DNA of 64,000 nt from Polaromonas sp. JS666. GTDB lineage: Bacteria > Pseudomonadota > Gammaproteobacteria > Burkholderiales > Burkholderiaceae_C. Positions 1 through 64,000 of this stretch are shown in pieces; position 1 is the first letter of the stretch; every line of letters begins with the position of its first letter. A program made the position numbers and the translations under genes. The DNA lies in contig NC_007948.1 in assembly GCF_000013865.1 (NCBI RefSeq), positions 1,426,001 to 1,490,000 of the forward strand, written 5' to 3'. The notes beneath the pieces are model-generated. The model searched no databases. It saw only the letters and a program-made list of their open reading frames with translations, and had not been told where the DNA came from.

Positions 1-578
1 ATGGCAGCGAGGTAGATCAAGGTGGTCTCGAAGGTTGAGGTCACCAGGTTTCTGGCGAAAAACATGATTTCTGGCGCGGCAATCGCGGATGCGATCGACG
101 TGTCTTTGAGCAGCTGGCTGGTGTAGTTTCCCAGTGAAGGCCAGGTCACCCGAAACATTTGCGGAAGGAGGATATGGGCCAAGGTCTGCCCTGGTGTCAT
201 CCCGACTGAAAGAGCGGCCTCACGCTGGCCGGCATGAATGCATTTGAGTCCGGCGACAAAAACATCGCACAGGACCGCCGCGCCAACGAGTCCCAGGCCC
301 AGGATCGCGGCCACCAGCGGCGAGAGCCGGATGCCGACGGCTGCCAGCCCGAAATAGATCACGAAGAGGTGAGCCAGTGCCGGAACGTTGCGCATCCATT
401 CGATGTAAGCGGCGATGACGAATTTGAGCAAGCGAAAGCGCGCGAATGTGACTGTCACCGCGAGCAGCATTCCGCCTGCCAGTGCAATGACGAAGGCACC
501 CAGGGCCACCTCCGCGGCAGTGATCGCGCCGCCCATCAGTATGGCGAGGATGCCTCCGAAAATCCCAAGCTGTTCCAT
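1..578 (-). CDS. Amino-acid ABC transporter permease (HisM/GlnP type), partial at window edge
   Basis: This is an inner-membrane permease for a polar amino-acid importer; the first 192 codons are visible and the 3' end lies outside the window. The start MEQLGIFGG overlaps the stop of the ATPase gene as TGATG, so the two are translationally coupled. Hydrophobic segments alternate with short loops. The cytoplasmic coupling (EAA) loop is recognisable near residues 116-140 as GQREAALSVGMTPGQTLAHILLPQM, split here only by the contact with the ATPase, and it is followed by LKDTSIASAI, typical of the HisM/GlnP group. It belongs with the ATPase and receptor upstream. The substrate cannot be read from the sequence. 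Confidence 0.9.
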   Translation of the reverse strand, partial: MEQLGIFGGILAILMGGAITAAEVALGAFVIALAGGMLLAVTVTFARFRLLKFVIAAYIEWMRNVPALAHLFVIYFGLAAVGIRLSPLVAAILGLGLVGAAVLCDVFVAGLKCIHAGQREAALSVGMTPGQTLAHILLPQMFRVTWPSLGNYTSQLLKDTSIASAIAAPEIMFFARNLVTSTFETTLIYLAA

Positions 579-1366
579 CACTTGGCCAGCCCTGGGTTGT
601 CCGTCACCTGGCCGAGGAAGCAGCGGGTGCGTTCCAGCTGGGGGTTATTGATGACGTCAGCTGCGGGGCCCTGTTCAACGATGTGGCCGCCATCCATGAA
701 GATCACGCGATCTGCGACGTCCCTCGCAAAGCGGATTTCATGCGTGACCAGGATCATCGACCGGCCTTCTTCGGCCAGCTCGCGAATGACCGTCAGCACC
801 TCACCGACCAGCTCCGGGTCGAGCGCGGAGGTTGGCTCGTCAAAAAGAATGAGCTTGGGCTGCTGGGCCAATGCCCTCGCAATCGCAACACGCTGCTGCT
901 GTCCTCCGGACAATCGTTCCGGGTACTCATCCGCCTTGTTGGAGAGGTGGACTTTCTCCAGCATTTCGTCGGCGAGCTCATACGCTTCAGGTTTCGACAT
1001 TCCACCGGCTTTGATGGAGCCCAGGGCGACGTTGTCCCGAACGTTCAGGTGCGGCCACAAATAGAACAACTGGAAGACCATCCCGATCTCGCGGCGTTGG
1101 GGCGCGAGTTCACGATCGCTCATGAAACGAAAACCCCCATGACGGGCTGGAACCTGGCCGATCCGTTCGCCGTCAAGCACGATGGACCCCTCGCCCGGTT
1201 GCTCCAGAAAATTCAGACAGCGCAGGCACGTCGACTTTCCTGAACCGCTGGGCCCGATCAGCGAAAGGGTCTCGCCTTTACTCAAGTCAAAGGAAATCCC
1301 CTTGAGGACTTCAAGCGGGCCGTAGCTCTTCTTAAGCCCATCGACTCTTAACAGTGTGTTGTTCAT
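578..1366 (-). CDS. Amino-acid ABC transporter ATP-binding protein (GlnQ/HisP type)
   Basis: This 262-residue ATPase energises the neighbouring polar amino-acid importer. Walker A is GPSGSGKST near residue 39, the signature motif is LSGGQQQR, Walker B is [12 protein letters not shown], and the switch histidine sits in LVTHE. Length and motifs fit the GlnQ/HisP family. It lies between the receptor gene (64 bp upstream) and the permease gene, with which it shares one base. No unusual residue was seen. Family assignment is secure; the transported amino acid is unknown. Confidence 0.95.
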   Translation of the reverse strand: MNNTLLRVDGLKKSYGPLEVLKGISFDLSKGETLSLIGPSGSGKSTCLRCLNFLEQPGEGSIVLDGERIGQVPARHGGFRFMSDRELAPQRREIGMVFQLFYLWPHLNVRDNVALGSIKAGGMSKPEAYELADEMLEKVHLSNKADEYPERLSGGQQQRVAIARALAQQPKLILFDEPTSALDPELVGEVLTVIRELAEEGRSMILVTHEIRFARDVADRVIFMDGGHIVEQGPAADVINNPQLERTRCFLGQVTDNPGLAK

Positions 1367-1430
1367 TTGATTTAATTGTTTGAAACAGGCAAACGCGCAA
1401 GCGCCCGCCTGTATCCATGCTTCGATGGGA

Positions 1431-2297
1431 TTACTTGCAGGCCGGCAATTTCCAGTCGGCGGGACGGTCTACGCTGGCACGGAAGTTCTGTCCCACAGGT
1501 ACGTACCAGACGTCCTGCACCAAGCCATACTTGCCGCCAATCTTCTTCAGGTCGCAGTTCTGCCAGAGCCTGGCGATTTCAGCGTTTACTGCCTTGGCGA
1601 GTTCCGGGTTGTCCTTGTTCAGGCCAAATACCACCTGGCCGAGCCCGGTGAGGAGGGGGTAGTCCGGATTGTTGTCAACAAAGGCGTTGAACTTGAGCTT
1701 CCACTGCGGGTTGCGCGAAATGGCGTATTGCATGACAGGCGGATCGCCGATGACGGCATCGATGCGGCCGGCAAGCAGATCACGGACTGCCGCGTCGGAT
1801 GTGTCATACATCGTCAGTTGCAGGCCGGTGATTTTCCGAAGCTCGGGGATGAAGGAGAAACCGGTGATCGTGCCGACCTTCTTGCCTTCCAGGTCCTTGA
1901 GGTGCGACCAGTTGGTCTTGCTCGACTGGGTGATGCCGTTTTTGAAGTAATGGATCGGGTCGCTCAAGGTCATGATCTTGGAGCGTTGCTCCGTCCAGCC
2001 CATGGTCCCGGCCATCACGTCGACACGTTTGGCCTGCACCGAAGCAATGGTGCCCGACCACTCCATGAGCGCGGGCTTGACCTTGAGCTTGACTGCCTCC
2101 GCCACGCGCTGAAGGATTTCACCGTCGTAGCCGATCATGGCGCCGTCCTGGTAGCCAGTCCCTGGCATATCCCCGGTGAACGCGATCGTCAAGGCGTCTT
2201 TTTCGACGGTTTGCAATGCCTGGGCGTTGGCGGCCGGCAGCATGACCCCCGTTGCTAGAAGCGCGCACAAAATGCGTGCAATGAATGTTTTCTTCAT
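1431..2297 (-). CDS. Amino-acid ABC transporter periplasmic receptor (SBP_bac_3)
   Basis: This 288-residue receptor delivers ligand to the permease and ATPase downstream. MKKTFIARI begins a signal peptide ending near ANA-QA. The start at 2297 is preferred over a longer frame because an AGGAG lies about 7 bases upstream. The mature part has the family-3 pattern: TGDMPGTGYQDG, the ligand-lobe motif YDGEILQRVAEAVKLKV, and later GRIDAVIGDPPV. It is the first gene of the receptor-ATPase-permease operon and is transcribed away from the GlxA-like regulator across about 100 bp, so that regulator is a likely controller. Confidence 0.93.
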   Translation of the reverse strand: MKKTFIARILCALLATGVMLPAANAQALQTVEKDALTIAFTGDMPGTGYQDGAMIGYDGEILQRVAEAVKLKVKPALMEWSGTIASVQAKRVDVMAGTMGWTEQRSKIMTLSDPIHYFKNGITQSSKTNWSHLKDLEGKKVGTITGFSFIPELRKITGLQLTMYDTSDAAVRDLLAGRIDAVIGDPPVMQYAISRNPQWKLKFNAFVDNNPDYPLLTGLGQVVFGLNKDNPELAKAVNAEIARLWQNCDLKKIGGKYGLVQDVWYVPVGQNFRASVDRPADWKLPACK

Positions 2298-2398
2298 GAA
2301 GAACTCCTGGTGGTGGTTGACGAATCTCAAACTGACGGGTGGATGGTATGAAGCGTCATCAACTTGTCATAGGAGGCTTTGGCATGTAAATTGAACGT
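2298..2398. promoter_or_regulatory. Divergent promoter region between the amino-acid ABC operon and a GlxA-type regulator
   Basis: About 100 bp separate two divergently transcribed starts, so both promoters and the regulator's operator should lie here. No convincing -35/-10 pair or palindrome could be fixed by eye. If the regulator starts at 2588 instead of 2399, the region is larger. Confidence 0.45.
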
Positions 2399-3550
2399 AT
2401 GCGACATTCCGGGAAATTACCGACCAAGGGCAATTCCGCGCCCAAAACTGCAGCGTCAAAGCGCTCGCACAACGCACCAACCAGGACGGACGGGCATGCC
2501 GCTGCCGCACCAGACGAGGGCAACCAGCTGGTGGACAGGCTTGATGCAGCCAAAATTAAAACGGCTCCCAGAACGGGTGTGGAGCTGATGGTCGGTATTT
2601 TTCTTTGGCCGCGGTTTCCCCTTTTGTCACTGGCGGGTCTGTGCGATGCGCTGCGCCATGCGGCAGACCTTGGCGACCAGAGCCGCCAGGTTCGCTGCAC
2701 GTGGACAGTGCTCAGCGCTACCGGCGAGCCAGTGGCCTCGAGCTGCGGCGTGGAGGTTCCCACGCTCGCTGCAGCGTCATCAGATTGCCGCTTTGACTAC
2801 GTAGCTGTCATCGGTGGGTTGTTGCCGTTCATGAAAACGGCGGATGCCAGGGGGTTGAAGTTTTTGAACCAAGCCGCGAAGAGCGGGGTGCCGCTGATCG
2901 GCATTTGCACCGGCAGTTTTGCACTGGCAAAGCATGGGTTCATGGAAGGCAGGATGGCTTGCGTTCATCCCTTTCATGTCAATGACTGGAAAGAAGCCTT
3001 CCCCGAGTTGGCTTTCACGACCAACTGCGACTATGTCTTCGACGGCGATCGAATTACCTGCGCGGGGGGTATCTCGATCATCGAATTGGCCACTGAGCTG
3101 ATTCGATTGCACTGCGGCCCGGACCGCGCCGCCAAGGTCGTACATCAGATGACGGTTACCCGGAAATCCGCGATTTCGCATGTCACGCGCAGGCGCGCGC
3201 TTGGCTACGCTTCTGCAGACAATGACAAACTACGGCAGGCGATTGTCTTGATGGAGAAAAACATAACTACACCGCTGGAAATTGCCGTCATTGCCAAAAT
3301 TGTGGATTCCAGCAGCCGGCAACTTGAAAGGGTCTTCCTGGCGGAAACCGGAGCCTCGCCTTCGGAGTTCTACCGCAACTCCAGACTGAAGTACGGCCGG
3401 TGGCTGCTGACTTCAACGGATTCGCCGGTGAGCACCATCGCCTACGAATGCGGATTCGCGGATGCCTCGCACTTCATCCGGCATTTTCAGCAGCTTTACG
3501 GTGTCTCGCCGGGGCGACTGAGAAAGGCGCTCTCCGCTGCGGATGCGTGA
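2399..3550 (+). CDS. GlxA-family transcriptional regulator (DJ-1/PfpI-like domain plus AraC-type HTH)
   Basis: The protein has an amidotransferase-like domain (from about residue 64, LMVGIFLWPRFPLLSLAGL) with a conserved elbow cysteine in GICTGSF (Cys170), and a C-terminal AraC/XylS helix-turn-helix pair ending ISTIAYECGFADASHFIRHF then YGVSPGRLRK. This architecture is that of GlxA/ArgR-type activators of amino-acid or quaternary-amine catabolism. The first 63 residues are polar, low in conservation and may not be translated: an internal ATG at 2588 begins right at the conserved domain, though its GGAG is only 3 bases away. It probably controls the divergent ABC operon. Confidence 0.88.
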   Translation: MRHSGKLPTKGNSAPKTAASKRSHNAPTRTDGHAAAAPDEGNQLVDRLDAAKIKTAPRTGVELMVGIFLWPRFPLLSLAGLCDALRHAADLGDQSRQVRCTWTVLSATGEPVASSCGVEVPTLAAASSDCRFDYVAVIGGLLPFMKTADARGLKFLNQAAKSGVPLIGICTGSFALAKHGFMEGRMACVHPFHVNDWKEAFPELAFTTNCDYVFDGDRITCAGGISIIELATELIRLHCGPDRAAKVVHQMTVTRKSAISHVTRRRALGYASADNDKLRQAIVLMEKNITTPLEIAVIAKIVDSSSRQLERVFLAETGASPSEFYRNSRLKYGRWLLTSTDSPVSTIAYECGFADASHFIRHFQQLYGVSPGRLRKALSAADA

Positions 3551-3912
3551 ACCAGGAACCTGTTCACGATTTAGGGGGAGCCGTGCGGCATGGCCTCAGG
3601 AATTTGTCGAACTCAGCGAAACACCCGTCATGGGCAGGCCGCCCGGATAGTCCGGGTCGCGAAAGAGCAGGGCGGTAGCGGACGGACCGGTCCCGCCCTG
3701 TAAAAAGCCATGCCATGCCATGCCAGGCCAGGCGAGGCGAGGCGAGGCGAGGCGAGGCGAGGCGAGGGCGGGCTTTGCCACACGCATACGCCACCCGGCG
3801 TATATCCCAATCCCCCTCCGGTCCCCAGAATGAGTCCATCGCTGCGTAAAAGCCTCACTTTCGGGCTTGCGCGCAGCGAAACGCGATTTACCACCTTACC
3901 GGAGAAGCACTC
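3551..3912. other. Intergenic region upstream of urtA
   Basis: This 362-bp stretch holds no credible gene. It contains a pentanucleotide array (listed separately) and must include the urtA promoter. Short frames rich in Ala-Ser-Pro-Arg on the minus strand arise only from the array. No clear sigma-54 (TGGCAC-N5-TTGC) site was seen, although urea uptake genes are often nitrogen-regulated. Confidence 0.6.
3707..3766. repeat. Twelve-unit pentanucleotide array (GCCAT x3, GCCAG x2, GCGAG x7)
   Basis: Sixty bases read as twelve uninterrupted 5-bp units in three blocks that differ by one base at each step: GCCAT, GCCAG, GCGAG. The array lies about 150 bp upstream of urtA, outside any credible coding frame. 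Confidence 0.95.
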
Positions 3913-5199
3913 ATGCAACGTCGTTTTACCCTCAAGGCGCTTACCGCTGCCGTCGCGCTGACGGGCCTTTCTGCCCTGTCAGCCCATGCCCAGACCACGG
4001 GCACGATCAAGGTTGGCATTCTGCACAGCCTGTCGGGCACCATGGCCATTTCCGAGACTGTGTTGAAAGACACCGTGCTGATGGCGATTGACGAGATCAA
4101 TGCCAAAGGCGGCGTGATGGGCAAGAAGCTTGAGCCCGTGATTGTGGATCCGGCTTCCAACTGGCCGCTGTTTGCCGAAAAAACCAAGCAGCTGCTGGGC
4201 CAGGACAAGGTTTCGGTGATCTTCGGCTGCTGGACGTCGGTGTCCCGCAAGTCGGTGCTGCCAGTCGTTGAGGAAATGAACGGCCTGCTGTTCTACCCCG
4301 TGCAGTACGAGGGCGAAGAACTCTCCAAGAACGTGTTCTACACGGGTGCGGCACCTAACCAGCAGGCTATTCCTGCTGTGGACTACCTGATGAGCAAGGC
4401 CGGTGGCGGCGCCAAGCGCTGGGTGCTGCTGGGTACCGACTATGTGTACCCACGCACCACCAACAAGATTTTGCGCGCCTACCTGAAGAGCAAGGGCGTG
4501 AAAGACACCGACATCGACGAGAAGTACACCCCGTTTGGCCATTCCGACTACCAGACCATCGTGGCTGACGTGAAGAAATTCTCTGCCGGCGGCAAGACGG
4601 CTGTGGTGTCCACCATCAACGGTGACTCCAACGTGCCTTTCTACAAGGAACTGGGCAATGCCGGCCTGAAGGCCAAGGACGTGCCTGTGGTCGCTTTCTC
4701 GGTGGGTGAAGAAGAACTGCGCGGCGTGGACACGAAGCCGCTGGTCGGCCACCTGGCTGCCTGGAACTACTTCCAGTCGATCAAGAGCCCGGCCAACACC
4801 GAGTTCATCAAGAAGTGGTCTGACTACGCCAAGGCCAAGGGCATTGCTGGCCACAAAGACAAGCCTTTGACCAACGACCCGATGGAAGCCACCTACATCG
4901 GCATCAACATGTGGAAGCAGGCCGTCGAGAAGGCCAAGTCCACCGACACCGACAAGGTCATTGCCGCCATGGCTGGCCAGACCTTCAAGGCGCCGTCGGG
5001 CATCGTGTCGAAGATGGATGAGAAAAACCATCACCTGCACAAGTCCGTCTTCATCGGCGAGATCAAGGCCGACGGCCAGTTCAATGTGGTGTGGAAGACG
5101 CCTGGCCCGGTGAAGGCCAAGCCATGGAGCCCGTACATCGAAGGCAACGACAAGAAGCCAGACGAGCCGGCGAAAAGCGCGACAGTAGCAACCAAATAA
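3913..5199 (+). CDS. urtA: Urea ABC transporter periplasmic receptor UrtA
   Basis: This 428-residue receptor captures urea for the UrtBCDE importer. It has a signal peptide (MQRRFTLKALTAAVALTG, cut near AHA-QT) and the family-5 receptor fold. UrtA-specific stretches are visible: GILHSLSGTMAISE, FGCWTSVSRKSVLPV, LLFYPVQYEGEE, and the late NVVWKTPGPVKAKPWSPYI. A GGAGAA lies upstream of the ATG. A strong terminator follows directly, so the receptor is probably made in excess of the membrane components, as is usual for receptor genes. Confidence 0.97.
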   Translation: MQRRFTLKALTAAVALTGLSALSAHAQTTGTIKVGILHSLSGTMAISETVLKDTVLMAIDEINAKGGVMGKKLEPVIVDPASNWPLFAEKTKQLLGQDKVSVIFGCWTSVSRKSVLPVVEEMNGLLFYPVQYEGEELSKNVFYTGAAPNQQAIPAVDYLMSKAGGGAKRWVLLGTDYVYPRTTNKILRAYLKSKGVKDTDIDEKYTPFGHSDYQTIVADVKKFSAGGKTAVVSTINGDSNVPFYKELGNAGLKAKDVPVVAFSVGEEELRGVDTKPLVGHLAAWNYFQSIKSPANTEFIKKWSDYAKAKGIAGHKDKPLTNDPMEATYIGINMWKQAVEKAKSTDTDKVIAAMAGQTFKAPSGIVSKMDEKNHHLHKSVFIGEIKADGQFNVVWKTPGPVKAKPWSPYIEGNDKKPDEPAKSATVATK

Positions 5200-5238
5200 G
5201 GTTGCCACCGCAAAGTCCGTTGGGCTAAGCGGTGCAAG

Positions 5239-5276
5239 CCGCACCTGGGTTGCAGAAAACAGGTGTGGTTTTTTTT
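5239..5276 (+). terminator. Rho-independent terminator after urtA
   Basis: CCGCACCTG pairs with CAGGTGTGG (nine pairs, one G-U), followed directly by eight T residues. It lies 40 bp after the urtA stop and before urtB, so it should terminate or attenuate the operon. Confidence 0.88.
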
Positions 5277-5299
5277 ACTGTCGGGGTCAAGGGCTCGGG

Positions 5300-5417
5300 T
5301 CATGGATCCCGGATCGAGTCCGGGATGACATGACAGGAACGCTGATGACATGGCAGGAACGCGGATGACAAGGCTCAGGATGCTTGTCATTGCGGGCCTG
5401 ACCCGCAATCCATGACT
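5300..5417. repeat. Palindromic repeats and a 20-bp tandem repeat between urtA and urtB
   Basis: Two palindromes, ATCCCGGA-TCGAG-TCCGGGAT and ATTGCGGG-CCTGA-CCCGCAAT, flank three 20-bp units at 5324-5343, 5344-5363 and 5364-5383. Each unit begins GATGACA; the first two differ at 2 positions and the third is more diverged. The flanks resemble the 'catggatcccggatcgagtccgggatgac' class of dispersed proteobacterial repeat. Confidence 0.85.
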
Positions 5418-5533
5418 TCGGTGCGTGGCCCGCTTTTTGAGCTATCCCGGTGCATGGTTTTCAAGGAAGTTGCAGTCTGGGCATGGCGATAGCGGGCATC
5501 GGCTGGCCGCTGTGCCAACCCCAGGTTCTTCTC

Positions 5534-7108
5534 ATGATGATTCGCTTCTCATTTTTATTCGCTACGTTTTTAATAGCTGCCAGCGCCCATGCCTTGAGCC
5601 TGGACGAGGTCAAAGGCATGGCCATCGGGGAGACCGAAAGCCGTGTCGAAGCGCTGAACAAGGCGGCTGTGGCGGCGGACGAGAAAACCGCCGCCTTCAT
5701 CCAGGCCATGGCCGACGATGCCGTCAAAACTGCCGGCGACAAGGTGTTTGTGATCAAGGACGACAAAGGCTTCGACCCGGTCACCGGCGCCGAGCTGGCC
5801 CTGCCGGCCGACGCCGAAGACGTGATTAACAACAACATGATGCGCGGCGAGCTGGACACGGCGTTGGCCGCGCTGAAGCTGTTCTCCAAAGAAGAGAACG
5901 TGCGCCGCGATGCCATCAAGACCCTTTCGGGCGGCAGCGACGAAGCCCGCTTGCCGCTGATTGAAAAAGCCTATGCGGCCGAAACTGTGCCGGCGCTGAA
6001 AAGCCAGCTGGAGCTGGTGCGCGCCGCCATCCTGCTGGGCAGCACGGACAGGGCCAAACGCCTGGAAGCCGCGGCGCAGCTTGCCACCAGCAACAACCCC
6101 AACACCAAGACCGTGCTGATCGAACGCCTGGGCAGCGAGGAAGATGCCGACGTCAAGGTGGCGCTGCAGGCCGCGCTGGCCAAGGTGGAGGCTTCACTGG
6201 CCTGGGGCGACAAGCTGGGCGCGATTTTCAGCGGCATCAGCCTGGGCAGCATTTTGCTGCTGGTGGCGCTGGGCCTGGCGATCACCTATGGCCTCATGGG
6301 CGTCATCAACATGGCGCACGGCGAGCTGATGATGATTGGCGCCTACGCCACCTACGTGGTGCAGGGCCTGTTCCAGAAGTATTTGCCCGGCGCGTTTGAC
6401 TGGTACCTGCTGGCCGCCGTGCCGGTGGCCTTCCTGGCGTCGGCGCTGATGGGCGCGGCGCTGGAGCGCAGCGTGATCCGCTTCCTGTATGGCCGCCCGC
6501 TCGAAACATTGCTGGCCACCTGGGGTATCAGCCTGATGCTGCAGCAGCTGGTGCGCTCCATCTTCGGCGCGCAAAACGTCGGCGTGGAAAACCCGGTGTG
6601 GATGAGCGGCGGCGTGCAGGTGCTGGGCAATCTCTCGCTGCCCTACAACCGGCTGGTCATCATCGGCTTTGCCATTGCCGTGCTGCTGGGCATGGCCTGG
6701 CTGATCAGCAGGACGCGGCTGGGCCTGTTTGTGCGCGGCGTCACGCAAAACCGGCCCATTGCCTCGTGCATGGGCGTGAACACGGCACGGGTGGACACCT
6801 ACGCGTTTGCGCTGGGATCGGGCATTGCCGGGCTGGCGGGCTGCGCGCTGAGCCAGGTCGGCAATGTGGGGCCGGACCTGGGGCAGGGCTATATCGTGGA
6901 TTCGTTCATGGTGGTGGTGCTGGGCGGCGTGGGCCAGCTGGCCGGCACGGTGTATGCCGCGATGGGCCTGGGCATCCTGAATAAATTCCTCGAAGGCTGG
7001 ACGGGCGCGGTGCTGGCCAAGATTGCCGTGCTGGTGTTCATCATCATCTTCATCCAGAAGCGGCCGCAGGGCATCTTTGCGATGAAGGGCCGGAGTGCCG
7101 AGGCATGA
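5534..7108 (+). CDS. urtB: Urea ABC transporter permease UrtB
   Basis: This is a 524-residue permease subunit of the urea importer. It has the UrtB architecture: an N-terminal signal or anchor (MMIRFSFLFATFLIAASAHA), a soluble helical domain to about residue 220, then a LivH-type membrane domain starting LGAIFSGISLGSILLLVALGLAITYGLMGVINMAHGELMMIGAY. The start at 5534 is chosen because upstream codons in the frame encode no plausible signal; the ribosome-binding site is weak. The gene's last 4 bases overlap the urtC start (ATGA). Confidence 0.95.
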   Translation: MMIRFSFLFATFLIAASAHALSLDEVKGMAIGETESRVEALNKAAVAADEKTAAFIQAMADDAVKTAGDKVFVIKDDKGFDPVTGAELALPADAEDVINNNMMRGELDTALAALKLFSKEENVRRDAIKTLSGGSDEARLPLIEKAYAAETVPALKSQLELVRAAILLGSTDRAKRLEAAAQLATSNNPNTKTVLIERLGSEEDADVKVALQAALAKVEASLAWGDKLGAIFSGISLGSILLLVALGLAITYGLMGVINMAHGELMMIGAYATYVVQGLFQKYLPGAFDWYLLAAVPVAFLASALMGAALERSVIRFLYGRPLETLLATWGISLMLQQLVRSIFGAQNVGVENPVWMSGGVQVLGNLSLPYNRLVIIGFAIAVLLGMAWLISRTRLGLFVRGVTQNRPIASCMGVNTARVDTYAFALGSGIAGLAGCALSQVGNVGPDLGQGYIVDSFMVVVLGGVGQLAGTVYAAMGLGILNKFLEGWTGAVLAKIAVLVFIIIFIQKRPQGIFAMKGRSAEA

Positions 7109-8234
7109 ACATGAGAATGCCAATCCCCATGCCCACCATCGTGCACCTTCCGGCCAAAGGCCCTTTGCTTACCCGCGCCGGCTGGAGCGCTTTCATGATT
7201 GCGCTCATCGCCGTCTGCGCGGTGGCGCCGGTGCTGAACCTGTGGGTGCCGCAGGGCAGCATGTTCCACATGAGCACCTATGCCGTGGCGCTGCTGGGCA
7301 AGATCATGTGCTACGCCATCTGCGCGCTGGCCATGGACCTGATCTGGGGCTACACCGGCATTTTGTCGCTGGGCCACGGTGTGTTCTTTGCGCTGGGCGG
7401 CTACGCCATGGGCATGTACCTCATGCGCCAGATTGGGCGAGACGGCAACTACAAAAGCGACTTGCCCGACTTCATGGTCTTTCTCGACTGGAAGGTGCTG
7501 CCCTGGCACTGGACCTTCAGCGACAGCTTTGTCGCCACGCTGATTCTGATTGTGGCGGTGCCGGGCCTGGTGGCCTTTGTGTTCGGCTACTTTGCCTTCC
7601 GTTCGCGCATCAAGGGCGTTTACTTTTCCATCATCACGCAGGCCATGACCTTTGCCGCCATGCTGCTGTTCTTTCGCAATGAAACCGGCTTTGGCGGCAA
7701 CAACGGTTTTACCGACTTCAAGCGGATTCTGAACATCCCGCTCGCCACGCCCTCCATGCGCATGGTGCTGTTCGTGCTGACGGGCCTGACCCTGCTGGGC
7801 TTCTTCCTGTTTGCCAAATGGCTGGTGGGCAGCAAGTTTGGCCGCGTGCTGCAGGCCATACGCGATGCCGAGACGCGCGTGATGTTCTCGGGCTACAACC
7901 CGCTGGGCTACAAGCTCACCATCTGGGTGATTTCGGCCGTCATGTGCGGCGTGGCGGGCGCGCTGTATGTGCCGCAGGTCGGCATCATCAACCCCGGTGA
8001 AATGAGCCCGGCCAACTCGATCGAGATTGCCATCTGGGCGGCGGTGGGGGGGCGCGCCAGCCTGATCGGGCCGATTGTGGGCGCCTTCATCGTCAACGGC
8101 GCCAAGAGCTGGCTCACTGTGGCGTATCCGGAGTTCTGGCTGTATTTTCTGGGCGCCTTGTTTATTGGCGTGACGCTGTTCCTGCCCAATGGTGTCGTCG
8201 GGCTCGTGAAGAAGCTCCGTAAGGGAGGTGAGAA

Positions 8235-8238
<4 letters not shown>
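7105..8238 (+). CDS. urtC: Urea ABC transporter permease UrtC
   Basis: This is the second permease subunit (377 residues, LivM type) of the urea importer. It starts by ATGA overlap with urtB and ends by a 4-base overlap with urtD, so UrtB, UrtC and UrtD are translationally coupled. Hydrophobic segments include ALAMDLIWGYTGILSLGHGVFFALGGYAMG and the family motif RSRIKGVYFSIITQAMTFAAMLLFFRNETGFGGNNGFTDF. The ATPase contact loop lies near RAIRDAETRVMFSGYNPLGYK-like sequence at about residue 255. Confidence 0.95.
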
Positions 8239-9116
<878 letters not shown>

Positions 9117-9185
9117 GTTGTTACCTGTTCGGGCTGAGCCTGTTGGAACCGGTTTTTGTTCTGGGCGGAGGGGTGCTTTTCTCAG

Positions 9186-9830
9186 AACTGCTGACCGGGG
9201 GTTGCCCGGCGGCAACTCACTTTCTTTTGCTTCGCCAAAAGAAAGTAAGCAAAGTTCACGCAGTGGGGATTCGCTCACTTCGCAAGGCGAAGTTACGCGA
9301 ATACCAAAAGGCGACCCTGCTGTCTGCGACCCCTGCGCTTCGCTTCGGGGCAACCTGCGGTGCTCGGTTCAGGCGGGGTCTCGCTCGAACTCGCTACGTT
9401 GCACTTCGCTCAGACAATCGCGATCCCTGATCCGCCTGAACCTCCGCTCCTCGGCGCAGACAGAAGGGGTGGGAGCAGGAAATACTAACAACCAACAGCC
9501 GAATACAAAACCCGAATACCTGAAGAAACAAGGACACGCCCCGGCGTGTCCTTGTTCGTCCTGGTCTTCTTTGTCTTGGGGTTCGGTATTTGCTATTCGG
9601 ACTGCCCCGTCCTGGCTGGGCCGAGGAGCGCAGAGGCAAGCGGATCAGGGCTCGCGATTGTCTGAGCCGAAGGCGAGTTCGAGCGAGACCCCGCTTGCCT
9701 CGAGCACCGCAGGTTGCCCCGTAGCGCAGCGTAGGGGACCCAGACTGCGGGTCGCCTTTCTTTTGGGCACTTTTTTTGGCGAAGCAAAGAAAAGTGCCTC
9801 GCCCGCCGGGGCGAGACCCGGCCTCTCCCC
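9186..9830. repeat. Long imperfect inverted repeat between urtD and urtE
   Basis: The left arm (about 9186-9460) reappears in inverted orientation at about 9615-9830. Shared landmarks, read on opposite strands, are tttgcttcgcc, aaaggcgaccc, ggggcaacctgcggtgctc, ggggtctcgctcgaactcg and cagacaatcgcga. It resembles a dispersed non-coding repeat commonly seen in Comamonadaceae genomes, where its frames are often misannotated as small proteins. Confidence 0.85.
9527..9556. promoter_or_regulatory. Perfect 14-bp hairpin with 2-base loop
   Basis: AACAAGGACACGCC and GGCGTGTCCTTGTT are exact complements separated by two C residues. No T-run follows, so it is not a standard terminator. It sits in the spacer between the arms of the long inverted repeat. 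Confidence 0.75.
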
Positions 9831-9856
9831 TCAATAGGACACAGGGAGTTCAGAAC

Positions 9857-10549
9857 ATGCTGACAGTCAAAAACATCAACCAATACTACGGCGGCTCCCA
9901 CATCCTGCGCGATGTGAGCATGGACTCTCACCTCGGCAAGGTCACGGTGCTGCTGGGCCGCAACGGCGTAGGCAAGACCACGCTGCTCAAGTCGCTCATG
10001 GGCCTGGTGCCGATCAAGACCGGCACCATTGAATTTGACGGCAAGCAGATCCAGGGCGCGACACCGTATGAACGCGCAAGGGCCGGCATAGGCTTCGTCC
10101 CCCAGGGCCGCGAAATCTTTGCGCGCCTGACGGTGGAAGAAAACCTGCGCATGGGTCTGGCTTACAAAAGCGCGGGCACACCGATTCCTGCCGAACTGTA
10201 TGAACTGTTCCCCGTGCTCAAGCAGATGCTGAACCGCCGTGGCGGCGACCTCTCGGGCGGGCAGCAGCAGCAGTTGGCGATTGCACGCGCGCTGGCCGCT
10301 AGCCCCAAGCTGCTGATCCTGGACGAGCCGACCGAGGGCATACAGCCGAGCATCATCAAGGACATCGGCCGCGTGATCCGCATGCTGGCCGACCGGGGCG
10401 GCATGGCGATTCTGTTGGTGGAACAGTACTACGACTTTGCGCAGGACCTGGCTGACGACTACCTGGTGATGGAGCGCGGCGAGTTCATCGCGCGCGGCCA
10501 GGGCAAGGACATGGAAGCCAACGGTGTGCGGCAGCTGGTGGCGATATGA
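9857..10549 (+). CDS. urtE: Urea ABC transporter ATP-binding protein UrtE
   Basis: This 230-residue LivF-type ATPase completes the urea importer. The start MLTVKNINQYYGGSHILRDV follows AGGGAG at 8-base spacing; a longer frame from 9776 runs through repeat DNA and is rejected. Walker A is GRNGVGKTT, the signature is LSGGQQQQLAIARAL, Walker B is LLILDEPTEGIQPSI. The C-terminus RGEFIARGQGKDMEANGVRQLVAI is typical of UrtE. A degraded copy of two parts of this gene lies at 25941-25990. Confidence 0.96.
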   Translation: MLTVKNINQYYGGSHILRDVSMDSHLGKVTVLLGRNGVGKTTLLKSLMGLVPIKTGTIEFDGKQIQGATPYERARAGIGFVPQGREIFARLTVEENLRMGLAYKSAGTPIPAELYELFPVLKQMLNRRGGDLSGGQQQQLAIARALAASPKLLILDEPTEGIQPSIIKDIGRVIRMLADRGGMAILLVEQYYDFAQDLADDYLVMERGEFIARGQGKDMEANGVRQLVAI

Positions 10550-10623
10550 GCGCCGTTGGTGCCGGGCCCGCACGAACTCGACGGGTTGGGCGCCCGTGCG
10601 ACTGAACTCGCGCGACCGTTCCG

Positions 10624-11001
10624 CTATTTGTCGGTCGTGGGTGAGGATGCCGGTGAAGAGGCGGGTGAACCGCCTACCTTGCCGGCAACGCGGCTAGCCG
10701 CGCTTGCAGTTGCCTTCGCGCCATGCTCGACTCCGCGGGCCGTTGCCTTGGCTCCACGTTCGATGCCGCTGGCAGCGGCCTTCGCTCCGCGCTCGACCCC
10801 GCCAGCTGCTGCCTTCACCCCACGCTCGACGCCGCTGGCAGCGGCTTTTGCGCCTCGCGCGACCGCATTTCCCACCTTGTCAACTACGCCAGGCGCGGCG
10901 CTCGTGGTTGACTCCGCCGGCTCCTCTGAGGCGGCCTCGGCGTGGCCCAGCAGAATGAACACTGAGGTAAGCGCTACTGCAGTCTTGAGAATCGTATTCA
11001 T
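10624..11001 (-). CDS. Small exported protein with five 11-residue repeats
   Basis: This 125-residue protein has a signal peptide (MNTILKTAVALTSVFILLGH, cut near AEA-AS). Residues 46-100 are five consecutive 11-residue units of the pattern G-V-E-R-G-A-K-A-A-A-S, followed by a partial unit and a Ser/Pro tail. The 11-residue period with regularly placed Lys, Arg and Glu suggests long amphipathic helices like those of LEA or synuclein-type proteins; that is an inference from pattern only. The start at 11001 is chosen for the signal peptide. Function unknown; a periplasmic membrane- or stress-protective role is possible. Confidence 0.8.
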   Translation of the reverse strand: MNTILKTAVALTSVFILLGHAEAASEEPAESTTSAAPGVVDKVGNAVARGAKAAASGVERGVKAAAGGVERGAKAAASGIERGAKATARGVEHGAKATASAASRVAGKVGGSPASSPASSPTTDK

Positions 11002-11085
11002 GGAAGTTCTCGCCTCTCTGGTCTCTGCTATCGCACCATGATACTCCCCCAAACAATTTAAATCAGCTTGGCATGAGGTGCGTAT

Positions 11086-11150
11086 TCCGGTGTAGTTGAC
11101 CAGCGGAGCCGGTTTCCGCTGACCACTTGGCGCCAATATTCCGCCTTAAA
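11086..11150. repeat. Possible IS21-type terminal repeat remnant
   Basis: Two close copies of a TTCCGGT/TTTCCGCT-spacer-TGACC pattern occur (ATTCCGGTGTAGTTGACC, then GGTTTCCGCTGACC), followed by AATATTCCGCC. Multiple TTCCGG...TGACC units resemble ends of some IS21-family elements, but no transposase is present. Confidence 0.3.
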
Positions 11151-11184
11151 TTTGAACAGGAGAGAACGTGCGGGACACGCTCCA

Positions 11185-11682
11185 TCAACCAGAGGACAGG
11201 TTTCGGCCCAGCCGTGCCGTCTCTATCGCGGCGATGTCGATCTTTTTCATGGTCATCATCGCGTCGAATGCGCGCTTGGCCGCCGCGCGATCGGGGTCGG
11301 ATACAGCCGCGGTGAGGGCGCGCGGGGTGATCTGCCATGACAATCCCCACCGGTCCTTGCACCAGCCGCACGCGCTTTCCTGGCCGCCGTTGCCGACGAC
11401 CGCGTTCCACAAGCGGTCGGTTTCGGCCTGGTCGTCGGTCGCGATCTGAAAAGAGAAGGCCTCGTTGTGCTTGAAATGCGGGCCGCCGTTCAGCCCGATG
11501 CAGGGGATGCCGGCGACGGTGAACTCGACCGTCAGGACATCGCCCTGCTTGCCGTCGGGATAGTCGCCCGGTGCGCGGAGGATGGCGCCGACAGCGCTGT
11601 CGGGGAATGTTTGGGCATAGAAGTTTGCGGCGTCAGCGGCGTCGCCGTCGTACCACAGACAGATCGTGTTCTTGCTGGTCAT
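11185..11682 (-). CDS. VOC-superfamily protein, PhnB/'3-demethylubiquinone methyltransferase-like' fold
   Basis: This 165-residue protein begins MTSKNTICLWYDGDAADAANFYAQTFPDS, the standard opening of the PhnB-like vicinal-oxygen-chelate family, and continues with FTVAGIPCIGLNGGPHFKHNEAFSFQIATDDQAETDRLWNAV and GWCKDRWGLSWQITP. An AGGAGA precedes the start. Family members fold as paired beta-alpha-beta-beta-beta modules; their substrates are generally unknown and the '3-demethylubiquinone' label in databases is historical. It appears monocistronic. Confidence 0.88.
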   Translation of the reverse strand: MTSKNTICLWYDGDAADAANFYAQTFPDSAVGAILRAPGDYPDGKQGDVLTVEFTVAGIPCIGLNGGPHFKHNEAFSFQIATDDQAETDRLWNAVVGNGGQESACGWCKDRWGLSWQITPRALTAAVSDPDRAAAKRAFDAMMTMKKIDIAAIETARLGRNLSSG

Positions 11683-11908
11683 TTCGTGTCTCCTGAAGAG
11701 TTGAGCACCCGGCATCCATCACCGTCCAAACAACTCAAATCGTACTCATCGCGGGATCTCGGTCTGTCGGATGGGACTGATGCCGCTGTAGGGATCCGCC
11801 GATGCCGCACACTCTCCCAAGGCGTTCAGGGTTCCGGTTTCGCCAGCTCTGCGGGCGGGCTGTCGCTGTCGGTCCCGGGTCAGGCCTTCTACCCCGCACC
11901 CGCTCCCG

Positions 11909-12373
11909 TCAACCTTGGGGCTGGGCGAACGCCGCGGCATGTCCCGGTTTGCGCAGCATCTTGTCCACGTCCCCGGCATGCAGTTCTTCCAGTTGGATCA
12001 TCTGGCGAGCGTATTCTTCCAGCGCGACGGAGCGATGCTCCACCAGTGTCAATAGCTCGCGGTACAGCTTCAAGGCACCCGTCTCGGCTTCCAGTGACTC
12101 GCGCAGGATCGCGGCGATATCAAAGGTGTGGCTGTCCAGCAGCTTGCCGATCGCAAGCGACGGATAGGCGCCGAGCGTGGTGATCCATTCCCCGGCTTGC
12201 TGGGCATGCAACAGCGATTCAGTGGCCTGTTCGCGCAACCAGGCAACAACCGGAATACGGCCGAACCCGAATACCAGAAATGAGTAGTGGGTGTAGCGGA
12301 CGACGCCGGCGAGCTCGGCCTCAAGTATCCGGTTCAGCACGCCAACGACCTGGTCTTTTTCAATATCCGACAT
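11909..12373 (-). CDS. Bacterioferritin-like (ferritin-superfamily) protein
   Basis: This 154-residue four-helix protein resembles bacterioferritin/Dps-like ferritins. Helix signatures carrying likely diiron ligands are LNRILEAELAGVVRYTHYSF, EQATESLLHAQQAGEWI, ESLEAETGALKLYRELLTLVE and EEYARQMIQLEELHAGDVDKML. The Glu in helix 1, Glu and His in helix 2, Glu in helix 3 and Glu/Glu-x-x-His in helix 4 match a ferroxidase centre. A GGAGGG lies just upstream of the start. It likely oxidises and stores iron in the cytoplasm, or protects against peroxide. Confidence 0.85.
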   Translation of the reverse strand: MSDIEKDQVVGVLNRILEAELAGVVRYTHYSFLVFGFGRIPVVAWLREQATESLLHAQQAGEWITTLGAYPSLAIGKLLDSHTFDIAAILRESLEAETGALKLYRELLTLVEHRSVALEEYARQMIQLEELHAGDVDKMLRKPGHAAAFAQPQG

Positions 12374-12505
12374 GACGCGTCCCTCCTAAAGCTCTTTCAA
12401 TACGGACAGGAAACTCAACCATCTCAGGCGAAGTCTCCACACGATCCAGACGCTCGCGGCCCAGGATCGGTCTGCGCGAAGCGAGCCAAACTCAGAGCTG
12501 AAGCT

Positions 12506-12907
12506 TTATGGATCGTTGATGGTTTCGTGTGCAGCGGGGATGAGGATCTCGAGGAGTTCGCAGTCGTCCGACCAGCCGACGACCGTGTGGCGGATGCCGG
12601 GTGGCTGGACCCAGCACGACCCGGCGGCCAGCCGCTGTGGTCCGATGCCCTCGAAGTCTGTCTGGAACCAGCCCTTCAGGCAGTAGACCAGCTGGAAGTG
12701 CACATTGTGGTGATGTCGCACGCTGAGTTCGGTGCGGAACGGCGCGATCATGCGGATCACATGCGCTTTAGCCAATCCATTGGTCGCAGCCGCGACGCCC
12801 AGATCGCGGTAAGCGGAGTAGTCCCGCAGGCCACCGGTCTTGAAGTCGGCCTCGTTGTGATGGCTGATGACAAAGCGCTGCGGCGCCTCGCGAGAAGGAC
12901 GTTCCAT
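12506..12907 (-). CDS. Cupin-domain protein
   Basis: This 133-residue protein has a single cupin barrel. Motif 1 reads RHHHNVHFQLVYCLKGWFQTDFEG, with a histidine cluster suited to metal binding, and motif 2 reads LAAGSCWVQPPGIRHTVVGW. No DNA-binding domain is attached. Small cupins of this type act as dioxygenases, isomerases or ligand-binding proteins, and no specific role can be assigned. The gene is adjacent to the bacterioferritin-like gene and points the same way, with about 130 bp between them. Confidence 0.8.
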   Translation of the reverse strand: MERPSREAPQRFVISHHNEADFKTGGLRDYSAYRDLGVAAATNGLAKAHVIRMIAPFRTELSVRHHHNVHFQLVYCLKGWFQTDFEGIGPQRLAAGSCWVQPPGIRHTVVGWSDDCELLEILIPAAHETINDP

Positions 12908-13589
12908 CTGATTCTCCGAAAAGATCGTCAGACCGCAATTTAACCTCCGAATTCAGAGGGACGCAAGCGCACGGAAACGCCTGCGCCGTCAGGCTGTCAG
13001 GCTGTCAGCCGACACTGGTGCGGGGCTAACAGCAGCGAAGATCCGGGCTCGTCGCCCTTCGACGAGCGGCGCAACCATCTCGCGACCGTGCGGTGCAGGT
13101 CGGGACGCAACGGGATCGGGGTGCGATCAATCCGGTTCTTGCGCTGCATTGATCACCCGGCGCAGTCAGCCTGCGGACGCTGGCGATTGCCTGCTCCTGG
13201 CCGGCACCACCAGTTCGGCGGTCCCAACGGGAGGTCCGATTTCGCTGCAATGCGGGTGCGCGGCATGCTCCATAGCCGACTTTGGAGTTGACAGTCAGCT
13301 TTTGGCGGCGGTGCGATGTTGGCCCAGATTCTCGCAAACGCTTCAGTCAGTTGTCCCCGCTGCCTGTGGCCTACGCTGTGGATAACTTTTTGGATAAGTC
13401 CCCAAAGCAGCGCCAGCACTGGGTTGGCGGATCATGCTAAAAAATTAGGCAACATGGATGTTCGCCCGAGCCATAAAAACCGGGCAACGCCTTATGCTGT
13501 GCAGAACAACAGTTGCTAATTATCTGCATGTATCTGCATGTCGCTCGTCCCTTTCGATCTCGCCACCCCCACCTCTGAAGGTCGCCACC
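12908..13589. other. Long intergenic region with a DnaA-box-like site
   Basis: This 680-bp gap between a cupin gene (minus) and allA (plus) contains only short unconvincing frames. At 13377-13385 it carries TGTGGATAA, the exact complement of the DnaA consensus TTATCCACA, followed about 6 bases on by the weaker TTGGATAAG. No iteron array or replication gene accompanies it. The region may be decayed mobile DNA. Confidence 0.5.
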
Positions 13590-14105
13590 ATGTCAACCCG
13601 TCGCCACGTCATGCCCATCGAACCTCTCAGCGCGGGAGCGTTTCGCCGCTACGGCGATGTCATTGAGGCCAGTGATTCGGCCGAGCAGTTCACGGTCAAC
13701 CAGGGCAACGCGACGCGGTACCACGATCTGGCAACGGTGGACGTGGCTGCCGAGCATGGCCATCCGGTCATTAGCATTTTCCGCGCGCAGCCATGCAACT
13801 TGCCCCTGCGTCTGCGGCTGCTCGAGCGCCACCCGATCGGCAGCCAAGCGTTCATTCCGATGGGAAACCACCCCTATCTGGTGATTGTGGCCGCGGCCGA
13901 CACGCCGCTGGGCGCACAGCACATCCACTGCTTTCGGGCGTCCCCTGGCCAAGGTGTCAATTTTGCACGCGGGACATGGCATCCCCCGGTGCTGCCCCTG
14001 CACTCGGTTTGCGATTTTCTCGTGATCGACCGGGGTGGGCCGTCGAAGCTCCCCAATTGCGAGGAACTCGCGCTGGATGAATTGGAACTGTGGATCGAAG
14101 CTTGA
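13590..14105 (+). CDS. allA: Ureidoglycolate lyase (AllA family)
   Basis: This 171-residue cupin-fold enzyme splits ureidoglycolate into glyoxylate and urea, the last step of allantoin breakdown. Family signatures are MPIEPLSAGAFRRYGDVIE, NQGNATRYHDLATVD, ISIFRAQPC, LLERHPIGSQAFIPM, then VNFARGTWHPPVLPL and FLVIDRGG. The start at 13590 (GAAGG upstream) gives the family length; a longer frame adds a low-quality N-terminus. The gene lies alone, about 29 kb from the ureide operon at 42.6-47.7 kb whose product it would consume. Confidence 0.92.
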   Translation: MSTRRHVMPIEPLSAGAFRRYGDVIEASDSAEQFTVNQGNATRYHDLATVDVAAEHGHPVISIFRAQPCNLPLRLRLLERHPIGSQAFIPMGNHPYLVIVAAADTPLGAQHIHCFRASPGQGVNFARGTWHPPVLPLHSVCDFLVIDRGGPSKLPNCEELALDELELWIEA

Positions 14106-14311
14106 GCGGAACGCCAGCACACCAAGGGTTCTCTTGGGGAATGCGTCCAGCCGATCGAGCAGTGCGCGCCTGCGGACCATGAGACCGATGCGATCAGAGA
14201 TACCAGCCGTCGCACAAGCCCAACGCGGCCAGTGCCTCGTCCACTCATCCATGCCGGATCAGTTTGGCCGACAGGACCCGCCAGCCGCGTCTATTCAAGA
14301 CTGGCTCGCAG

Positions 14312-15328
14312 TCACACCGGCCAACCCGACCAGGCCGCCCGCGCTTCGGCGATCAGTTCAGCCGAGCGTCTTGCGTAGCGTGGCGAGTAGTGGAATGGCA
14401 CGATGGCCCTGGCGCCGACACGGCGCGCAATATCGCCGGCCTGGCGGGCCGTCAGGTGATTCTTGCGTGCCGCATGCGCCTGATCCTCCTCCAGGAATAC
14501 GCTTTCGATGAAGAGCAGGTCCACATCTGCAAGCAGTTGCGCGAGCGTCTCGATGTTGGCGTCGGTGTATCGGAGGTCGGTGACATAGCCAATGCGCCGA
14601 CCCGGAACGACATCGAGGACCAGATGGCGCAACTCGGCGAGCTGGCGTTCCATGGCGTGCTCGCCTTGCCGATCACGCCACTGCACCTGAATCGGCGTGT
14701 CATCCGGTGCTCCCGTCAGAACCGCATGCTTGAGTTCGCGCAACCACGGTCCCGTCGTTACGCCGAGCGCCGCCAGGCGATCCGTCGCCACCCTGAGCTG
14801 GGCTTTCTCCTCGATCACATAGGCCAGGCAGGGGATAGCGTGATCGACGAAGCGGCCGCGAACGCGAAAGAGCGCTTCCTCGTGCAGCACGTCGTCGGGC
14901 AGCTCGAAAGAGGCGCCAGCCTCGCGCGCAAACCCACGCCGACTCGAAAAGCGGGACCACTGCCCGCGCCGGTCCACCCCGACTTCACAGACATCGATCA
15001 CCAGCTCGACCTCGTAGCGGTGCACGATATTCCAGGTGTAGGCCAGCAGCTTGTGTTCGACCTGCGCCACGAAGTCGGGCCCGCCGAACAGGACCAGGCT
15101 CGCCTTGCGTCCCAGAACGACGCGCAGCAGGTGATCGAAACCCGAAAAGTGGTCCATGTGCGCGTGGGTGACAAACACATGCGACAGCCGCAACAGCTTG
15201 CGCGGCGGCAGCACGGAGAGGTTGCCGAGATCGAACAACAGCGAGCGCCGTTCGTCACGGAACTCGACATACAGGGCCGGGTCGCCGAATGGGTCGTTGA
15301 CGAGACGGGGTTCGAACAGGGAAGGCAT
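14312..15328 (-). CDS. MBL-fold metallohydrolase, ribonuclease-Z-like
   Basis: This 338-residue protein has the metallo-beta-lactamase signature HAHMDHFSG near residue 55, a second metal region IGYVTDLRYTDANIETL, and a late histidine in VGARAIVPFHYSPRY, the layout of the ribonuclease Z/ElaC clan. It reads MPSLFEPRLVNDPFGDPALYVEF at the start. Some residues (long insert near 120-220) depart from tRNase Z proper, so an RNA substrate is not assured. It stands alone on the minus strand. Confidence 0.82.
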   Translation of the reverse strand: MPSLFEPRLVNDPFGDPALYVEFRDERRSLLFDLGNLSVLPPRKLLRLSHVFVTHAHMDHFSGFDHLLRVVLGRKASLVLFGGPDFVAQVEHKLLAYTWNIVHRYEVELVIDVCEVGVDRRGQWSRFSSRRGFAREAGASFELPDDVLHEEALFRVRGRFVDHAIPCLAYVIEEKAQLRVATDRLAALGVTTGPWLRELKHAVLTGAPDDTPIQVQWRDRQGEHAMERQLAELRHLVLDVVPGRRIGYVTDLRYTDANIETLAQLLADVDLLFIESVFLEEDQAHAARKNHLTARQAGDIARRVGARAIVPFHYSPRYARRSAELIAEARAAWSGWPV

Positions 15329-15736
15329 GGAAGTTCAGCGTGTGGTTCGCGGCCGTGTGGCATCGGCGTCACATGATTCTCGCTCCAAGCGGGTTTGCGG
15401 GCAGCCAAATTTTGACGGGCTTGTTTAAAGTCGTAAACGCGCCTGTCACTGTGAGATTCCGAGCGACTGCCAAGGGCCAAAGCGGAGACCGGATCAGACG
15501 GACTGCCAATATAGGGTTATTCAAGCTGCTCGCGCCATACCCGACGTTGACATCGGCGGGTTGGGTGTCGGCAATGTGGCGCCGATTTCGATGATTGCTG
15601 CACCCGGACCCGGCCAGCAGCAGACAGTCGTCTTGATTCACCACGCTTCGCCGTCCTCAACGCTCATCGGCTTGCAAGCTCAGCCTGAGCCCTTTCCTGC
15701 ATCGCTCCTCAGGATTTCAGAGGGCTCGAAGAAAAC
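15329..15736. other. Intergenic region, nothing recognised
   Basis: About 408 bp separate two minus-strand genes. Short frames on both strands have no recognisable domain, and no repeat, RNA gene or terminator was seen. It must carry the promoter of the MBL-fold gene. Confidence 0.5.
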
Positions 15737-16771
15737 TCATCGTATTTCCAATGAGAGATGCTCAGGACAGAGCGATGCCAGGAAGTCCCGCGCGTCAAAT
15801 GCCTCTCCAGCGGTAAAGACGCCAGCTGTTTTGACCTGGCCGCTGACGACTCGCGCCATCGCCTCCACGACGAGAGGAGCGCTGAATGCATAAATGTCTC
15901 GCCCGCTGGCAACTGCCCGGCGCTCCTCGCCTCCTCGGCGTACAAGCACTTCAACCAGAAAAGTTTGTGATGATCGGCCGCTTTCGTCGCTTGCCGTCGG
16001 CGCCAGCTGATTCGGATCGGTCAGGTCCTTGACTGCTGCGACCGTCATGTACGAGCGAATCTCGGGCGTCTTCAGGTGACGCGAAATCGTCACGGTGTCG
16101 GCCATGGTGAACTCTGCGATGACCGGCTGCTTTCCCATTGGCGCGGGAAACGTCCATTCGACGACCGGCGCTGCCCCCGTGACATACGATATTTTTCCGT
16201 TAGCGAAGACAACCCGGCGGCCGTCCCGACGCTGCTTCGAAACTTGCCCCGCGACCAATGTCCCGGGCGTCGGCCTCCAGCTGTCAAGTCCGTAGGCGAT
16301 GGAAATTTCATCAGCCGACGTCCAGTCGCCCATCGCCGCGGTCGCCAACAGATCACCCAGCCCGCCGTAGAACGCCATGGCGTGCACCACCACGATGCCT
16401 CCTTCGCGTGCGCGATCAGCGAACAGCTCGAAGGTGTCAATGTTGGCTTCTATTTCCGCCGCAACGTCCAGATAGGGAATCCGGGCACGCAATGCGGCTT
16501 CGATCAGGGGTGCGGAGGTGCTGGCAAAGGGGCCGGCACAGTTGATGACCGCCACGGCGCCCATCAGCGCACGATCGAGCGAGGCAGGCTCATCGACCGA
16601 TGCGGGCCGCACCTCGAGCCCGGGGTGTTCCGCCCCGACGGCGCTCAGCTTCCCGGGATCGCGTCCGGAGAGGATGGGCGTCCAGCCACGCCTGCGCAAC
16701 TCCGAAACCACGAATCGCCCGGTGTGCCCATAGGCGCCATACACGGTCACAGCTTGTTTTTTTGATGTCAT
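15737..16771 (-). CDS. Saccharopine-dehydrogenase-like NAD(P)-binding protein
   Basis: This 344-residue protein begins MTSKKQAVTVYGAYGHTGRFVVSELRRRG, a Rossmann fold with GAYGHTG in place of the usual GxxGxxG. Later stretches (LDRALMGAVAVINCAGPFASTSAPLIEAALRARIPYLDVAAE) match the saccharopine dehydrogenase-like/trans-acting enoyl reductase family. The start at 16771 is preceded by GAAGGGA. It is divergent from a TetR regulator over a twin palindromic operator, so it is probably induced by the regulator's ligand. The physiological substrate is unknown. Confidence 0.85.
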   Translation of the reverse strand: MTSKKQAVTVYGAYGHTGRFVVSELRRRGWTPILSGRDPGKLSAVGAEHPGLEVRPASVDEPASLDRALMGAVAVINCAGPFASTSAPLIEAALRARIPYLDVAAEIEANIDTFELFADRAREGGIVVVHAMAFYGGLGDLLATAAMGDWTSADEISIAYGLDSWRPTPGTLVAGQVSKQRRDGRRVVFANGKISYVTGAAPVVEWTFPAPMGKQPVIAEFTMADTVTISRHLKTPEIRSYMTVAAVKDLTDPNQLAPTASDESGRSSQTFLVEVLVRRGGEERRAVASGRDIYAFSAPLVVEAMARVVSGQVKTAGVFTAGEAFDARDFLASLCPEHLSLEIR

Positions 16772-16810
16772 CACTGAATCCCTTCGATGGAGAGCCATCT
16801 GCCGCAAGAC

Positions 16811-16860
16811 GCTACAGATCTGTACTCTTTTAATGAGTGTAGAGTACAGATCTGTAGCGT
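16811..16860. promoter_or_regulatory. Twin TetR operator in the divergent promoter
   Basis: An exact 18-bp inverted repeat (16811-16828 and 16843-16860) has a 14-bp spacer. Each arm contains the perfect 12-bp palindrome TACAGATCTGTA (16814-16825 and 16846-16857), so there are two identical operators with centres 32 bp apart, about three helical turns. It lies between the saccharopine-dehydrogenase-like and tetR genes. Confidence 0.88.
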
Positions 16861-16883
16861 GTCAAGGGTATAGAGGAAATGCA

Positions 16884-17495
16884 ATGAAAAAGCGTACGGC
16901 GGAGACCAGCAAAGTGAGTGATGAGCAGGGTGTCCTGAGCGTGCGGGAACGCCTCCTTGAGACCGCGGCGAGGCTGTTCTACCAGGAAGGCGTCAGAGCC
17001 GTCGGCGTCGATCTTGTGGTCGAACGATCCGGCGTCGCCAAGACCAGCCTCTACCGCCACTTCGCCACCAAGGACGATCTCGTGGTTGCATTTCTCGAGC
17101 GCGAGGACGCCGAGTATTGGAGTGACTGGGAAAGTGCTGCGGCGCAAGGCAAGGATGATGCCGAAGCGGAACTTCAGGCGCTTCTGCGCTGGATCGCCGA
17201 GCATATCGCCGGGCCGAAGTACCGCGGCTGCCCGTTTCTCAATGTGGCGACCGAGTTCCCGGCCCCAGCCCATCCCGCCCGCGCAGTCGCCAGAAGGAAC
17301 AAGGTGGAGCTGCATCGCCGTCTCGGCGTGCTGGCCAGGAAATTGGGGGCTCGCAAGCCTGACGAGCTGGCCGACCAGCTTGTGCTTCTCATCGATGGTG
17401 CCTATATGAACGGTCCGCTTCTCGGCAAGAAGGGGCCGGCGCACTCGTTCGTGGCGGCGGGACTGGCTTTGATCCTTGCTGCTCAACGTCGCTGA
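16884..17495 (+). CDS. TetR/AcrR-family transcriptional regulator
   Basis: This 203-residue protein has an N-terminal TetR DNA-binding domain: RERLLETAARLFYQEGVRAVGVDLVVERSGVAKTSLYRHFATKDDLV (about residues 21-66). The C-terminal ligand domain reads YRGCPFLNVATEFPAPAHPARAVARRNK, which resembles the LmrA/YxaF-type subgroup. The start at 16884 follows AGAGGA. Two copies of a 12-bp palindrome in the promoter make it very likely autoregulated and a repressor of the divergent saccharopine-dehydrogenase-like gene. Confidence 0.92.
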   Translation: MKKRTAETSKVSDEQGVLSVRERLLETAARLFYQEGVRAVGVDLVVERSGVAKTSLYRHFATKDDLVVAFLEREDAEYWSDWESAAAQGKDDAEAELQALLRWIAEHIAGPKYRGCPFLNVATEFPAPAHPARAVARRNKVELHRRLGVLARKLGARKPDELADQLVLLIDGAYMNGPLLGKKGPAHSFVAAGLALILAAQRR

Positions 17496-18002
17496 TGTTC
17501 GAGGCAACGACCGAATACTAGAAACTGTTTAACAGCACACTTGGGGAGGGCACTGGGGGGCGATCCGGGGGAGATAAAGCGAAAGCATGTCGTCAAGGCG
17601 CAGGGCCGGCGGGTTTTTGGCTCACGTCGGCGTTGGCGATATGTGCGTCGTACTCGCCCGTGAGACACATCGAAGAGTTGTGGATGGCTTCACAACATCA
17701 ACATGGAGTTGTCTGTCGGGAGGCGAACCGTCAGCGGCTGGACCGGCGTCGGCGCTCTGTCGATTGGTGGATTGCCGCCGCCAACGCAACAGGCTGGATC
17801 CTTGGCTCGACCCGGCAACGGTCGCGGGAACGGACCTACAATGATACCGAGGCAGGGGGGGATGTGAACACCACAACACAATCCCGCGGTTCCGGCCCGG
17901 AAACTCGGAGTCGACACTCATCAAGCTGCTGATCGGTTTGTTATCGACACAGGCGGGGGCGACAGCGGACTTTCAGAGCTGGACCGCAACCAGAGGAGCC
18001 AT
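17496..18002. other. Intergenic region upstream of the BTAD regulator
   Basis: This 507-bp stretch has only short frames of unlikely composition and no recognised domain, repeat or RNA. The end carries GAGGAG, the ribosome-binding site of the BTAD gene. It marks a change in codon style between the TetR gene and the module that follows. Confidence 0.5.
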
Positions 18003-21000
18003 ATGCCGAGTGACACGAGCGGGGTCGGTGGCAAACGGCCGACGCGGTTACAGGTCCGACTTCTTGGTGCAGTCGAGATCATCTTGGACGGCCGGCGTCT
18101 TCGCGCCTTCAACTCTCTTCGCTTGCAACGGTTCCTGGGGTTGATCGCGTTACGGAGAGACCCGCAGCACCGCTCACGACTCGCGTTCGAGCTCTGGCCC
18201 GACTCCGACGAACATCAGGCGCGCACCAACCTCAGAAAGCTGCTCCACGACTTCCGTCATTCCCTTCCTGACATCGGTGAGTTCGTCGAGATCGACAACG
18301 AGACTGTGCAGTGGATGCCGAGTGGGTCGAGCGAGGTCGACGTGCTGAAGTTCCAGGATGCCATGGCGGCCGGTGATTTCGAGCTCGCCGCGCGCCTCTA
18401 TTCGGGCGATCTCCTTCCGGCTTGTTATGACGACTGGGTCCTGAATGAGCGAGCGAAACTTCGAGCTGATGCGTATGGGGCCCTCGTGCGGCTGACAGGA
18501 GAGGCTGCGAGGCGCGACGACCACAAAGCCGCGATCAGGCATGCCCAACGCATTGTCGACCTGGAGCCGACCGACGAAGCGGCCGTTCGAATTCAGATGC
18601 AAGCACATCTCGCGCTTGGCGATAGAGCCGCGGCGCTGCGCTCCTACCACCGGTACGCGGAGGTGCTCGAGCGCGACCTCGCGGTGGCACCAGGCGAGGC
18701 GATCAGGGCCATGTACCAACAGCTCCGGGCTGGCACACTCAACCGCGACGAAGTGCAGGGCAAGGACCTACCCGTCGCCGAATCGCCTTTCGTCGGCCGC
18801 GACCGCGAGTGGAACCAGCTCATCGAGGCATGGAACACCGCGCGGGAGACGGGGGCACATCTCTTGTTGGTGACCGGGGAACCGGGGATCGGAAAGTCCC
18901 GTCTCGCATTGGAACTCGGCCGCCGCGTTCGATCAGAGGGACACGTGGTGGCATCGGCTCGTGCATACGAGGCTGCGGGCCGACTGCCGTGGGGTCCCGT
19001 CGTGGACCTGCTCCGATCGGACGCGCTGCGAAACCACATCGACACGCTCGACACGGTCTGGAGGGCCGAGCTTGCTCGTCTCCTGCCCGAGCTCCTCGAC
19101 GCTTCCCGGTCATCTGAATGGAGCCAGGCGGGCGACTCGGCTCAGCGCCATCGGTTGTTCGATGCTGTGAACCGAGCCATCGTCGTCGGCGACCGCCCGC
19201 GCTTGCTGATCATTGACGATCTGCAGTGGTGTGACGCCGAGACCATTGAGTTAATCGGTTTCGTTGTCCGTTCCGGAAAGACGGCACCAGTCCTCATCGT
19301 CGGTACTGTCCGCTGGGAGGAGATCCCACAGCATCATCCCCTCGTTGGACTCGTAGACGCCTTGGGCCACGACCAGGCGGTGACTATCGTGCCACTCGAC
19401 CGACTCGACGAAGCCACCACTGCGACGCTCGCTGCCCGGCTACGCGATGAAGACACGATTGATCCGGAACTGGCGGCACGACTCTGGCGCGAGACAGAAG
19501 GCAATCCGCTCTTTGTCATCGAAACTCTTCGAGCCGGGATCTCCTCTGGTGGAAGCCAGGCAGTCCTCACACCGACGATGCGGGCGGTGCTGCGCGCCCG
19601 ACTGGGCCAACTCACTGACGGTGCTCGGCGACTAGCCGAAGTGGCGGCCGTCATCGGTCGGCCCTTCTCGATCGGTCTGATGGTCTCGGCCACTAAGGCC
19701 GATGAGCGCGAGCTCGTCGAGCATGTCGACGAACTCTGGCGTCGCCGGATCATTCGCGAACAGGGGCTCACGTACGATTTCAGTCACGACAAGCTTCGGG
19801 CGGTTGCCCTGGAGATGGTCAGTCCGGCTCGTCGACGTCAACTTCACCGGGCCGTCGCCGAGGCGATTGCGGTCGAGCTCCACAGCGACATCGACGCGGC
19901 CAGCCCGCAGCTGGCCGCACACTACGACCAGGCCGGCATGGCCGAGCCGGCCATCGATGCCTACCGGGTGGCGGGGGCCCGAGCGGCGGCCGTGTCGGCC
20001 TTGGAAGAAGCGGTCACCATGTTTCAGCGAGCGCTCGCACTGCTCGCCGATCTGCCACCGTCACCCGACCGCGATGCACTCGAACTCTATATCCGGATCG
20101 CCCTCGGATCCCCGCTTGTTGCCCTCGACGGTTACGGCTCCAAGGGTGCGCACCAACTCTACGAGCGAGCCCTTTCGCTTTGCCGCAAGCTTCACAGACC
20201 CGTGGACCCGCCGATCCTCCGTGGCCTCGGCCTTGCCCGGCTGCAGGGCTGCCGCTTCGACGATTGCGATGAACTCGCCCACGTCCTTCTCGACGATGAT
20301 AGTCATGATCCGATCGCCGGGACAGAGGGCCGATATCTCCTCGGCGTGAGCGCGTTCTGGCGGGGCGATCTGGCCAGAGCCCGCCCCTATCTCGATGGCG
20401 CTATCGAAGCCTATCGCGTGTCCCATCGCGACGAGCATCTGAGCTTGTACGCCCAGGACCCGAAGGCGGTTTGCCTCGTACGGCTGGCCTGGGTCGAGCT
20501 GTGGGCCGGAGATGCTGGCCGGGCCGACGAGACAGCCCGATCTGCTCTTGAGATCGCCGTCGATCTCGATCATCTGATGACCTTGGGGTACGTGATCACT
20601 TACGCGGCGATCATCGCGGCCGAATCCGAAGATCTCGCCCGCCTCGCCGAGCTGCTCGGGGATGCCGACCGTCTATGGAAGCGTTTTTCGGACCGTTACC
20701 TCATGGTTGTCCTGCAGGCCCTTCGGGGCTGGCTGGACGTGTGCGGGGGATCGGCTGATGGCATCGAGAAGATCGTGCGGTCGGTAGCGCGCTCGCGTAC
20801 CGAAGGGGAGACCCTTCATCTGACCTACACCCTTCTTCTCCTCGCCCGGGCTCGCGGCATGCTCGGCGAGCTCCGCCAGGGACGAGCCGCCGCATGCGAG
20901 GGGCTCTCGTGGTCACACCGCTGCAACCAGCGCTATCTCGAGGCCGAGCTGTGGCGAGTCGACGGTGAGCTGGCTTATCGCAGCGGGGAAACCGAAGCCG

Positions 21001-21206
21001 CCGCCGCTTCTCTGCGCAGTGCCGTCGAGATCGCCGGCGCTCAAGGGGCGGGCTGGCTGGAGCTTCGGGCGCTCCACTCCTTGGCCAGTCGATTTCCCGA
21101 TGAGGCATTGCGCGAACAGCTTGGGGAGCTCCTCGAGACCATTCCGTCGGGCCATGATCTCCCGGCGTTCCGGGCCGCGATCGGTTTTCTGAGCGATTCC
21201 GGCTGA
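18003..21206 (+). CDS. BTAD/AAA-type transcriptional regulator (AfsR/SARP-like) with TPR region
   Basis: This 1067-residue regulator starts with an OmpR-like winged helix and a bacterial transcriptional activator domain (RLQVRLLGAVEIILDGRRL to RYAEVLERDLAVAPGEAIRAMYQQLRAG, residues about 16-245). An AAA ATPase follows with Walker A GEPGIGKS at 292-299 and Walker B LLIIDDLQW near 401-409, then a long helical TPR-like region to the end. No C-terminal LuxR helix-turn-helix is present. Such large SARP-type regulators are common in Actinobacteria and rarer in Burkholderiales. Frequent CTC codons differ from the CTG-rich neighbours. It precedes, on the same strand, the flavoprotein-DUF1326-DUF2182 genes it probably activates. 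Confidence 0.88.
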   Translation: MPSDTSGVGGKRPTRLQVRLLGAVEIILDGRRLRAFNSLRLQRFLGLIALRRDPQHRSRLAFELWPDSDEHQARTNLRKLLHDFRHSLPDIGEFVEIDNETVQWMPSGSSEVDVLKFQDAMAAGDFELAARLYSGDLLPACYDDWVLNERAKLRADAYGALVRLTGEAARRDDHKAAIRHAQRIVDLEPTDEAAVRIQMQAHLALGDRAAALRSYHRYAEVLERDLAVAPGEAIRAMYQQLRAGTLNRDEVQGKDLPVAESPFVGRDREWNQLIEAWNTARETGAHLLLVTGEPGIGKSRLALELGRRVRSEGHVVASARAYEAAGRLPWGPVVDLLRSDALRNHIDTLDTVWRAELARLLPELLDASRSSEWSQAGDSAQRHRLFDAVNRAIVVGDRPRLLIIDDLQWCDAETIELIGFVVRSGKTAPVLIVGTVRWEEIPQHHPLVGLVDALGHDQAVTIVPLDRLDEATTATLAARLRDEDTIDPELAARLWRETEGNPLFVIETLRAGISSGGSQAVLTPTMRAVLRARLGQLTDGARRLAEVAAVIGRPFSIGLMVSATKADERELVEHVDELWRRRIIREQGLTYDFSHDKLRAVALEMVSPARRRQLHRAVAEAIAVELHSDIDAASPQLAAHYDQAGMAEPAIDAYRVAGARAAAVSALEEAVTMFQRALALLADLPPSPDRDALELYIRIALGSPLVALDGYGSKGAHQLYERALSLCRKLHRPVDPPILRGLGLARLQGCRFDDCDELAHVLLDDDSHDPIAGTEGRYLLGVSAFWRGDLARARPYLDGAIEAYRVSHRDEHLSLYAQDPKAVCLVRLAWVELWAGDAGRADETARSALEIAVDLDHLMTLGYVITYAAIIAAESEDLARLAELLGDADRLWKRFSDRYLMVVLQALRGWLDVCGGSADGIEKIVRSVARSRTEGETLHLTYTLLLLARARGMLGELRQGRAAACEGLSWSHRCNQRYLEAELWRVDGELAYRSGETEAAAASLRSAVEIAGAQGAGWLELRALHSLASRFPDEALREQLGELLETIPSGHDLPAFRAAIGFLSDSG

Positions 21207-21281
21207 GAGGGAACGCTTCGGGAACGCCCGAGGGCGCATCCTTCGCGCATCCTTGGTAAAACGGATGCAAAGGAGCCCCCC

Positions 21282-22664
21282 ATGAGCGACACGATCAAGG
21301 CATTGACCGAAGCGGTACGCGGCCGCGTCATCACCCCTTCGGATTCCGACTACGACGACGCTCGCGCTGTCTACAACGCCATGCACGACCGCAGACCCCG
21401 CGGCGTCATCCGGTGCGTGGATTCGGCCGACGTGATGGCTGTGGTCACGGCCGGCCGCGACGCCGGGCTCGACCTGGCAATTCGTGGTGGGGGTCACAGC
21501 GTTCCCGGATTCGGCACGGTGGACGGCGGCCTGGTCATCGACCTGTCGAGGATGAACGGCGTGCGGGTCGACCCGGTCAAGAAGATCGCCCGGGTTGGGG
21601 GCGGCGCGACGTGGGGTGATGTCGATCATGCGACCTACCCGTTCGGCCTGGCGGCTCCCGGCGGGATCATCTCGACGACTGGGGTGGGTGGCCTGACGCT
21701 GGGGGGCGGCATTGGCTACTTGACCCGCGGCGTCGGCCTCTCCATCGACAACCTGCTGGCGGCCGATGTCGTTCTTGCCGATGGCCGGCAGGTCACTGCG
21801 AGCGATTACCAGAACGAAGACTTGTTCTGGGCCTTGCGCGGCGGCGGCGGAAATTTCGGTGTCGTCACCAGCTTTGTGTTTCAGCTCCACGAGGTCGGTG
21901 ACATCGTGGGCGGCCCGCTGTTCTACGAGTTCGACGATGCCGCGGCGGTCCTGGCGTGTTACCGCGAATACATTGCGGATGCGCCCGAACAGCTCGGATG
22001 CTTTTTCGGCTGGCAGATCGCTCCTCCTCTGCCGTTCATCCCCGAGGACCGGGTCGGGGATTTGTTCTGCGTACTGGTCACGTGCTGGAACGGTCCACAC
22101 GAGGAGGCTGAGCGAGTACTTAAGCCACTACGCGCCGCTGCCGAAGTGAAGGCGGAGCAGGTCGGCGTCATGCCGTTCCCGGCCCTGCAAAGCGCCTTCG
22201 ACGGCTTGGTCCCGAAGGGCATGCAGCATTACTGGAAAGCGGACTTCATCACCGGGCTCACCGACGCGGCGATCGCTGCTCATGTGGAGCATGGCAAAAG
22301 GACACCGCACATCAGCTCGAGCATGCATCTCCATCCGATCAACGGTGCGGCGCAACGGGTCGGTGCCAACGAGACCGCGTTCGGTCACCGGAACAAGAGC
22401 TTTGCCCCGGTGATCGTGGGAATCTGGTCGGACCCTGCCGACAACGAGGCCAACATCAAGTGGGTGAAGGACTACTACGCCGCTATTCACCCCCACTCGG
22501 GCGGCGATGGGGGCTACGTCAACTTCATGTCCGGCGATGACGATCACCGTGCGCCCGCAAACTATGGCGCCAACTACGAGCGGCTCGCGGCAGTGAAGGC
22601 GACCTATGACCCGGGCAACCTCTTCCACATCAACCAGAACATCGCTCCGGCGAACGGGAGCTGA
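21282..22664 (+). CDS. FAD-linked oxidase, berberine-bridge-enzyme-like
   Basis: This 460-residue flavoprotein has the PCMH/VAO FAD-binding fold: LAIRGGGHSVPGFGTVDGGLVIDL, with His72 as the expected covalent FAD attachment site, then GLAAPGGIISTTGVGGLTLGGGIGYL and WALRGGGGNFGVVTSF. The position that carries the second, cysteinyl FAD link in bicovalent members is not a cysteine here, so single attachment is expected. A BBE domain ends the protein (YGANYERLAAVKATYDPGNLF). AAGGAG precedes the start. The gene follows the BTAD regulator by 75 bp and precedes the DUF1326 gene by 5 bp. The substrate is unknown. Confidence 0.9.
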   Translation: MSDTIKALTEAVRGRVITPSDSDYDDARAVYNAMHDRRPRGVIRCVDSADVMAVVTAGRDAGLDLAIRGGGHSVPGFGTVDGGLVIDLSRMNGVRVDPVKKIARVGGGATWGDVDHATYPFGLAAPGGIISTTGVGGLTLGGGIGYLTRGVGLSIDNLLAADVVLADGRQVTASDYQNEDLFWALRGGGGNFGVVTSFVFQLHEVGDIVGGPLFYEFDDAAAVLACYREYIADAPEQLGCFFGWQIAPPLPFIPEDRVGDLFCVLVTCWNGPHEEAERVLKPLRAAAEVKAEQVGVMPFPALQSAFDGLVPKGMQHYWKADFITGLTDAAIAAHVEHGKRTPHISSSMHLHPINGAAQRVGANETAFGHRNKSFAPVIVGIWSDPADNEANIKWVKDYYAAIHPHSGGDGGYVNFMSGDDDHRAPANYGANYERLAAVKATYDPGNLFHINQNIAPANGS

Positions 22665-22669
22665 GCATC

Positions 22670-23383
22670 ATGGCTTTCATCCAGTCAACGCAAGTCTCGA
22701 CCGACGATCGGGACGTGGCTCATCAATGGTTATTCAAGAGCGAAACTTATGACAACTGCAATTGCGCTGTGAATTGCGGTTGCCAATTCAACTTGCCGAG
22801 TACCCATGGATTTTGTCAGTCGGCCTTCGTCGGCACAATCGTTGAAGGCCATTTCAACGATACGCCGCTCGCGGGGCTGAATTGGGCGGCGCTGTACAAG
22901 TGGCCTGGCGAGATCAAGGACGGAAACGGAAAACGCCAGATCGTTATCGACGAAGGTGCGGATGAAGCTCAACGGGTAGCGCTTGAAACAATTATCTCAG
23001 GTGGGGCATGCGAGCCGTTGAGCAATTTATTCTCCGTATTTGCGTCCACATGCTCTAAATTTTGCAGGACATTGTTCCTGCCGATTCATCTCGAAGCGAA
23101 CTTGGAACTCAGAACAGCAAGAGTTGATATACCGGGCGTCATGAAGAGCAGTGGCAGACCGATCATCAACGAGTTCAATGGTGAACCGTTCCATATTGCG
23201 CTGGCACGTCCGAGCGGCAGTTTTGAGTTCACCTACGCAGAGATCGGGCTGGGGACGACGTCGGTGACGGGTGATATGGAGATGGCGTTCGAAGATTCAT
23301 GGGCCCATTTTTGTGTTCACCACTTCAATCAAGATGGGCTGGTCCGCGAAAGATCAAGGCTCACAGCATGGCTTGGCGCGTGA
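22670..23383 (+). CDS. DUF1326 domain protein
   Basis: This 237-residue cytoplasmic protein has the DUF1326 (COG5588) signature near the N-terminus: YDNCNCAVNCGCQF, with Cys30, Cys32, Cys36 and Cys38 set out like a metal or cluster site, and further cysteines at GFCQS and ASTCSKFC. Function is unknown in the family. It lies 5 bp after the flavoprotein gene and 23 bp before the DUF2182 gene; DUF1326 and DUF2182 genes commonly adjoin each other in other genomes. The cysteine cluster suggests metal handling or redox chemistry; this is inference. Confidence 0.87.
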   Translation: MAFIQSTQVSTDDRDVAHQWLFKSETYDNCNCAVNCGCQFNLPSTHGFCQSAFVGTIVEGHFNDTPLAGLNWAALYKWPGEIKDGNGKRQIVIDEGADEAQRVALETIISGGACEPLSNLFSVFASTCSKFCRTLFLPIHLEANLELRTARVDIPGVMKSSGRPIINEFNGEPFHIALARPSGSFEFTYAEIGLGTTSVTGDMEMAFEDSWAHFCVHHFNQDGLVRERSRLTAWLGA

Positions 23384-23406
23384 CCTCCTGATCGGGTGAA
23401 AAGGGG

Positions 23407-24141
23407 ATGACGGTGCCCGTTGACGCCACACTTGAGGCAGTGCTCAGGCGCGATCGCCTGGTCGTCGTTACCGCGCTTACTGCGGTTATCGCTCTATCGT
23501 GGGCGTATCTGCTGGTCGGCGCCGGCATGGGCATGTCGGCGTTCGAGATGACCCGCATGTCGCAGCTCGGGATAGCAAGGGGCATGTCCGAATGGGGCAT
23601 GGCCGGCATGGCGATGATGACGCGCGCGGTCTGGACGCCCGACTATGCAGTCCTGATGTTCTTCATGTGGTGGGTCATGATGGTCGCGATGATGTTGCCT
23701 GGCGTGCCCCCGATGATCCTGTTGTTTGCGACGGTCAATCGCAAGCAGCGCGACACCGGCCATCCCTACGTCGCGACGAGCATTTTCGCGTTTGGCTATC
23801 TCGCCGCCGGCGTTTACCAGCTCACCCCGATAAAGCATGCCTGTCTTCGCCACTGCCGATCGCCGCTTGGATTCCTTAGTACCCATTGGCGGCGGGGCGC
23901 CCGTGGCGCGCTACGCATGGGTCTTTTGCACGGCGCCTTCTGCGTCGGCTGCTGCTGGGCTCCTGATGGGGCTGATGTTTTTTGGCGGCGTGATGAATCT
24001 CTACTGGATTGCGGGCCTCGCGCTGTTCGTACTGTGCGAAAAAACTGTCCCTGCGGGGCACCTGCGGGGCACTGGCTCGGCTACGCGACCGGCGTCGCTC
24101 TGCTCGTCTGGGGTGCCGGGATGCTGGCGCTCGCGTTTTAA
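23407..24141 (+). CDS. DUF2182 predicted metal-binding membrane protein, frame disturbed inside
   Basis: This 244-residue protein matches DUF2182 (COG5486): a Met-rich first part (GAGMGMSAFEMTRMSQLGIARGMSEWGMAGMAMM), membrane segments (YAVLMFFMWWVMMVAMMLPG), the motif YQLTPIKHACLRHCRSPLGF, and CVGCCWA. After CCWA (residue 185) the frame departs from the family; the next frame encodes the expected LMGLMFFGGVMNLYWIAGLALFVLCEK. The reading returns to family sequence at GHWLGYATGVALLVWGAGML. An extra C at about 23962 and an 11-bp duplication at 24051-24072 explain both shifts. The ATG abuts AAGGGG, so the GTG at 23413 may be the true start. Confidence 0.82.
   Translation: MTVPVDATLEAVLRRDRLVVVTALTAVIALSWAYLLVGAGMGMSAFEMTRMSQLGIARGMSEWGMAGMAMMTRAVWTPDYAVLMFFMWWVMMVAMMLPGVPPMILLFATVNRKQRDTGHPYVATSIFAFGYLAAGVYQLTPIKHACLRHCRSPLGFLSTHWRRGARGALRMGLLHGAFCVGCCWAPDGADVFWRRDESLLDCGPRAVRTVRKNCPCGAPAGHWLGYATGVALLVWGAGMLALAF
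24051..24072. repeat. 11-bp tandem duplication in the DUF2182 gene
   Basis: CTGCGGGGCAC occurs twice in direct succession (24051-24061, 24062-24072). Together with one extra base upstream it adds 12 bases, so the reading frame is restored after about 35 scrambled codons. Confidence 0.9.
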
Positions 24142-24572
24142 GAAGGGGCGTACAGGCATCACGCGGCCTGTTGGATCACGGGAGAGCAGTTCGATAGTTG
24201 AATGACTGCTTTGCTGAAAACTGCCGATCGGGAAAAGTGTCTGAGCGTAAGCTGACAGGCAGAAACTGGCCGTTGGACTAAACCGCTACGCGGTAGGCCC
24301 TACGGCGAAGCTGCGGTCATTCGAGGAACAAGTCATGACCGACCGCTCGGGGGGTAATACCACGCAGTCGCACCGTCCACAATTACTGCCAATACGACAA
24401 AGTTGCTGCAACGGCCAAGGTGGATTCATCGCGGTTTCTTTTGGAGGCCTGATAAGCTCAGTGCATGCCAGATCAGTTGACAGGCATCGCCGTCGGTTAC
24501 GATGGCGGTGGGCCGGCCTCATTGCCGGCCACGTCGCTCGGACGGTTCCGGGCGCTTACGTGAAAGTTTTTT
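24142..24572. other. Intergenic region, nothing recognised
   Basis: This 431-bp stretch between the DUF2182 gene and the aminotransferase gene has only short frames without recognisable domains. It includes the aminotransferase promoter and the probable edge of the foreign-looking module. Confidence 0.5.
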
Positions 24573-25784
24573 ATGTCCGCTTCCTCTTCAGGCAAGCGCC
24601 GCTTTGCGCGCATTGATCGACTTCCTCCCTACGTCTTCAACATCACGGCCGAGCTCAAGCTCGCGGCGCGCCGGCGCGGTGAAGACATCATCGACATGAG
24701 CATGGGCAACCCAGATGGCGCCACCCCGGCGCACATCGTCGCCAAGCTCACCGAGGTTGCGCAGCGGCCCGACACGCACGGCTACTCGGCCAGCAAGGGC
24801 ATCCCGCGCCTGCGCCGCGCCATCGCGCACTGGTACCAGAGCCGCTACCAGGTGGCGATAGACCCCGACACCGAGGCCATCGTCACCATCGGCTCCAAGG
24901 AAGGCCTGGCGCACCTGATGCTGGCCACGCTGGACCGTGGCGACACCGTGCTGGTGCCGGATCCGAGCTATCCGATCCACATCTACGGCGCGGTGATCGC
25001 TGGGGCCGACATCCGCTCCGTGCCGCTGACGCCCGACACGGATTTTTTTGCCGAGCTGGAGAAGGCGATTCGCGGCAGCTACCCCAAACCCAAGATGATG
25101 GTGCTGGGTTTTCCGTCCAACCCGACGGCCCAGTGCGTGGAGCTGGAGTTCTTCGAGAAGGTGATTGCGCTGGCGCGCAAGCACGACATTTTTGTGGTGC
25201 ACGATCTGGCCTATGCCGACATTGTGTTCGACGGCTGGAAGGCACCGTCCATCATGCAGGTGCCGGGTGCCAAGGACATTGCGGTCGAGTTCTTCACGCT
25301 GTCCAAGAGCTACAACATGGCGGGCTGGCGCGTGGGCTTCATGGTGGGCAACCCCGACCTGGTGGCCGCGCTGGCCCGCATCAAGAGCTACCACGACTAC
25401 GGCACCTTCACCCCGCTGCAGGTGGCAGCCATCGCCGCGCTGGAAGGCGACCAGAGTTGCGTGAAAGAGATCGCCGCGCAGTACCAGAGCCGGCGCGATG
25501 TGCTGTACAAGGGTTTGATCGAAGCGGGTTGGCAGGTGGACTGCCCCAAGGCCTCGATGTACATCTGGGCCCGCATCCCCGAGGCCTATCGCAAGCTCGG
25601 TTCGCTGGAGTTTGCCAAACAGCTGCTTGAAAAAGCCAGGGTGTGCGTGTCGCCCGGCATCGGCTTTGGCGACCATGGCGACGACCATGTGCGCTTTGCG
25701 CTGATCGAAAACGAGGCCCGCATCCGCCAGGCCGTGCGCGGCATCAAGGCCATGTTCAAGGCCGACGGGCTGGTCAGGCCCTAG
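24573..25784 (+). CDS. alaC: Class I/II aminotransferase, AlaC type (glutamate-pyruvate aminotransferase)
   Basis: This 403-residue PLP enzyme interconverts pyruvate plus glutamate and alanine plus 2-oxoglutarate if it follows AlaC. Landmarks are [45 protein letters not shown], the substrate motif [24 protein letters not shown], and the PLP lysine in [19 protein letters not shown]. The C-terminus [34 protein letters not shown] is typical of AlaC. Codon use returns to the CTG-rich host style. Broader substrate range cannot be excluded. Confidence 0.92.
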
Positions 25785-26094
25785 CCTGAAGTTTCCCCGG
25801 GCTCGGAGCGCGTTTTCCCTTGCAAGACATCTGTCTGCAGGGGAAGTTACTGGATCAGCTCAAGGGCGCGCTGGTGTTTTGCGATGGGCGTGGCGAGAAC
25901 TGTGAGCGTCGGTGCATCGGACCCGGCCTTGGGCCAGCCGCAGGGCCGCGAAATCTGCCAGGCAAGGACATGGAAGCCAACGGCGTGCGCTCTTGGTAGC
26001 CATCTGACCTGGCCGCCCATCGATCCGCTCGGTTCACCGGTCGGATCGCGCAGGCCCCTCAGATCTCTCAGATCGCCTGGGTCGCTTGAATCGC
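25785..26094. other. Convergent intergenic region containing a urtE relic
   Basis: This 310-bp gap between alaC (plus) and the antiporter gene (minus) contains a degraded urtE fragment (listed separately). The rest has no recognised feature. Confidence 0.6.
25941..25990 (+). pseudogene. Decayed urtE fragment with an internal deletion
   Basis: Bases 25941-25956 are identical to 10103-10118 of urtE (16 of 16). They are followed, after a few bases, by 25961-25989, which match 10502-10530 at all but one position. The two urtE segments lie about 380 bp apart in the intact gene but are joined here in the same order and strand. Confidence 0.75.
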
Positions 26095-27306
26095 TCATTT
26101 CGAGCGGAAGATGAGTTCCTTCATGCGCTGGAGTTTGGGCGACACCACAGGCACCGTCAGCATGGTGCTGCCAATGGCCATCAGCAGCAGGGCGGTGAAG
26201 GTCTCGCTGGTGATGATTCCCTTGTCCAGCAGGATATTGACAAAGATGATCATGATGAGCGCCTTGGTCTGCAGCAGCCAGCCGATGATGGAGCTTTCTC
26301 CGGGCGCCCATTTCAGTATTTTCCCGGCGAGGTGAGTGCCGAGAAGCTTGCCCACGACCGAGGCCACCAGCAGCGCACCGGCGGCAATAAAGACGGCTTC
26401 GCCGCCAATAGTCCAGTTTGTCCGCAGGCCCGTGCTGAGAAAGAACACCGGCATCATCACCAGCAGCACGTGATGCCGCAACAGGTCCATGTGCTCCTGG
26501 TTGAACCACTCGCCGTCCATGATGGCGCCGGCTAAAAATGCGCCCACCATGAAGTGCAAACCTGACCAGTCGGCGCCAAGGCTGCACACCAGCAGCCACA
26601 TCAGGCCGACGTACCACCGGTCGCGTTCGGGCAGCCTGACCATGAGTTTTCGGAAGGCGTAGCCCAGGACCGAGAAGGCCGCGAGGAACGCTGCCTGTTT
26701 GCCGACGCGCTGCCAGTCCATGAGGATGAGTGCGAGCACGCCCCAGATGGCGATGTCGTCCAGGCTGGCGTAGCGCAGGATACGCTGGCCTATCGGTTGC
26801 CGCAGGATTGCCAGCTTTTCCATCAGCAGGATCAGGATGGGCAGCGCTGTCACGGCGCAGGCCATGCCCACGCCCATGATAAATTGCCAGGGCGTGGCGG
26901 TGGGCCCGATCCAACCGCTTTGCATCAGCATGGCGACGGCGGCGACGCAGCCAAAGAGCAGCGGCGTTCCGAGGGCCAGGCCGGCGGTAATGCTGCTTTC
27001 GCGTTTATGGGCCCAGGCCATTTTCAGGTCCAGCTCAATGCCGGCAATCCATACAAAGATCATCACCGCCCACCAGGCGACGCCGTTGAGCGCCTGCACC
27101 ACCGGGGCGCTGAATACAAACGCGTAGTAGTCGGGAAAGAGCTTGCCCAGGATGCCGGGGCCCAGAAGAATGCCGGCAATGATCTGCACGACCACCAGCG
27201 GTGCGTAGTACTCCGTTCGTCCCACGCGCCAGATCAGGTACGGCACAGAAAAGATGATCCCCATGGCGATCAGGTAGATCTCGGTCGTTGTCATGGCCGT
27301 ATGCAT
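26095..27306 (-). CDS. Cation:proton antiporter, CPA2 family
   Basis: This 403-residue inner-membrane antiporter has about twelve hydrophobic segments. CPA2/NhaS3-KefB-like features are LVVVQIIAGILLGPGILGKLFPDYY, the core Asp in RYASLDDIAIWGVLALIL, FMVGAFLAGAIMDGEWFN, and PVFFLSTGLRTNWT. There is no C-terminal TrkA domain, so it is probably a simple Na+ or K+/H+ exchanger. Starts at 27306 and 27294 are both possible; AAAGGAG lies immediately before 27306. It converges on alaC. Confidence 0.88.
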   Translation of the reverse strand: MHTAMTTTEIYLIAMGIIFSVPYLIWRVGRTEYYAPLVVVQIIAGILLGPGILGKLFPDYYAFVFSAPVVQALNGVAWWAVMIFVWIAGIELDLKMAWAHKRESSITAGLALGTPLLFGCVAAVAMLMQSGWIGPTATPWQFIMGVGMACAVTALPILILLMEKLAILRQPIGQRILRYASLDDIAIWGVLALILMDWQRVGKQAAFLAAFSVLGYAFRKLMVRLPERDRWYVGLMWLLVCSLGADWSGLHFMVGAFLAGAIMDGEWFNQEHMDLLRHHVLLVMMPVFFLSTGLRTNWTIGGEAVFIAAGALLVASVVGKLLGTHLAGKILKWAPGESSIIGWLLQTKALIMIIFVNILLDKGIITSETFTALLLMAIGSTMLTVPVVSPKLQRMKELIFRSK

Positions 27307-27480
27307 GGCTCCTTTGTGATGGAATGGCCCTGTAATGGGCCGGTGATCGAGCACTGGATGGTAGTTCATCCAGCTCTGCGTTCACGCGAGCCGGTCGACT
27401 GGCGCGCAATCCGCGCATGAGCCCGCGTAAGCCCACGAATGCGCAATAACGCCAGGGTGCCGGTACGGGTTAGAAAGTCG

Positions 27481-27525
27481 GGTAGAGAACAGGGTAGAAA
27501 ACAGGGTAGAGAACGGGGTGGAAAG
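27481..27525. repeat. 12-bp tandem repeat, about 3.7 units
   Basis: Units GGTAGAGAACAG, GGTAGAAAACAG and GGTAGAGAACGG are consecutive and are followed by a partial GGTGGAAAG. The repeat lies just beyond the terminator of the small exported protein gene and has no coding frame. Confidence 0.9.
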
Positions 27526-27533
27526 TCTCCGCC

Positions 27534-27567
27534 CAAAAAGAAGTGGGCCGCATTGAGCGGCCCACTT
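27534..27567 (-). terminator. Rho-independent terminator of the small exported protein gene
   Basis: AAGTGGGCCGC and GCGGCCCACTT are exact 11-bp complements around ATTGA. On the minus strand the stem is followed by a T-rich run (CTTTTT). It lies about 65 bp downstream of the gene at 27631-28083. Confidence 0.9.
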
Positions 27568-27630
27568 TGCTTCTACCCCATCCGGTGAATTCATCAAACC
27601 CCGGCGGAGCGAGTGGCAACCTGGTTAACT

Positions 27631-28083
27631 TTATTGCGTAGCAGGCACTGTTATTTCTGCTTCGCGCAGCACACCACCACCGGCGACACTGCCCTGGGCT
27701 TTGCCGCTGCCCGCAATGCGCTCCTGGCAGGCGATCTGGTCGTCGCCTTTAAAGACCTCGCACCGCTTCAGGGCATTGGCGGAAAACTGGCCGTCACCGT
27801 TTTCAAGCTTGCCTGCGCGCTTGGCTGCGTTGGCATTTTTCACCTCGGTGATGCAGGTAGCCTTGTCTTGCTGGGTTTTACCGCTGTTACAGGCGGCCAT
27901 TTCGCTTTTTGCGTCACCGGTTGCATCAATGCCGGTCGTGCCGGGTGCAATTTGCGCGGAGGCGATCTGAGCGGTGGTGGCAGTCATGGCCAGCAGCACA
28001 GCCAGTCCGAAATAAGCCACGCCTTTGCCCAAGCGGTTAAGCCGGACGCGGTGGTCGTGGCGGATAGGCATTGATAAGTGCAT
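27631..28083 (-). CDS. Small exported protein of unknown function
   Basis: This 150-residue protein has a basic N-terminus and a hydrophobic segment (AYFGLAVLLAMTATTAQIASA), predicting export with cleavage near ASA-QI. The mature part is polar, with four cysteines in C-(9)-C-like pairs (MAACNSGKTQQDKATCITE, then LKRCEVFKGDDQIACQERI), which may form two disulphides and look like two degenerate halves of one repeat. The ATG at 28083 is preceded by AAGGAG at 7-base spacing. It is monocistronic with its own terminator. No family was recognised. Confidence 0.8.
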   Translation of the reverse strand: MHLSMPIRHDHRVRLNRLGKGVAYFGLAVLLAMTATTAQIASAQIAPGTTGIDATGDAKSEMAACNSGKTQQDKATCITEVKNANAAKRAGKLENGDGQFSANALKRCEVFKGDDQIACQERIAGSGKAQGSVAGGGVLREAEITVPATQ

Positions 28084-28274
28084 GGTCAAACTCCTTGTTC
28101 CAATTTCGGTTCATGTAGTTTGGCGCAGCGGCTCTGTATGGCATGAAAGGAAATCGCCAGCAAGACCGCGTCCCGAGCCGAATTCGGCTGTAGGACAGGT
28201 CTTTCAAGGGTTTTCCTCCCGGCTCAGGCACCGCAGGAACTGGAGCGAATCAGCCTGCGAAAGGCTGCCCCGCT

Positions 28275-29105
28275 TTACATCGACCAGATGCGCGGGCTGG
28301 AGGCGGCCTGCTGCCAGAAATGACTGCGCCAGGCCAGCCACACCTGCCTGAGCAGCGCCATGGCGGGCTCGACCACCGGCGCCAGCACCCTGACCACCAC
28401 CACCTGCCCATCGGGGCTGGTGGCGCCCGCCGTTGCAGACAGCGGGTGCGCTTCGATGATCTGGCGCGCCGTGTCCAGCGCCTGCTGGCGGCGGTGGCGG
28501 TCGAGCTTGCTGCCCGCCACAAAAAACAGCGAGGCAACGCAGCGGTGCCCCGCCATGCCCAGTGGGCTGCTCATCAGCAGGGTGTCGCTGGCCTGTATGC
28601 GCGCCCGCTCCAGCCACACGCCGGGCACTTCAATATGCTGGCAAAAGCTGCCGTGTGCAAAGGGCAGGCTGGCAGCGGGCAGGCCCAGCGCGGTGATGTC
28701 CCAGCCGATCAGCTCGGCACCCGGGGCCAGCGTCATGGTCAGGTGGTTTTCAGCGAGGCAGCCGCTGTAGCAGATGGCCTCCAGCGGCAGCCACTCCATG
28801 CGCGCACCGGCCTCGAGCGTCAGATGGGTGCGCTGCAGCGCGGGCTCTCCGGTGGAGCGGTAAAAGCGTGTGGCGCCGGGCGTGGTGATGAGGCCGTGTG
28901 CGCCGGCGCTCGCGCTGAATTGCAGGTCCAGGGTGTCGCCGCCCACCAGCCCGCCGGGCGGGTGCACGATCACGTTGTGGCAGATGGCATCGCCCTCGGG
29001 ATAGAGGCTCTGCAAAATACGCAGCGGCCCGCTGTGGCGAAAGTGGGCAACCGTCTTGCCGGCTTGCCGTGTGTAGTCGAGTGCGAGCGTCGCGTTCCAG
29101 GTCAT
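28275..29105 (-). CDS. ureD: Urease accessory protein UreD
   Basis: This 276-residue chaperone helps assemble the nickel metallocentre of urease with UreF and UreG. Signatures include HSGPLRILQSLYPEGDAICHNVIVHPPGGLVGGDTL, the UreD core, then LITTPGATRFYRSTG and WLPLEAICYSGC. In most Comamonadaceae ureD opens a ureDABCEFG cluster, but no other urease gene follows it here; downstream on its strand is a small exported protein gene. The rest of the cluster must lie outside the window. Upstream is cphA1 in the same orientation. Confidence 0.93.
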   Translation of the reverse strand: MTWNATLALDYTRQAGKTVAHFRHSGPLRILQSLYPEGDAICHNVIVHPPGGLVGGDTLDLQFSASAGAHGLITTPGATRFYRSTGEPALQRTHLTLEAGARMEWLPLEAICYSGCLAENHLTMTLAPGAELIGWDITALGLPAASLPFAHGSFCQHIEVPGVWLERARIQASDTLLMSSPLGMAGHRCVASLFFVAGSKLDRHRRQQALDTARQIIEAHPLSATAGATSPDGQVVVVRVLAPVVEPAMALLRQVWLAWRSHFWQQAASSPRIWSM

Positions 29106-29261
29106 GGGCCGAGTTTAACGTGCCTGACGACCTGGCTTGCTATGAAGTTCATAGCTGCCAGCTCGCTTTCCTGAAGGGCTACGGCCACTTTTTACCGTTG
29201 ATTCCGGGGTTTCCTGAAATGCGGCCTGAACTGTTGCCAGGGCGGCAATCCGGAATGTGCT

Positions 29262-31880
29262 TCAGGCTGCGACGGTCTGGTCTTTGGCTTCCTTCACGCG
29301 CAGCGCCAGGTGGTCCAGCGCTTCCTGCACCTGGTCCACCAGCACCAGGCACAGGTCGCCCGGCTGCAGGCGCCCAAGCGCCGTGTCAATGGCCAGGAAT
29401 TCACCGCGGATTTCATCGATCCGGCTGGTGCGGCTGGCCTTGTTCAGCCCTTCCAGGCCTTCGCGCAGCAGCCCCATCACTTCGCCGTCGGCACGGCCGC
29501 GCTGGGCGGCGTCCTGGTACAGGATGACGTCGTCAAAGGCGGCGCCCAGGATCACGGTCTGGTCGCGGATGTCGCTGTCGCGTCGGTCGCCGGCGCCGCT
29601 GATCACCACGCTGCGACGCTGCCCGGCAGCGGCGGCCATGGCGTCGACCGCCGCCACCAGGGCGCGCATGGCATCCGGGTTGTGGCCGTAGTCGGCAATG
29701 ACGGTGGCACCGCGGTAGTCCATCACGTTGAAGCGGCCCGGTGCATTGTGTGCATCGTTGACAAAGCTGGCCAGCCCGCTTTTGATGGTGTCCCAGTTCA
29801 GGCCCGCCGCCCAGGCTGCGGCTACCGCGGCCATGGCGTTTTCGACCTGAAAGCCAATGCTGCCGCCGCGCGTCACGGGAATGCCGGCCAGCGGGATGCG
29901 CTCGACCCACGCGCCTTCGGCGGCCACCAGCACCGGGCCGTCCACGTACACGGTGCGCTTGCCCTGCGCGCGGTGCGTGGCCATCAGCGGGTGGTGGCGG
30001 TCCGCCGCGAAATAAATCACCTTGCCGGGGCAGGTGGCTGCCATCTCGGCCACGATGGGGTCTGCCGCATTGAGCACCGCATAGCCGGTGGGTGCGACGT
30101 TCTGCACAATCACGCGCTTGAGCACCGCCAGGTCTTCCACGGTGGTGATGTAGTTGAGCCCCAGGTGGTCGCCGCTGCCGATGTTGGTGACGACGGCCAC
30201 TTCGCAGCGGTCAAAGCCCAGGCCCTCACGCAGCACACCGCCGCGCGCGATTTCAAAGACGGCGGCGTCCACGTCGGGATGCATCAGCACATTGCGGGCG
30301 CTCTTGGGGCCGCTGCAATCACCGCTGTCGGTCTGCCGGCCATTGATCCAGACGCCGTCGGTGTTGGTCATGCCGGTGCGCAGGCCATGGGCCGTCATCA
30401 GGTGGGCAATCAGGCGCGTGGTGGTGGTCTTGCCGTTGGTGCCGGTCACGGCAATCACCGGTATGCGGCCGTTATTCACGTCATTTCCGCCGGCCGGGAA
30501 CAGCTCGTTGATCATGGCCACGCCCACGGCGCGGCCCTTGCCGTAGGAGGGCGACAGATGCATGCGCAGGCCGGGCGCGGCATTGACCTCGACCACGCCA
30601 CCGCTTTGCGATTCGAGCGGGCGCAGCATGCTTTCGCAGACCACGTCGACGCCGCAAATGTGCAGGCCCACCATCTTCGCCGCGGCCACGGCGCGTGCCG
30701 CCACGGCGGGATGCACATCGTCCGTCACGTCGGTGGCGGTGCCGCCGGTGCTCAGGTTGGCGTTGTTGCGCAGAATGACGCGGCGTCCCTTGGCGGGAAT
30801 CGATTCGGGCGTGAGATCCTGTGCCTCGAGCCGGCCCACGGCGATATCGTCAAAGCGGATCTTGGTGAGCGAGGTGGCATGGCCTTCGCCGCGCCGCGGG
30901 TCCTGGTTGACGATGTCGACCAGTTCGCGCACGGTGTGCAGGCCATCGCCCACCACCTGCGGCGGGTCGCGCCGCGAGGCCGCCACCAGCTTGTCGCCCA
31001 CCACCAGCAGGCGGAAGTCGCTGCCGGGCAGGAATTTCTCGACCATGACCTCGCCATACTCTGCCGCGGCGAGGTAGGCGGCTTCAAGCTGTTCACGGCT
31101 GCTGATGTTGACGCTGACGCCCTTGCCCTGGTTGCCGTCCTGCGGTTTGACGGCAACCGGCAGGCCAATCTGCTGGGCCACGGTCCAGGCGTCTGCCGCG
31201 TCACTGACCGGCCGGCCCAGCGGCACCGGCACGCCGGCCGCACGCAGCAGTTTCTTGGTGAGGTCCTTGTCCTGGGCAATCGATTCGGCCACCGCGCTGG
31301 TGGCGTCGATTTCGGCCGCCTGGATGCGGCGCTGTTTGGAGCCCCAGCCGAACTGCACCATGCTGCCCTTGGTCAGGCGCCGGTAGGGAATGCCGCGCGC
31401 CACGGCCGCATCGACAATGGCGCCGGTGCTGGGCCCCAGGCGCTCGTCTTCGTCCAGATCGCGCAATTGGGTGATGGCGGCGTCGAGGTCAAACGCGGTG
31501 TCGCGCAGGGCAGCGTGGACCAGGGCCTGCGCCAGTTCAAGCGCCAGCCGGCCCACCGCCTCTTCGCTGTACTCGACAACCACCTGGTAGGTGCCGGGTT
31601 CCACGGTGACGGCCGTCTGGCTGAAGGTGACCGGGCAGCCGGCTGCTGCCTGCAGCGCCAGTGCCGCGGCTTCCAGCACATGCGCCAGTGAGACGGGGCC
31701 GCCATGGTCGGTCTGGCGCAGCTCGCCCATGCCGGGAAACAGCGAGCGCACGCGCGGCTCCAGGCCGGGGAGGCTGTCGATAGACCGTTCGGCCGCCGTG
31801 CAGGCGACGATGGCTTCCAGCGCCGTGTGCCGGCTCCAGAGGTTGGGCCCGCGCAGGGCCCGAATGCGGGACACTTCCAT
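29262..31880 (-). CDS. cphA: Cyanophycin synthetase CphA1
   Basis: This 872-residue ligase polymerises Asp and Arg into cyanophycin, a nitrogen reserve granule in the cytoplasm. It has an N-terminal domain with LRGPNLWSRHTALEA, an ATP-grasp domain (KPQDGNQGKGVSVNI at about 245-259; EVNAAPGLRMHL near 431) that adds Arg, and a Mur-ligase-like domain with intact P-loop GTNGKTTTT at 480-488 that adds Asp. Length is normal. Its ATG overlaps the stop of the upstream paralogue as TAATG, so the two are coupled. It is the catalytically complete member of the pair. Confidence 0.96.
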   Translation of the reverse strand: MEVSRIRALRGPNLWSRHTALEAIVACTAAERSIDSLPGLEPRVRSLFPGMGELRQTDHGGPVSLAHVLEAAALALQAAAGCPVTFSQTAVTVEPGTYQVVVEYSEEAVGRLALELAQALVHAALRDTAFDLDAAITQLRDLDEDERLGPSTGAIVDAAVARGIPYRRLTKGSMVQFGWGSKQRRIQAAEIDATSAVAESIAQDKDLTKKLLRAAGVPVPLGRPVSDAADAWTVAQQIGLPVAVKPQDGNQGKGVSVNISSREQLEAAYLAAAEYGEVMVEKFLPGSDFRLLVVGDKLVAASRRDPPQVVGDGLHTVRELVDIVNQDPRRGEGHATSLTKIRFDDIAVGRLEAQDLTPESIPAKGRRVILRNNANLSTGGTATDVTDDVHPAVAARAVAAAKMVGLHICGVDVVCESMLRPLESQSGGVVEVNAAPGLRMHLSPSYGKGRAVGVAMINELFPAGGNDVNNGRIPVIAVTGTNGKTTTTRLIAHLMTAHGLRTGMTNTDGVWINGRQTDSGDCSGPKSARNVLMHPDVDAAVFEIARGGVLREGLGFDRCEVAVVTNIGSGDHLGLNYITTVEDLAVLKRVIVQNVAPTGYAVLNAADPIVAEMAATCPGKVIYFAADRHHPLMATHRAQGKRTVYVDGPVLVAAEGAWVERIPLAGIPVTRGGSIGFQVENAMAAVAAAWAAGLNWDTIKSGLASFVNDAHNAPGRFNVMDYRGATVIADYGHNPDAMRALVAAVDAMAAAAGQRRSVVISGAGDRRDSDIRDQTVILGAAFDDVILYQDAAQRGRADGEVMGLLREGLEGLNKASRTSRIDEIRGEFLAIDTALGRLQPGDLCLVLVDQVQEALDHLALRVKEAKDQTVAA

Positions 31881-34111
31881 TACTCTGCACTCCCGGCAGT
31901 TTTAGGGGTGGTTTCAAAGGCTTCCAGGCCTGCGCCGATCAGATTGAGCGGTATGCCCAATGCCCAGGCGGCGCCGACGGCGGCCAGCAGCGTGCTGTCG
32001 TTCAGGTCGCGCCGCGCGCGCCAGGCCGACAGCTTGCCTAGGCCGGGCAGAAAGGCTTCGGTGGTGCCGGTGGCCAGCACGATCTGGTCTTGCCGCACAT
32101 ACAGGGCGCGGCCGCCTTGGGCGCAATGCCTGGCAATGGCGGCCGCCTTGGGGTCGGTGCTGTAGAAGATGACTTCGCCGTCGCACAGGTCATGCATGTC
32201 GACGACGCGCTCATGGGCGGCATTGAGCACCGCTGCGCCGCCGGGCAGCACCACGTCGACCTGCGAGCGCATGACGCGGAACATCTGCTCGTCTTCGGTG
32301 ATGTCGAATTCGGCCAGGCCGGCGGCGCCGCCGAGGTCGGTGACCACGCCCACCTGGCAGCGGTCGTAGGCCAGGCCGCTGCGCAAGATGGTTTCGGCGC
32401 CGTTTTCAAACACGGCGGCCTGCACGGTGCGGTTGATCAGCAGGCGCTGGCCGGCCTCCCAGTGGGCGCTGTCGGAGGCATCGACGCAGCGCTGGTCGAG
32501 GAACAGGCCGTCGCGGCAGGCCAGGCCGGTGTAGCGGCCCGACAGGTGCAGCAGCCAGGCCACCAGGCGGGCTACGCGCTGGGTGCCCTCGGAGCCGGCA
32601 ATGCCGACGATGGGAATGCGGCCGCAGGGGCTGCTGTTCAGGCCGTCCTGTTGAGCGTGATCCGGCGAGTCGGGAAACAGGTGGTCGCAGATGGCGCGGC
32701 CCACCGGCCGTGGCGAACCCTCGGCGGGCTTGAGGTGCATCAGCAGCCCGGGGCCGGCATTGACTTCAACGATGGCGCCGCCCTGTGCGTGCAGCGGGCG
32801 CGAGATGTCCTGCGCCACCACATCCACGCCGGCGATGTCCAGGCCCACCACGCGCGCGGCGAGCGACACGATGTGGTCGACTTCGGGGTGGACTTCGTCG
32901 GTGCAGTCGATGGCGACATTGCCGTTGCGCTGGATCAGCACCTGCCGGCCAGCGGCCGGAATGGCGTGGGGCGTCAGGCCCTGGCGCTGCAGGTCCAGCA
33001 CAATGGCTTCGTCCTTGTCGGTTTCGATGCGGCTGAGGGGAAAGTCTTCTTCCAGGCCGCGCCGCGGGTCAGTGTTGAGCTGGGCGTCCACCAGCTGCAT
33101 CACGGTCGAGTGGCCGTCGCCGGTGACGGTGGCGGTCTCGCCCCGCGCTGCGGCCACCACGCGGCCGCCCACCACCAGCAGGCGGTGTTCATGGCCGCGT
33201 ATGAAGCGCTCCACCATCACCTCGCTGCCATGCGGCTCGGCCACGCGGAAAGCCGCTTCCACTTCTTCCCGGGTATTGAGGTCCAGTGACACGCCGCGGC
33301 CGTGGTTGCCGTCGGAGGGCTTGACGACCACGGGCAGGCCGATATCTTGCGCAGCTTCCCAGGCCCGCTCCGCGGTGCTGACGATTTCGCCGTCCGGCAC
33401 GGGCACGCCGCAGGTGGCCAGCAGGCTTTTGGTCAGGTCCTTGTCGTGGGCAATGCCTTCGGCAATGGCGCTGGTGAGGTCGGTCTCGGCGGTCCAGATG
33501 CGGCGCTGGCTGGCGCCGTAGCCGAGCTGGACCAGGTTGCCGTCGTTCAGGCGAATGTGCGGAATGCGGCGGTCGGTGGCGGCCGCCACGATGGACGCGG
33601 TGCTGGGGCCAAGGTAGCAGTCATCGACCTTGGCGCGGATTTTCTCCACCGCAACCTGTACGTCGGCCGGGCCGAAGGCTTCGTCGTTGATGGCGGCCAT
33701 CAGCAGCCGGTGGCCTTCGGCCAGCGCCGTGCGGGCCACCTGTTCGTCGCGCGCCCGGAACACCATGCGGTAGACGCCGCGTTTCGATGTGCTGCGCGTC
33801 TGGCCAAAGCCGGTCGGCATGTCGGCCAGGTTCAGCAGTTCAATGACTACATGCTCCAGCACATGGCCGGCCCAGGTGCCTTCGCGCAGGCGCTGGATAA
33901 AGCCGCCGCGCTCGCCGACACCGCAGTGGTGCTCCAGCAGGGCGGGCAGCAGGGCGACCAGCCGGTCGTTGAAGCCGGGCAGCAGATGGGAGGGGCAGTC
34001 TTCCAGGCCCCCCAGATCCAGCCAGACTTCAAGCACGGGCCGGTAAGTCCAGATATTCGGGCCACGCAGGTAGTTGATGCGCAGTAGCTTGATGTCGTCC
34101 TGTTTGCTCAT
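31880..34111 (-). CDS. CphA2-like cyanophycin synthetase paralogue with degenerate Mur-ligase P-loop
   Basis: This 743-residue protein shares the cyanophycin synthetase layout: LRGPNIWTYRPVLEV at the start, and an intact ATP-grasp loop KPSDGNHGRGVSL near 264-276 with EVNAGPGLLMHL. At the Mur-ligase P-loop position it reads GIAGSEGT (503-510) instead of GTNGKT(T), so ATP binding there is probably lost. It is about 130 residues shorter than CphA1. These features match CphA2-type enzymes, which reuse beta-Asp-Arg dipeptide. The ATG at 34111 is preferred over an upstream GTG at 34159. Its stop overlaps the cphA1 start. Confidence 0.9.
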   Translation of the reverse strand: MSKQDDIKLLRINYLRGPNIWTYRPVLEVWLDLGGLEDCPSHLLPGFNDRLVALLPALLEHHCGVGERGGFIQRLREGTWAGHVLEHVVIELLNLADMPTGFGQTRSTSKRGVYRMVFRARDEQVARTALAEGHRLLMAAINDEAFGPADVQVAVEKIRAKVDDCYLGPSTASIVAAATDRRIPHIRLNDGNLVQLGYGASQRRIWTAETDLTSAIAEGIAHDKDLTKSLLATCGVPVPDGEIVSTAERAWEAAQDIGLPVVVKPSDGNHGRGVSLDLNTREEVEAAFRVAEPHGSEVMVERFIRGHEHRLLVVGGRVVAAARGETATVTGDGHSTVMQLVDAQLNTDPRRGLEEDFPLSRIETDKDEAIVLDLQRQGLTPHAIPAAGRQVLIQRNGNVAIDCTDEVHPEVDHIVSLAARVVGLDIAGVDVVAQDISRPLHAQGGAIVEVNAGPGLLMHLKPAEGSPRPVGRAICDHLFPDSPDHAQQDGLNSSPCGRIPIVGIAGSEGTQRVARLVAWLLHLSGRYTGLACRDGLFLDQRCVDASDSAHWEAGQRLLINRTVQAAVFENGAETILRSGLAYDRCQVGVVTDLGGAAGLAEFDITEDEQMFRVMRSQVDVVLPGGAAVLNAAHERVVDMHDLCDGEVIFYSTDPKAAAIARHCAQGGRALYVRQDQIVLATGTTEAFLPGLGKLSAWRARRDLNDSTLLAAVGAAWALGIPLNLIGAGLEAFETTPKTAGSAE

Positions 34112-34432
34112 GTTTTGCAAAATTGTCGGCACGTTAGCGTATTTTTCCGTCCTGCCCACGCAGGCCGCCGGTTCGTGCCGATAGATTTCAGTTCGAGGCC
34201 TTGGAAGGTCTCAGGGGGTCCTGCCTGTGTCTCGTTATTGACTTGTTGGTTTACTTGCAGCGTTGGCAGACTGCCAGGGGGCTGATTTTGCAGGCTTTTC
34301 TCATTTTCGGGTCAGGAATGGGTAAACATCGGTGCAGGGGCCCGCATTCGGCGAAAATCCCTGCTTCGGGGCCAATCCGCGCGTATCCGAACACCCCGCG
34401 CCAGATGCCGGACTCCAGGAATTCACAACACA
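34112..34432. promoter_or_regulatory. Divergent promoter region of the cyanophycin locus
   Basis: About 320 bp lie between the divergent cphA pair and the ABC-DUF1854 pair. No gene is credible. Both promoters should be here; no operator or -35/-10 pair could be fixed by eye. Confidence 0.5.
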
Positions 34433-36781
34433 ATGCAACATAACCAACCGGTGGACGACTCCAGCCATACCGACCCCGCGCTGACGGCGCTCCGTTTACA
34501 ACTCGCAACCAAAGAAAACGTGCTGGCCACCCTGGTGGTTGACCTGGACCCGCAACTTCGTTTTGCCCAGGGCCTGCTGGCCCTGACCGACCGCCGCCTG
34601 CTGGCCCGCGGCCCGCAGGGCGACTGGCACGCCTGGTCCCTGCCAAGCGCCGCGGGTGCGCGCGAGCAGGGCTTGCAATTGCGCCATTTCGACCATGCCG
34701 GCGTGGGCACGCTGGAGCTGCATGATGCCCACAGCCGGCTGGCGAGCTGGCGGTTTACCCTGGGGGGCAATGTGCAGGCGCTGCGCCTGGTGCGGCTGTT
34801 TGCCCAGCAAGGCGCCGTGACGGCGGATGTGGCGGGTGCGGCCAGCGTGGCCGACGAAGCCGCCCTGTGCCCCGAATGCGATTTGCCGCTGCCGCCGGAC
34901 AGCGAGGAATGCCCGGCCTGCGCCCGCGAGCTGCACACGCCGCCCTCCACCTGGGTGCTGCTGCGCCTGTGGCGTTTTGCCCATCCTTACCGCCACCAGC
35001 TGCTGGCCGGTTTTTTGCTGACGCTGGCCTCCACGGCGGCCACGCTGGTGCCGCCCTACCTGACCATTCCGCTGATGGACGACATCCTGATTCCGTTCCA
35101 GAACGGCCAGCAGATCGAAACCTGGAAAGTCGCGGCCATTTTGGGCGGCCTGCTGGGCGCAGCGGTGCTGGGCTGGGCGCTGAACTGGGCGCGCACCTAT
35201 TTGCTGGCGCTGGTGTCCGAGCGCATTGGCGCGGACCTGCGCACCGCCACGTTTGACCACCTGCTGGAGCTGTCGCTCGACTATTTTGGCGGCAAGCGCA
35301 CCGGTGACCTGATGTCCCGGATAGGCTCCGAAACCGACCGCATCTGTGTGTTCCTGTCGCTGCATGCGCTGGACTTTGCCACCGATGTGCTGATGATCCT
35401 CATGACCGCGGTCATTTTGTTTTCAATCAATCCGTGGCTGGCGCTGGTGACCCTGCTGCCCCTGCCGTTTATCGGCTGGATGATCCATGTGGTGCGGGAC
35501 AAGCTGCGCACCGGCTTTGAAAAAATCGACCGGGTCTGGTCCGACGTGACCAACGTGCTGGCCGACACCATTCCCGGCATCCGCGTGGTCAAGGCCTTTG
35601 CCCAGGAAAAGCGCGAGGCCCAGCGCTTCCGGGAAGTCAACCAGCACAACCTGGCGGTCAACGACAAACTCAACAAGACCTGGTCGCTGTTCACGCCCAC
35701 GGTGTCACTGCTGACCGAGATTGGCCTGCTGGTGGTCTGGGCCTTCGGCATCTGGCTGGTGTCCAGGCAGCAGATCACGGTGGGGGTGCTGACGGCGTTT
35801 ATTGCCTACATCGGGCGCTTTTACACCCGGCTGGATTCCATGAGCCGCATCGTGTCGGTGACGCAAAAGGCGGCGGCCGGTGCCAAGCGGATCTTCGACA
35901 TCCTGGACCATGTCTCCAACGTGCCTGAGACAGCCAACCCGGTCAAGATAGGCGCGCTGCAGGGCCGCATCGAGATGAAGGGTCTGGGTTTCCGTTATGG
36001 CAACCGCTCCGTCATTCGCGGCCTGGACCTGCAGATCGAGCCGGGCGAGATGATTGGCCTGGTCGGCCACAGCGGCTCGGGCAAGAGCACGCTGGTCAAC
36101 CTGATCTGCCGTTTTTACGATGTGAGCGACGGCGCTATTCAAGTAGACGGCACCGACATCCGGCGCTTTGGCGTGGCCGACTACCGCCGCCACATCGGCC
36201 TGGTGCTGCAGGAGCCCTTCCTCTTTTTCGGCACGATCGCGGAAAACATCGCCTATGGCAAGCCCGGCGCCACGCGCGCCGAGATCGTGGCGGCCGCGCG
36301 CGCCGCCCATGCGCATGAGTTCATCCTGCGCCTGGCCCAGGGCTATGACTCGCTGGTGGGCGAGCGCGGCCAGGGCCTGTCGGGCGGGGAGCGCCAGCGC
36401 ATCTCGATTGCACGCGCCCTGCTGATCAACCCGCGCATCCTGATCCTGGACGAGGCCACCTCGTCGGTGGACACCGAGACCGAAAAGGAAATCCAGCGCG
36501 CGCTGGACAACCTGGTGCAGGGCCGCACGACGATTGCCATTGCCCACCGCCTTTCCACCCTGCGCAAGGCCGATCGGCTGGTGGTGATGGACCGCGGCCA
36601 GGTGGTGGAAGTTGGCCCGCACGATGAACTGATGGCCAAGCAGGGCGCTTACTGGCGGCTGTATGAAGCGCAGGCGCGCCAGGTGGACAGCGAGGAGGGC
36701 GGGCAGGACGGCGAGGAGAGCAGGATAGCCCTGGCCACCTCGCAGCTGGCCCATACCGCACAACATGCGGGCAATCCATGA
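34433..36781 (+). CDS. Cyanophycin-associated ABC exporter with N-terminal zinc ribbon
   Basis: This 782-residue half-transporter has three parts. Residues 1-140 form a soluble domain (LTDRRLLARGPQGDWHAW) that looks PH-like. A CxxC...CxxC zinc ribbon follows (Cys146, 149, 160, 163). Then comes an MsbA-like exporter: membrane region to about 500, Walker A GHSGSGKST at 545-553, signature LSGGERQRISIARAL, Walker B ILILDEATSSVD. The family is found beside cphA genes and is annotated in public databases as cyanophycin-metabolism-associated. It is divergent from cphA2 and overlaps the DUF1854 gene by ATGA. The exported compound is unknown. Confidence 0.9.
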   Translation: MQHNQPVDDSSHTDPALTALRLQLATKENVLATLVVDLDPQLRFAQGLLALTDRRLLARGPQGDWHAWSLPSAAGAREQGLQLRHFDHAGVGTLELHDAHSRLASWRFTLGGNVQALRLVRLFAQQGAVTADVAGAASVADEAALCPECDLPLPPDSEECPACARELHTPPSTWVLLRLWRFAHPYRHQLLAGFLLTLASTAATLVPPYLTIPLMDDILIPFQNGQQIETWKVAAILGGLLGAAVLGWALNWARTYLLALVSERIGADLRTATFDHLLELSLDYFGGKRTGDLMSRIGSETDRICVFLSLHALDFATDVLMILMTAVILFSINPWLALVTLLPLPFIGWMIHVVRDKLRTGFEKIDRVWSDVTNVLADTIPGIRVVKAFAQEKREAQRFREVNQHNLAVNDKLNKTWSLFTPTVSLLTEIGLLVVWAFGIWLVSRQQITVGVLTAFIAYIGRFYTRLDSMSRIVSVTQKAAAGAKRIFDILDHVSNVPETANPVKIGALQGRIEMKGLGFRYGNRSVIRGLDLQIEPGEMIGLVGHSGSGKSTLVNLICRFYDVSDGAIQVDGTDIRRFGVADYRRHIGLVLQEPFLFFGTIAENIAYGKPGATRAEIVAAARAAHAHEFILRLAQGYDSLVGERGQGLSGGERQRISIARALLINPRILILDEATSSVDTETEKEIQRALDNLVQGRTTIAIAHRLSTLRKADRLVVMDRGQVVEVGPHDELMAKQGAYWRLYEAQARQVDSEEGGQDGEESRIALATSQLAHTAQHAGNP

Positions 36782-37329
36782 GTGAGAACCTGAGCATGAC
36801 AAATTCCCCCTCGACACTATCGACACCCTCGACACCCTCGACACCCTCGACATCATCTGCAGCTTCCCCGGCTTTCCAGCTGGTGCGCCAGCCCTCCGGC
36901 CGGCTGCTGTTCATTGGCGCCAACGGCGAACAGCATGCCGGCGTGGTGCCCGTGCGGGCGTTCCCGCTGGCTGCGCCCGATGAAGGCATCTCGCTGGTCA
37001 GCACCGAGGGCCATGAGCTCGCCTGGGTGGAGCAGTTGCAGGCGCTGCCGCCCGCGCTGCGCACGCTGCTGCAGGAAGAGTTGGCCCTGCGCGACTTTGT
37101 GCCCGAGATACGGCGCCTGAAAAGCGTTTCGACCTTTGCCACGCCCAGCATCTGGACGGTGGAGACCGATCGGGGCGACACGTCTTTTGTGCTCAAGGGC
37201 GAGGAAGACATACGCCGGCTGGGGCGTGCGGCCTTGCTCATTTCGGGCAGCCAGGGCGTGCAGTACAGCGTGCCCGATATGGCGGCGCTGGACCGCGCCT
37301 CGCGCCGCCTGCTGGAGCGGTTTCTATAA
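36778..37329 (+). CDS. DUF1854 protein, cyanophycin-associated
   Basis: This 183-residue protein has the DUF1854 domain: VPVRAFPLAAPDEGISLVSTEGHELAWV, LRTLLQEELALRDFVPEIRRLKSVSTFATPSIWTVETDRGDTSFVLKGEEDIRRL and ISGSQGVQYSVPDMAALDRASRRLLERFL. A Ser/Thr/Pro-rich N-terminus (about residues 8-27) is encoded by a 9-bp repeat. The start overlaps the exporter's stop (ATGA), implying a fixed ratio of the two proteins. DUF1854 proteins accompany this exporter family next to cphA; the role is unknown. No membrane segment is visible. Confidence 0.88.
   Translation: MSENLSMTNSPSTLSTPSTPSTPSTSSAASPAFQLVRQPSGRLLFIGANGEQHAGVVPVRAFPLAAPDEGISLVSTEGHELAWVEQLQALPPALRTLLQEELALRDFVPEIRRLKSVSTFATPSIWTVETDRGDTSFVLKGEEDIRRLGRAALLISGSQGVQYSVPDMAALDRASRRLLERFL
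36811..36855 (+). repeat. 9-bp tandem repeat in the DUF1854 gene
   Basis: Five units of TCGACACCC-type sequence (the first ends CTA, the last ATCA) encode repeated Ser-Thr-Pro. Slippage would change length without breaking the frame. Confidence 0.85.
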
Positions 37330-37403
37330 GGGCTGGGGGGCAGGTGACCGGTCAACCGGTTAGCGGCTTGGCTCCAATAGGGTTCAGCTCAGAACCCGTG
37401 AAG

Positions 37404-37520
37404 CTCCCTCCCCTTCCGGGGGAGGGTTGGGGTGGGGGCCAGCGGCGACGAGTTCAGCACGGCGGCCCGATGCCCGCGCCGTGAGCCCCCATCCCGGCCT
37501 TTCCCCATCGGGGGAAGGAG
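37404..37520. repeat. REP-like palindromic repeat pair
   Basis: CTCCCTCCCCTTCCGGGGGAGGG-type sequence at 37404-37439 recurs in inverted form at 37484-37520 (GCCCCCATCCC...CCCCATCGGGGGAAGGAG). A related pair lies at 50808-50910. The position between convergent genes fits a dispersed REP-like element and may act as a transcription barrier. Confidence 0.7.
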
Positions 37521-37608
37521 ATGAGCGGCACTGCACGCGGTGTGTGCTCACTGAACCGTATTGGGGTTAGCCGCGGCGCATAGCCGGTCTTCTTGATGGC
37601 GGGGCGTG

Positions 37609-38304
37609 TCAGCCCACCCGGCGCAGGGCAGGCCGCTCGACCGGCGAGAGCGCCGCGCGCAGTTTTTCACTGCTGGAGGCGTCGGGCGCCGACGAGCCCA
37701 GTGCCGCTTCGACGCTGCCGATGTGATCCAGCATGCGCTGCCGGGCCAGCTCCAGCTGGCCCTTTTCGAGTGCGGCCACGATGCCCGCATGCTCGGCGCA
37801 GGACTGCCCCGCGTCATGCTTGGACTGGTATAGCGAGGCCGCCAGCGTGGTGCGCGCGGTCAGGTCGCGCAGCACATCGCACAGCAGCCGTTGCCCCAGG
37901 CATTCAGCCAGGCAGACATGGAAGTCGGCCAGCAGGAAGGAGCGGGTGGCGGCGTCGGCGTCGTCAATCGCCTGTTGCTCCTGGGCGATGTGCTGCCGCA
38001 GCTTGCGCACCACCGACTGCAGCGGCCGGCCGGCTTCGCGCAGGATGCCGGTCTCGATGATGCGCCGGGCCGAGAACGCATCGCGCGCCTCTTCGACCGA
38101 AGGCTCCACCACATACCAGCCCTTGCGTGTGCGCACTTCCACGAAGCCGCGTGCCTGCAGCTGCATCAGCGCTTCACGCACCAGCGTGCGGCTCACGCCG
38201 AACAGCTCGGCGAGCTCCTGCTCGCCCAGGCGCTCGCCGGGGGCGAGCTTCTGCGCGAGGATGGATTCGACCACCTGCTGGGAAATCTGGTTCTGGCTGC
38301 TCAT
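37609..38304 (-). CDS. GntR-family (FadR/FCD type) transcriptional regulator
   Basis: This 231-residue repressor has an N-terminal winged helix (VVESILAQKLAPGERLGEQELAELFGVSRTLVREALMQLQARGFVEVRTRKGWYVVEP) and a C-terminal FCD ligand domain with likely metal-binding Asp/His residues (ADFHVCLAECLG, AEHAGIVAALEKGQ). The start at 38304 gives the family length. It lies 10 bp downstream of dctA on the same strand and is probably cotranscribed with it, suggesting control of C4-dicarboxylate uptake. Confidence 0.9.
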   Translation of the reverse strand: MSSQNQISQQVVESILAQKLAPGERLGEQELAELFGVSRTLVREALMQLQARGFVEVRTRKGWYVVEPSVEEARDAFSARRIIETGILREAGRPLQSVVRKLRQHIAQEQQAIDDADAATRSFLLADFHVCLAECLGQRLLCDVLRDLTARTTLAASLYQSKHDAGQSCAEHAGIVAALEKGQLELARQRMLDHIGSVEAALGSSAPDASSSEKLRAALSPVERPALRRVG

Positions 38305-38314
38305 GGCATGGACT

Positions 38315-39646
38315 TTAGCGGACTGGCGCGGCCAACGGCACGGACGCCGGCGCGGGCTCCTCGTCCTCGATGTCGAACACCGCATGGGGTTCACCATTGA
38401 GAACGGCATGCGCCCGCTCGCGGTCGATGTCGCCCTCCCAGGCGGCCACCGCGACCGTGGCCACGCAGTTGCCGATCAGGTTGCCCAGGGCGCGGGCGAT
38501 GCCCATGAACCAGTCCACCGACAGCACCAGCACCAGGCCGATGGCGGGTATGGCCGGAATCGCCTGCAGGGTGGCCGCCAGCACCACGATCGCCGAGCCC
38601 GGCACACCATGGGCGCCCTTGGAGGTGACCAGCGAGATCGCCAGGATGGTCAGCAGGTCGGCCATCGAGATTGGTGTGTTCGTGGCCTGGGCAATGAAGA
38701 CGGCCGCCAGCGTGATGTAGATCGAGAATGCGTCGAGGTTGAACGAATAGCCGGTAGGAATGACCAGGCCGACCGTGGAGTCGCGTATGCCCATGTGCTT
38801 GAGCTTGGCCATGATCTGCGGCAGCACGCTGTCGGACGAGGTGGTGGCAAACACCACCATCAGTTCCTCGCGCAGGTAGCGCAGCAGCTTGAACAGGTTG
38901 AAGCCCGACAGGCGCATGATGGCGCCGAGCACGACCACCACGAAGATGATCACCGCGCCATAGAACAGCACCACCAGCATGCCCAGCTGCTTGAGCGAGC
39001 CGATGCCGTACTTGCCCACGGTGAACGCGATGGCTCCCAGCACGCCCAGGGGCGCCAGCTTGATGATGATGCCCATGGTCTTGAACAGCACATGGGACAG
39101 GTCTTCGATGAAACTGCTGACATGCTTGCCGCGCTCGCCCAGCATGGCCAGCGCGCAGCCGAACAGCACAGCGAACAGCAGCACCTGCAGCACATCGCCA
39201 TTGGCAAAGGCGCTCACCGCCGTGGTCGGGATCAGCTTCATCAGGAAGTCGACGGTGCCGCCGCCGGTCAGCTTGCTCGCGTTGGTGGCGTAGGCGCTCA
39301 TGGCGCTGGCGTCGAGCGTCTTGGGGTCGACATTCATGCCCACGCCGGGCTGGAACACGAAGGCCAGCAGCAGGCCCAGCGCCAGCGCGACGGTGGTGAC
39401 GACCTCAAAGTAGATCAGCGACTTGACGCCGACCCGGCCGACCCGCTTGAGGTCGCCGGTGCCGGCGATGCCGTGCACCACCACGCAGAACACGATCAGC
39501 GGGATCAGCATCTTGATGAGCTTGATGAAGCCGTCGCCGAGCGGCTTGAGCTGCACGGCCGTGTCAGGCCAGACAAAACCGAGGACGACGCCGACGATCA
39601 GCGCCAGCAGCACCTGACCGAACAGGGAGCGGAAAAACTTGGGCAT
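38315..39646 (-). CDS. dctA: C4-dicarboxylate transporter DctA
   Basis: This 443-residue inner-membrane symporter imports succinate, fumarate and malate. The start MPKFFRSLFGQVLLALIVGVVLGF follows CGGAGA. DctA hallmarks are FIKLIKMLIPLIVFCVVVHGIAGTGDLKRVGRVG, the serine-rich hairpin FATTSSDSVLPQIMAKL, and VIPTGYSFNLDAFSIYITLAAVFIAQATN, TSKGAHGVPGSAIVVLAATL. It precedes a GntR regulator, and the NADP-malic enzyme gene that uses imported malate lies upstream on the same strand. Confidence 0.96.
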   Translation of the reverse strand: MPKFFRSLFGQVLLALIVGVVLGFVWPDTAVQLKPLGDGFIKLIKMLIPLIVFCVVVHGIAGTGDLKRVGRVGVKSLIYFEVVTTVALALGLLLAFVFQPGVGMNVDPKTLDASAMSAYATNASKLTGGGTVDFLMKLIPTTAVSAFANGDVLQVLLFAVLFGCALAMLGERGKHVSSFIEDLSHVLFKTMGIIIKLAPLGVLGAIAFTVGKYGIGSLKQLGMLVVLFYGAVIIFVVVVLGAIMRLSGFNLFKLLRYLREELMVVFATTSSDSVLPQIMAKLKHMGIRDSTVGLVIPTGYSFNLDAFSIYITLAAVFIAQATNTPISMADLLTILAISLVTSKGAHGVPGSAIVVLAATLQAIPAIPAIGLVLVLSVDWFMGIARALGNLIGNCVATVAVAAWEGDIDRERAHAVLNGEPHAVFDIEDEEPAPASVPLAAPVR

Positions 39647-39834
39647 GGCAGTCTCCGAAAGAGGGTTTCTGAACAGCAAGGCCGATTGCTCACAAGTCTT
39701 GCATACAAGTAATGTAGGCAAACTGGAGAAATAACATTTCAGGGTTATCCCGAGTCATCCCTGCCGGGAAAGTAAAAACTGATTCGCCCATTTCACCGGC
39801 TCACCCGGGCGGTGCAGACAGCGCCTCCGGAAAG

Positions 39835-39862
39835 CAAAACTCCCGCCGCAGCGGGAGTTTTG
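39835..39862. terminator. Bidirectional rho-independent terminator between maeB and dctA
   Basis: CAAAACTCCCGC and GCGGGAGTTTTG are exact 12-bp complements around CGCA, with four T residues within the 3' arm on either strand. It lies about 60 bp after the maeB stop. Confidence 0.85.
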
Positions 39863-39920
39863 AGGGGGAAGGCTCCGGATGGTGCATGTCACTGCTCCAG
39901 GACTGGTGCCGGGGCGCGTG

Positions 39921-42224
39921 TCAGCGCCGCGCTGCCGCGCTGGCCACGGCCAGTGCCGTCATGTTCACCACGCGCCGCACGGTGGCCGAGGTGGTCAGGA
40001 TGTGGGCCGAGGCGGCCGTGCCGAGCAGAATGGGGCCGACGGTGACGCCCTGGCCGCCCGTCATCTTGAGCACGTTGAAGAGGATGTTGGCGGAATCCAG
40101 ATTCGGGCAAATCAGGATGTTGGCTTCCCCGCTCATATTGCTTTCCATCAGGGACGCCCGCCGCACCTCTTCCGACAGCGCCGCATCGCCATGCAGCTCG
40201 CCATCGGACTCCACGTCGGGCGCCATCCTGGCGAACAGCTCGTGGGCCAGCCGCATCTTGCGCGCCGACGCACGGTTGGACGAGCCGTAGTTGGAGTGCG
40301 ACAGAAAGGCCACCTTGGGCGGGATGCCGAAGCGCCGCACCTCGTCGACCGCCATCAGCGCAATGCTGGCCAGCTGCTCGGCGCTGGGGTCTTCGTTGAC
40401 AAAGGTGTCGGCGATGAACAGGGTGCGTTTGTCCAGCATCAGTGCGTTGAGCGCCGCAAACCCGGACGCATCCTCTTTGAGCCCGATGATGTCGCGTACA
40501 TGCTCAAGATGTCCGTCGTAGCGGCCCACCATGCCGCACAGCATGGCATCGGCGTCGCCGAGTTTGACCATCAGCGCGGCGATGGTGGTGGTGGAGCGGC
40601 GCACCGCCGCCTTGGCGGCTTCGGGCGTCACGCCGTGGCGGCCCATGATCCGGTGGTAGGTTTCCCAGTAATGGCGAAAGCGCGGGTCGTCCTCGGGATT
40701 GACGCATTCCACATCGTCGCCGAGCCGCAGCCGCAGTCCGGCCTTGGCGATGCGGGTCTCGATCACGGCAGGGCGGCCGATGAGGATGGGGCGGGCCAGG
40801 CCTTCGTCAAGCACCAGCTGCGCCGCGCGCAGCACCCGGTCGTCCTCCCCTTCGGCGAAGGCCACGCGTTTGTGCGCGTCCGGGATGGCGCGAGCCGCAT
40901 TGAACACCGGTTGCATGAGCATGCCGGTCGAGTACACGAAACGCGACAGTTCCTGCCGGTAAGCGGCCATGTCCGTGATGGGCCGGGTCGCCACGCCGGA
41001 GTCCTCGGCGGCCTGCGCCACCGCCGGTGCGATCCTGAGAATCAGGCGCGAGTCAAAAGGCTTGGGAATGATGTAGTCGGGGCCAAACACCAGCTCCTGC
41101 CCGATATAGGCCCGGGCGACTTCCTCGCTGATGTCCGCCTTGGTCAGGTCGGCAATCTGCCGCACGCAGGCGAGCTTCATTTCCTCGGTGATCTTGGTGG
41201 CGCCGCAATCGAGCGCGCCGCGAAAGATGTAGGGGAAACACAGGACATTGTTGACCTGGTTCGGGTAGTCCGAACGGCCCGTGGCAATGATGCAGTCCGG
41301 CCGCACCGCCTTGGCCAGCTCGGGCCGGATTTCCGGTTCGGGGTTGGCCAGCGCCAGAATGATCGGGCTGGGGGCCATGGTCCTGACCATGTCCTGCGTC
41401 AGCACGCCGGGCGCCGAGCACCCCAGAAACACGTCCGCACCGTTGACCGCGTCGGCCAGTGTGCGCAGGGCCGTTTCCTGGGCAAAGCGGTTCTTGGACT
41501 CGTCAAAACCACCGGGGCGGCCGTGGTAGATCACGCCTTTGGAGTCGCAGACATAGACATTTTCACGGCGCACCCCCAGGCCCACCATCACGTCCAGGCA
41601 GGCCAGTGCGGCCGCTCCGGCCCCCGAGACCGCGATCCTGACGTCTTCAATCCGCTTGCCCACCAGCTCCAGGCCGTTGAGCACGGCCGCCGATGAGATG
41701 ATGGCGGTGCCGTGCTGGTCGTCATGGAACACCGGGATGTTCATGCGCTCGCGCAGCTTGCGCTCGATGTAAAAGCACTCCGGCGCCTTGATGTCCTCGA
41801 GGTTGATGCCGCCCAGCGTGGGCTCCATGGCGGCGATGATGTCAATCAGCTTGTCGGGGTCGTGCTCGGCCAGTTCGATGTCAAACACGTCGATACCGGC
41901 GAATTTCTTGAACAGGCAACCCTTGCCTTCCATCACCGGCTTGGCTGCCAGCGGGCCGATGTCGCCCAGTCCCAGGACGGCCGTGCCATTGGTGATGACC
42001 CCCACGAGGTTGCCGCGCGAGGTGTATTCGGCCGCCAGCGAGGGGTCGGCCTCGATGTCAAGGCAGGGGTAGGCCACGCCGGGCGAATACGCCAGGGACA
42101 GGTCCCGCTGGTTCGACAGCGGTTTGGTCGGCGTGATGGATATCTTGCCGCGCACCGGGCTGCGGTGGTATTCACGGGCGGCGTCGCGCAGTGCTTCTTC
42201 AGCGGGTGAAAGAGGAGTAGCCAT
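39921..42224 (-). CDS. maeB: NADP-dependent malic enzyme MaeB (malic enzyme plus phosphotransacetylase-like domain)
   Basis: This 767-residue enzyme decarboxylates malate to pyruvate and makes NADPH. The malic domain reads [59 protein letters not shown] and [11 protein letters not shown]. The C-terminal half (from about 430, [26 protein letters not shown] to [18 protein letters not shown]) is the regulatory phosphotransacetylase-like domain of MaeB. AAGGAGA lies upstream of the ATG. It ends at a strong terminator and fits functionally with dctA. Confidence 0.96.
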
Positions 42225-42644
42225 TGAGTGTCTCCTTGTTTTCCTGATGGCTGGAAGACTGGCGACCAGCACTATTTTCTGGTATTCATGCGGTCGAGCG
42301 CCGGCTTTCCGGTTCATGCGCACGAAGATGAATATTACCCCCGTGACGGCTCTCTTTCAGGAGTAAGTGACGAGTAAGTGACCCTCGCACCGCACGGATT
42401 CGCAGGGTCGGCGAAATGCCTGGAAAATCGCCCGGCACGGCACCGGGATCACAGAGCGGCCCGCGCATGACCAGGTGCGCAGGTGTCGGTGAATGGCGTG
42501 CGCGCCAGTCTTTGGCAAGGTGACACGGCACCGGAAGCAGTCGGTCGGCTGCCCGCAGTTTGCGCGCACCATGACGATTCTGCGGGCGCCGGGCAACTCA
42601 CCGTCCCCGGCTGTCCCGGCCTTTCGGGGGTTTTGCCAGCCAGG
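42225..42644. other. Intergenic region upstream of maeB
   Basis: This 420-bp gap holds the maeB promoter and the end of the ureide operon. Short frames are unconvincing. Near 42360 the sequence GAGTAAGTGAC occurs with a second GAGTAAGTGACC directly after it. No terminator with a T-run was seen for the M20 gene. Confidence 0.5.
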
Positions 42645-43916
42645 TCAGGCCAGCAAATCCACCAGCGTGCGGGCTATCACCTTGGTGGCACGGCGCAGGT
42701 CTTCCAGCTCCAGCCGCTCGTCGGCGCGCTTGGCGTGCGATTCGAGCACGGTGCGCGGCCCGGCGCCGTAGATCACACCCGGCACGCCGGCCTCGGCGTA
42801 CAGGCGCACATCGGTATACAGCGGCGTGCCCATGGCCGGGATCTTCTGGCCGAACAGCGCCTCGCCATGCTTCTGGATCGCGTCCACCAGAGGCATGTTG
42901 CCCGCCAGCGGCTTCATCGAGTTGGCCAGCAGCAGCCGCTTGATGTTCACGGTGATGCCCGCACAGCCGGCAGCGGCGTCGGCAATCACCTGGCGGATGG
43001 TGGCTTCGACTTCGACCGGGTTTTCTTCCGGGATCATGCGGCGGTCCAGCTTGAAGGTCACCTTGCCGGGCACGACGTTGGTGTTGGTCCCGCCCTCGAT
43101 GCGGCCGACGTTCAGGTAGGGATGGCTGATGCCCGCGACCCCGGAGGTGACCTTGCGGTATAGCGCGTTTTGCGCATACAGGGCATTGAGGATATGCACC
43201 GCGCCCTGCAGCGCGTCAACGCCGGTGTCGGGAATGGCTGCGTGGGCCATCTTGCCGTGCACGGTGACTTCCATCTGCAGGCAGCCATTGTGGGCGGTCA
43301 CGACTTCATACGAAAAGCCCGCCGCGATCATCAGGTCGGGGTGGGTCAGGCCCTGGCGCAGCAGCCAGCCCGGCCCCATTTCGCCGCCAAACTCTTCGTC
43401 ATAGGTGAAGTGCAGCTCGACACCGCCTTTCAGTGGCGCGCCCAGTGCCTCAAGTGCCCGCACGGCAAAGGTGAAGCTGGCGAAATCGCATTTGCTGACG
43501 GCCGCGGCGCGCCCGTAAATCCTGCCGTCTTCGATCTCGCCGCCATACGGGTCTTTGGTCCAGCCCTCGCCGGGCGGCACCACATCGCCGTGGGCATTGA
43601 GTGCAATCGTCCGTCCTTCGCCGGGTTTCGAATACCGGCGGCGCACGATCAGGTTGGTGATGGACTCAAGTCCATAGGCCCGGACATCGGCCTCGGGCAC
43701 GGGGTGCTTTTCAGCCTCAAAGCCAAAGGCCTGGAGCAGCTCGGCGGTGCGCTCGGCGTGTGGCGCGTTGTTGCCCGGCGGCGTGTCGGTGGGTACGCGT
43801 ATGAGTTCCTGAAGGAATCGCACTTCCTCGTCGAAGTGGTCGTCGATCCAGCGGTCAAGCTGCTTGTAGGCGGTGTCGGAGTTCGTGTTGGTATCGGTGT
43901 TGGTGTTGGTGGTCAT
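42645..43916 (-). CDS. M20-family metallohydrolase in the ureide operon, atypical metal site
   Basis: This 423-residue amidohydrolase resembles ArgE/DapE deacylases. It reads IALNAHGDVVPPGEGWTKDPYGGEIEDGRIYGRAAAVSKCDFASF and FTYDEEFGGEMGPGWLL. His109, Asp111 and Glu174/175 match the M20 site, but the bridging Asp usual in DMKG is replaced (AVSK, Val140), with Asp144 nearby. This AVSK-D pattern may define a subfamily. The N-terminus is a Thr/Asn repeat (TNTNTDTNTNSDT). It overlaps the uraD-allantoate amidohydrolase gene by ATGA. It may act on a ureide or formyl/carbamoyl intermediate; the substrate is not established. Confidence 0.85.
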   Translation of the reverse strand: MTTNTNTDTNTNSDTAYKQLDRWIDDHFDEEVRFLQELIRVPTDTPPGNNAPHAERTAELLQAFGFEAEKHPVPEADVRAYGLESITNLIVRRRYSKPGEGRTIALNAHGDVVPPGEGWTKDPYGGEIEDGRIYGRAAAVSKCDFASFTFAVRALEALGAPLKGGVELHFTYDEEFGGEMGPGWLLRQGLTHPDLMIAAGFSYEVVTAHNGCLQMEVTVHGKMAHAAIPDTGVDALQGAVHILNALYAQNALYRKVTSGVAGISHPYLNVGRIEGGTNTNVVPGKVTFKLDRRMIPEENPVEVEATIRQVIADAAAGCAGITVNIKRLLLANSMKPLAGNMPLVDAIQKHGEALFGQKIPAMGTPLYTDVRLYAEAGVPGVIYGAGPRTVLESHAKRADERLELEDLRRATKVIARTLVDLLA

Positions 43917-45706
43917 GGGGTTTCCAAAGCCAGGTTGGCCAGCAGGCGCTGGAAGGCGTCCGCGGCGAGCTGAATGTCGTCGCTGGTGGTGCTCTCCAGC
44001 GGGTTGTGGCTGATGCCGGAATTCTCGCCGCGCACAAACAGCATCGCCTGCGGCATCACCTTGTGCAGTTTCATGGCGTCGTGGCCGGCGCCGCTGGGCA
44101 TGCGGTAAAGCGGAACGCCCATGGGATCCACGGCAGCTTCCCAGCGTCGCTGCCATTCGGGTGCGCTGGGCGCGGCGGCCGCGCGCTCGGTCAGCTCCAG
44201 CGTGTAGTGCACGCCGCGGCGCTCGCAAATGGTTTTGAGCTGCGCCAGCACATCGGCGACCAATGCATCGCGCTGCGCATCCACGGGTGCGCGCATGTCG
44301 AGCGAAAACAGGCACCGGCCCGGCACCACATTGATGGAGCCGTTCGGCACCTGCAGCATGCCGACGGTGCCGACCGAATCGCCGTCCTCGGCGGCCCGAT
44401 TTTCTACATGGAGCGCGAGCTCGGCCACGGCGGTGGCTGCGTCGCGGCGGCGGTTCATCGGTGTGGTGCCGGCGTGGCTGGCCATTCCGATAATTTCGCC
44501 CAGGTAACGCACACTGCCGTTGATCGAGGTGACGATGCCCAGCGGAAGGTCCAGCTCATTGAGCACCGGCCCCTGCTCAATGTGGACTTCGACAAAGCCG
44601 AGGTAGTTGCCTGCCTGCCGCTTGATCTTCACGATGTCCGCGGGTTGTAGTCCGGCGTTGTGCATGGCTTCGCGCATGGTGATGCCGTCAGCGTCCTTCT
44701 GGTCCAGCCACTCGGGCTTGAAGTCGCCGATCAGCGCGCCCGACCCCAGGAAGGTGGCCTTGTAACGCTGGCCTTCCTCTTCTGCAAAGCCGATCACTTC
44801 CAGGTTGAAGGGAAGTCGCTTGCCCTGGCGGTGCAGTTCGCGCACGCAGGCCATGGGCACAAAAATGCCGAGCCGGCCGTCGTACTTGCCGCCGTTGCGT
44901 ACCGTGTCGTAATGGCTGCCCGTCAGCAGGGTTTTCGCGTCGGGGGTGGCGGCCTTGTAAACGCCCACCACATTGCCCACGGCATCGATGCCCACCTCGT
45001 CAAAGCCGCAGTCCCGCATGGTCTTGCTGATGAACTGTGCGCAGGCGCGGTGTGCGTCGGTGAGGTAGGTCACCGTCAGCTGGCCTTTTTCGGCGTAGCC
45101 CGGGTCGCTGTATTGGGCCAGTTGCTCATGCCAGTCCCAGACGTCGTTGCCCAGCGCTGGCTCTGCCGCGAACTTGTCATTGAGCCGGAGTTCGACCACG
45201 CGGTGGATATTGCGCAGGCATTCCTGTAATTCGAAGTCGGGGTGGTTTTGCAGGCGCCTGGCAAAGGTCTCGATGATCTGCTGCCTGTTCAGCCCGTTGC
45301 CGCGCGGGCCGCGCACCGCGAGGATGAAGGGAAAGCCGAATTTGGCGTTGTAGTCCGTGTTGAGCTGCTGCAGGGTTTCAAACTCCTGCTGCGTGCAGTG
45401 CGTGAGGCCTGCCTTGCCCTGTTCGTGGGCTGATTCGGCCGTGAGGCTCTGGCTGACCATGGCCTTGCCGGCCAGTTCAGGGTGAGCCTGGATGAGGCGG
45501 ATCTGCGCGTCCTTGTCGGCGTCGTGCAGCACGCGGGTCATCGCGTGTTTCAGGTGTGCCAGCGAGTGGAAAGGGCGCGCGTCCAGTGCTTTTTCGGCGA
45601 CCCACGGCGAGTGTTCGTACAGGCCGTCCAGCAGCACCATCGCTTCGGCGCGGGAGGCGCGATTGACTTGTTCCAGGGTGATGGCCATGGCTGGGTTCCC
45701 TTTCAT
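43913..45706 (-). CDS. Fusion of OHCU decarboxylase (UraD) and allantoate amidohydrolase
   Basis: This 597-residue bifunctional protein joins two ureide enzymes. Residues 1 to about 170 are UraD, making S-allantoin from OHCU (HPELAGK, FGFPFILAVRG). From about 185 to the end is a hydantoinase/carbamoylase-type M20 enzyme, best read as allantoate amidohydrolase: LLTGSHYDTVRNGGKYDGRLGI, VIGFAEEEGQRY, VEVHIEQGPVL, SHAGTTPMNRRRDA, and SGAGHDAM near the end. The start at 45706 overlaps puuE by ATGA; the second ATG at 45688 is also possible. The two steps are separated by allantoinase, whose gene is immediately upstream. Confidence 0.92.
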   Translation of the reverse strand: MKGNPAMAITLEQVNRASRAEAMVLLDGLYEHSPWVAEKALDARPFHSLAHLKHAMTRVLHDADKDAQIRLIQAHPELAGKAMVSQSLTAESAHEQGKAGLTHCTQQEFETLQQLNTDYNAKFGFPFILAVRGPRGNGLNRQQIIETFARRLQNHPDFELQECLRNIHRVVELRLNDKFAAEPALGNDVWDWHEQLAQYSDPGYAEKGQLTVTYLTDAHRACAQFISKTMRDCGFDEVGIDAVGNVVGVYKAATPDAKTLLTGSHYDTVRNGGKYDGRLGIFVPMACVRELHRQGKRLPFNLEVIGFAEEEGQRYKATFLGSGALIGDFKPEWLDQKDADGITMREAMHNAGLQPADIVKIKRQAGNYLGFVEVHIEQGPVLNELDLPLGIVTSINGSVRYLGEIIGMASHAGTTPMNRRRDAATAVAELALHVENRAAEDGDSVGTVGMLQVPNGSINVVPGRCLFSLDMRAPVDAQRDALVADVLAQLKTICERRGVHYTLELTERAAAAPSAPEWQRRWEAAVDPMGVPLYRMPSGAGHDAMKLHKVMPQAMLFVRGENSGISHNPLESTTSDDIQLAADAFQRLLANLALETP

Positions 45707-46641
45707 GCTGGATACGGATGGGTCTGCTGCCAGTGCCGGGCAATATCAATGCGGCGGCATACCCAGACGCGGTCGTGCTGCTGCACATGGTCCAGAAAGC
45801 GCTGCAGCGCAACGATGCGCCCGGGGCGCCCAAGCAGCCGGCAATGCATGCCGATGCTGAGCATCTTCGGTGCCTCGTCGCCTTCGGCGTAGAGCGCGTC
45901 AAAGCTGTCCTTCAGGTAGGTGAAGAAATCGTTGCCCTGCGAAAACCCCTGGGGCAGGGAAAATCGCATGTCGTTAGTGTCCAGCGTGTAGGGCACCACC
46001 AGGCGTGGCACTACCGTGCCGTCGGTGCGCGCTACCTTCATCCAGAAGGGCAGGTCGTCGCCGTAGTAGTCGCTGTCGTAGGCCAGCTGGCCGTCATCGG
46101 CGACCAGGCGGCGCGTGCGCGGGCTGTCGCGGCCGGTGTACCAGCCCAAAGGGCGGGTGCCGGTGAGTTGTTCGATGGCCTCCAGCCCCAGGCGCATGTG
46201 CTCGCGCTCGGTGGCTTCGTCCACATTCTGGTAGCTGATCCAGCGCCAGCCGTGGCAGGCGATTTCATGGCCCAGCTCAACGAAGGCCGCGGTCAGTTCA
46301 GGGTGGCGCTGCAGCGCCATGCCGACGCCAAACACGGTCAGCGGCAGCTTGCGCTTTTCAAATTCGCGCAGGATGCGCCACACGCCCACACGCGAGCCAT
46401 ATTCGTAAATACCTTCCATGCTCAGGTGGCGGTCGGCAAAGCTGGCCGGGTTGAACATTTCGGAGAGGAACTGCTCGGAGCCTGGATCGCCATGCAGCAC
46501 GGCGTTTTCGCCGCCTTCCTCGTAGTTCAGGACAAACTGCACGGCAATGCGCGCCTGGCCTGGCCACCGGGCATGCGGCGGGTTGCGGCCGTAACCGACC
46601 AAATCACGGGGATAGGGTGCAGTGGAATCGTAGGTGTTCAT
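45703..46641 (-). CDS. puuE: Allantoinase PuuE (polysaccharide-deacetylase-like)
   Basis: This 312-residue, metal-independent-type allantoinase opens allantoin to allantoate. PuuE signatures are YPRDLVGYGRNPPHARWPGQARIAVQFVLNYEEGGEN, FGVGMALQRHPE, GHEIACHGWRWISYQNV and LGWYTGRDSPRTRRLV. It overlaps the GntR gene upstream and the UraD fusion downstream by 4 bases each, so the operon is tightly coupled. Confidence 0.96.
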   Translation of the reverse strand: MNTYDSTAPYPRDLVGYGRNPPHARWPGQARIAVQFVLNYEEGGENAVLHGDPGSEQFLSEMFNPASFADRHLSMEGIYEYGSRVGVWRILREFEKRKLPLTVFGVGMALQRHPELTAAFVELGHEIACHGWRWISYQNVDEATEREHMRLGLEAIEQLTGTRPLGWYTGRDSPRTRRLVADDGQLAYDSDYYGDDLPFWMKVARTDGTVVPRLVVPYTLDTNDMRFSLPQGFSQGNDFFTYLKDSFDALYAEGDEAPKMLSIGMHCRLLGRPGRIVALQRFLDHVQQHDRVWVCRRIDIARHWQQTHPYPA

Positions 46642-47303
46642 GACAGTGCCATCGAAATATCGTTGGTGGGTACCTTGCGGTCAAAGGCCAGGTTTTGCTC
46701 GACGTGCAGCAAATGCTCGGTCATCAGGCGCACGGCAAGCGCTTCGTCTTTAGCCGCCAGGGCCTTGACGATTTCGGCGTGTTCGTCGTTGGAGTGTTCG
46801 GCGGCGCTGGCCGTCTGGTACATCAGGGTAATGAGCGCGCAGCGCGAAATCAGCTCGCCGAGTATTTGAGCCAGAACCTCGTTGCCCATGAGTTCGGCCA
46901 TGCGCACATGGAAGTCACCCAGCAGTTCGGTGCGGCCGGGCACATCATTGCGCTCAACGGCCGATTTTTCCTGGTTGACATGGTCCTTGAGCGCCTTGAT
47001 CTTGGCGGGCGTGACATCGCGAACAAAGGCTCGCGTCATTTCAGCCTCCAGCATGCGCCGCACCGCAAATACCTGCCGGGCTTCGGGCACCGAGGGTGCG
47101 GCCACGAATGCGCCGCGGGCGGGCTCCAGGCGGATCAGGCGGTTTTGGGACAGCTGGAACAGTGCCTGCCGCACCAGCGTGCGCGACACGCCGAAATGAT
47201 CGGCCAGTTTTTGTTCGGCCAGCTTGGTGCCCGGGTGCAGCCGGTGCTCCACAATGGCCTTGGTCAGGGCTTCGACGATGGCATGGGTGGTGGATGATTC
47301 CAT
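46638..47303 (-). CDS. GntR-family (FCD type) regulator of the ureide operon
   Basis: This 221-residue regulator has a GntR winged helix (VEALTKAIVEHRLHPGTKLAEQKLADHFGVSRTLVRQALFQLSQNRLIRLEPARGAFVAAP) and an FCD domain (DFHVRMAELMGNEVLAQILGELISRCALITLMYQ). It is the first gene of the ureide operon and is divergent from uraH. A GTATAC-centred near-palindrome just upstream is a likely operator. Purine-catabolic regulators of this type usually respond to a pathway intermediate such as allantoate; that is an inference here. Confidence 0.92.
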   Translation of the reverse strand: MESSTTHAIVEALTKAIVEHRLHPGTKLAEQKLADHFGVSRTLVRQALFQLSQNRLIRLEPARGAFVAAPSVPEARQVFAVRRMLEAEMTRAFVRDVTPAKIKALKDHVNQEKSAVERNDVPGRTELLGDFHVRMAELMGNEVLAQILGELISRCALITLMYQTASAAEHSNDEHAEIVKALAAKDEALAVRLMTEHLLHVEQNLAFDRKVPTNDISMALS

Positions 47304-47330
47304 GCGGACATCATAGCCCCAAATCCAAAA

Positions 47331-47341
47331 ACTGTATACAA
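47331..47341. promoter_or_regulatory. Probable GntR operator between the ureide operon and uraH
   Basis: ACTGTATACAA contains TGTATACA, an 8-bp perfect palindrome, flanked by CCAAAA and TTTTGG. Its GTATAC core is like that of VanR/FadR-type GntR operators, and it lies 28 bp before the GntR start and 54 bp before uraH. Confidence 0.6.
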
Positions 47342-47394
47342 TTTTGGTAAACCATTTTTCTCAGCCTTTCACAACCCAACCCTGAAGGAATGCC

Positions 47395-47748
47395 ATGGGC
47401 CTGAGCACACATGTACTGGACACCATGCACGGCACGCCGGCGGGCGGCATGCGGGTGGCACTGTTCACCACACGCAGCGGTCAGGCCACGCTGGTGAAAA
47501 GCTTCGACCTTGATGATGACGGCCGCTATCCGGGCGGTCTGCTGTACGACAGCACCACGCTGCAAGCCGGCACCTACCGGCTGGTGTTTGATGTGGCGGC
47601 GTATTTCAGGGCAAAGGGGGCGGTGCTGCCCGAGCCGCCCTTTCTGGATCAGGTCACACTGGATTTCGGCGTGGCCGATCCCAGCCAGCACTACCACGTG
47701 CCCCTGCTGGTCAGCCCCTGGAGCTACTCGACCTACCGCGGGAGCTGA
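47395..47748 (+). CDS. uraH: 5-Hydroxyisourate hydrolase (transthyretin-like)
   Basis: This 117-residue enzyme hydrolyses 5-hydroxyisourate to OHCU, the step between urate oxidation and UraD. It has the N-terminal LSTHVLDTMHGTPAGGM motif, the central Arg region, and the diagnostic C-terminus HYHVPLLVSPWSYSTYRGS (YRGS replaces the hormone-binding end of true transthyretin). Length is normal and there is no signal peptide, so it is cytoplasmic. It is divergent from the ureide operon. Confidence 0.96.
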   Translation: MGLSTHVLDTMHGTPAGGMRVALFTTRSGQATLVKSFDLDDDGRYPGGLLYDSTTLQAGTYRLVFDVAAYFRAKGAVLPEPPFLDQVTLDFGVADPSQHYHVPLLVSPWSYSTYRGS

Positions 47749-47838
47749 GCGAGGCGCACGGCGGCTGTCACGCCGCTGTCATGCTGCCGTCATGGGCGGC
47801 GACGACAATCCGCCGGTTGCCACTTTTTTGGGTTCTAC

Positions 47839-48843
47839 ATGAATGACACGTCCACGGGCGCCCTGAGCCGCCGCCAAGCCCTGCTGTTATCTGCAGGTAC
47901 TGCCGCCAGTCTGGTGCTTCCCGCAGCGCGGGCGCAAGGCCCTTCCGCCTATCCCGACCGCGCCGTCAAGATCGTGGTGCCTTTTGCACCGGGCGCCGGT
48001 ACCGACGCCATGGCGCGCCTGGTCGCACAAAAGCTTGGCGAAGTCATGAACGCCACCTTTGTGGTGGACAACAAGGCCGGCGCGTCCGGCGCGATTGGCA
48101 CGCAGTATGTGGCCCAGGCTCCGGCCGATGGCTACACCCTGCTGCTGGTGGCCTCGCCGTTCACCACGGTGGCGGCATCGCTGCCCAGCGCCAACTACGA
48201 CCCGCTGCGCCAATTCACGCCGGTCGGCATGATCGCCAGCGGCCCGCTGGTCTGGGCGGCCAACGCCCAGTTGCCGGTCAGCAACATGAAAGAGCTGGTC
48301 AAACTGGCCCGGCAGCGGCCGGGTGCCCTCAACTACGGCTCGGCCGGCGCGGGGGGCGTCAACCACCTGGTGCTGGAACTGCTGAAGGCGCGCACCGGCA
48401 CCTTCATCACGCATATTCCTTACCGCGGCGTGGCACCCGCCACCATGGACATGATTGGTGGGCAAATCCAGCTTGTCACCGGCACCATTCCCGCCCTGTT
48501 GCCTTTCATCAGGAATGGCAGCATCAAGCCCCTGGCCGTCACGAGCGCCAAGCGTTCCAGTGCGTTGCCCGATGTGCCCAGCATGACCGAGGCCGGCATG
48601 CCCGGTATCGATGTGGTGAACTATTTCGCGTTGATGGCGCCCATGGGCACGCCCGTGCCCATCGTCAATGCCCTGAACGCCGCCATCAACAAGGTGGTGG
48701 CGCTGCCCGACGTGCTCGCCCGCTTCAAGGCCGACGCCGTGGAGCCCGCACCCGGCTCGCCCGCGCTGCTGGGCCACTTCATCGAAGCCGACTACCGCGC
48801 CTGGCGCAACGTCGTGAAGACGCAAAACCTCAAAATAGAGTGA
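47839..48843 (+). CDS. Bug-family tripartite tricarboxylate receptor
   Basis: This 334-residue periplasmic receptor has a Tat-like leader (SRRQALLLSAGTAASLVLPAARAQ, with Arg-Arg) and the Bug fold: YPDRAVKIVVPFAPGAGTDAMARLVAQKLGE, VVDNKAGASGAIGTQYVAQAPADGYTLLL, GALNYGSAGAGGVNHLVLELL. Bug proteins bind carboxylates or related acids. No TctA/TctB membrane genes are nearby, as is common for the many orphan Bug receptors of Burkholderiales. It lies 90 bp after uraH on the same strand and might be cotranscribed. Confidence 0.93.
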   Translation: MNDTSTGALSRRQALLLSAGTAASLVLPAARAQGPSAYPDRAVKIVVPFAPGAGTDAMARLVAQKLGEVMNATFVVDNKAGASGAIGTQYVAQAPADGYTLLLVASPFTTVAASLPSANYDPLRQFTPVGMIASGPLVWAANAQLPVSNMKELVKLARQRPGALNYGSAGAGGVNHLVLELLKARTGTFITHIPYRGVAPATMDMIGGQIQLVTGTIPALLPFIRNGSIKPLAVTSAKRSSALPDVPSMTEAGMPGIDVVNYFALMAPMGTPVPIVNALNAAINKVVALPDVLARFKADAVEPAPGSPALLGHFIEADYRAWRNVVKTQNLKIE

Positions 48844-49133
48844 CCCCCACGCTTGCTCACTTCGTGTAGCCGCTGCCCCCTGAGGGGGCCGCCCGCCTGC
48901 GGCCCGGCAAAGCCGGTTCCGCGGCTCAGGCTAGGTTGAAGATCCCTCTTTGTCGCTCTTTCATATCCGGTCCTCCTGGCTTGTCGAAGGATGGCCCCAG
49001 GGCGCTCCAAGCGCGATGCGCAGCGAGCCGTCCAATACCAGCAGGGGCCGCGGGACTGGCTTTGCCAGACCGCAGGCGCAGCGGCCCCCTCGGGGGGCAG
49101 GGAGCTACACGCAGTGAGCGACCGTGGGGGCTC
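48843..49133. repeat. Imperfect inverted repeat after the Bug receptor gene
   Basis: The arm at 48843-48920 (cccccacgcttgctcac, gtgtagc, gccccctgagggggccg, gcctgcgg, ggcaaagcc) recurs in inverted order at 49055-49133. It fills the 303-bp gap between convergent genes; the block with 'ccccctgagggggc' is a frequent Comamonadaceae intergenic repeat. Confidence 0.8.
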
Positions 49134-49146
49134 TAGCGTGGGGGCT

Positions 49147-49674
49147 CTAGTTCTGCCCTTCGGTCAGCGTATCCAGCTGAAACTTGCCGCTTTTATGCCA
49201 CAGCCAGGTGTCGGTATAAACCACCTTGCCCAGCCGGGTGGGCGCGGGGAAGGGTGAGGCCTCCTTGATGGTGCGCTCGATTTCCGCGACCACCTCCGGC
49301 GCATGGCGCGGCGCACGCATCCAGTCCAGGCGGGTCACGCGGCCGGCGCGGTCTATCTCCACGTTCAGCACACCGATGGCGTAGAGCAGCGGCGGCATTC
49401 TGCCCTTGTAAATACGGTCGGCATTGAGGCCGTAGATATGCGTGGCGCCGTCTTCCCGGTAGGCGCGCGGCGAGCTTGCCGAAGAGCTTCGGGCCGAGCC
49501 TTTCCGGGCGGCAACAGGACCGGTCACCGGCGTGTCGGGCTCCTTCGGTGGAGCGGGAGGAGGAGTCACTTCAGGGGCGGTTTTGCAGGCATTGAGCAGC
49601 GCAGCCACTGAAGCGGCGAGGAGTGCCAGCAGCCAGTGGCGGCGCAGTGTGGGGTCGGGCGTGTCGTGTCTCAT
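49147..49674 (-). CDS. TonB-C-terminal-like lipoprotein
   Basis: This 175-residue protein has a lipoprotein leader ending LLNAC (Cys30), a Pro-rich stretch (EVTPPPAPPKEPDTP), and a C-terminal domain (LLYAIGVLNVEIDRAGRVTRLDWMRAPRHAPEVVAEIERTIKEASPFPAP) resembling the TonB C-terminal fold. Lipid anchoring suggests a location in the outer membrane or at the inner-membrane face. A true energy transducer would need an inner-membrane helix, so the role may be structural. It stands alone on the minus strand. Confidence 0.75.
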   Translation of the reverse strand: MRHDTPDPTLRRHWLLALLAASVAALLNACKTAPEVTPPPAPPKEPDTPVTGPVAARKGSARSSSASSPRAYREDGATHIYGLNADRIYKGRMPPLLYAIGVLNVEIDRAGRVTRLDWMRAPRHAPEVVAEIERTIKEASPFPAPTRLGKVVYTDTWLWHKSGKFQLDTLTEGQN

Positions 49675-49913
49675 GATGTGCAGGTCAGCTATTGCTATCG
49701 TTATTTTCAGGGCTCTTGTCCGGACAGGTCCTGGGAGCGGGCGGCGTCTTTGGCTATTACCGCAGTACCCGGTCGTGCCAGGTGGTGCTAAGGTAGGGGT
49801 TCAGCCTGTGGCTGGGTGCGGTGTGCCGGATGGTTCCTTGAGTTCATGCAGTTGCTGTTTCGCTGACTATTTTGCCCACTATTTGATCAACTGACCTGGC
49901 CAACTCGTCACCA

Positions 49914-50783
49914 ATGGTTTCCAGCAACACAAGCCCACTCATCGACATCTTCCTGGCCCGGCTGGCCCATGAGCCGGCGGTGCTGGTGCGGGTGGCCTCG
50001 ACCCAGGGCTCCGTTCCGCGCGAGGCCGGCACCTGGATGGCCGTGTTTGCCGATACCCTGGTGGGCACGATAGGCGGCGGTCACCTGGAGTACGAAGCCA
50101 TCGCCAAGGCGCGTGCGCAATTGCGGGGCGAGGGCGTGCAAGGGAAATCGGCGAAAGAGGCCGCCAGCCCGGAACCCCCGGTGCGCTTTGCGCTGGGGCC
50201 GGCGCTGGGCCAGTGCTGCGGCGGCGTGGTGCATCTTCGTTTCGAGAGGGTCGGCGCGCATGATGTGCCCGCGCTGGCGCGAGGCCTGGCCGATGAACTG
50301 GCCGGCCGGCTGGTGCCGGTGGCGCTGTTTGGCGGCGGCCATGTGGGCCATGCGCTGGTGCGAGTGCTGGCGCCGCTGCCATTTCGGCTCACCTGGATCG
50401 ACAGCCGCGACGAGGTCTTCCCCGACGAGGTACCGGAACGCGTCGTGTGCGAGTATTCCGGGCCGGTGCAGGCGGCCGTTCCCGGACTGGCGCCGCAGTC
50501 GCGCGTGCTCATCATGAGTTTCAGCCACGCGGAGGACCTGGATGTGGTGGCGGCCTGCCTGAAGCGCCAGCGCGAGAAGGCTGACTTGCCTTTCATCGGC
50601 CTGATCGGCAGCAAAACCAAGTGGGCGGTGTTTCAACATCGACTGGAGGCGCGGGGCTTCACGCCGGCCGAGCTGGCACAGGTGACCTGCCCGATCGGCG
50701 TGCCCGGTATCAGCGGCAAGGAGCCGGAAGTGATCGCGGTCGCCGTGGCGGCCCAGCTGTTGCAAACCGTCAACGCGGCCTGA
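49914..50783 (+). CDS. xdhC: Xanthine dehydrogenase accessory protein XdhC
   Basis: This 289-residue chaperone binds and sulphurates the molybdenum cofactor and inserts it in xanthine dehydrogenase. It reads VRVASTQGSVPREAGTWMAVF, GTIGGGHLEYEAI, GPALGQCCGG, the Rossmann motif ALFGGGHVGHALV, FIGLIGSKTKWAVF and CPIGVPGISGKEPEVIAVAVAAQLL. The xdhA and xdhB subunit genes are not in the window. It precedes puuD, the urate oxidase gene, consistent with a purine-oxidation role. Confidence 0.95.
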   Translation: MVSSNTSPLIDIFLARLAHEPAVLVRVASTQGSVPREAGTWMAVFADTLVGTIGGGHLEYEAIAKARAQLRGEGVQGKSAKEAASPEPPVRFALGPALGQCCGGVVHLRFERVGAHDVPALARGLADELAGRLVPVALFGGGHVGHALVRVLAPLPFRLTWIDSRDEVFPDEVPERVVCEYSGPVQAAVPGLAPQSRVLIMSFSHAEDLDVVAACLKRQREKADLPFIGLIGSKTKWAVFQHRLEARGFTPAELAQVTCPIGVPGISGKEPEVIAVAVAAQLLQTVNAA

Positions 50784-51102
50784 GAGAGTGAGAGTTTTTC
50801 GATTTCACTCCCTCTCCCTCTGGGAGAGGGCGGGGGTGAGGGCCGGCGAGTGGCCACAACACTGGAGCACAGCCCCTCACCCCAACCCTCTCCCCAAAGG
50901 GGCGAGGGAGGAAATGCCGTCGCTTCGAATAACTCTCAGCCTCTGAGCCGGTGCCGCTCGAACTTTGCGACGGCCGGCAAACCCGATAAACTAGCGCTAT
51001 CAGGCCGCAGCGGAGCCGGGAAACGACTGTTTCTTTTGTTCGCGGCCTAATTTCTGCTTACAGCGCCCGCAGTGGTGAGCAGGTTTGCATAGGTTGAGAG
51101 AT
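50784..51102. other. Intergenic region between xdhC and puuD
   Basis: The 319-bp gap contains a REP-like repeat pair (listed) and the puuD promoter. No gene is credible. Confidence 0.6.
50808..50910. repeat. REP-like palindromic repeat pair
   Basis: CCCTCTCC-CTCTG-GGAGAGGG forms a hairpin at 50810-50830, and the longer block CTCCCTCTCCC...GGGGGTGAGGG is repeated in inverted orientation at 50873-50910. It is related to the pair at 37404-37520. Confidence 0.75.
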
Positions 51103-52320
51103 ATGGAAAACTACCTTCTCGACTGGGCCAACCTGCTGCTGCGCTGGGTCCATGTCATCACCGCCATCGCCTGGGTCGGTTCCTCGTTTTATTTTGTCTT
51201 TCTCGATTCCAGCCTGACGCCGCCGGAAGACGAAGACCTGAAGCGACAGGGTGTCAGCGGCGAGCTCTGGGCGGTGCACGGCGGCGGGTTTTATCACCCG
51301 GTCAAGTTCGCGGTCAAACCGCCGCAGTTGCCGGCGCACCTGCACTGGTTTTACTGGGAAAGCTACAGCACCTGGTTGTCGGGTTTTGCGCTCTTCACCA
51401 TCTCCTACCTCTGGAACGCCGGCACCTACCTGATCGACAAGTCCCTGATGAACTGGTCGACGGGTGCGGCTGTCGGTGTGGCGCTGTCTTTCCTGGTGGT
51501 GTTCTGGATGCTGTATGACGGCATCTGCCAGCTGTGGGGCCAGCGCAAAAATGGCGATGCCGTGGTGGGGGCGCTGGTTGCGCTGCTGGTGGTCATCGCG
51601 TCCTGGCTCGCCTGCCACTGGTTTGCCGGGCGCGCGGCTTTCCTGCTGGTGGGCGCCATGGTGGCCACGGCCATGAGCGCCAATGTCTTTTTCTGGATCA
51701 TCCCGGGCCAGCGCAAGGTGATTGCAAGCATCAAGGCCGGTGAGCCGGTGGACCCGGTGCACGGCCTGCGCGGCAAGCAGCGCAGCGTGCACAACACCTA
51801 CTTCACGCTGCCGGTGCTGTTTGCCATGCTGAGCAACCACTACAGTTTTACCTGGAGTCATCCGCAGAACTGGCTGGTGCTCATCCTGATGATGCTGGCC
51901 GGCGCCGCCATCCGCCAGTTCTTTGTGCTGCGCCATGGCTACAAGCTGGGCCGCAACCGCCACCCGCTGCCTTATGCGCTGACCGGGGTGGCGGTAATCA
52001 TCGGCGCGATCGTCTGGATGAATCCGGTTGCCACTGGATCGATGGCGACTGGCCAAAGTGGTGCGGGGGCTGACGGCGCCGGCAGTTATGCAGCGGTGCA
52101 GAAGGTGCTGGCCCAGCGCTGCTACCAGTGCCATGGCGAGCAGGTGCAGATGAAAAACGTGCGGCTGGACTCGCCGGAGCAGCTCAGCCGGCATGCGCAA
52201 GCCGTGTACCAGCAGGTCGTGGTGAGCAAGGCCATGCCCATGAACAATGCCACTGGCATGACCGACGCGGAGCGCGAGCTGCTCCGGCGGTGGTTTGAGG
52301 CGGGTGCCCGGACGCCCTGA
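51103..52320 (+). CDS. puuD: Urate hydroxylase PuuD with C-terminal cytochrome c
   Basis: This 405-residue membrane protein oxidises urate to 5-hydroxyisourate. Residues 1-310 form about eight hydrophobic segments with PuuD motifs: LLRWVHVITAIAWVGSSFYFVFLD, HGGGFYHPVKFAV, LHWFYWESYSTWLSGFALF and VHNTYFTLPVLFAMLSNHY. A C-terminal cytochrome c has CYQCH (340-344) and a Met candidate in KAMPMNN, so electrons pass to the respiratory chain. The start at 51103 (MENYLLDW) is chosen because it opens the first helix. Confidence 0.95.
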   Translation: MENYLLDWANLLLRWVHVITAIAWVGSSFYFVFLDSSLTPPEDEDLKRQGVSGELWAVHGGGFYHPVKFAVKPPQLPAHLHWFYWESYSTWLSGFALFTISYLWNAGTYLIDKSLMNWSTGAAVGVALSFLVVFWMLYDGICQLWGQRKNGDAVVGALVALLVVIASWLACHWFAGRAAFLLVGAMVATAMSANVFFWIIPGQRKVIASIKAGEPVDPVHGLRGKQRSVHNTYFTLPVLFAMLSNHYSFTWSHPQNWLVLILMMLAGAAIRQFFVLRHGYKLGRNRHPLPYALTGVAVIIGAIVWMNPVATGSMATGQSGAGADGAGSYAAVQKVLAQRCYQCHGEQVQMKNVRLDSPEQLSRHAQAVYQQVVVSKAMPMNNATGMTDAERELLRRWFEAGARTP

Positions 52321-52559
52321 TCCGCTGATCGGCCACCACAACTGTCGCGCAGCAAGGCGCGGCGCATCTGCGTAATTTCACGTACCGGCATCGCCGGATC
52401 CCGTGCTTCAATTCGTGGCGGTTGCAGCCCCACGGCTACGGCCCGACGGTTGTAGCCGGCAGCGACCGTTCCCTATATCCCAAAGCAAAAAAAACCGGTG
52501 GTCACTGCGGCCTGTTCAGTCCGCCCGGCTGGCCACGCCCCCATGAGGAGGAGAAATCC

Positions 52560-53702
52560 ATGATGCGTTTGCAGTTCCTGATTCATAGCCTTCGTAGCCT
52601 GGCTGTTGCCGGTGCCCTGGCCGCGCCGCTGGCAGCCCATGCCGTCCAGATCGTTGTCGGGCAGGTGGCCCCCTTGTCCGGTCTCGAGGGCACGCAGGCC
52701 CGTGCCTATTCAACCGGCATCCAGCTGGCCCTGAACAAGGCCAACAAGGCGGGCGGCGTGAATGGCCACACCTTCAGCCTGGTCCGCAAGAACGATTCGG
52801 GCAGCCCCGCTGAAAACATGGCCGCCACCCGGCAGTTGCTCGGAGAGAACCGTCCACTCGTACTGGCCGGTTATTTCGGCGACCATGTGATTGGCGAACT
52901 GGTCAGCTCCGGCCTGCTCGAAAAGGAAAATATCCCGCTGGTGGGCTACCGCGTGAACGAGATCAGGGCCGAGGCGCCCCTGCTTTATAGCGTCCGTGCG
53001 AATCTGCGCGATGAGATCAACAAGATCACCGAACATCTGGTCACGGTCGGTATCACCCGCATTGGCCTCTTTTACCAGGATGGCCCCGGCGCCGCCTCGT
53101 TGATGGCCGCGACCGACGAGGTGATGAAGAGCAAGGGCGCCCACATCACGGCCAGGGGCGCTTACGCGGCCGGCACGGCCAAGGTCCCGAATGCGGTGCT
53201 TGACACCTTCATTGCCGCGGCGCCGCAGGCGATCATCATCGTCGCCAGCGGCTCCGCGGCGGCCGCCTTTATTGAAAAATACCAGGGAGGTGGCGGCACG
53301 GCGCGCCTGTTTGCCCACTCCGGCGCAGACATAGAGCAGATCTCCAAGCGTCTGGGCGAGGCCCAGCTCAAGGGGCTGGCCATCACCCAGGTCACGCCCA
53401 ACCCCTACAAGATTTCAGGCCGGTTGAACAAGGAGTTCATCGACCTGGCGGGCGGCACCCCTGACCTGGAAGTACCGGTGAGCTACGCCATGATGGAGGG
53501 CTACATTGCCGGCACGGTGATTGTGGAGGCCGTGCGGCGCATGGGGGCCCGTGTCTCCCGCGACGGGTTGGTCAAAGCGCTCGACGGTCTGGACAACTTC
53601 GACCTGGGCGGCTACAAGGTCGGCTTCAAGCCCGGCGTGCGTTCCGGCTCGCGGTTTGTGGAGCTGACCATCGTCACCGAGGCCGGACGTATCCGGCAGT
53701 GA
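52560..53702 (+). CDS. LivK-like ABC transporter periplasmic receptor
   Basis: This 380-residue receptor has a signal peptide (IHSLRSLAVAGALAAPLAAHA) and a family-6 peripla_BP domain: IVVGQVAPLSGLEGTQARAYSTGIQLALNKANKAGGVNG, IPLVGYRVNEIRAEAPLLYSV, AAQAIIIVASGSAAAAFIEKY-like core. AGGAGGAG lies upstream of the start at 52560. No permease or ATPase genes accompany it, so it is an orphan receptor serving a distant transporter or a signalling protein. The ligand is unknown. Confidence 0.9.
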   Translation: MMRLQFLIHSLRSLAVAGALAAPLAAHAVQIVVGQVAPLSGLEGTQARAYSTGIQLALNKANKAGGVNGHTFSLVRKNDSGSPAENMAATRQLLGENRPLVLAGYFGDHVIGELVSSGLLEKENIPLVGYRVNEIRAEAPLLYSVRANLRDEINKITEHLVTVGITRIGLFYQDGPGAASLMAATDEVMKSKGAHITARGAYAAGTAKVPNAVLDTFIAAAPQAIIIVASGSAAAAFIEKYQGGGGTARLFAHSGADIEQISKRLGEAQLKGLAITQVTPNPYKISGRLNKEFIDLAGGTPDLEVPVSYAMMEGYIAGTVIVEAVRRMGARVSRDGLVKALDGLDNFDLGGYKVGFKPGVRSGSRFVELTIVTEAGRIRQ

Positions 53703-53940
53703 TCTGGCCGGCATGACCGCCTCAGCGCGGTCTGTCGCTGCGTGCCGGGCTGTTTTTCGTGGAGACCCGCCGCCCGCTGATGGCGGCGTTGACCAGGGGA
53801 ACCCCCGCCTGAGGTCGCCAAAACGGAACTCAATGATTGTTAACTTGAAGGAAATAATGAGATAACCTGAAATGTTTTACATGCGATGGGCAATCGTTAA
53901 AGTTGTCGGCAGGACAACTCCCAACAGCCCAGGACATTTC

Positions 53941-55029
53941 ATGAAAACGTACAAGATCGCGTGCATCCCCGGTGACGGCATCGGCAAGGAAGTGGTACCG
54001 GCCGGCCAGACCGTGCTCGAAGCACTGGCCGCCACGCAGAACAAATTCAAATTCGAGTTCACCTCGTTTGACTGGGGCGGCGACTATTTCCGCCAGCACG
54101 GCGTGATGATGCCGGAGGACGGCCTGGATGCGCTGCGCGACAAGGACGCAATCCTGTTCGGCTCCGCCGGCGACCCGCACATCCCGGACCACATCACGCT
54201 GTGGGGCCTGCGCCTGAAGATCTGCCAGGGCTTTGACCAGTACGCCAACGTGCGCCCCACGCGCATCCTGCCCGGCATCGACGGCCCCCTGAAGCGCTGC
54301 AAGCCTGAAGACCTGAACTGGGTCATCGTGCGCGAAAACTCCGAGGGCGAGTATTCGGGCGTCGGTGGCCGCGCCCACCAGGGCCATCCGATCGAGGTGG
54401 CCACTGATGTCTCGATGATGACCCGTGCCGGTGTGGAGCGCATCATGCGTTTTGCCTTCAAGCTGGCGCAATTACGCCCCCGCAAGCTGCTGACCGTGAT
54501 CACCAAGTCCAATGCCCAGCGCCACGCCATGGTGATGTGGGACGAGATCGCCCTGCAGATCTCCAAAGAGTTCCCGGACGTCAAATGGGACAAGGAACTG
54601 GTGGATGCCTCGACGGCGCGCATGATCAACCGCCCGGCCTCGCTCGACACCATTGTGGCAACCAACCTGCACGCCGACATCCTGAGCGACCTGGCCGCCG
54701 CGCTGGCCGGCAGCCTGGGCATTGCGCCCACCGGCAACATTGACCCCGAACGCCGCTATCCGTCGATGTTCGAGCCCATCCATGGCTCGGCCTTCGACAT
54801 CATGGGCAAGGGCCTGGCCAACCCGGTCGGCACCTTCTGGTCCTGCGTGATGATGCTTGAACACCTCGGTGAGCCTGAGGCCGCCAGGGTGTTGATGGAT
54901 GCCGTGGAGGCCATCACCGCCGACCCGGCGCTGCATACCGGCGACCTGGGCGGCAAGGCCACGATGGCACAGGTCACCGAAGCCGTCTGCGCGCTTTTTG
55001 CCGCGGCCCCGGTGCGCCAGGCGGCGTGA
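53941..55029 (+). CDS. ttuC: Tartrate dehydrogenase/decarboxylase family (isopropylmalate dehydrogenase clan)
   Basis: This 362-residue NAD-dependent beta-decarboxylating dehydrogenase starts MKTYKIACIPGDGIGKEVVPAG. The TtuC/D-malate branch is indicated by LWGLRLKICQGFDQYANVRPTRILPGI, VIVRENSEGEYSGVGGR, the Lys-Asn site ITKSNAQRHAMVMWDE, and MFEPIHGSAFDIMGKGLANPVG. It may act on tartrate, D-malate or both. A Bug receptor gene follows by 79 bp and a glycerate kinase gene lies further on, forming a plausible tartrate-to-glycerate route. Confidence 0.9.
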   Translation: MKTYKIACIPGDGIGKEVVPAGQTVLEALAATQNKFKFEFTSFDWGGDYFRQHGVMMPEDGLDALRDKDAILFGSAGDPHIPDHITLWGLRLKICQGFDQYANVRPTRILPGIDGPLKRCKPEDLNWVIVRENSEGEYSGVGGRAHQGHPIEVATDVSMMTRAGVERIMRFAFKLAQLRPRKLLTVITKSNAQRHAMVMWDEIALQISKEFPDVKWDKELVDASTARMINRPASLDTIVATNLHADILSDLAAALAGSLGIAPTGNIDPERRYPSMFEPIHGSAFDIMGKGLANPVGTFWSCVMMLEHLGEPEAARVLMDAVEAITADPALHTGDLGGKATMAQVTEAVCALFAAAPVRQAA

Positions 55030-55108
55030 CAGGCCTGACAGACCAGACGGTAAGGGCCTGACTGGCCTGATGGATGACGAGATGGCAACAATCAACAGGA
55101 GACAAACC

Positions 55109-56080
55109 ATGAAACAGCTTTTAAGTGCAATCGGCCTGGCCTTGCTGGCCCCGCTGGCCCTGGCGCAAGGCGCTCCGGCGACCGCGGGGCCCGGTTGCCT
55201 CGACAAGAATGTGCTGTACTGGCAGGCCTTTCCGCCTGGCGGCGAGTCCGACCTGTCGGCGCGGCATCAACAGGTTGTGCTGAAGAAAAAATGCCCCGCG
55301 ATCGACACCATCATCCAGTACAAGGCCGGCGCGGGCGGCGGGCTGATGTGGGGCCAGATGAACCAGTTGCCGGGTGACGGGCTGAACGTGGTCGGCATCA
55401 ACCTGCCGCATATCGTGTTCCAGCCGCTGGAGGGACAGGTGCAGTACAAGACGCAGGACATCACGCCGGTGTTCTGGTTCCACTACACGCCCGACATCCT
55501 CGTGGTGCCCGAGTCCAGCCCGATCAAGACTTTTGCCGATTTCCTCAGTGCGGCCAAGGCCAAGCCCGGCCAGCTCAGCCTGGGCGGCTCGGGCCTGAAC
55601 TCGGCCAACCACGCGGCGCACGAGCGACTGAATGCGGCTTTCGGCGTCAAGACCAACTACATCCCCTACAAAGGCACGGGCGACATGGCCACGGCGGTGA
55701 TCGGTTCCCAGATCGACGGTGCCATGACCTACACGCCGTTTGCCATCAGCAACAAGACCCGCCTGCGGCCGCTCGCCGTGGCCATGGAAAAACGCCACCC
55801 GCTGATGCCCGAGGTGCCCACCTTCAAGGAGCTCGGTGTGGACTGGGTCGACGGCGCCTACCGCGGCATTGGTGTGCCCAAATCCACCCCGCCCGAAGCA
55901 CGCAAGCGCCTCTCGGACCTCTGGGCCGCCATGAACAACGACCCTGAAATGAAGGAGCTTGCGGCCAGGAGCGGGTTCGAGCTGGTCAATGTCGGCGCCG
56001 ATCAGATGGACGCTTTCATGAAAGACAAGGTGCGGCTGTACACCGACGGCGCGCAGCGGCTGGGTCTGGGCAAGAAGTAG
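55109..56080 (+). CDS. Bug-family tripartite tricarboxylate receptor, probably for tartrate or a related acid
   Basis: This 323-residue receptor has a signal peptide (KQLLSAIGLALLAPLALA) and Bug features: YWQAFPPGGESDLSARHQQVVLKKKCP, IIQYKAGAGGGLMWGQMNQLPGDGLNVVGINLPHIV, QLSLGGSGLNSANHAAHERL and VPTFKELGVDWVDGAYRGIGVP. CAGGAGA precedes the start at 55109; the longer frame overlapping ttuC is rejected. Location after ttuC suggests a hydroxy-acid ligand. No membrane partners are nearby. Confidence 0.92.
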   Translation: MKQLLSAIGLALLAPLALAQGAPATAGPGCLDKNVLYWQAFPPGGESDLSARHQQVVLKKKCPAIDTIIQYKAGAGGGLMWGQMNQLPGDGLNVVGINLPHIVFQPLEGQVQYKTQDITPVFWFHYTPDILVVPESSPIKTFADFLSAAKAKPGQLSLGGSGLNSANHAAHERLNAAFGVKTNYIPYKGTGDMATAVIGSQIDGAMTYTPFAISNKTRLRPLAVAMEKRHPLMPEVPTFKELGVDWVDGAYRGIGVPKSTPPEARKRLSDLWAAMNNDPEMKELAARSGFELVNVGADQMDAFMKDKVRLYTDGAQRLGLGKK

Positions 56081-56280
56081 GCTGGGCTGCTGGCATCGGC
56101 CCCTCGGTGGGCGATTTTTCTGGAGGGATGGCTCGGCGCGGGGTAATTCACTTTTAACCGTGGCGGGGTGTTACAGGCGAGTTACGGCGGCACAATGACG
56201 GTCTGGGCGGGACAGCGGGCAGTGCCAGAAGCAGCGCTGTTCCATAAACTGCCTTCCAATAACCCGCAAGAGACATCCGA

Positions 56281-57597
56281 ATGACCGCACCCAACCCCGC
56301 CTCCCAGCCGCGCCAGTTTCTGGAGCATCTCTACCACGCGGCAGTGCAACGCGCGCTGCCTTTGCACAACACGGCGGCGTATTTACCCAAACCACCCAAG
56401 GGCCGAACCATCGTCCTGGGTGCCGGCAAGGCCGGGGGTTCCATGGTGCAGGCGGTCGAGGCCCTCTGGCCCGCTGACGCGCCGCTGGAGGGGCTGGTGG
56501 TCACGCGCTATCACCATATTCCACCGCGGCCTGCGGGTTTGAAGCAACGCATAGAACTGGTCGAGGCGGCGCACCCGGTGCCGGATGCGGCGGGCCTGGC
56601 GGCTGCGCAGCGCATCCTCGCCATGACGCAGGGCCTGACTGCCGACGACCTGGTGCTGTGCCTGATTTCCGGTGGCGGCTCGTCTCTCCTGACATTGCCC
56701 GCCGAGGGCCTCACGCTGGAAGACAAGCAGCGCATCAACAAGGACCTGCTGAACAGCGGCGCCAACATTGGCGAGATGAATTGCGTGCGCAAGCACCTGT
56801 CGCGCATCAAGGGCGGGCGGCTGGCCGCGGCCTGTGCGCCGGCGCGCGTGATCACGCTCACCATCAGCGACGTGCCCGGCGATGACCCCTCCATCATTGC
56901 CAGCGGCCCGACCGTGCCCGATGCCAGCACCTGCGCCGAGGCTGTGGCCATCCTCGCGCGCTACGGCATCGCGATCCCGGGCGGGCTCATGAGCCTGCTG
57001 GAGCAGGGCGCGCTCGAAACGCCCAAGCCCGGCGATGCGGCCTTCAACGGCCATGAGGTCCACATGATTGCCACACCGCAGCAAAGCCTCGAAGCCGCCG
57101 CCGCCGTTGCCAGGGATGCGGGGCTGACGGCCTACATCCTCAGCGATGAGATGGAAGGCGAGTCGCGCGAAGTCGGCAAGGTGCATGCGGCACTGGCCCG
57201 CGCGGTGGCGCTCAAGGGCCAGCCTTTCCAGAAACCTTGCGTGATTCTGAGCGGTGGCGAAACCACGGTCACCATCAAAAAGCAGCCCGATGGCACCCCC
57301 AAAGGCAGGGGCGGGCGGGCCGGCGAATTCTGCATGGGGCTGGCGCTGGGGCTGCAGGGGCAGGCGGGCGTCTACGCGCTGGCCGCAGACACCGATGGCA
57401 TTGACGGTGTGGAAGACAACGCGGGCGCGTTCGTCGCCCCCGACACGCTGGAACGGGCGCTGGCCAAGGGCATGAAGCTGAACCGCTACCTGGACCGCAA
57501 CGATGCTTATGGCTACTTTGAGCCTCTGGGGGATCTGGTCATCACGGGGCCGACGAACACCAATGTCAATGATTTCCGGGCGATCCTGGTGCTGTAG
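56281..57597 (+). CDS. Glycerate 2-kinase (GckA/TtuD family)
   Basis: This 438-residue enzyme of the MOFRL family phosphorylates D-glycerate to 2-phosphoglycerate. Motifs are RTIVLGAGKAGGSMVQAVE, CLISGGGSSLLTLPAEGLTLEDKQRINKDLLNSGANIGEMNCVRKHLSRIKGG, SDVPGDDPSIIASGPTVPD, and the C-terminal MOFRL stretch CVILSGGETTVTI with ALAADTDGIDGVEDNAGAFV. It could serve both tartrate breakdown (ttuC upstream) and glyoxylate from allantoin. In older annotation the family is named hydroxypyruvate reductase TtuD. Confidence 0.93.
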   Translation: MTAPNPASQPRQFLEHLYHAAVQRALPLHNTAAYLPKPPKGRTIVLGAGKAGGSMVQAVEALWPADAPLEGLVVTRYHHIPPRPAGLKQRIELVEAAHPVPDAAGLAAAQRILAMTQGLTADDLVLCLISGGGSSLLTLPAEGLTLEDKQRINKDLLNSGANIGEMNCVRKHLSRIKGGRLAAACAPARVITLTISDVPGDDPSIIASGPTVPDASTCAEAVAILARYGIAIPGGLMSLLEQGALETPKPGDAAFNGHEVHMIATPQQSLEAAAAVARDAGLTAYILSDEMEGESREVGKVHAALARAVALKGQPFQKPCVILSGGETTVTIKKQPDGTPKGRGGRAGEFCMGLALGLQGQAGVYALAADTDGIDGVEDNAGAFVAPDTLERALAKGMKLNRYLDRNDAYGYFEPLGDLVITGPTNTNVNDFRAILVL

Positions 57598-57765
57598 CCC
57601 CGTGCAGCGGGGCTTCCTGGCCGGTGCCGAGCCGCCTCAAAGCGGCGAGCCTTGCAGGCCGCGCTACTGCGAGACGCAGTGGCTCTTCGTGCCGTCCAAG
57701 CCTGCGCAGGCAGGCTTGGAGCCGCGGCACTCAGCCCCCTCGGGGGCCATAAAGTCTGCGTCATG
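57597..57765. repeat. Cluster of intergenic hairpins
   Basis: Three perfect hairpins follow the kinase gene: GCCCCG-TGCAG-CGGGGC at 57597-57613, TCCAAGCCTGC-GCAG-type stem near 57698-57722, and GCCCCC-TC-GGGGGC near 57737-57750. None has a T-run. It lies upstream of the pseudo-TIR gene. Confidence 0.65.
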
Positions 57766-57804
57766 GACGCGTTAAAGTTCAGGCTGGTTGCATAAGGAGT
57801 CTGC

Positions 57805-59106
57805 ATGTCCAACGGTAAAAACACATCGCCACCGGCTGGCGCCCACGATAAGGCTTCGATCGCGAGCGCGATCGACAAGGTCAACCGGCAGGTCAAGGCG
57901 CTGCGGACTTTCGATGTCTCGGTCGCGAAGAATGGATGGGACTCGACCATGGATGCCTTGCAAAAGAAAGTCAACGCCATCCTCGCCGACAGCCTCGGCA
58001 TGGGCACGCCTGAGTACAGGCAATATGCCGTGGCGACGCAGGACTTCCTGCTGGATACGACTTTTGGTGACCGCTACACGGTCGACGAGCGCAAGCAAAG
58101 AGTCAAGCATGGGGTCGATCGGGCCATCGCCAACCTGAATGCGACCAAGAAGCTGTTGACGGACCGCCTGGAGGGCCGCGCCGCTGCCGCGCCGAAGGCT
58201 GCCCCGGCTGCTGAGGTGAAGCCGCCGCCAGCGCCGGCACCGGCAGCAGCGCCAGCACCAGCACCAGCACCAGCACCAGCACCAGCACCAGCACCAGCAC
58301 CAGCGCCAGCGCCAGCACCAGCGCCAGCACCAGCACCAGCACCAGCACCAGCACCAGCACCAGCACCAGCACCAGCACCAGCACCAGCACCAGCACCAGC
58401 ACCGGCACCAGCACCGGCACCAGCACCAGCGCCAGCACCGGCACCGGCACCAGCGCCAGCACCGGCACCAGCACCAGCACCAGCGCCAGCGCCAGCACCA
58501 GCACCAGCACCAGCGCCAGCACCAGCACCAGCACCAGCACCAGCGCCAGCACCGGCACCGGCACCGGCACCAGCGCCAGCACCAGCGCCAGCGCCGGCAC
58601 CGGCACCGCCGCCGGCCCCGGCACCGACGCCGGCCCCGGCACCGACGCCTTCAGTTCCCCCTGTTACCATGATGCCCATGTCCAAGGCCGATCCCTCATC
58701 CATCACAGCCCAGCAAGCCGTTCCCGGCACACGCGTGGCCGTCCTTGGCTGGGGCGGCGACGCTGCGGGCCAGGCGTGCGAGTTCATGGAGCAGCTGGGG
58801 CTGGAGGCGGCGGTACTCGACACCGTCTCTGTCGATCAACTTGATGCTTTGCGCAATGTGGCGTTCCTGCTGCTCCTGCCGGGGGAAGAGCCCGAGGCAC
58901 CGGCAGCCATGCTGGCCATCGGATTCATGCTTGCCGTACTCGGCCGCAGTCGCATCGTCTGCCTGCTGTCCGACCAGGAGGCATTGCCGGACGCCTTGAA
59001 GGGCGCAACACGTATCACGGTCGATGAGGCGGGCTTGTGGCGGCTGCTGCTGGCGCGCGAGATGAAGCGGGCAGGCCTGGACGTGGACCTGAACCGCGCC
59101 ATCTAA
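57805..59106 (+). CDS. Three-part protein: helical domain, long Pro-Ala linker, TIR-like (CAP12/PCTIR) pseudo-enzyme domain
   Basis: This 433-residue protein starts after AAGGAG. Residues about 20-125 are helical (WDSTMDALQKKVNAILADSLGMGTPEYRQY, RVKHGVDRAIANLNATKKLLTDRLEG) and resemble the segment that precedes TIR-like domains in predicted nucleotide-binding proteins. Residues about 140-282 are almost pure alternating Pro and Ala. Residues 308-433 match Pfam CAP12/PCTIR TIR: a Rossmann-like start (RVAVLGWGGDAAGQACEFMEQLGLEAAVLD) and the family end LGRSRIVCL, DEAGLWRLLLAREMKRAGLDVDLNRAI. The usual FELG carrying the NADase Glu reads LAIG (Ala371), so catalysis is probably lost. Function unknown. 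Confidence 0.8.
   Translation: MSNGKNTSPPAGAHDKASIASAIDKVNRQVKALRTFDVSVAKNGWDSTMDALQKKVNAILADSLGMGTPEYRQYAVATQDFLLDTTFGDRYTVDERKQRVKHGVDRAIANLNATKKLLTDRLEGRAAAAPKAAPAAEVKPPPAPAPAAAPAPAPAPAPAPAPAPAPAPAPAPAPAPAPAPAPAPAPAPAPAPAPAPAPAPAPAPAPAPAPAPAPAPAPAPAPAPAPAPAPAPAPAPAPAPAPAPAPAPAPAPAPAPAPAPAPAPAPAPPPAPAPTPAPAPTPSVPPVTMMPMSKADPSSITAQQAVPGTRVAVLGWGGDAAGQACEFMEQLGLEAAVLDTVSVDQLDALRNVAFLLLLPGEEPEAPAAMLAIGFMLAVLGRSRIVCLLSDQEALPDALKGATRITVDEAGLWRLLLAREMKRAGLDVDLNRAI
58222..58650 (+). repeat. GC(A/G/C)CC(A/G) hexamer array encoding the Pro-Ala linker
   Basis: About 430 bp of near-perfect hexamer repeat, mostly gcacca with gcgcca and gcaccg variants, encode the linker. Unit length keeps the reading frame whatever the copy number. 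Both complementary strands are open in several frames, producing spurious Gly-Ala and Leu-Val frames. Confidence 0.95.
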
Positions 59107-59447
59107 GAAATAAGTTGCACATTTTGCTCGCCAGCTTCGGGCGCGCTGCGTTGTTGCGACTCGCTTGTGTGGCTTGGCCACACGGCGCTCCCCGCGCCTG
59201 GCAGCGCATCCCGACTCCGACGGCCAAATGCACAACCTATTCCCGAACGAGCCCTAAGCGTTGCGGCAGGGCTCTAGCCTGGATATTTCACCAGTCGCTC
59301 GACGAAGGCGGTTCGAGGTGAGTTGTGGTTGTTTGGACGGCTGGGGTGCGGCTTGAGCACCCCGTTGGGACGGTTTTCTGCCGCGCTGGGCGCACCCCCC
59401 TTACCCCCGTTGTTTGTCAACGGGCCGGGGACAGCACTGGATGGGTT
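59107..59447. other. Intergenic region with a long imperfect hairpin and an IS end
   Basis: After the pseudo-TIR gene, 59114-59240 forms a long imperfect hairpin: GTTGCACATTT at one end, AAATGCACAAC at the other, and a tight tip GTGTGGC-TTG-GCCACAC. At 59278-59292, CCTGGATATTTCACC resembles an IS1380-type terminus and marks the edge of the IS remnant. No gene is credible. Confidence 0.6.
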
Positions 59448-59945
59448 CTACGGGGCGAGTGCCTGGGCTGCGGTGAGGAACACATGCTTGAGCGGGTGGC
59501 TCGAGCCCAGCAGCAGGCGCACGCGCCGGGTATTGCGCACGATGGCCGCGCCGATCTTGAGCAGCTTCGTGCGGATCGTGTCCGTGCAGGCGCGCTCCAG
59601 CTCGGTGCCCTTGAGCGCCAGGCGGCGCAGGGTGACCATCAACGTGTAAGCCAGTGCGGCAGCCAGCAGCAAGCGCAGCTGGTTGGCCGCAAACTTGTGG
59701 CAACTCGCGCGTCGGCCGAACAGGTCGATCTGCGCCTCTTTGATGCGGTTCTCCGCCTCGCCCTGCAGGCTGGTCACCACGAAGCGTGGGTTGGCTTCGC
59801 GCGCATCGTGTTCAAGCCGCGCGATCACGCGCCGCTCGCAGTCCCAGCTAGACCACGGTTTGTTTCGGGCTGTCCGTGCGTCGAATCGATTCGGCGCGTT
59901 CCCAGGTTTTTGGATCACGGCAGAACCCTTCCGCCTCGAGCTGCG
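59278..59945 (-). mobile_element. IS1380-family element remnant
   Basis: The minus frame 59448-59918 encodes the C-terminal part of an IS1380-type transposase: ERRVIARLEHDAREANPRFVVTSLQGEAENRIKEAQIDLFGRRASCHKFAANQLRLLLAAALAYTLM and IRTKLLKIGAAIVRNTRRVRLLLGSSHPLKHVFL. The N-terminal and most catalytic parts are missing, and a short internal deletion is likely between VTSLQ and GEAENR. One terminus (CCTGGATATTTCACC at 59278) is visible; the other is not. The element is dead. Confidence 0.82.
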
Positions 59946-60161
59946 TAGCTCTTGAAAACTGCTGCACTGGCCTTGTATATCTGACCATGCGCGCTTGAAC
60001 GATGGAACCGCCGAGTTAGCTTGAATGCCTGTGACCTATTCCCTTGCCGGACTTCTCCCTCGTCGCCACCTCATGGTAAGTTGTCCCTTGCTTTCCTGGT
60101 TTAGAAGCTGGGGGCCGAGTAAGTGACTCCTGAGTCCTTTTCCGAGCATCGTCAAGAATCC

Positions 60162-61457
60162 CTAAACGCCGCCGTCGGTCATTCGGTACCATCCGATTAC
60201 CGCCGAGACGTACAGGCGCCTCAACCCGTACAGCGGAAATGGCTTGATCGTCGATGGCGCGACGGGCAGTGCCTGTTTGTCGCCGGTGGCGATGTACTCG
60301 GCCAGTGCCTGCCCCATGCGCGTCTGCAGGCCGACGCCGCGCCCCTGGCAGCCGATGTCGATCAGCAAGCCCGGCGCGGGCTCATGCAGGTGCGGCAGGT
60401 AGTCGCGCGTGATGGCGACATGCCCGCACCAGCGGTAAGCAATCGGCATCCCGGCCGCCTGCGGGAACAGCTTGCCGATCACGTTCTGCAGATGCGACCA
60501 GTTGCCGGGCAGGGCTGGATCGGGCTCCCTAAAGGTTCCGCGTCCTCCCATCAACAAACGGCCGCTGTGGTCAATTCGGTAATAGAGCAAGAGGTTGCGT
60601 GCATCGGAAGAGACATGTCCTTCAGGCAGGATGCTCCTGCGGACAGCTTCGGGAAGCGGCTCGGTCGCGACCTGGAACGAGTTGGCGTTGATGATCGATT
60701 TGCTAAGCTGCGGCCATAACCCATCGGTGTAACCGTTGGTGCAGAGCACCACGCGCTCGGCGCTGACCCTGGCGCCGCCTGCGGTCACGACCTGCCACTG
60801 GCCCTGGTCTTGCAGCAGTTGCGCCGCGGGGCTGTCAGTTTGAATGACCACGCCCGCTGCGATCGCAGCGCGCGCCAGGCCGCGCACGTAGCTCAGCGGC
60901 TGTACACCGCCGCCGCGTGGGTCCATCCAGCCGCCCAGGTATTTGTCGGTGCCCAGCAGGCGGGCCGTCTCAGCCCGGTCCAGCAACTGCGCGGCGACAC
61001 CCTGCGCACCCCAATCGCGCACGCGCCGCTCGGCCATTTTGAGCGCGGCCGGCGTGTGCGAGCCCTGAATCCAGCCACGGCGCACATGCGGCACGTCCAT
61101 GCGGTGCTTGTCGATCAGGTTGAACACCGCATCGACCGTGCTGGCGGCAAAATCGACCAGGTGCTGCCCTTTCTCGCGTCCGAACATTTTCATCAGCTCG
61201 CTCGGGTCGAACTTCATGCCCGGAATCACCTGTCCGCCGTTGCGGCCAGAGCCGCCGAAGCCGATGTCGCGCGCTTCGAGCACCACGACGCGCACGCCGC
61301 GCTCGGCCAGGTGCAGTGCCGTGCTCAAGCCGCAGTAGCCCGCGCCGATGACGACCACATCGGCTTTCGCATCGCTTTGCAGCGGGGTGGTTTCGGGCGC
61401 GGGCGCCGCCGTGGCGGCCCACAGGGACGGACTGAGGGGAAAGAATTCCTGTGACAT
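60162..61457 (-). CDS. FAD-dependent amine/amino-acid oxidoreductase (DadA/PuuB-like)
   Basis: This 431-residue flavoprotein opens its FAD site with DVVVIGAGYCGLSTALHLAERGVRVVVLEARDIGFGGSGRNGGQVIPG, the DAO fold, and continues with VDAVFNLIDKHRMDVPHVRRGWIQGSHT and LLYYRIDHSGRLLMGGRGTFRE, features of the gamma-glutamylputrescine oxidase-like branch. The start MSQEFFPLSPSLW is 10 bp after the ATPase stop, so it is last in the transport operon. It probably oxidises the amine or amino acid that the transporter brings in. Confidence 0.9.
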   Translation of the reverse strand: MSQEFFPLSPSLWAATAAPAPETTPLQSDAKADVVVIGAGYCGLSTALHLAERGVRVVVLEARDIGFGGSGRNGGQVIPGMKFDPSELMKMFGREKGQHLVDFAASTVDAVFNLIDKHRMDVPHVRRGWIQGSHTPAALKMAERRVRDWGAQGVAAQLLDRAETARLLGTDKYLGGWMDPRGGGVQPLSYVRGLARAAIAAGVVIQTDSPAAQLLQDQGQWQVVTAGGARVSAERVVLCTNGYTDGLWPQLSKSIINANSFQVATEPLPEAVRRSILPEGHVSSDARNLLLYYRIDHSGRLLMGGRGTFREPDPALPGNWSHLQNVIGKLFPQAAGMPIAYRWCGHVAITRDYLPHLHEPAPGLLIDIGCQGRGVGLQTRMGQALAEYIATGDKQALPVAPSTIKPFPLYGLRRLYVSAVIGWYRMTDGGV

Positions 61458-61467
61458 GTTTGGCGCT

Positions 61468-62199
61468 TTACATGGGGTAGAGAACACGTCGCAGGAAGTC
61501 CTGCGTGCGCGGGTTTTGAGGATTGTTCAGAACCTCCCTGGACGGTCCCTGCTCGACGATCACGCCGCCGTCGATGAACATCACGCGATCGGCCACTTCG
61601 CGGGCAAACTGCATCTCGTGCGTGACGACCACCATGGTCATGCCTGACTCCGCCAGCTTGCGCATCACGCCCAGCACTTCACCCACGAGTTCAGGGTCCA
61701 GCGCGGAAGTCGGCTCGTCGAACAAAATGGCCTCGGGCTGCATGGCAAGCGCGCGCGCAATGGCAACCCGCTGCTGCTGGCCGCCCGACAGCTGCGGCGG
61801 ATGGGCGTTTTCCTTTTCGGCAAGCCCCACGCTGGCGAGCAGCTGCCTGGCCCGCTCGATCACGGCCTCGCGCTTTTCACCCTTGACGTAGATCGGCCCC
61901 TCGATCACGTTCTCCAGCACGGTGCGGTGCGGAAAAAGGTTGAAGCGCTGGAACACCATCGCCACCTCGGTGCGAATGGCCTTGATGGACGGCAGGGTGT
62001 TGTCAACCCGCTGGCGGTGGATCTCGATGCTGCCGCCGTTGTAGCTTTCGAGCCCGTTGATGCAGCGCAGGATGGTGGACTTTCCCGAACCTGAAGGGCC
62101 GATGATGCACACCACCTCGCCTTTGGAAACGGTGGCGTTGATGCCTTTGAGAACGTGGTGCGTTCCGTAGGACTTCTGCAAGTCGCGTATTTCAATCAT
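61468..62199 (-). CDS. Amino-acid ABC transporter ATP-binding protein (GlnQ type)
   Basis: This 243-residue ATPase has Walker [10 protein letters not shown], signature [15 protein letters not shown], Walker [14 protein letters not shown] and switch VVTHEMQF. It overlaps the permease gene by 4 bases. It serves the importer encoded by the two genes upstream. Confidence 0.95.
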
Positions 62200-62846
62200 T
62201 TTTTGCCCCGCTTCTCAAGATGGCGCACCAGCAGAATCAGCGGCACGCACATGACCAGGTAAATCAGCGCGACCAGCGTGAAAACGGTCGCGTTCTGGAA
62301 GGTGGACGTGGCGATCATCTTGCCCTGCAGCGCCAGTTCGGCGACGGTGATGGTCGAGGCCTGCGACGAATCCTTGAGCATCATGATCATGATGTTGCCG
62401 TAGGGCGGCAGCACGATCTTGACGGCCTGCGGCAGCACCACGCGGCGCATCATCAGCCCCCAGCTCATGCCCATGGCACGGGCCGCCTCGACCTGGCCAT
62501 GGTCCACCGCTTCGATGCCGGCGCGGAAATTCTCGGCCTGGTAGGCCGAATAGGCGATGCCCAGGCCGAGGATGCCGGCCTGCAGCGCCGACAGCGAAAT
62601 GCCGACATCAGGCATCACGAAATACAGGAAAAACAAGATCACGATGATCGGGATACCGCGCAGCAGGTTGATGACGGCGGCACTTGCATTGGCCAGCAGC
62701 GGGATGCCCGACACGCGCATGACGGCCCACACCAGGCCCAGCATGGTGGACAGCAGCAAGGAGCCCAGCGTCACGAGGATGGTGAGCCAGGCCCCCTGGA
62801 GCAGGATGGGCATGAACTCCCGTGCATGGTGCAGAAACTGGATCAT
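62196..62846 (-). CDS. Amino-acid ABC transporter permease
   Basis: This 216-residue permease of the HisM/GlnP family has about five hydrophobic segments. It reads [90 protein letters not shown], including the ATPase contact loop. Its stop overlaps the ATPase start. Confidence 0.95.
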
Positions 62847-62891
62847 GGGTATTCGTTTTTCAGTAGATTGCTGAGTGGGTCGGGGTCAGGC

Positions 62892-63644
62892 TCACAGGCC
62901 CCACTTTTTCAGGATGGCGTCAATGGTGCCGTTGGCCTTGAGCTTGGTCACGGCGACATTCACCTTGCCCATCAGCTCGGTGTCGCCTTTTCGGGTGGCC
63001 ATGCCGATGCTGTTGACCATGGTCGGCTTGAAGCTGGTGACCATGCGCAGGTTGGGAAACTGTCCCTTGGCCACGGCGAAGGCGGCAATCGGGTAGTCCA
63101 GCACGCCCGCGTCGATGCGCCCGGCGTTGGCGTCGCGCATCAGGTCGGGCGTGGTTTCGTAGAGCTTGACCTCTGAAAACATCCCGCTCTTTTGCAACGG
63201 TTCCACGAAGGCCGTGCCGACCTGCACCCCGACCCGCTTGCCTTTCATGTCGGCGAAGCTCTGGTAGGCGACCGTGTCCTGCTTCAACACAACCACGCCT
63301 TCGCCGTAGCTGTAGATCGGCAGCGAAAAGTCCACGACTTCCTGGCGCGTCGGCGTGATGAACATCGCCGCCGAGATCAAATCGATGCGCTTGGAAGTCA
63401 GCGAGGAGATCAGCGCCGAGAACTGCATGGGTTCGATCTGTACCCCGAAGCCCGATTCCTTGGCCACCGCATTGACGATGTCGACCATCACGCCGTCAAT
63501 GGTGTTGGTCTTGGTGTCCAGGAAAGTGAAAGGGCTGCCGGTCGGCGTGGATCCGACCTTCAGCACCGTCTGCGCCGAAGCCGGGCCTGACAGCGATAGT
63601 GCAAAGGTGACGGCAAGAGAAGTTGCAAGCGTTGCGAATTTCAT
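62892..63644 (-). CDS. Amino-acid ABC transporter periplasmic receptor
   Basis: This 250-residue family-3 receptor has a signal peptide (KFATLATSLAVTFALSLSGPASA) and core motifs LKVGSTPTGSPFTFLDTKTNTIDGVMVDIVNAVAKESG, LTSKRIDLISAAMFITPTRQEVVDFS, GKRVGVQVGT and DANAGRIDAGVLDYPIA. The start at 63644 gives a normal signal peptide; the longer frame is rejected. It heads the receptor-permease-ATPase-oxidase operon. Confidence 0.94.
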   Translation of the reverse strand: MKFATLATSLAVTFALSLSGPASAQTVLKVGSTPTGSPFTFLDTKTNTIDGVMVDIVNAVAKESGFGVQIEPMQFSALISSLTSKRIDLISAAMFITPTRQEVVDFSLPIYSYGEGVVVLKQDTVAYQSFADMKGKRVGVQVGTAFVEPLQKSGMFSEVKLYETTPDLMRDANAGRIDAGVLDYPIAAFAVAKGQFPNLRMVTSFKPTMVNSIGMATRKGDTELMGKVNVAVTKLKANGTIDAILKKWGL

Positions 63645-63772
63645 GGTGAGTTTCCGTTCTGTAATGTCAAAAAAATCCATGCCGCGGTTGCGATGGGCCA
63701 GCCCTGGCGGCATTTTTCCGGGTGGCCGTGGGAGAAATGGGTCGATGGGGTCGATGGGATCAATGCGGCCAG

Positions 63773-64000
63773 CTACCTGAGCGTGCCGGTGATGGCCCAA
63801 AGCACCGTCGTGATCGACGGGCCGGGATTGCGCCAGCGGCGCGGTGTGACACCGTCGTAGCAAAAGCTGTCGCCGGCCTGCAGCCGGTAAAGACGGTCCT
63901 GGATGAACAGTTCGAGCTGGCCTTCGACCACATAGCCCACCTGTTCGCCTTTATGGGTAAAAAACAGCGCATCGCCCGTGGAGCCCTTGGGGTCGATGAC
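63773..64000 (-). CDS. Cupin-domain regulator or protein, C-terminal part (truncated by window edge)
   Basis: The last 75 codons of a minus-strand gene are visible: GDALFFTHKGEQVGYVVEGQLELFIQDRLYRLQAGDSFCYDGVTPRRWRNPGPSITTVLWAITGTLR. This is the cupin domain found at the C-terminus of XRE-type regulators such as PuuR. The N-terminal part lies outside the window. It lies upstream of the amino-acid transport and oxidase operon on the same strand and probably controls it. Confidence 0.8.
   Translation of the reverse strand, partial: VIDPKGSTGDALFFTHKGEQVGYVVEGQLELFIQDRLYRLQAGDSFCYDGVTPRRWRNPGPSITTVLWAITGTLR

Follow-up and report, generated by a model that had tools for sequence, protein, structure and literature searches.

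A TIR-derived protein lacking the catalytic glutamate is linked to tartrate and glycerate catabolism genes in Polaromonas and related bacteria

Within a 64,000-nucleotide stretch of the Polaromonas sp. JS666 genome (contig NC_007948.1; hereafter the window), a gene that we call gene X lies downstream of genes for a tartrate dehydrogenase, a TctC-type transporter receptor (Bug) and a glycerate kinase, all on the same strand (Table 1). The dehydrogenase gene is ttuC, known from ttu tartrate utilisation clusters; tartrate dehydrogenases are NAD-dependent enzymes. The 207-nt gap between the kinase gene and gene X (57598-57804) contains G+C-rich palindromes, for example AGCCCC...GGGGCT, that resemble a repetitive extragenic element. 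Among the three upstream neighbours scanned, we found no CBASS/Pycsar nucleotide cyclase but instead ttuC, the TctC receptor and the glycerate kinase.

Table 1 Features of the gene X locus in the window.
Feature	Position	Strand	Evidence
ttuC, tartrate dehydrogenase	53941..55029	+	TIGR02089, 551.7 bits (cut-off 470.4)
TctC-type tripartite tricarboxylate transporter receptor (Bug)	55106..56080	+	PF03401
Glycerate 2-kinase, DUF4147 + MOFRL, TtuD-like	56281..57597	+	Pfam; NCBIfam glycerate 2-kinase models match below cut-offs
AAGGAG, ribosome-binding-site-like, 5 nt before the gene X ATG	57794..57799	+	read directly
Gene X, 433-aa helical domain / Pro-Ala linker / pseudo-TIR protein	57805..59106	+	one open frame; homologues; purifying selection
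N-terminal helical domain, residues 20-125	57862..58179	+	model pLDDT 82; PDC-S35 N-terminal part, E 2.9e-4
Pro-Ala linker, residues 126-301	58180..58707	+	composition
6-nt / 18-nt tandem repeat, most of the linker	58228..58649	+	repeat analysis
C-terminal TIR-fold domain, residues 302-433	58708..59103	+	model pLDDT 86, pTM 0.80; Foldseek and VIA; hhalign
Ala371 codon, at the catalytic Glu position	58915..58917	+	alignments

The translation bears out what a sequence-only reading had described, namely a three-part protein whose C-terminal part carries LGRSR and a D-x-AG-x-W...AGLDVDLN block, with LAIG in place of the FELG that holds the NAD-cleaving Glu. The observation is confirmed. Gene X is single-copy in the JS666 genome, and we saw no signal peptide on its product by eye. 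A protein search in which 7996 candidates were scored returned, among the best 120 of 151 matches, homologues of the same layout (P0002-P0048), including proteins from Polaromonas and Ramlibacter; the exceptions are P0031, which is N-terminally short, and P0035, which is fused to glycerate-kinase sequence. Because these homologues share its layout and both domains are under purifying selection (below), gene X is a real gene. On the opposite strand, a 249-aa frame of Gly-Ala repeats (58074-58823) mirrors the linker, and we judged it to be mechanical.

The linker is 44% Pro and 44% Ala (residues 126-303) and consists mostly of a 6-nt unit in 63.3 copies (58228-58607) and an 18-nt unit in 23.3 copies (58231-58649). 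Under one automatic definition, linkers in 46 family proteins span 33-167 aa (median 76); that of the window is the longest at 167, and the other 45 fall between 33 and 143. The close relative P0002, whose best local alignment to gene X is 96% identical over 34% of the query, has a linker of only ~62 aa. By this comparison, therefore, the record length is a recent, lineage-level hexanucleotide expansion, and a linker rich in Pro, Ala and Thr is itself a general feature. The very long linker of the earlier description is thus present and the longest measured, although its extreme length reflects local repeat expansion. At two loci, L029 and L030, the reading frame differs between the N- and C-terminal domains on either side of the repeat-rich linker, through either a frameshift or an assembly error.

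The C-terminal domain is predicted to adopt a TIR-like fold (pLDDT 86, pTM 0.80), and TIR domains fill the top Foldseek and VIA rows. Neither the window protein nor this domain matched Pfam PF10137 directly at E 1 or 0.1, nor did either reach the curated cut-off of 24.7 bits; the relative P0047, however, matches the model at 46 bits. While the single sequence by itself would speak against membership of the CAP12/PCTIR family, comparison of profiles overturns that result: hhalign aligned the family profile to 12 canonical CAP12/PCTIR TIRs over 127 columns at E 1.8e-22, against E >= 0.13 for shuffled controls. In addition, the PADLOC model PDC-S35 matches both domains (whole protein, E 1.6e-15; N-terminal domain alone, E 2.9e-4). 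Of 20 family members, 15 have an N-terminal domain that hits the corresponding part of the PDC-S35 model at E <= 0.1. Together with intermediate sequences, these comparisons show that the C-terminal domain shares descent with canonical CAP12/PCTIR TIRs. They support the sequence-only reading of a TIR-like pseudo-enzyme and likewise its remark that the N-terminus, modelled as helical at pLDDT 82, resembles the helical partner domain of such proteins. Profiles A1 and A2 were built from 21 of 24 representatives (P0020, P0028 and P0032 omitted) and 20 of 28 representatives, respectively, the second set having been drawn up without P0035 and P0031. A partial match to the TIR C-terminus is also encoded on OR850936.1, an unannotated 4.6-kb record named "Salmonella phage S.Kent 1-2-1".

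We then placed the active site. The NAD pocket of SfSTING includes E84, R78 and N80, together with D110 from the dimer mate (described in PMC9402430). Ala371 falls at E84 when profile A1 is aligned to 7un8, at an E of only 0.013 and with the residue numbers of the paper inferred to be shifted by 8 from the chain index, and it also occupies the catalytic Glu column of the family alignment, from which P0035, P0031 and 16 loci (duplicates, fragments, and masked or frameshifted sequences) were omitted. Loss extends well beyond this residue in the group of relatives that carry Ala here. Alignment columns show the R-A-R stretch deleted and Q-N replaced, mostly by Pro-Ala; the DD-loop Asp turned mostly to Val (57%; Ala397 in gene X); the HG after strand 1 lost, with Gly for His in 97%; and the BB-loop G-T-I-I-E-K missing. 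Equivalents of E84, R78, N80 and D110, the four residues followed in this mapping of a pocket that also has nicotinamide-stacking residues and S10, are all absent from the gene X protein in the alignments, and no new acidic residue reaches 90% in any Ala-group column. As pocket and BB-loop residues are gone, the canonical NADase mechanism should not work in this domain. According to PMC13142454, a Glu-to-Ala mutant of a CAP12-type TIR is inactive except with PEG. Gly373, W412, R418, M420, A423, G424, D428 and N430 are each 100% conserved in 35 Ala-group rows.

Comparing the Ala371 position across homologues, we found Ala in 48 and Thr in 1 of 78 family rows, against 27 Glu, 1 Gln and 1 Ser; 12 canonical rows hold 11 Glu and 1 Gly. 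The Ala/Thr rows form one clade of 36 rows with support 100/99, in a tree with few columns and long branches. For that tree and the residue counts, rows more than 96% alike or shorter than 105 aa were dropped; L045, identical in sequence to L008, reads LLATGF and is of the Ala type. A quick tree of 85 rows (those more than 92% alike dropped) again groups 35 of 35 Ala/Thr rows, with support 98, and has five Glu/non-Glu changes in all. The remaining changes are to Ser, His and Gln, plus Gly in canonical L055. This last protein, from genome G138, is canonical for a CAP12-type TIR except that Gly takes the place of the catalytic Glu (VIFGLGYF), an independent natural loss. At the tartrate locus, the R-x-N and BB-loop residues are mostly missing even from Glu-type relatives, so catalysis may have been lost before Glu itself.

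Selection nevertheless acts on what remains. Nei-Gojobori dN/dS for 21 pairs of 7 genes is 0.03-0.30 in the C-terminal domain and 0.03-0.73 in the N-terminal domain, values that show purifying selection on both domains in the gene X clade; of the two halves, the pseudo-TIR is under the stronger constraint in most pairs. Eight positions are invariant across the 21 A1 rows, six of them within 412-428.

To place gene X in its genomic setting, we compared 32 loci from a single scan by C-terminal motifs, which misses relatives without such motifs. At 23 of them, ttuC, a glycerate kinase (>= 70% identity) or a close Bug (>= 55%) lies nearby, in every case on the strand of X. At six others (L012, L013, L017, L028, L029 and L031) X follows a HerA-like ATPase, that of L028 being PF05872, and at three there are neither tartrate-type genes nor a HerA-like ATPase. 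The HerA-linked relatives are of the Glu type, occur in Curvibacter, Hylemonella and other Burkholderiales, and possibly represent a HerA + TIR-like pair. At L004 the kinase is 4.6 kb from X with opposite-strand frames between, so there is no operon there.

In a related genus (that of genome G183; 60 genomes), X occurs in 37 genomes, ttuC in 51 and the glycerate kinase in at least 54. At 32 of the 37 X places, ttuC or the kinase lies within 25 kb, and all 50 linked genes are on the strand of X, in several orders; the count leaves out garK rows of <= 68% identity, a partial row (G521) and second X fragments in G523 and G532. X sits with ttuC and the kinase megabases away in G482, G487 and G531, yet with the kinase in G493, G496 and G484, where ttuC lies 140 kb away or on a different contig. 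Five places are unlinked: G283 and G494, far inside long contigs, and G501, G512 and G519. Gene order therefore shows that X has a conserved linkage, on one strand, to ttuC, glycerate kinase or Bug, and because X stays with ttuC in some genomes and with the kinase in others, in several orders, the linkage goes, on these maps, beyond common descent at a single fixed position.

X is far rarer in the genus of the window. Across 87 genomes, Ala-type X occurs in 6, ttuC in 52 and both in 4; in two of the six X genomes (G016 and G031) ttuC was not found. As 48 of the 52 ttuC genomes do without X, it is, on this distribution, an accessory for tartrate use and no requirement. We inspected 8 of these 48 X-less loci: ttuC and glycerate kinase were present, and in three the receptor between them differs (~30% identical).

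The explanation that we favour, with moderate confidence, is that gene X descends from a PDC-S35/CAP12-type TIR effector, has lost catalysis and serves as a tethered binding or scaffold module in tartrate/glycerate catabolism; this suggests that metabolism took over an immune component. The protein would be a cytosolic tethered adaptor that, judging by its residues, no longer cleaves NAD. Its helical N-terminal domain would self-associate or bind one partner, the Pro-Ala linker would provide reach, and the pseudo-TIR would keep a docking surface made of W412, R418, M420, G424, D428 and N430, each 100% conserved in the Ala group. A pathway enzyme docked there could be held or tuned, and we infer that this would most likely be the NAD-dependent tartrate dehydrogenase or the glycerate kinase. 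A scaffolding role is our inference from these sequence patterns.

The sequence-only reading had imagined a dead TIR acting as immune sensor or decoy. Its pseudo-enzyme, helical partner and tether stand, but this role is not favoured for a gene in a tartrate/glycerate catabolic cluster. We regard as rather unlikely the broader possibility that X is still anti-phage, a sensor, decoy or brake on active TIRs that merely sits beside tartrate genes. Its best PADLOC match is a defence candidate, 5 of the 87 genomes from the window's genus encode canonical Glu-bearing CAP12-type TIRs, and Curvibacter relatives adjoin a HerA-like ATPase, a protein type known from defence pairs. Yet a PF10137 search of the JS666 genome found no match and hence no CAP12 TIR to brake, X is present in 37 of 60 genomes of the related genus, mostly at a metabolic locus, and a scan for close relatives found none in viral contigs. 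Still less expected is decay. A passenger gene beside a useful cluster would account for stepwise erosion of the active site, the drifting microsatellite of the linker and the two frame-split loci, but it is already disfavoured by the selection on the C-terminal domain, and the invariant positions and a linkage that survives changes in gene order make it highly improbable.

Two further readings concern the chemistry of the pseudo-TIR. It could be an NAD(H)-binding sensor, since its first beta-alpha-beta unit has a Rossmann-type glycine loop and an acidic residue ending strand 2. Of 35 Ala-group rows, 20 have this full fingerprint, among them P0002, which represents the window's lineage; it occurs in none of 12 canonical rows and in 0 of 8 and 0 of 16 rows of two Glu groups (rows < 95% alike; Gln and Ser rows omitted); residue shuffles reach it in 0.66% of cases. 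The C-terminal domain of P0045, in the Ala clade, exceeds the cut-off of TrkA_N, a Rossmann NAD-binding family (26.1 versus 23.8 bits), and the neighbouring ttuC belongs to the tartrate dehydrogenases. On the other hand, Pfam gives no Rossmann match for the window sequence or for three close relatives of Polaromonas type, the 20 rows are one lineage and not 20 events, the glycine part occurs by itself in Glu-type L049, the fold is predicted to be TIR and not Rossmann, and the fingerprint is missing from L007, L008, L033, P0034 and P0038 in the wider Ala clade. We thus consider a sensor improbable. Equally doubtful is the evolutionary path that it implies, from an immune NAD-cleaving TIR to an NAD(H)-reading regulator or scaffold of NAD-dependent catabolism, with loss of the catalytic site and, within a single lineage, a Rossmann-like glycine loop in its place on an unchanged fold. 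That the domain is still an enzyme through other residues seems more remote again: PMC13142454 reports that, with PEG, a CAP12-type TIR mutated from Glu to Ala retains some NADase activity and that TirD toxicity is independent of its Glu, but gene X has lost all four SfSTING pocket equivalents and no new acidic residue attains 90% in the Ala group.

As for known systems, the gene X protein has in common with CAP12/Pycsar effector TIRs (PF10137), such as that of the TIR-STING protein SfSTING, the TIR fold and a C-terminal D-x-x-G-x-W...A-G-x-x-V-D-x-N block; unlike SfSTING, it has no direct PF10137 match, pocket equivalents, BB-loop motif or STING domain, and its neighbourhood is metabolic. PDC-S35, a phage defence candidate of PADLOC 2.0.0 (PDLC05004-05007) for which a literature search by name found no paper, matches gene X in both domains, but its profiles span 231-278 positions, compared with 433 aa, a long linker and lost catalytic residues in gene X. 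P0063 and P0122-P0126 show by eye the same helical domain, Pro/Ala linker and TIR, and the whole window protein matches P0063 at E 6e-9; these proteins, unlike gene X, keep Glu and have a precomputed PF10137 match. The earlier statement that nothing comparable is known was thus too strong, the linker length being a local expansion, although our literature search did not find a gene X-type protein described. With ttu clusters, such as that with ttuD of Agrobacterium vitis, the JS666 cluster shares a TIGR02089 tartrate dehydrogenase and a MOFRL glycerate kinase, to which it adds the pseudo-TIR gene and the TctC receptor; PMC2063504 discusses TtuD of tartrate clusters as a glycerate kinase. Dictyostelium TirB, TirC and TirD are CAP12/Pycsar-type TIRs likewise taken into new physiology, but there, as PMC13142454 describes, Glu is conserved and TirC is an active NADase, whereas gene X has lost Glu.

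In the literature that we consulted, bacterial TIR domains are mostly immunity NADases or virulence factors. If our interpretation is true, gene X would exemplify, in bacteria, the reuse of an immune enzyme as a component of metabolism without enzymatic activity. There is a warning here too, as a defence library (PADLOC) flags genes of this type as phage defence. Finally, versions with and without Glu occur in the same cluster of related bacteria, so the step from enzyme to pseudo-enzyme would be testable in natural pairs.
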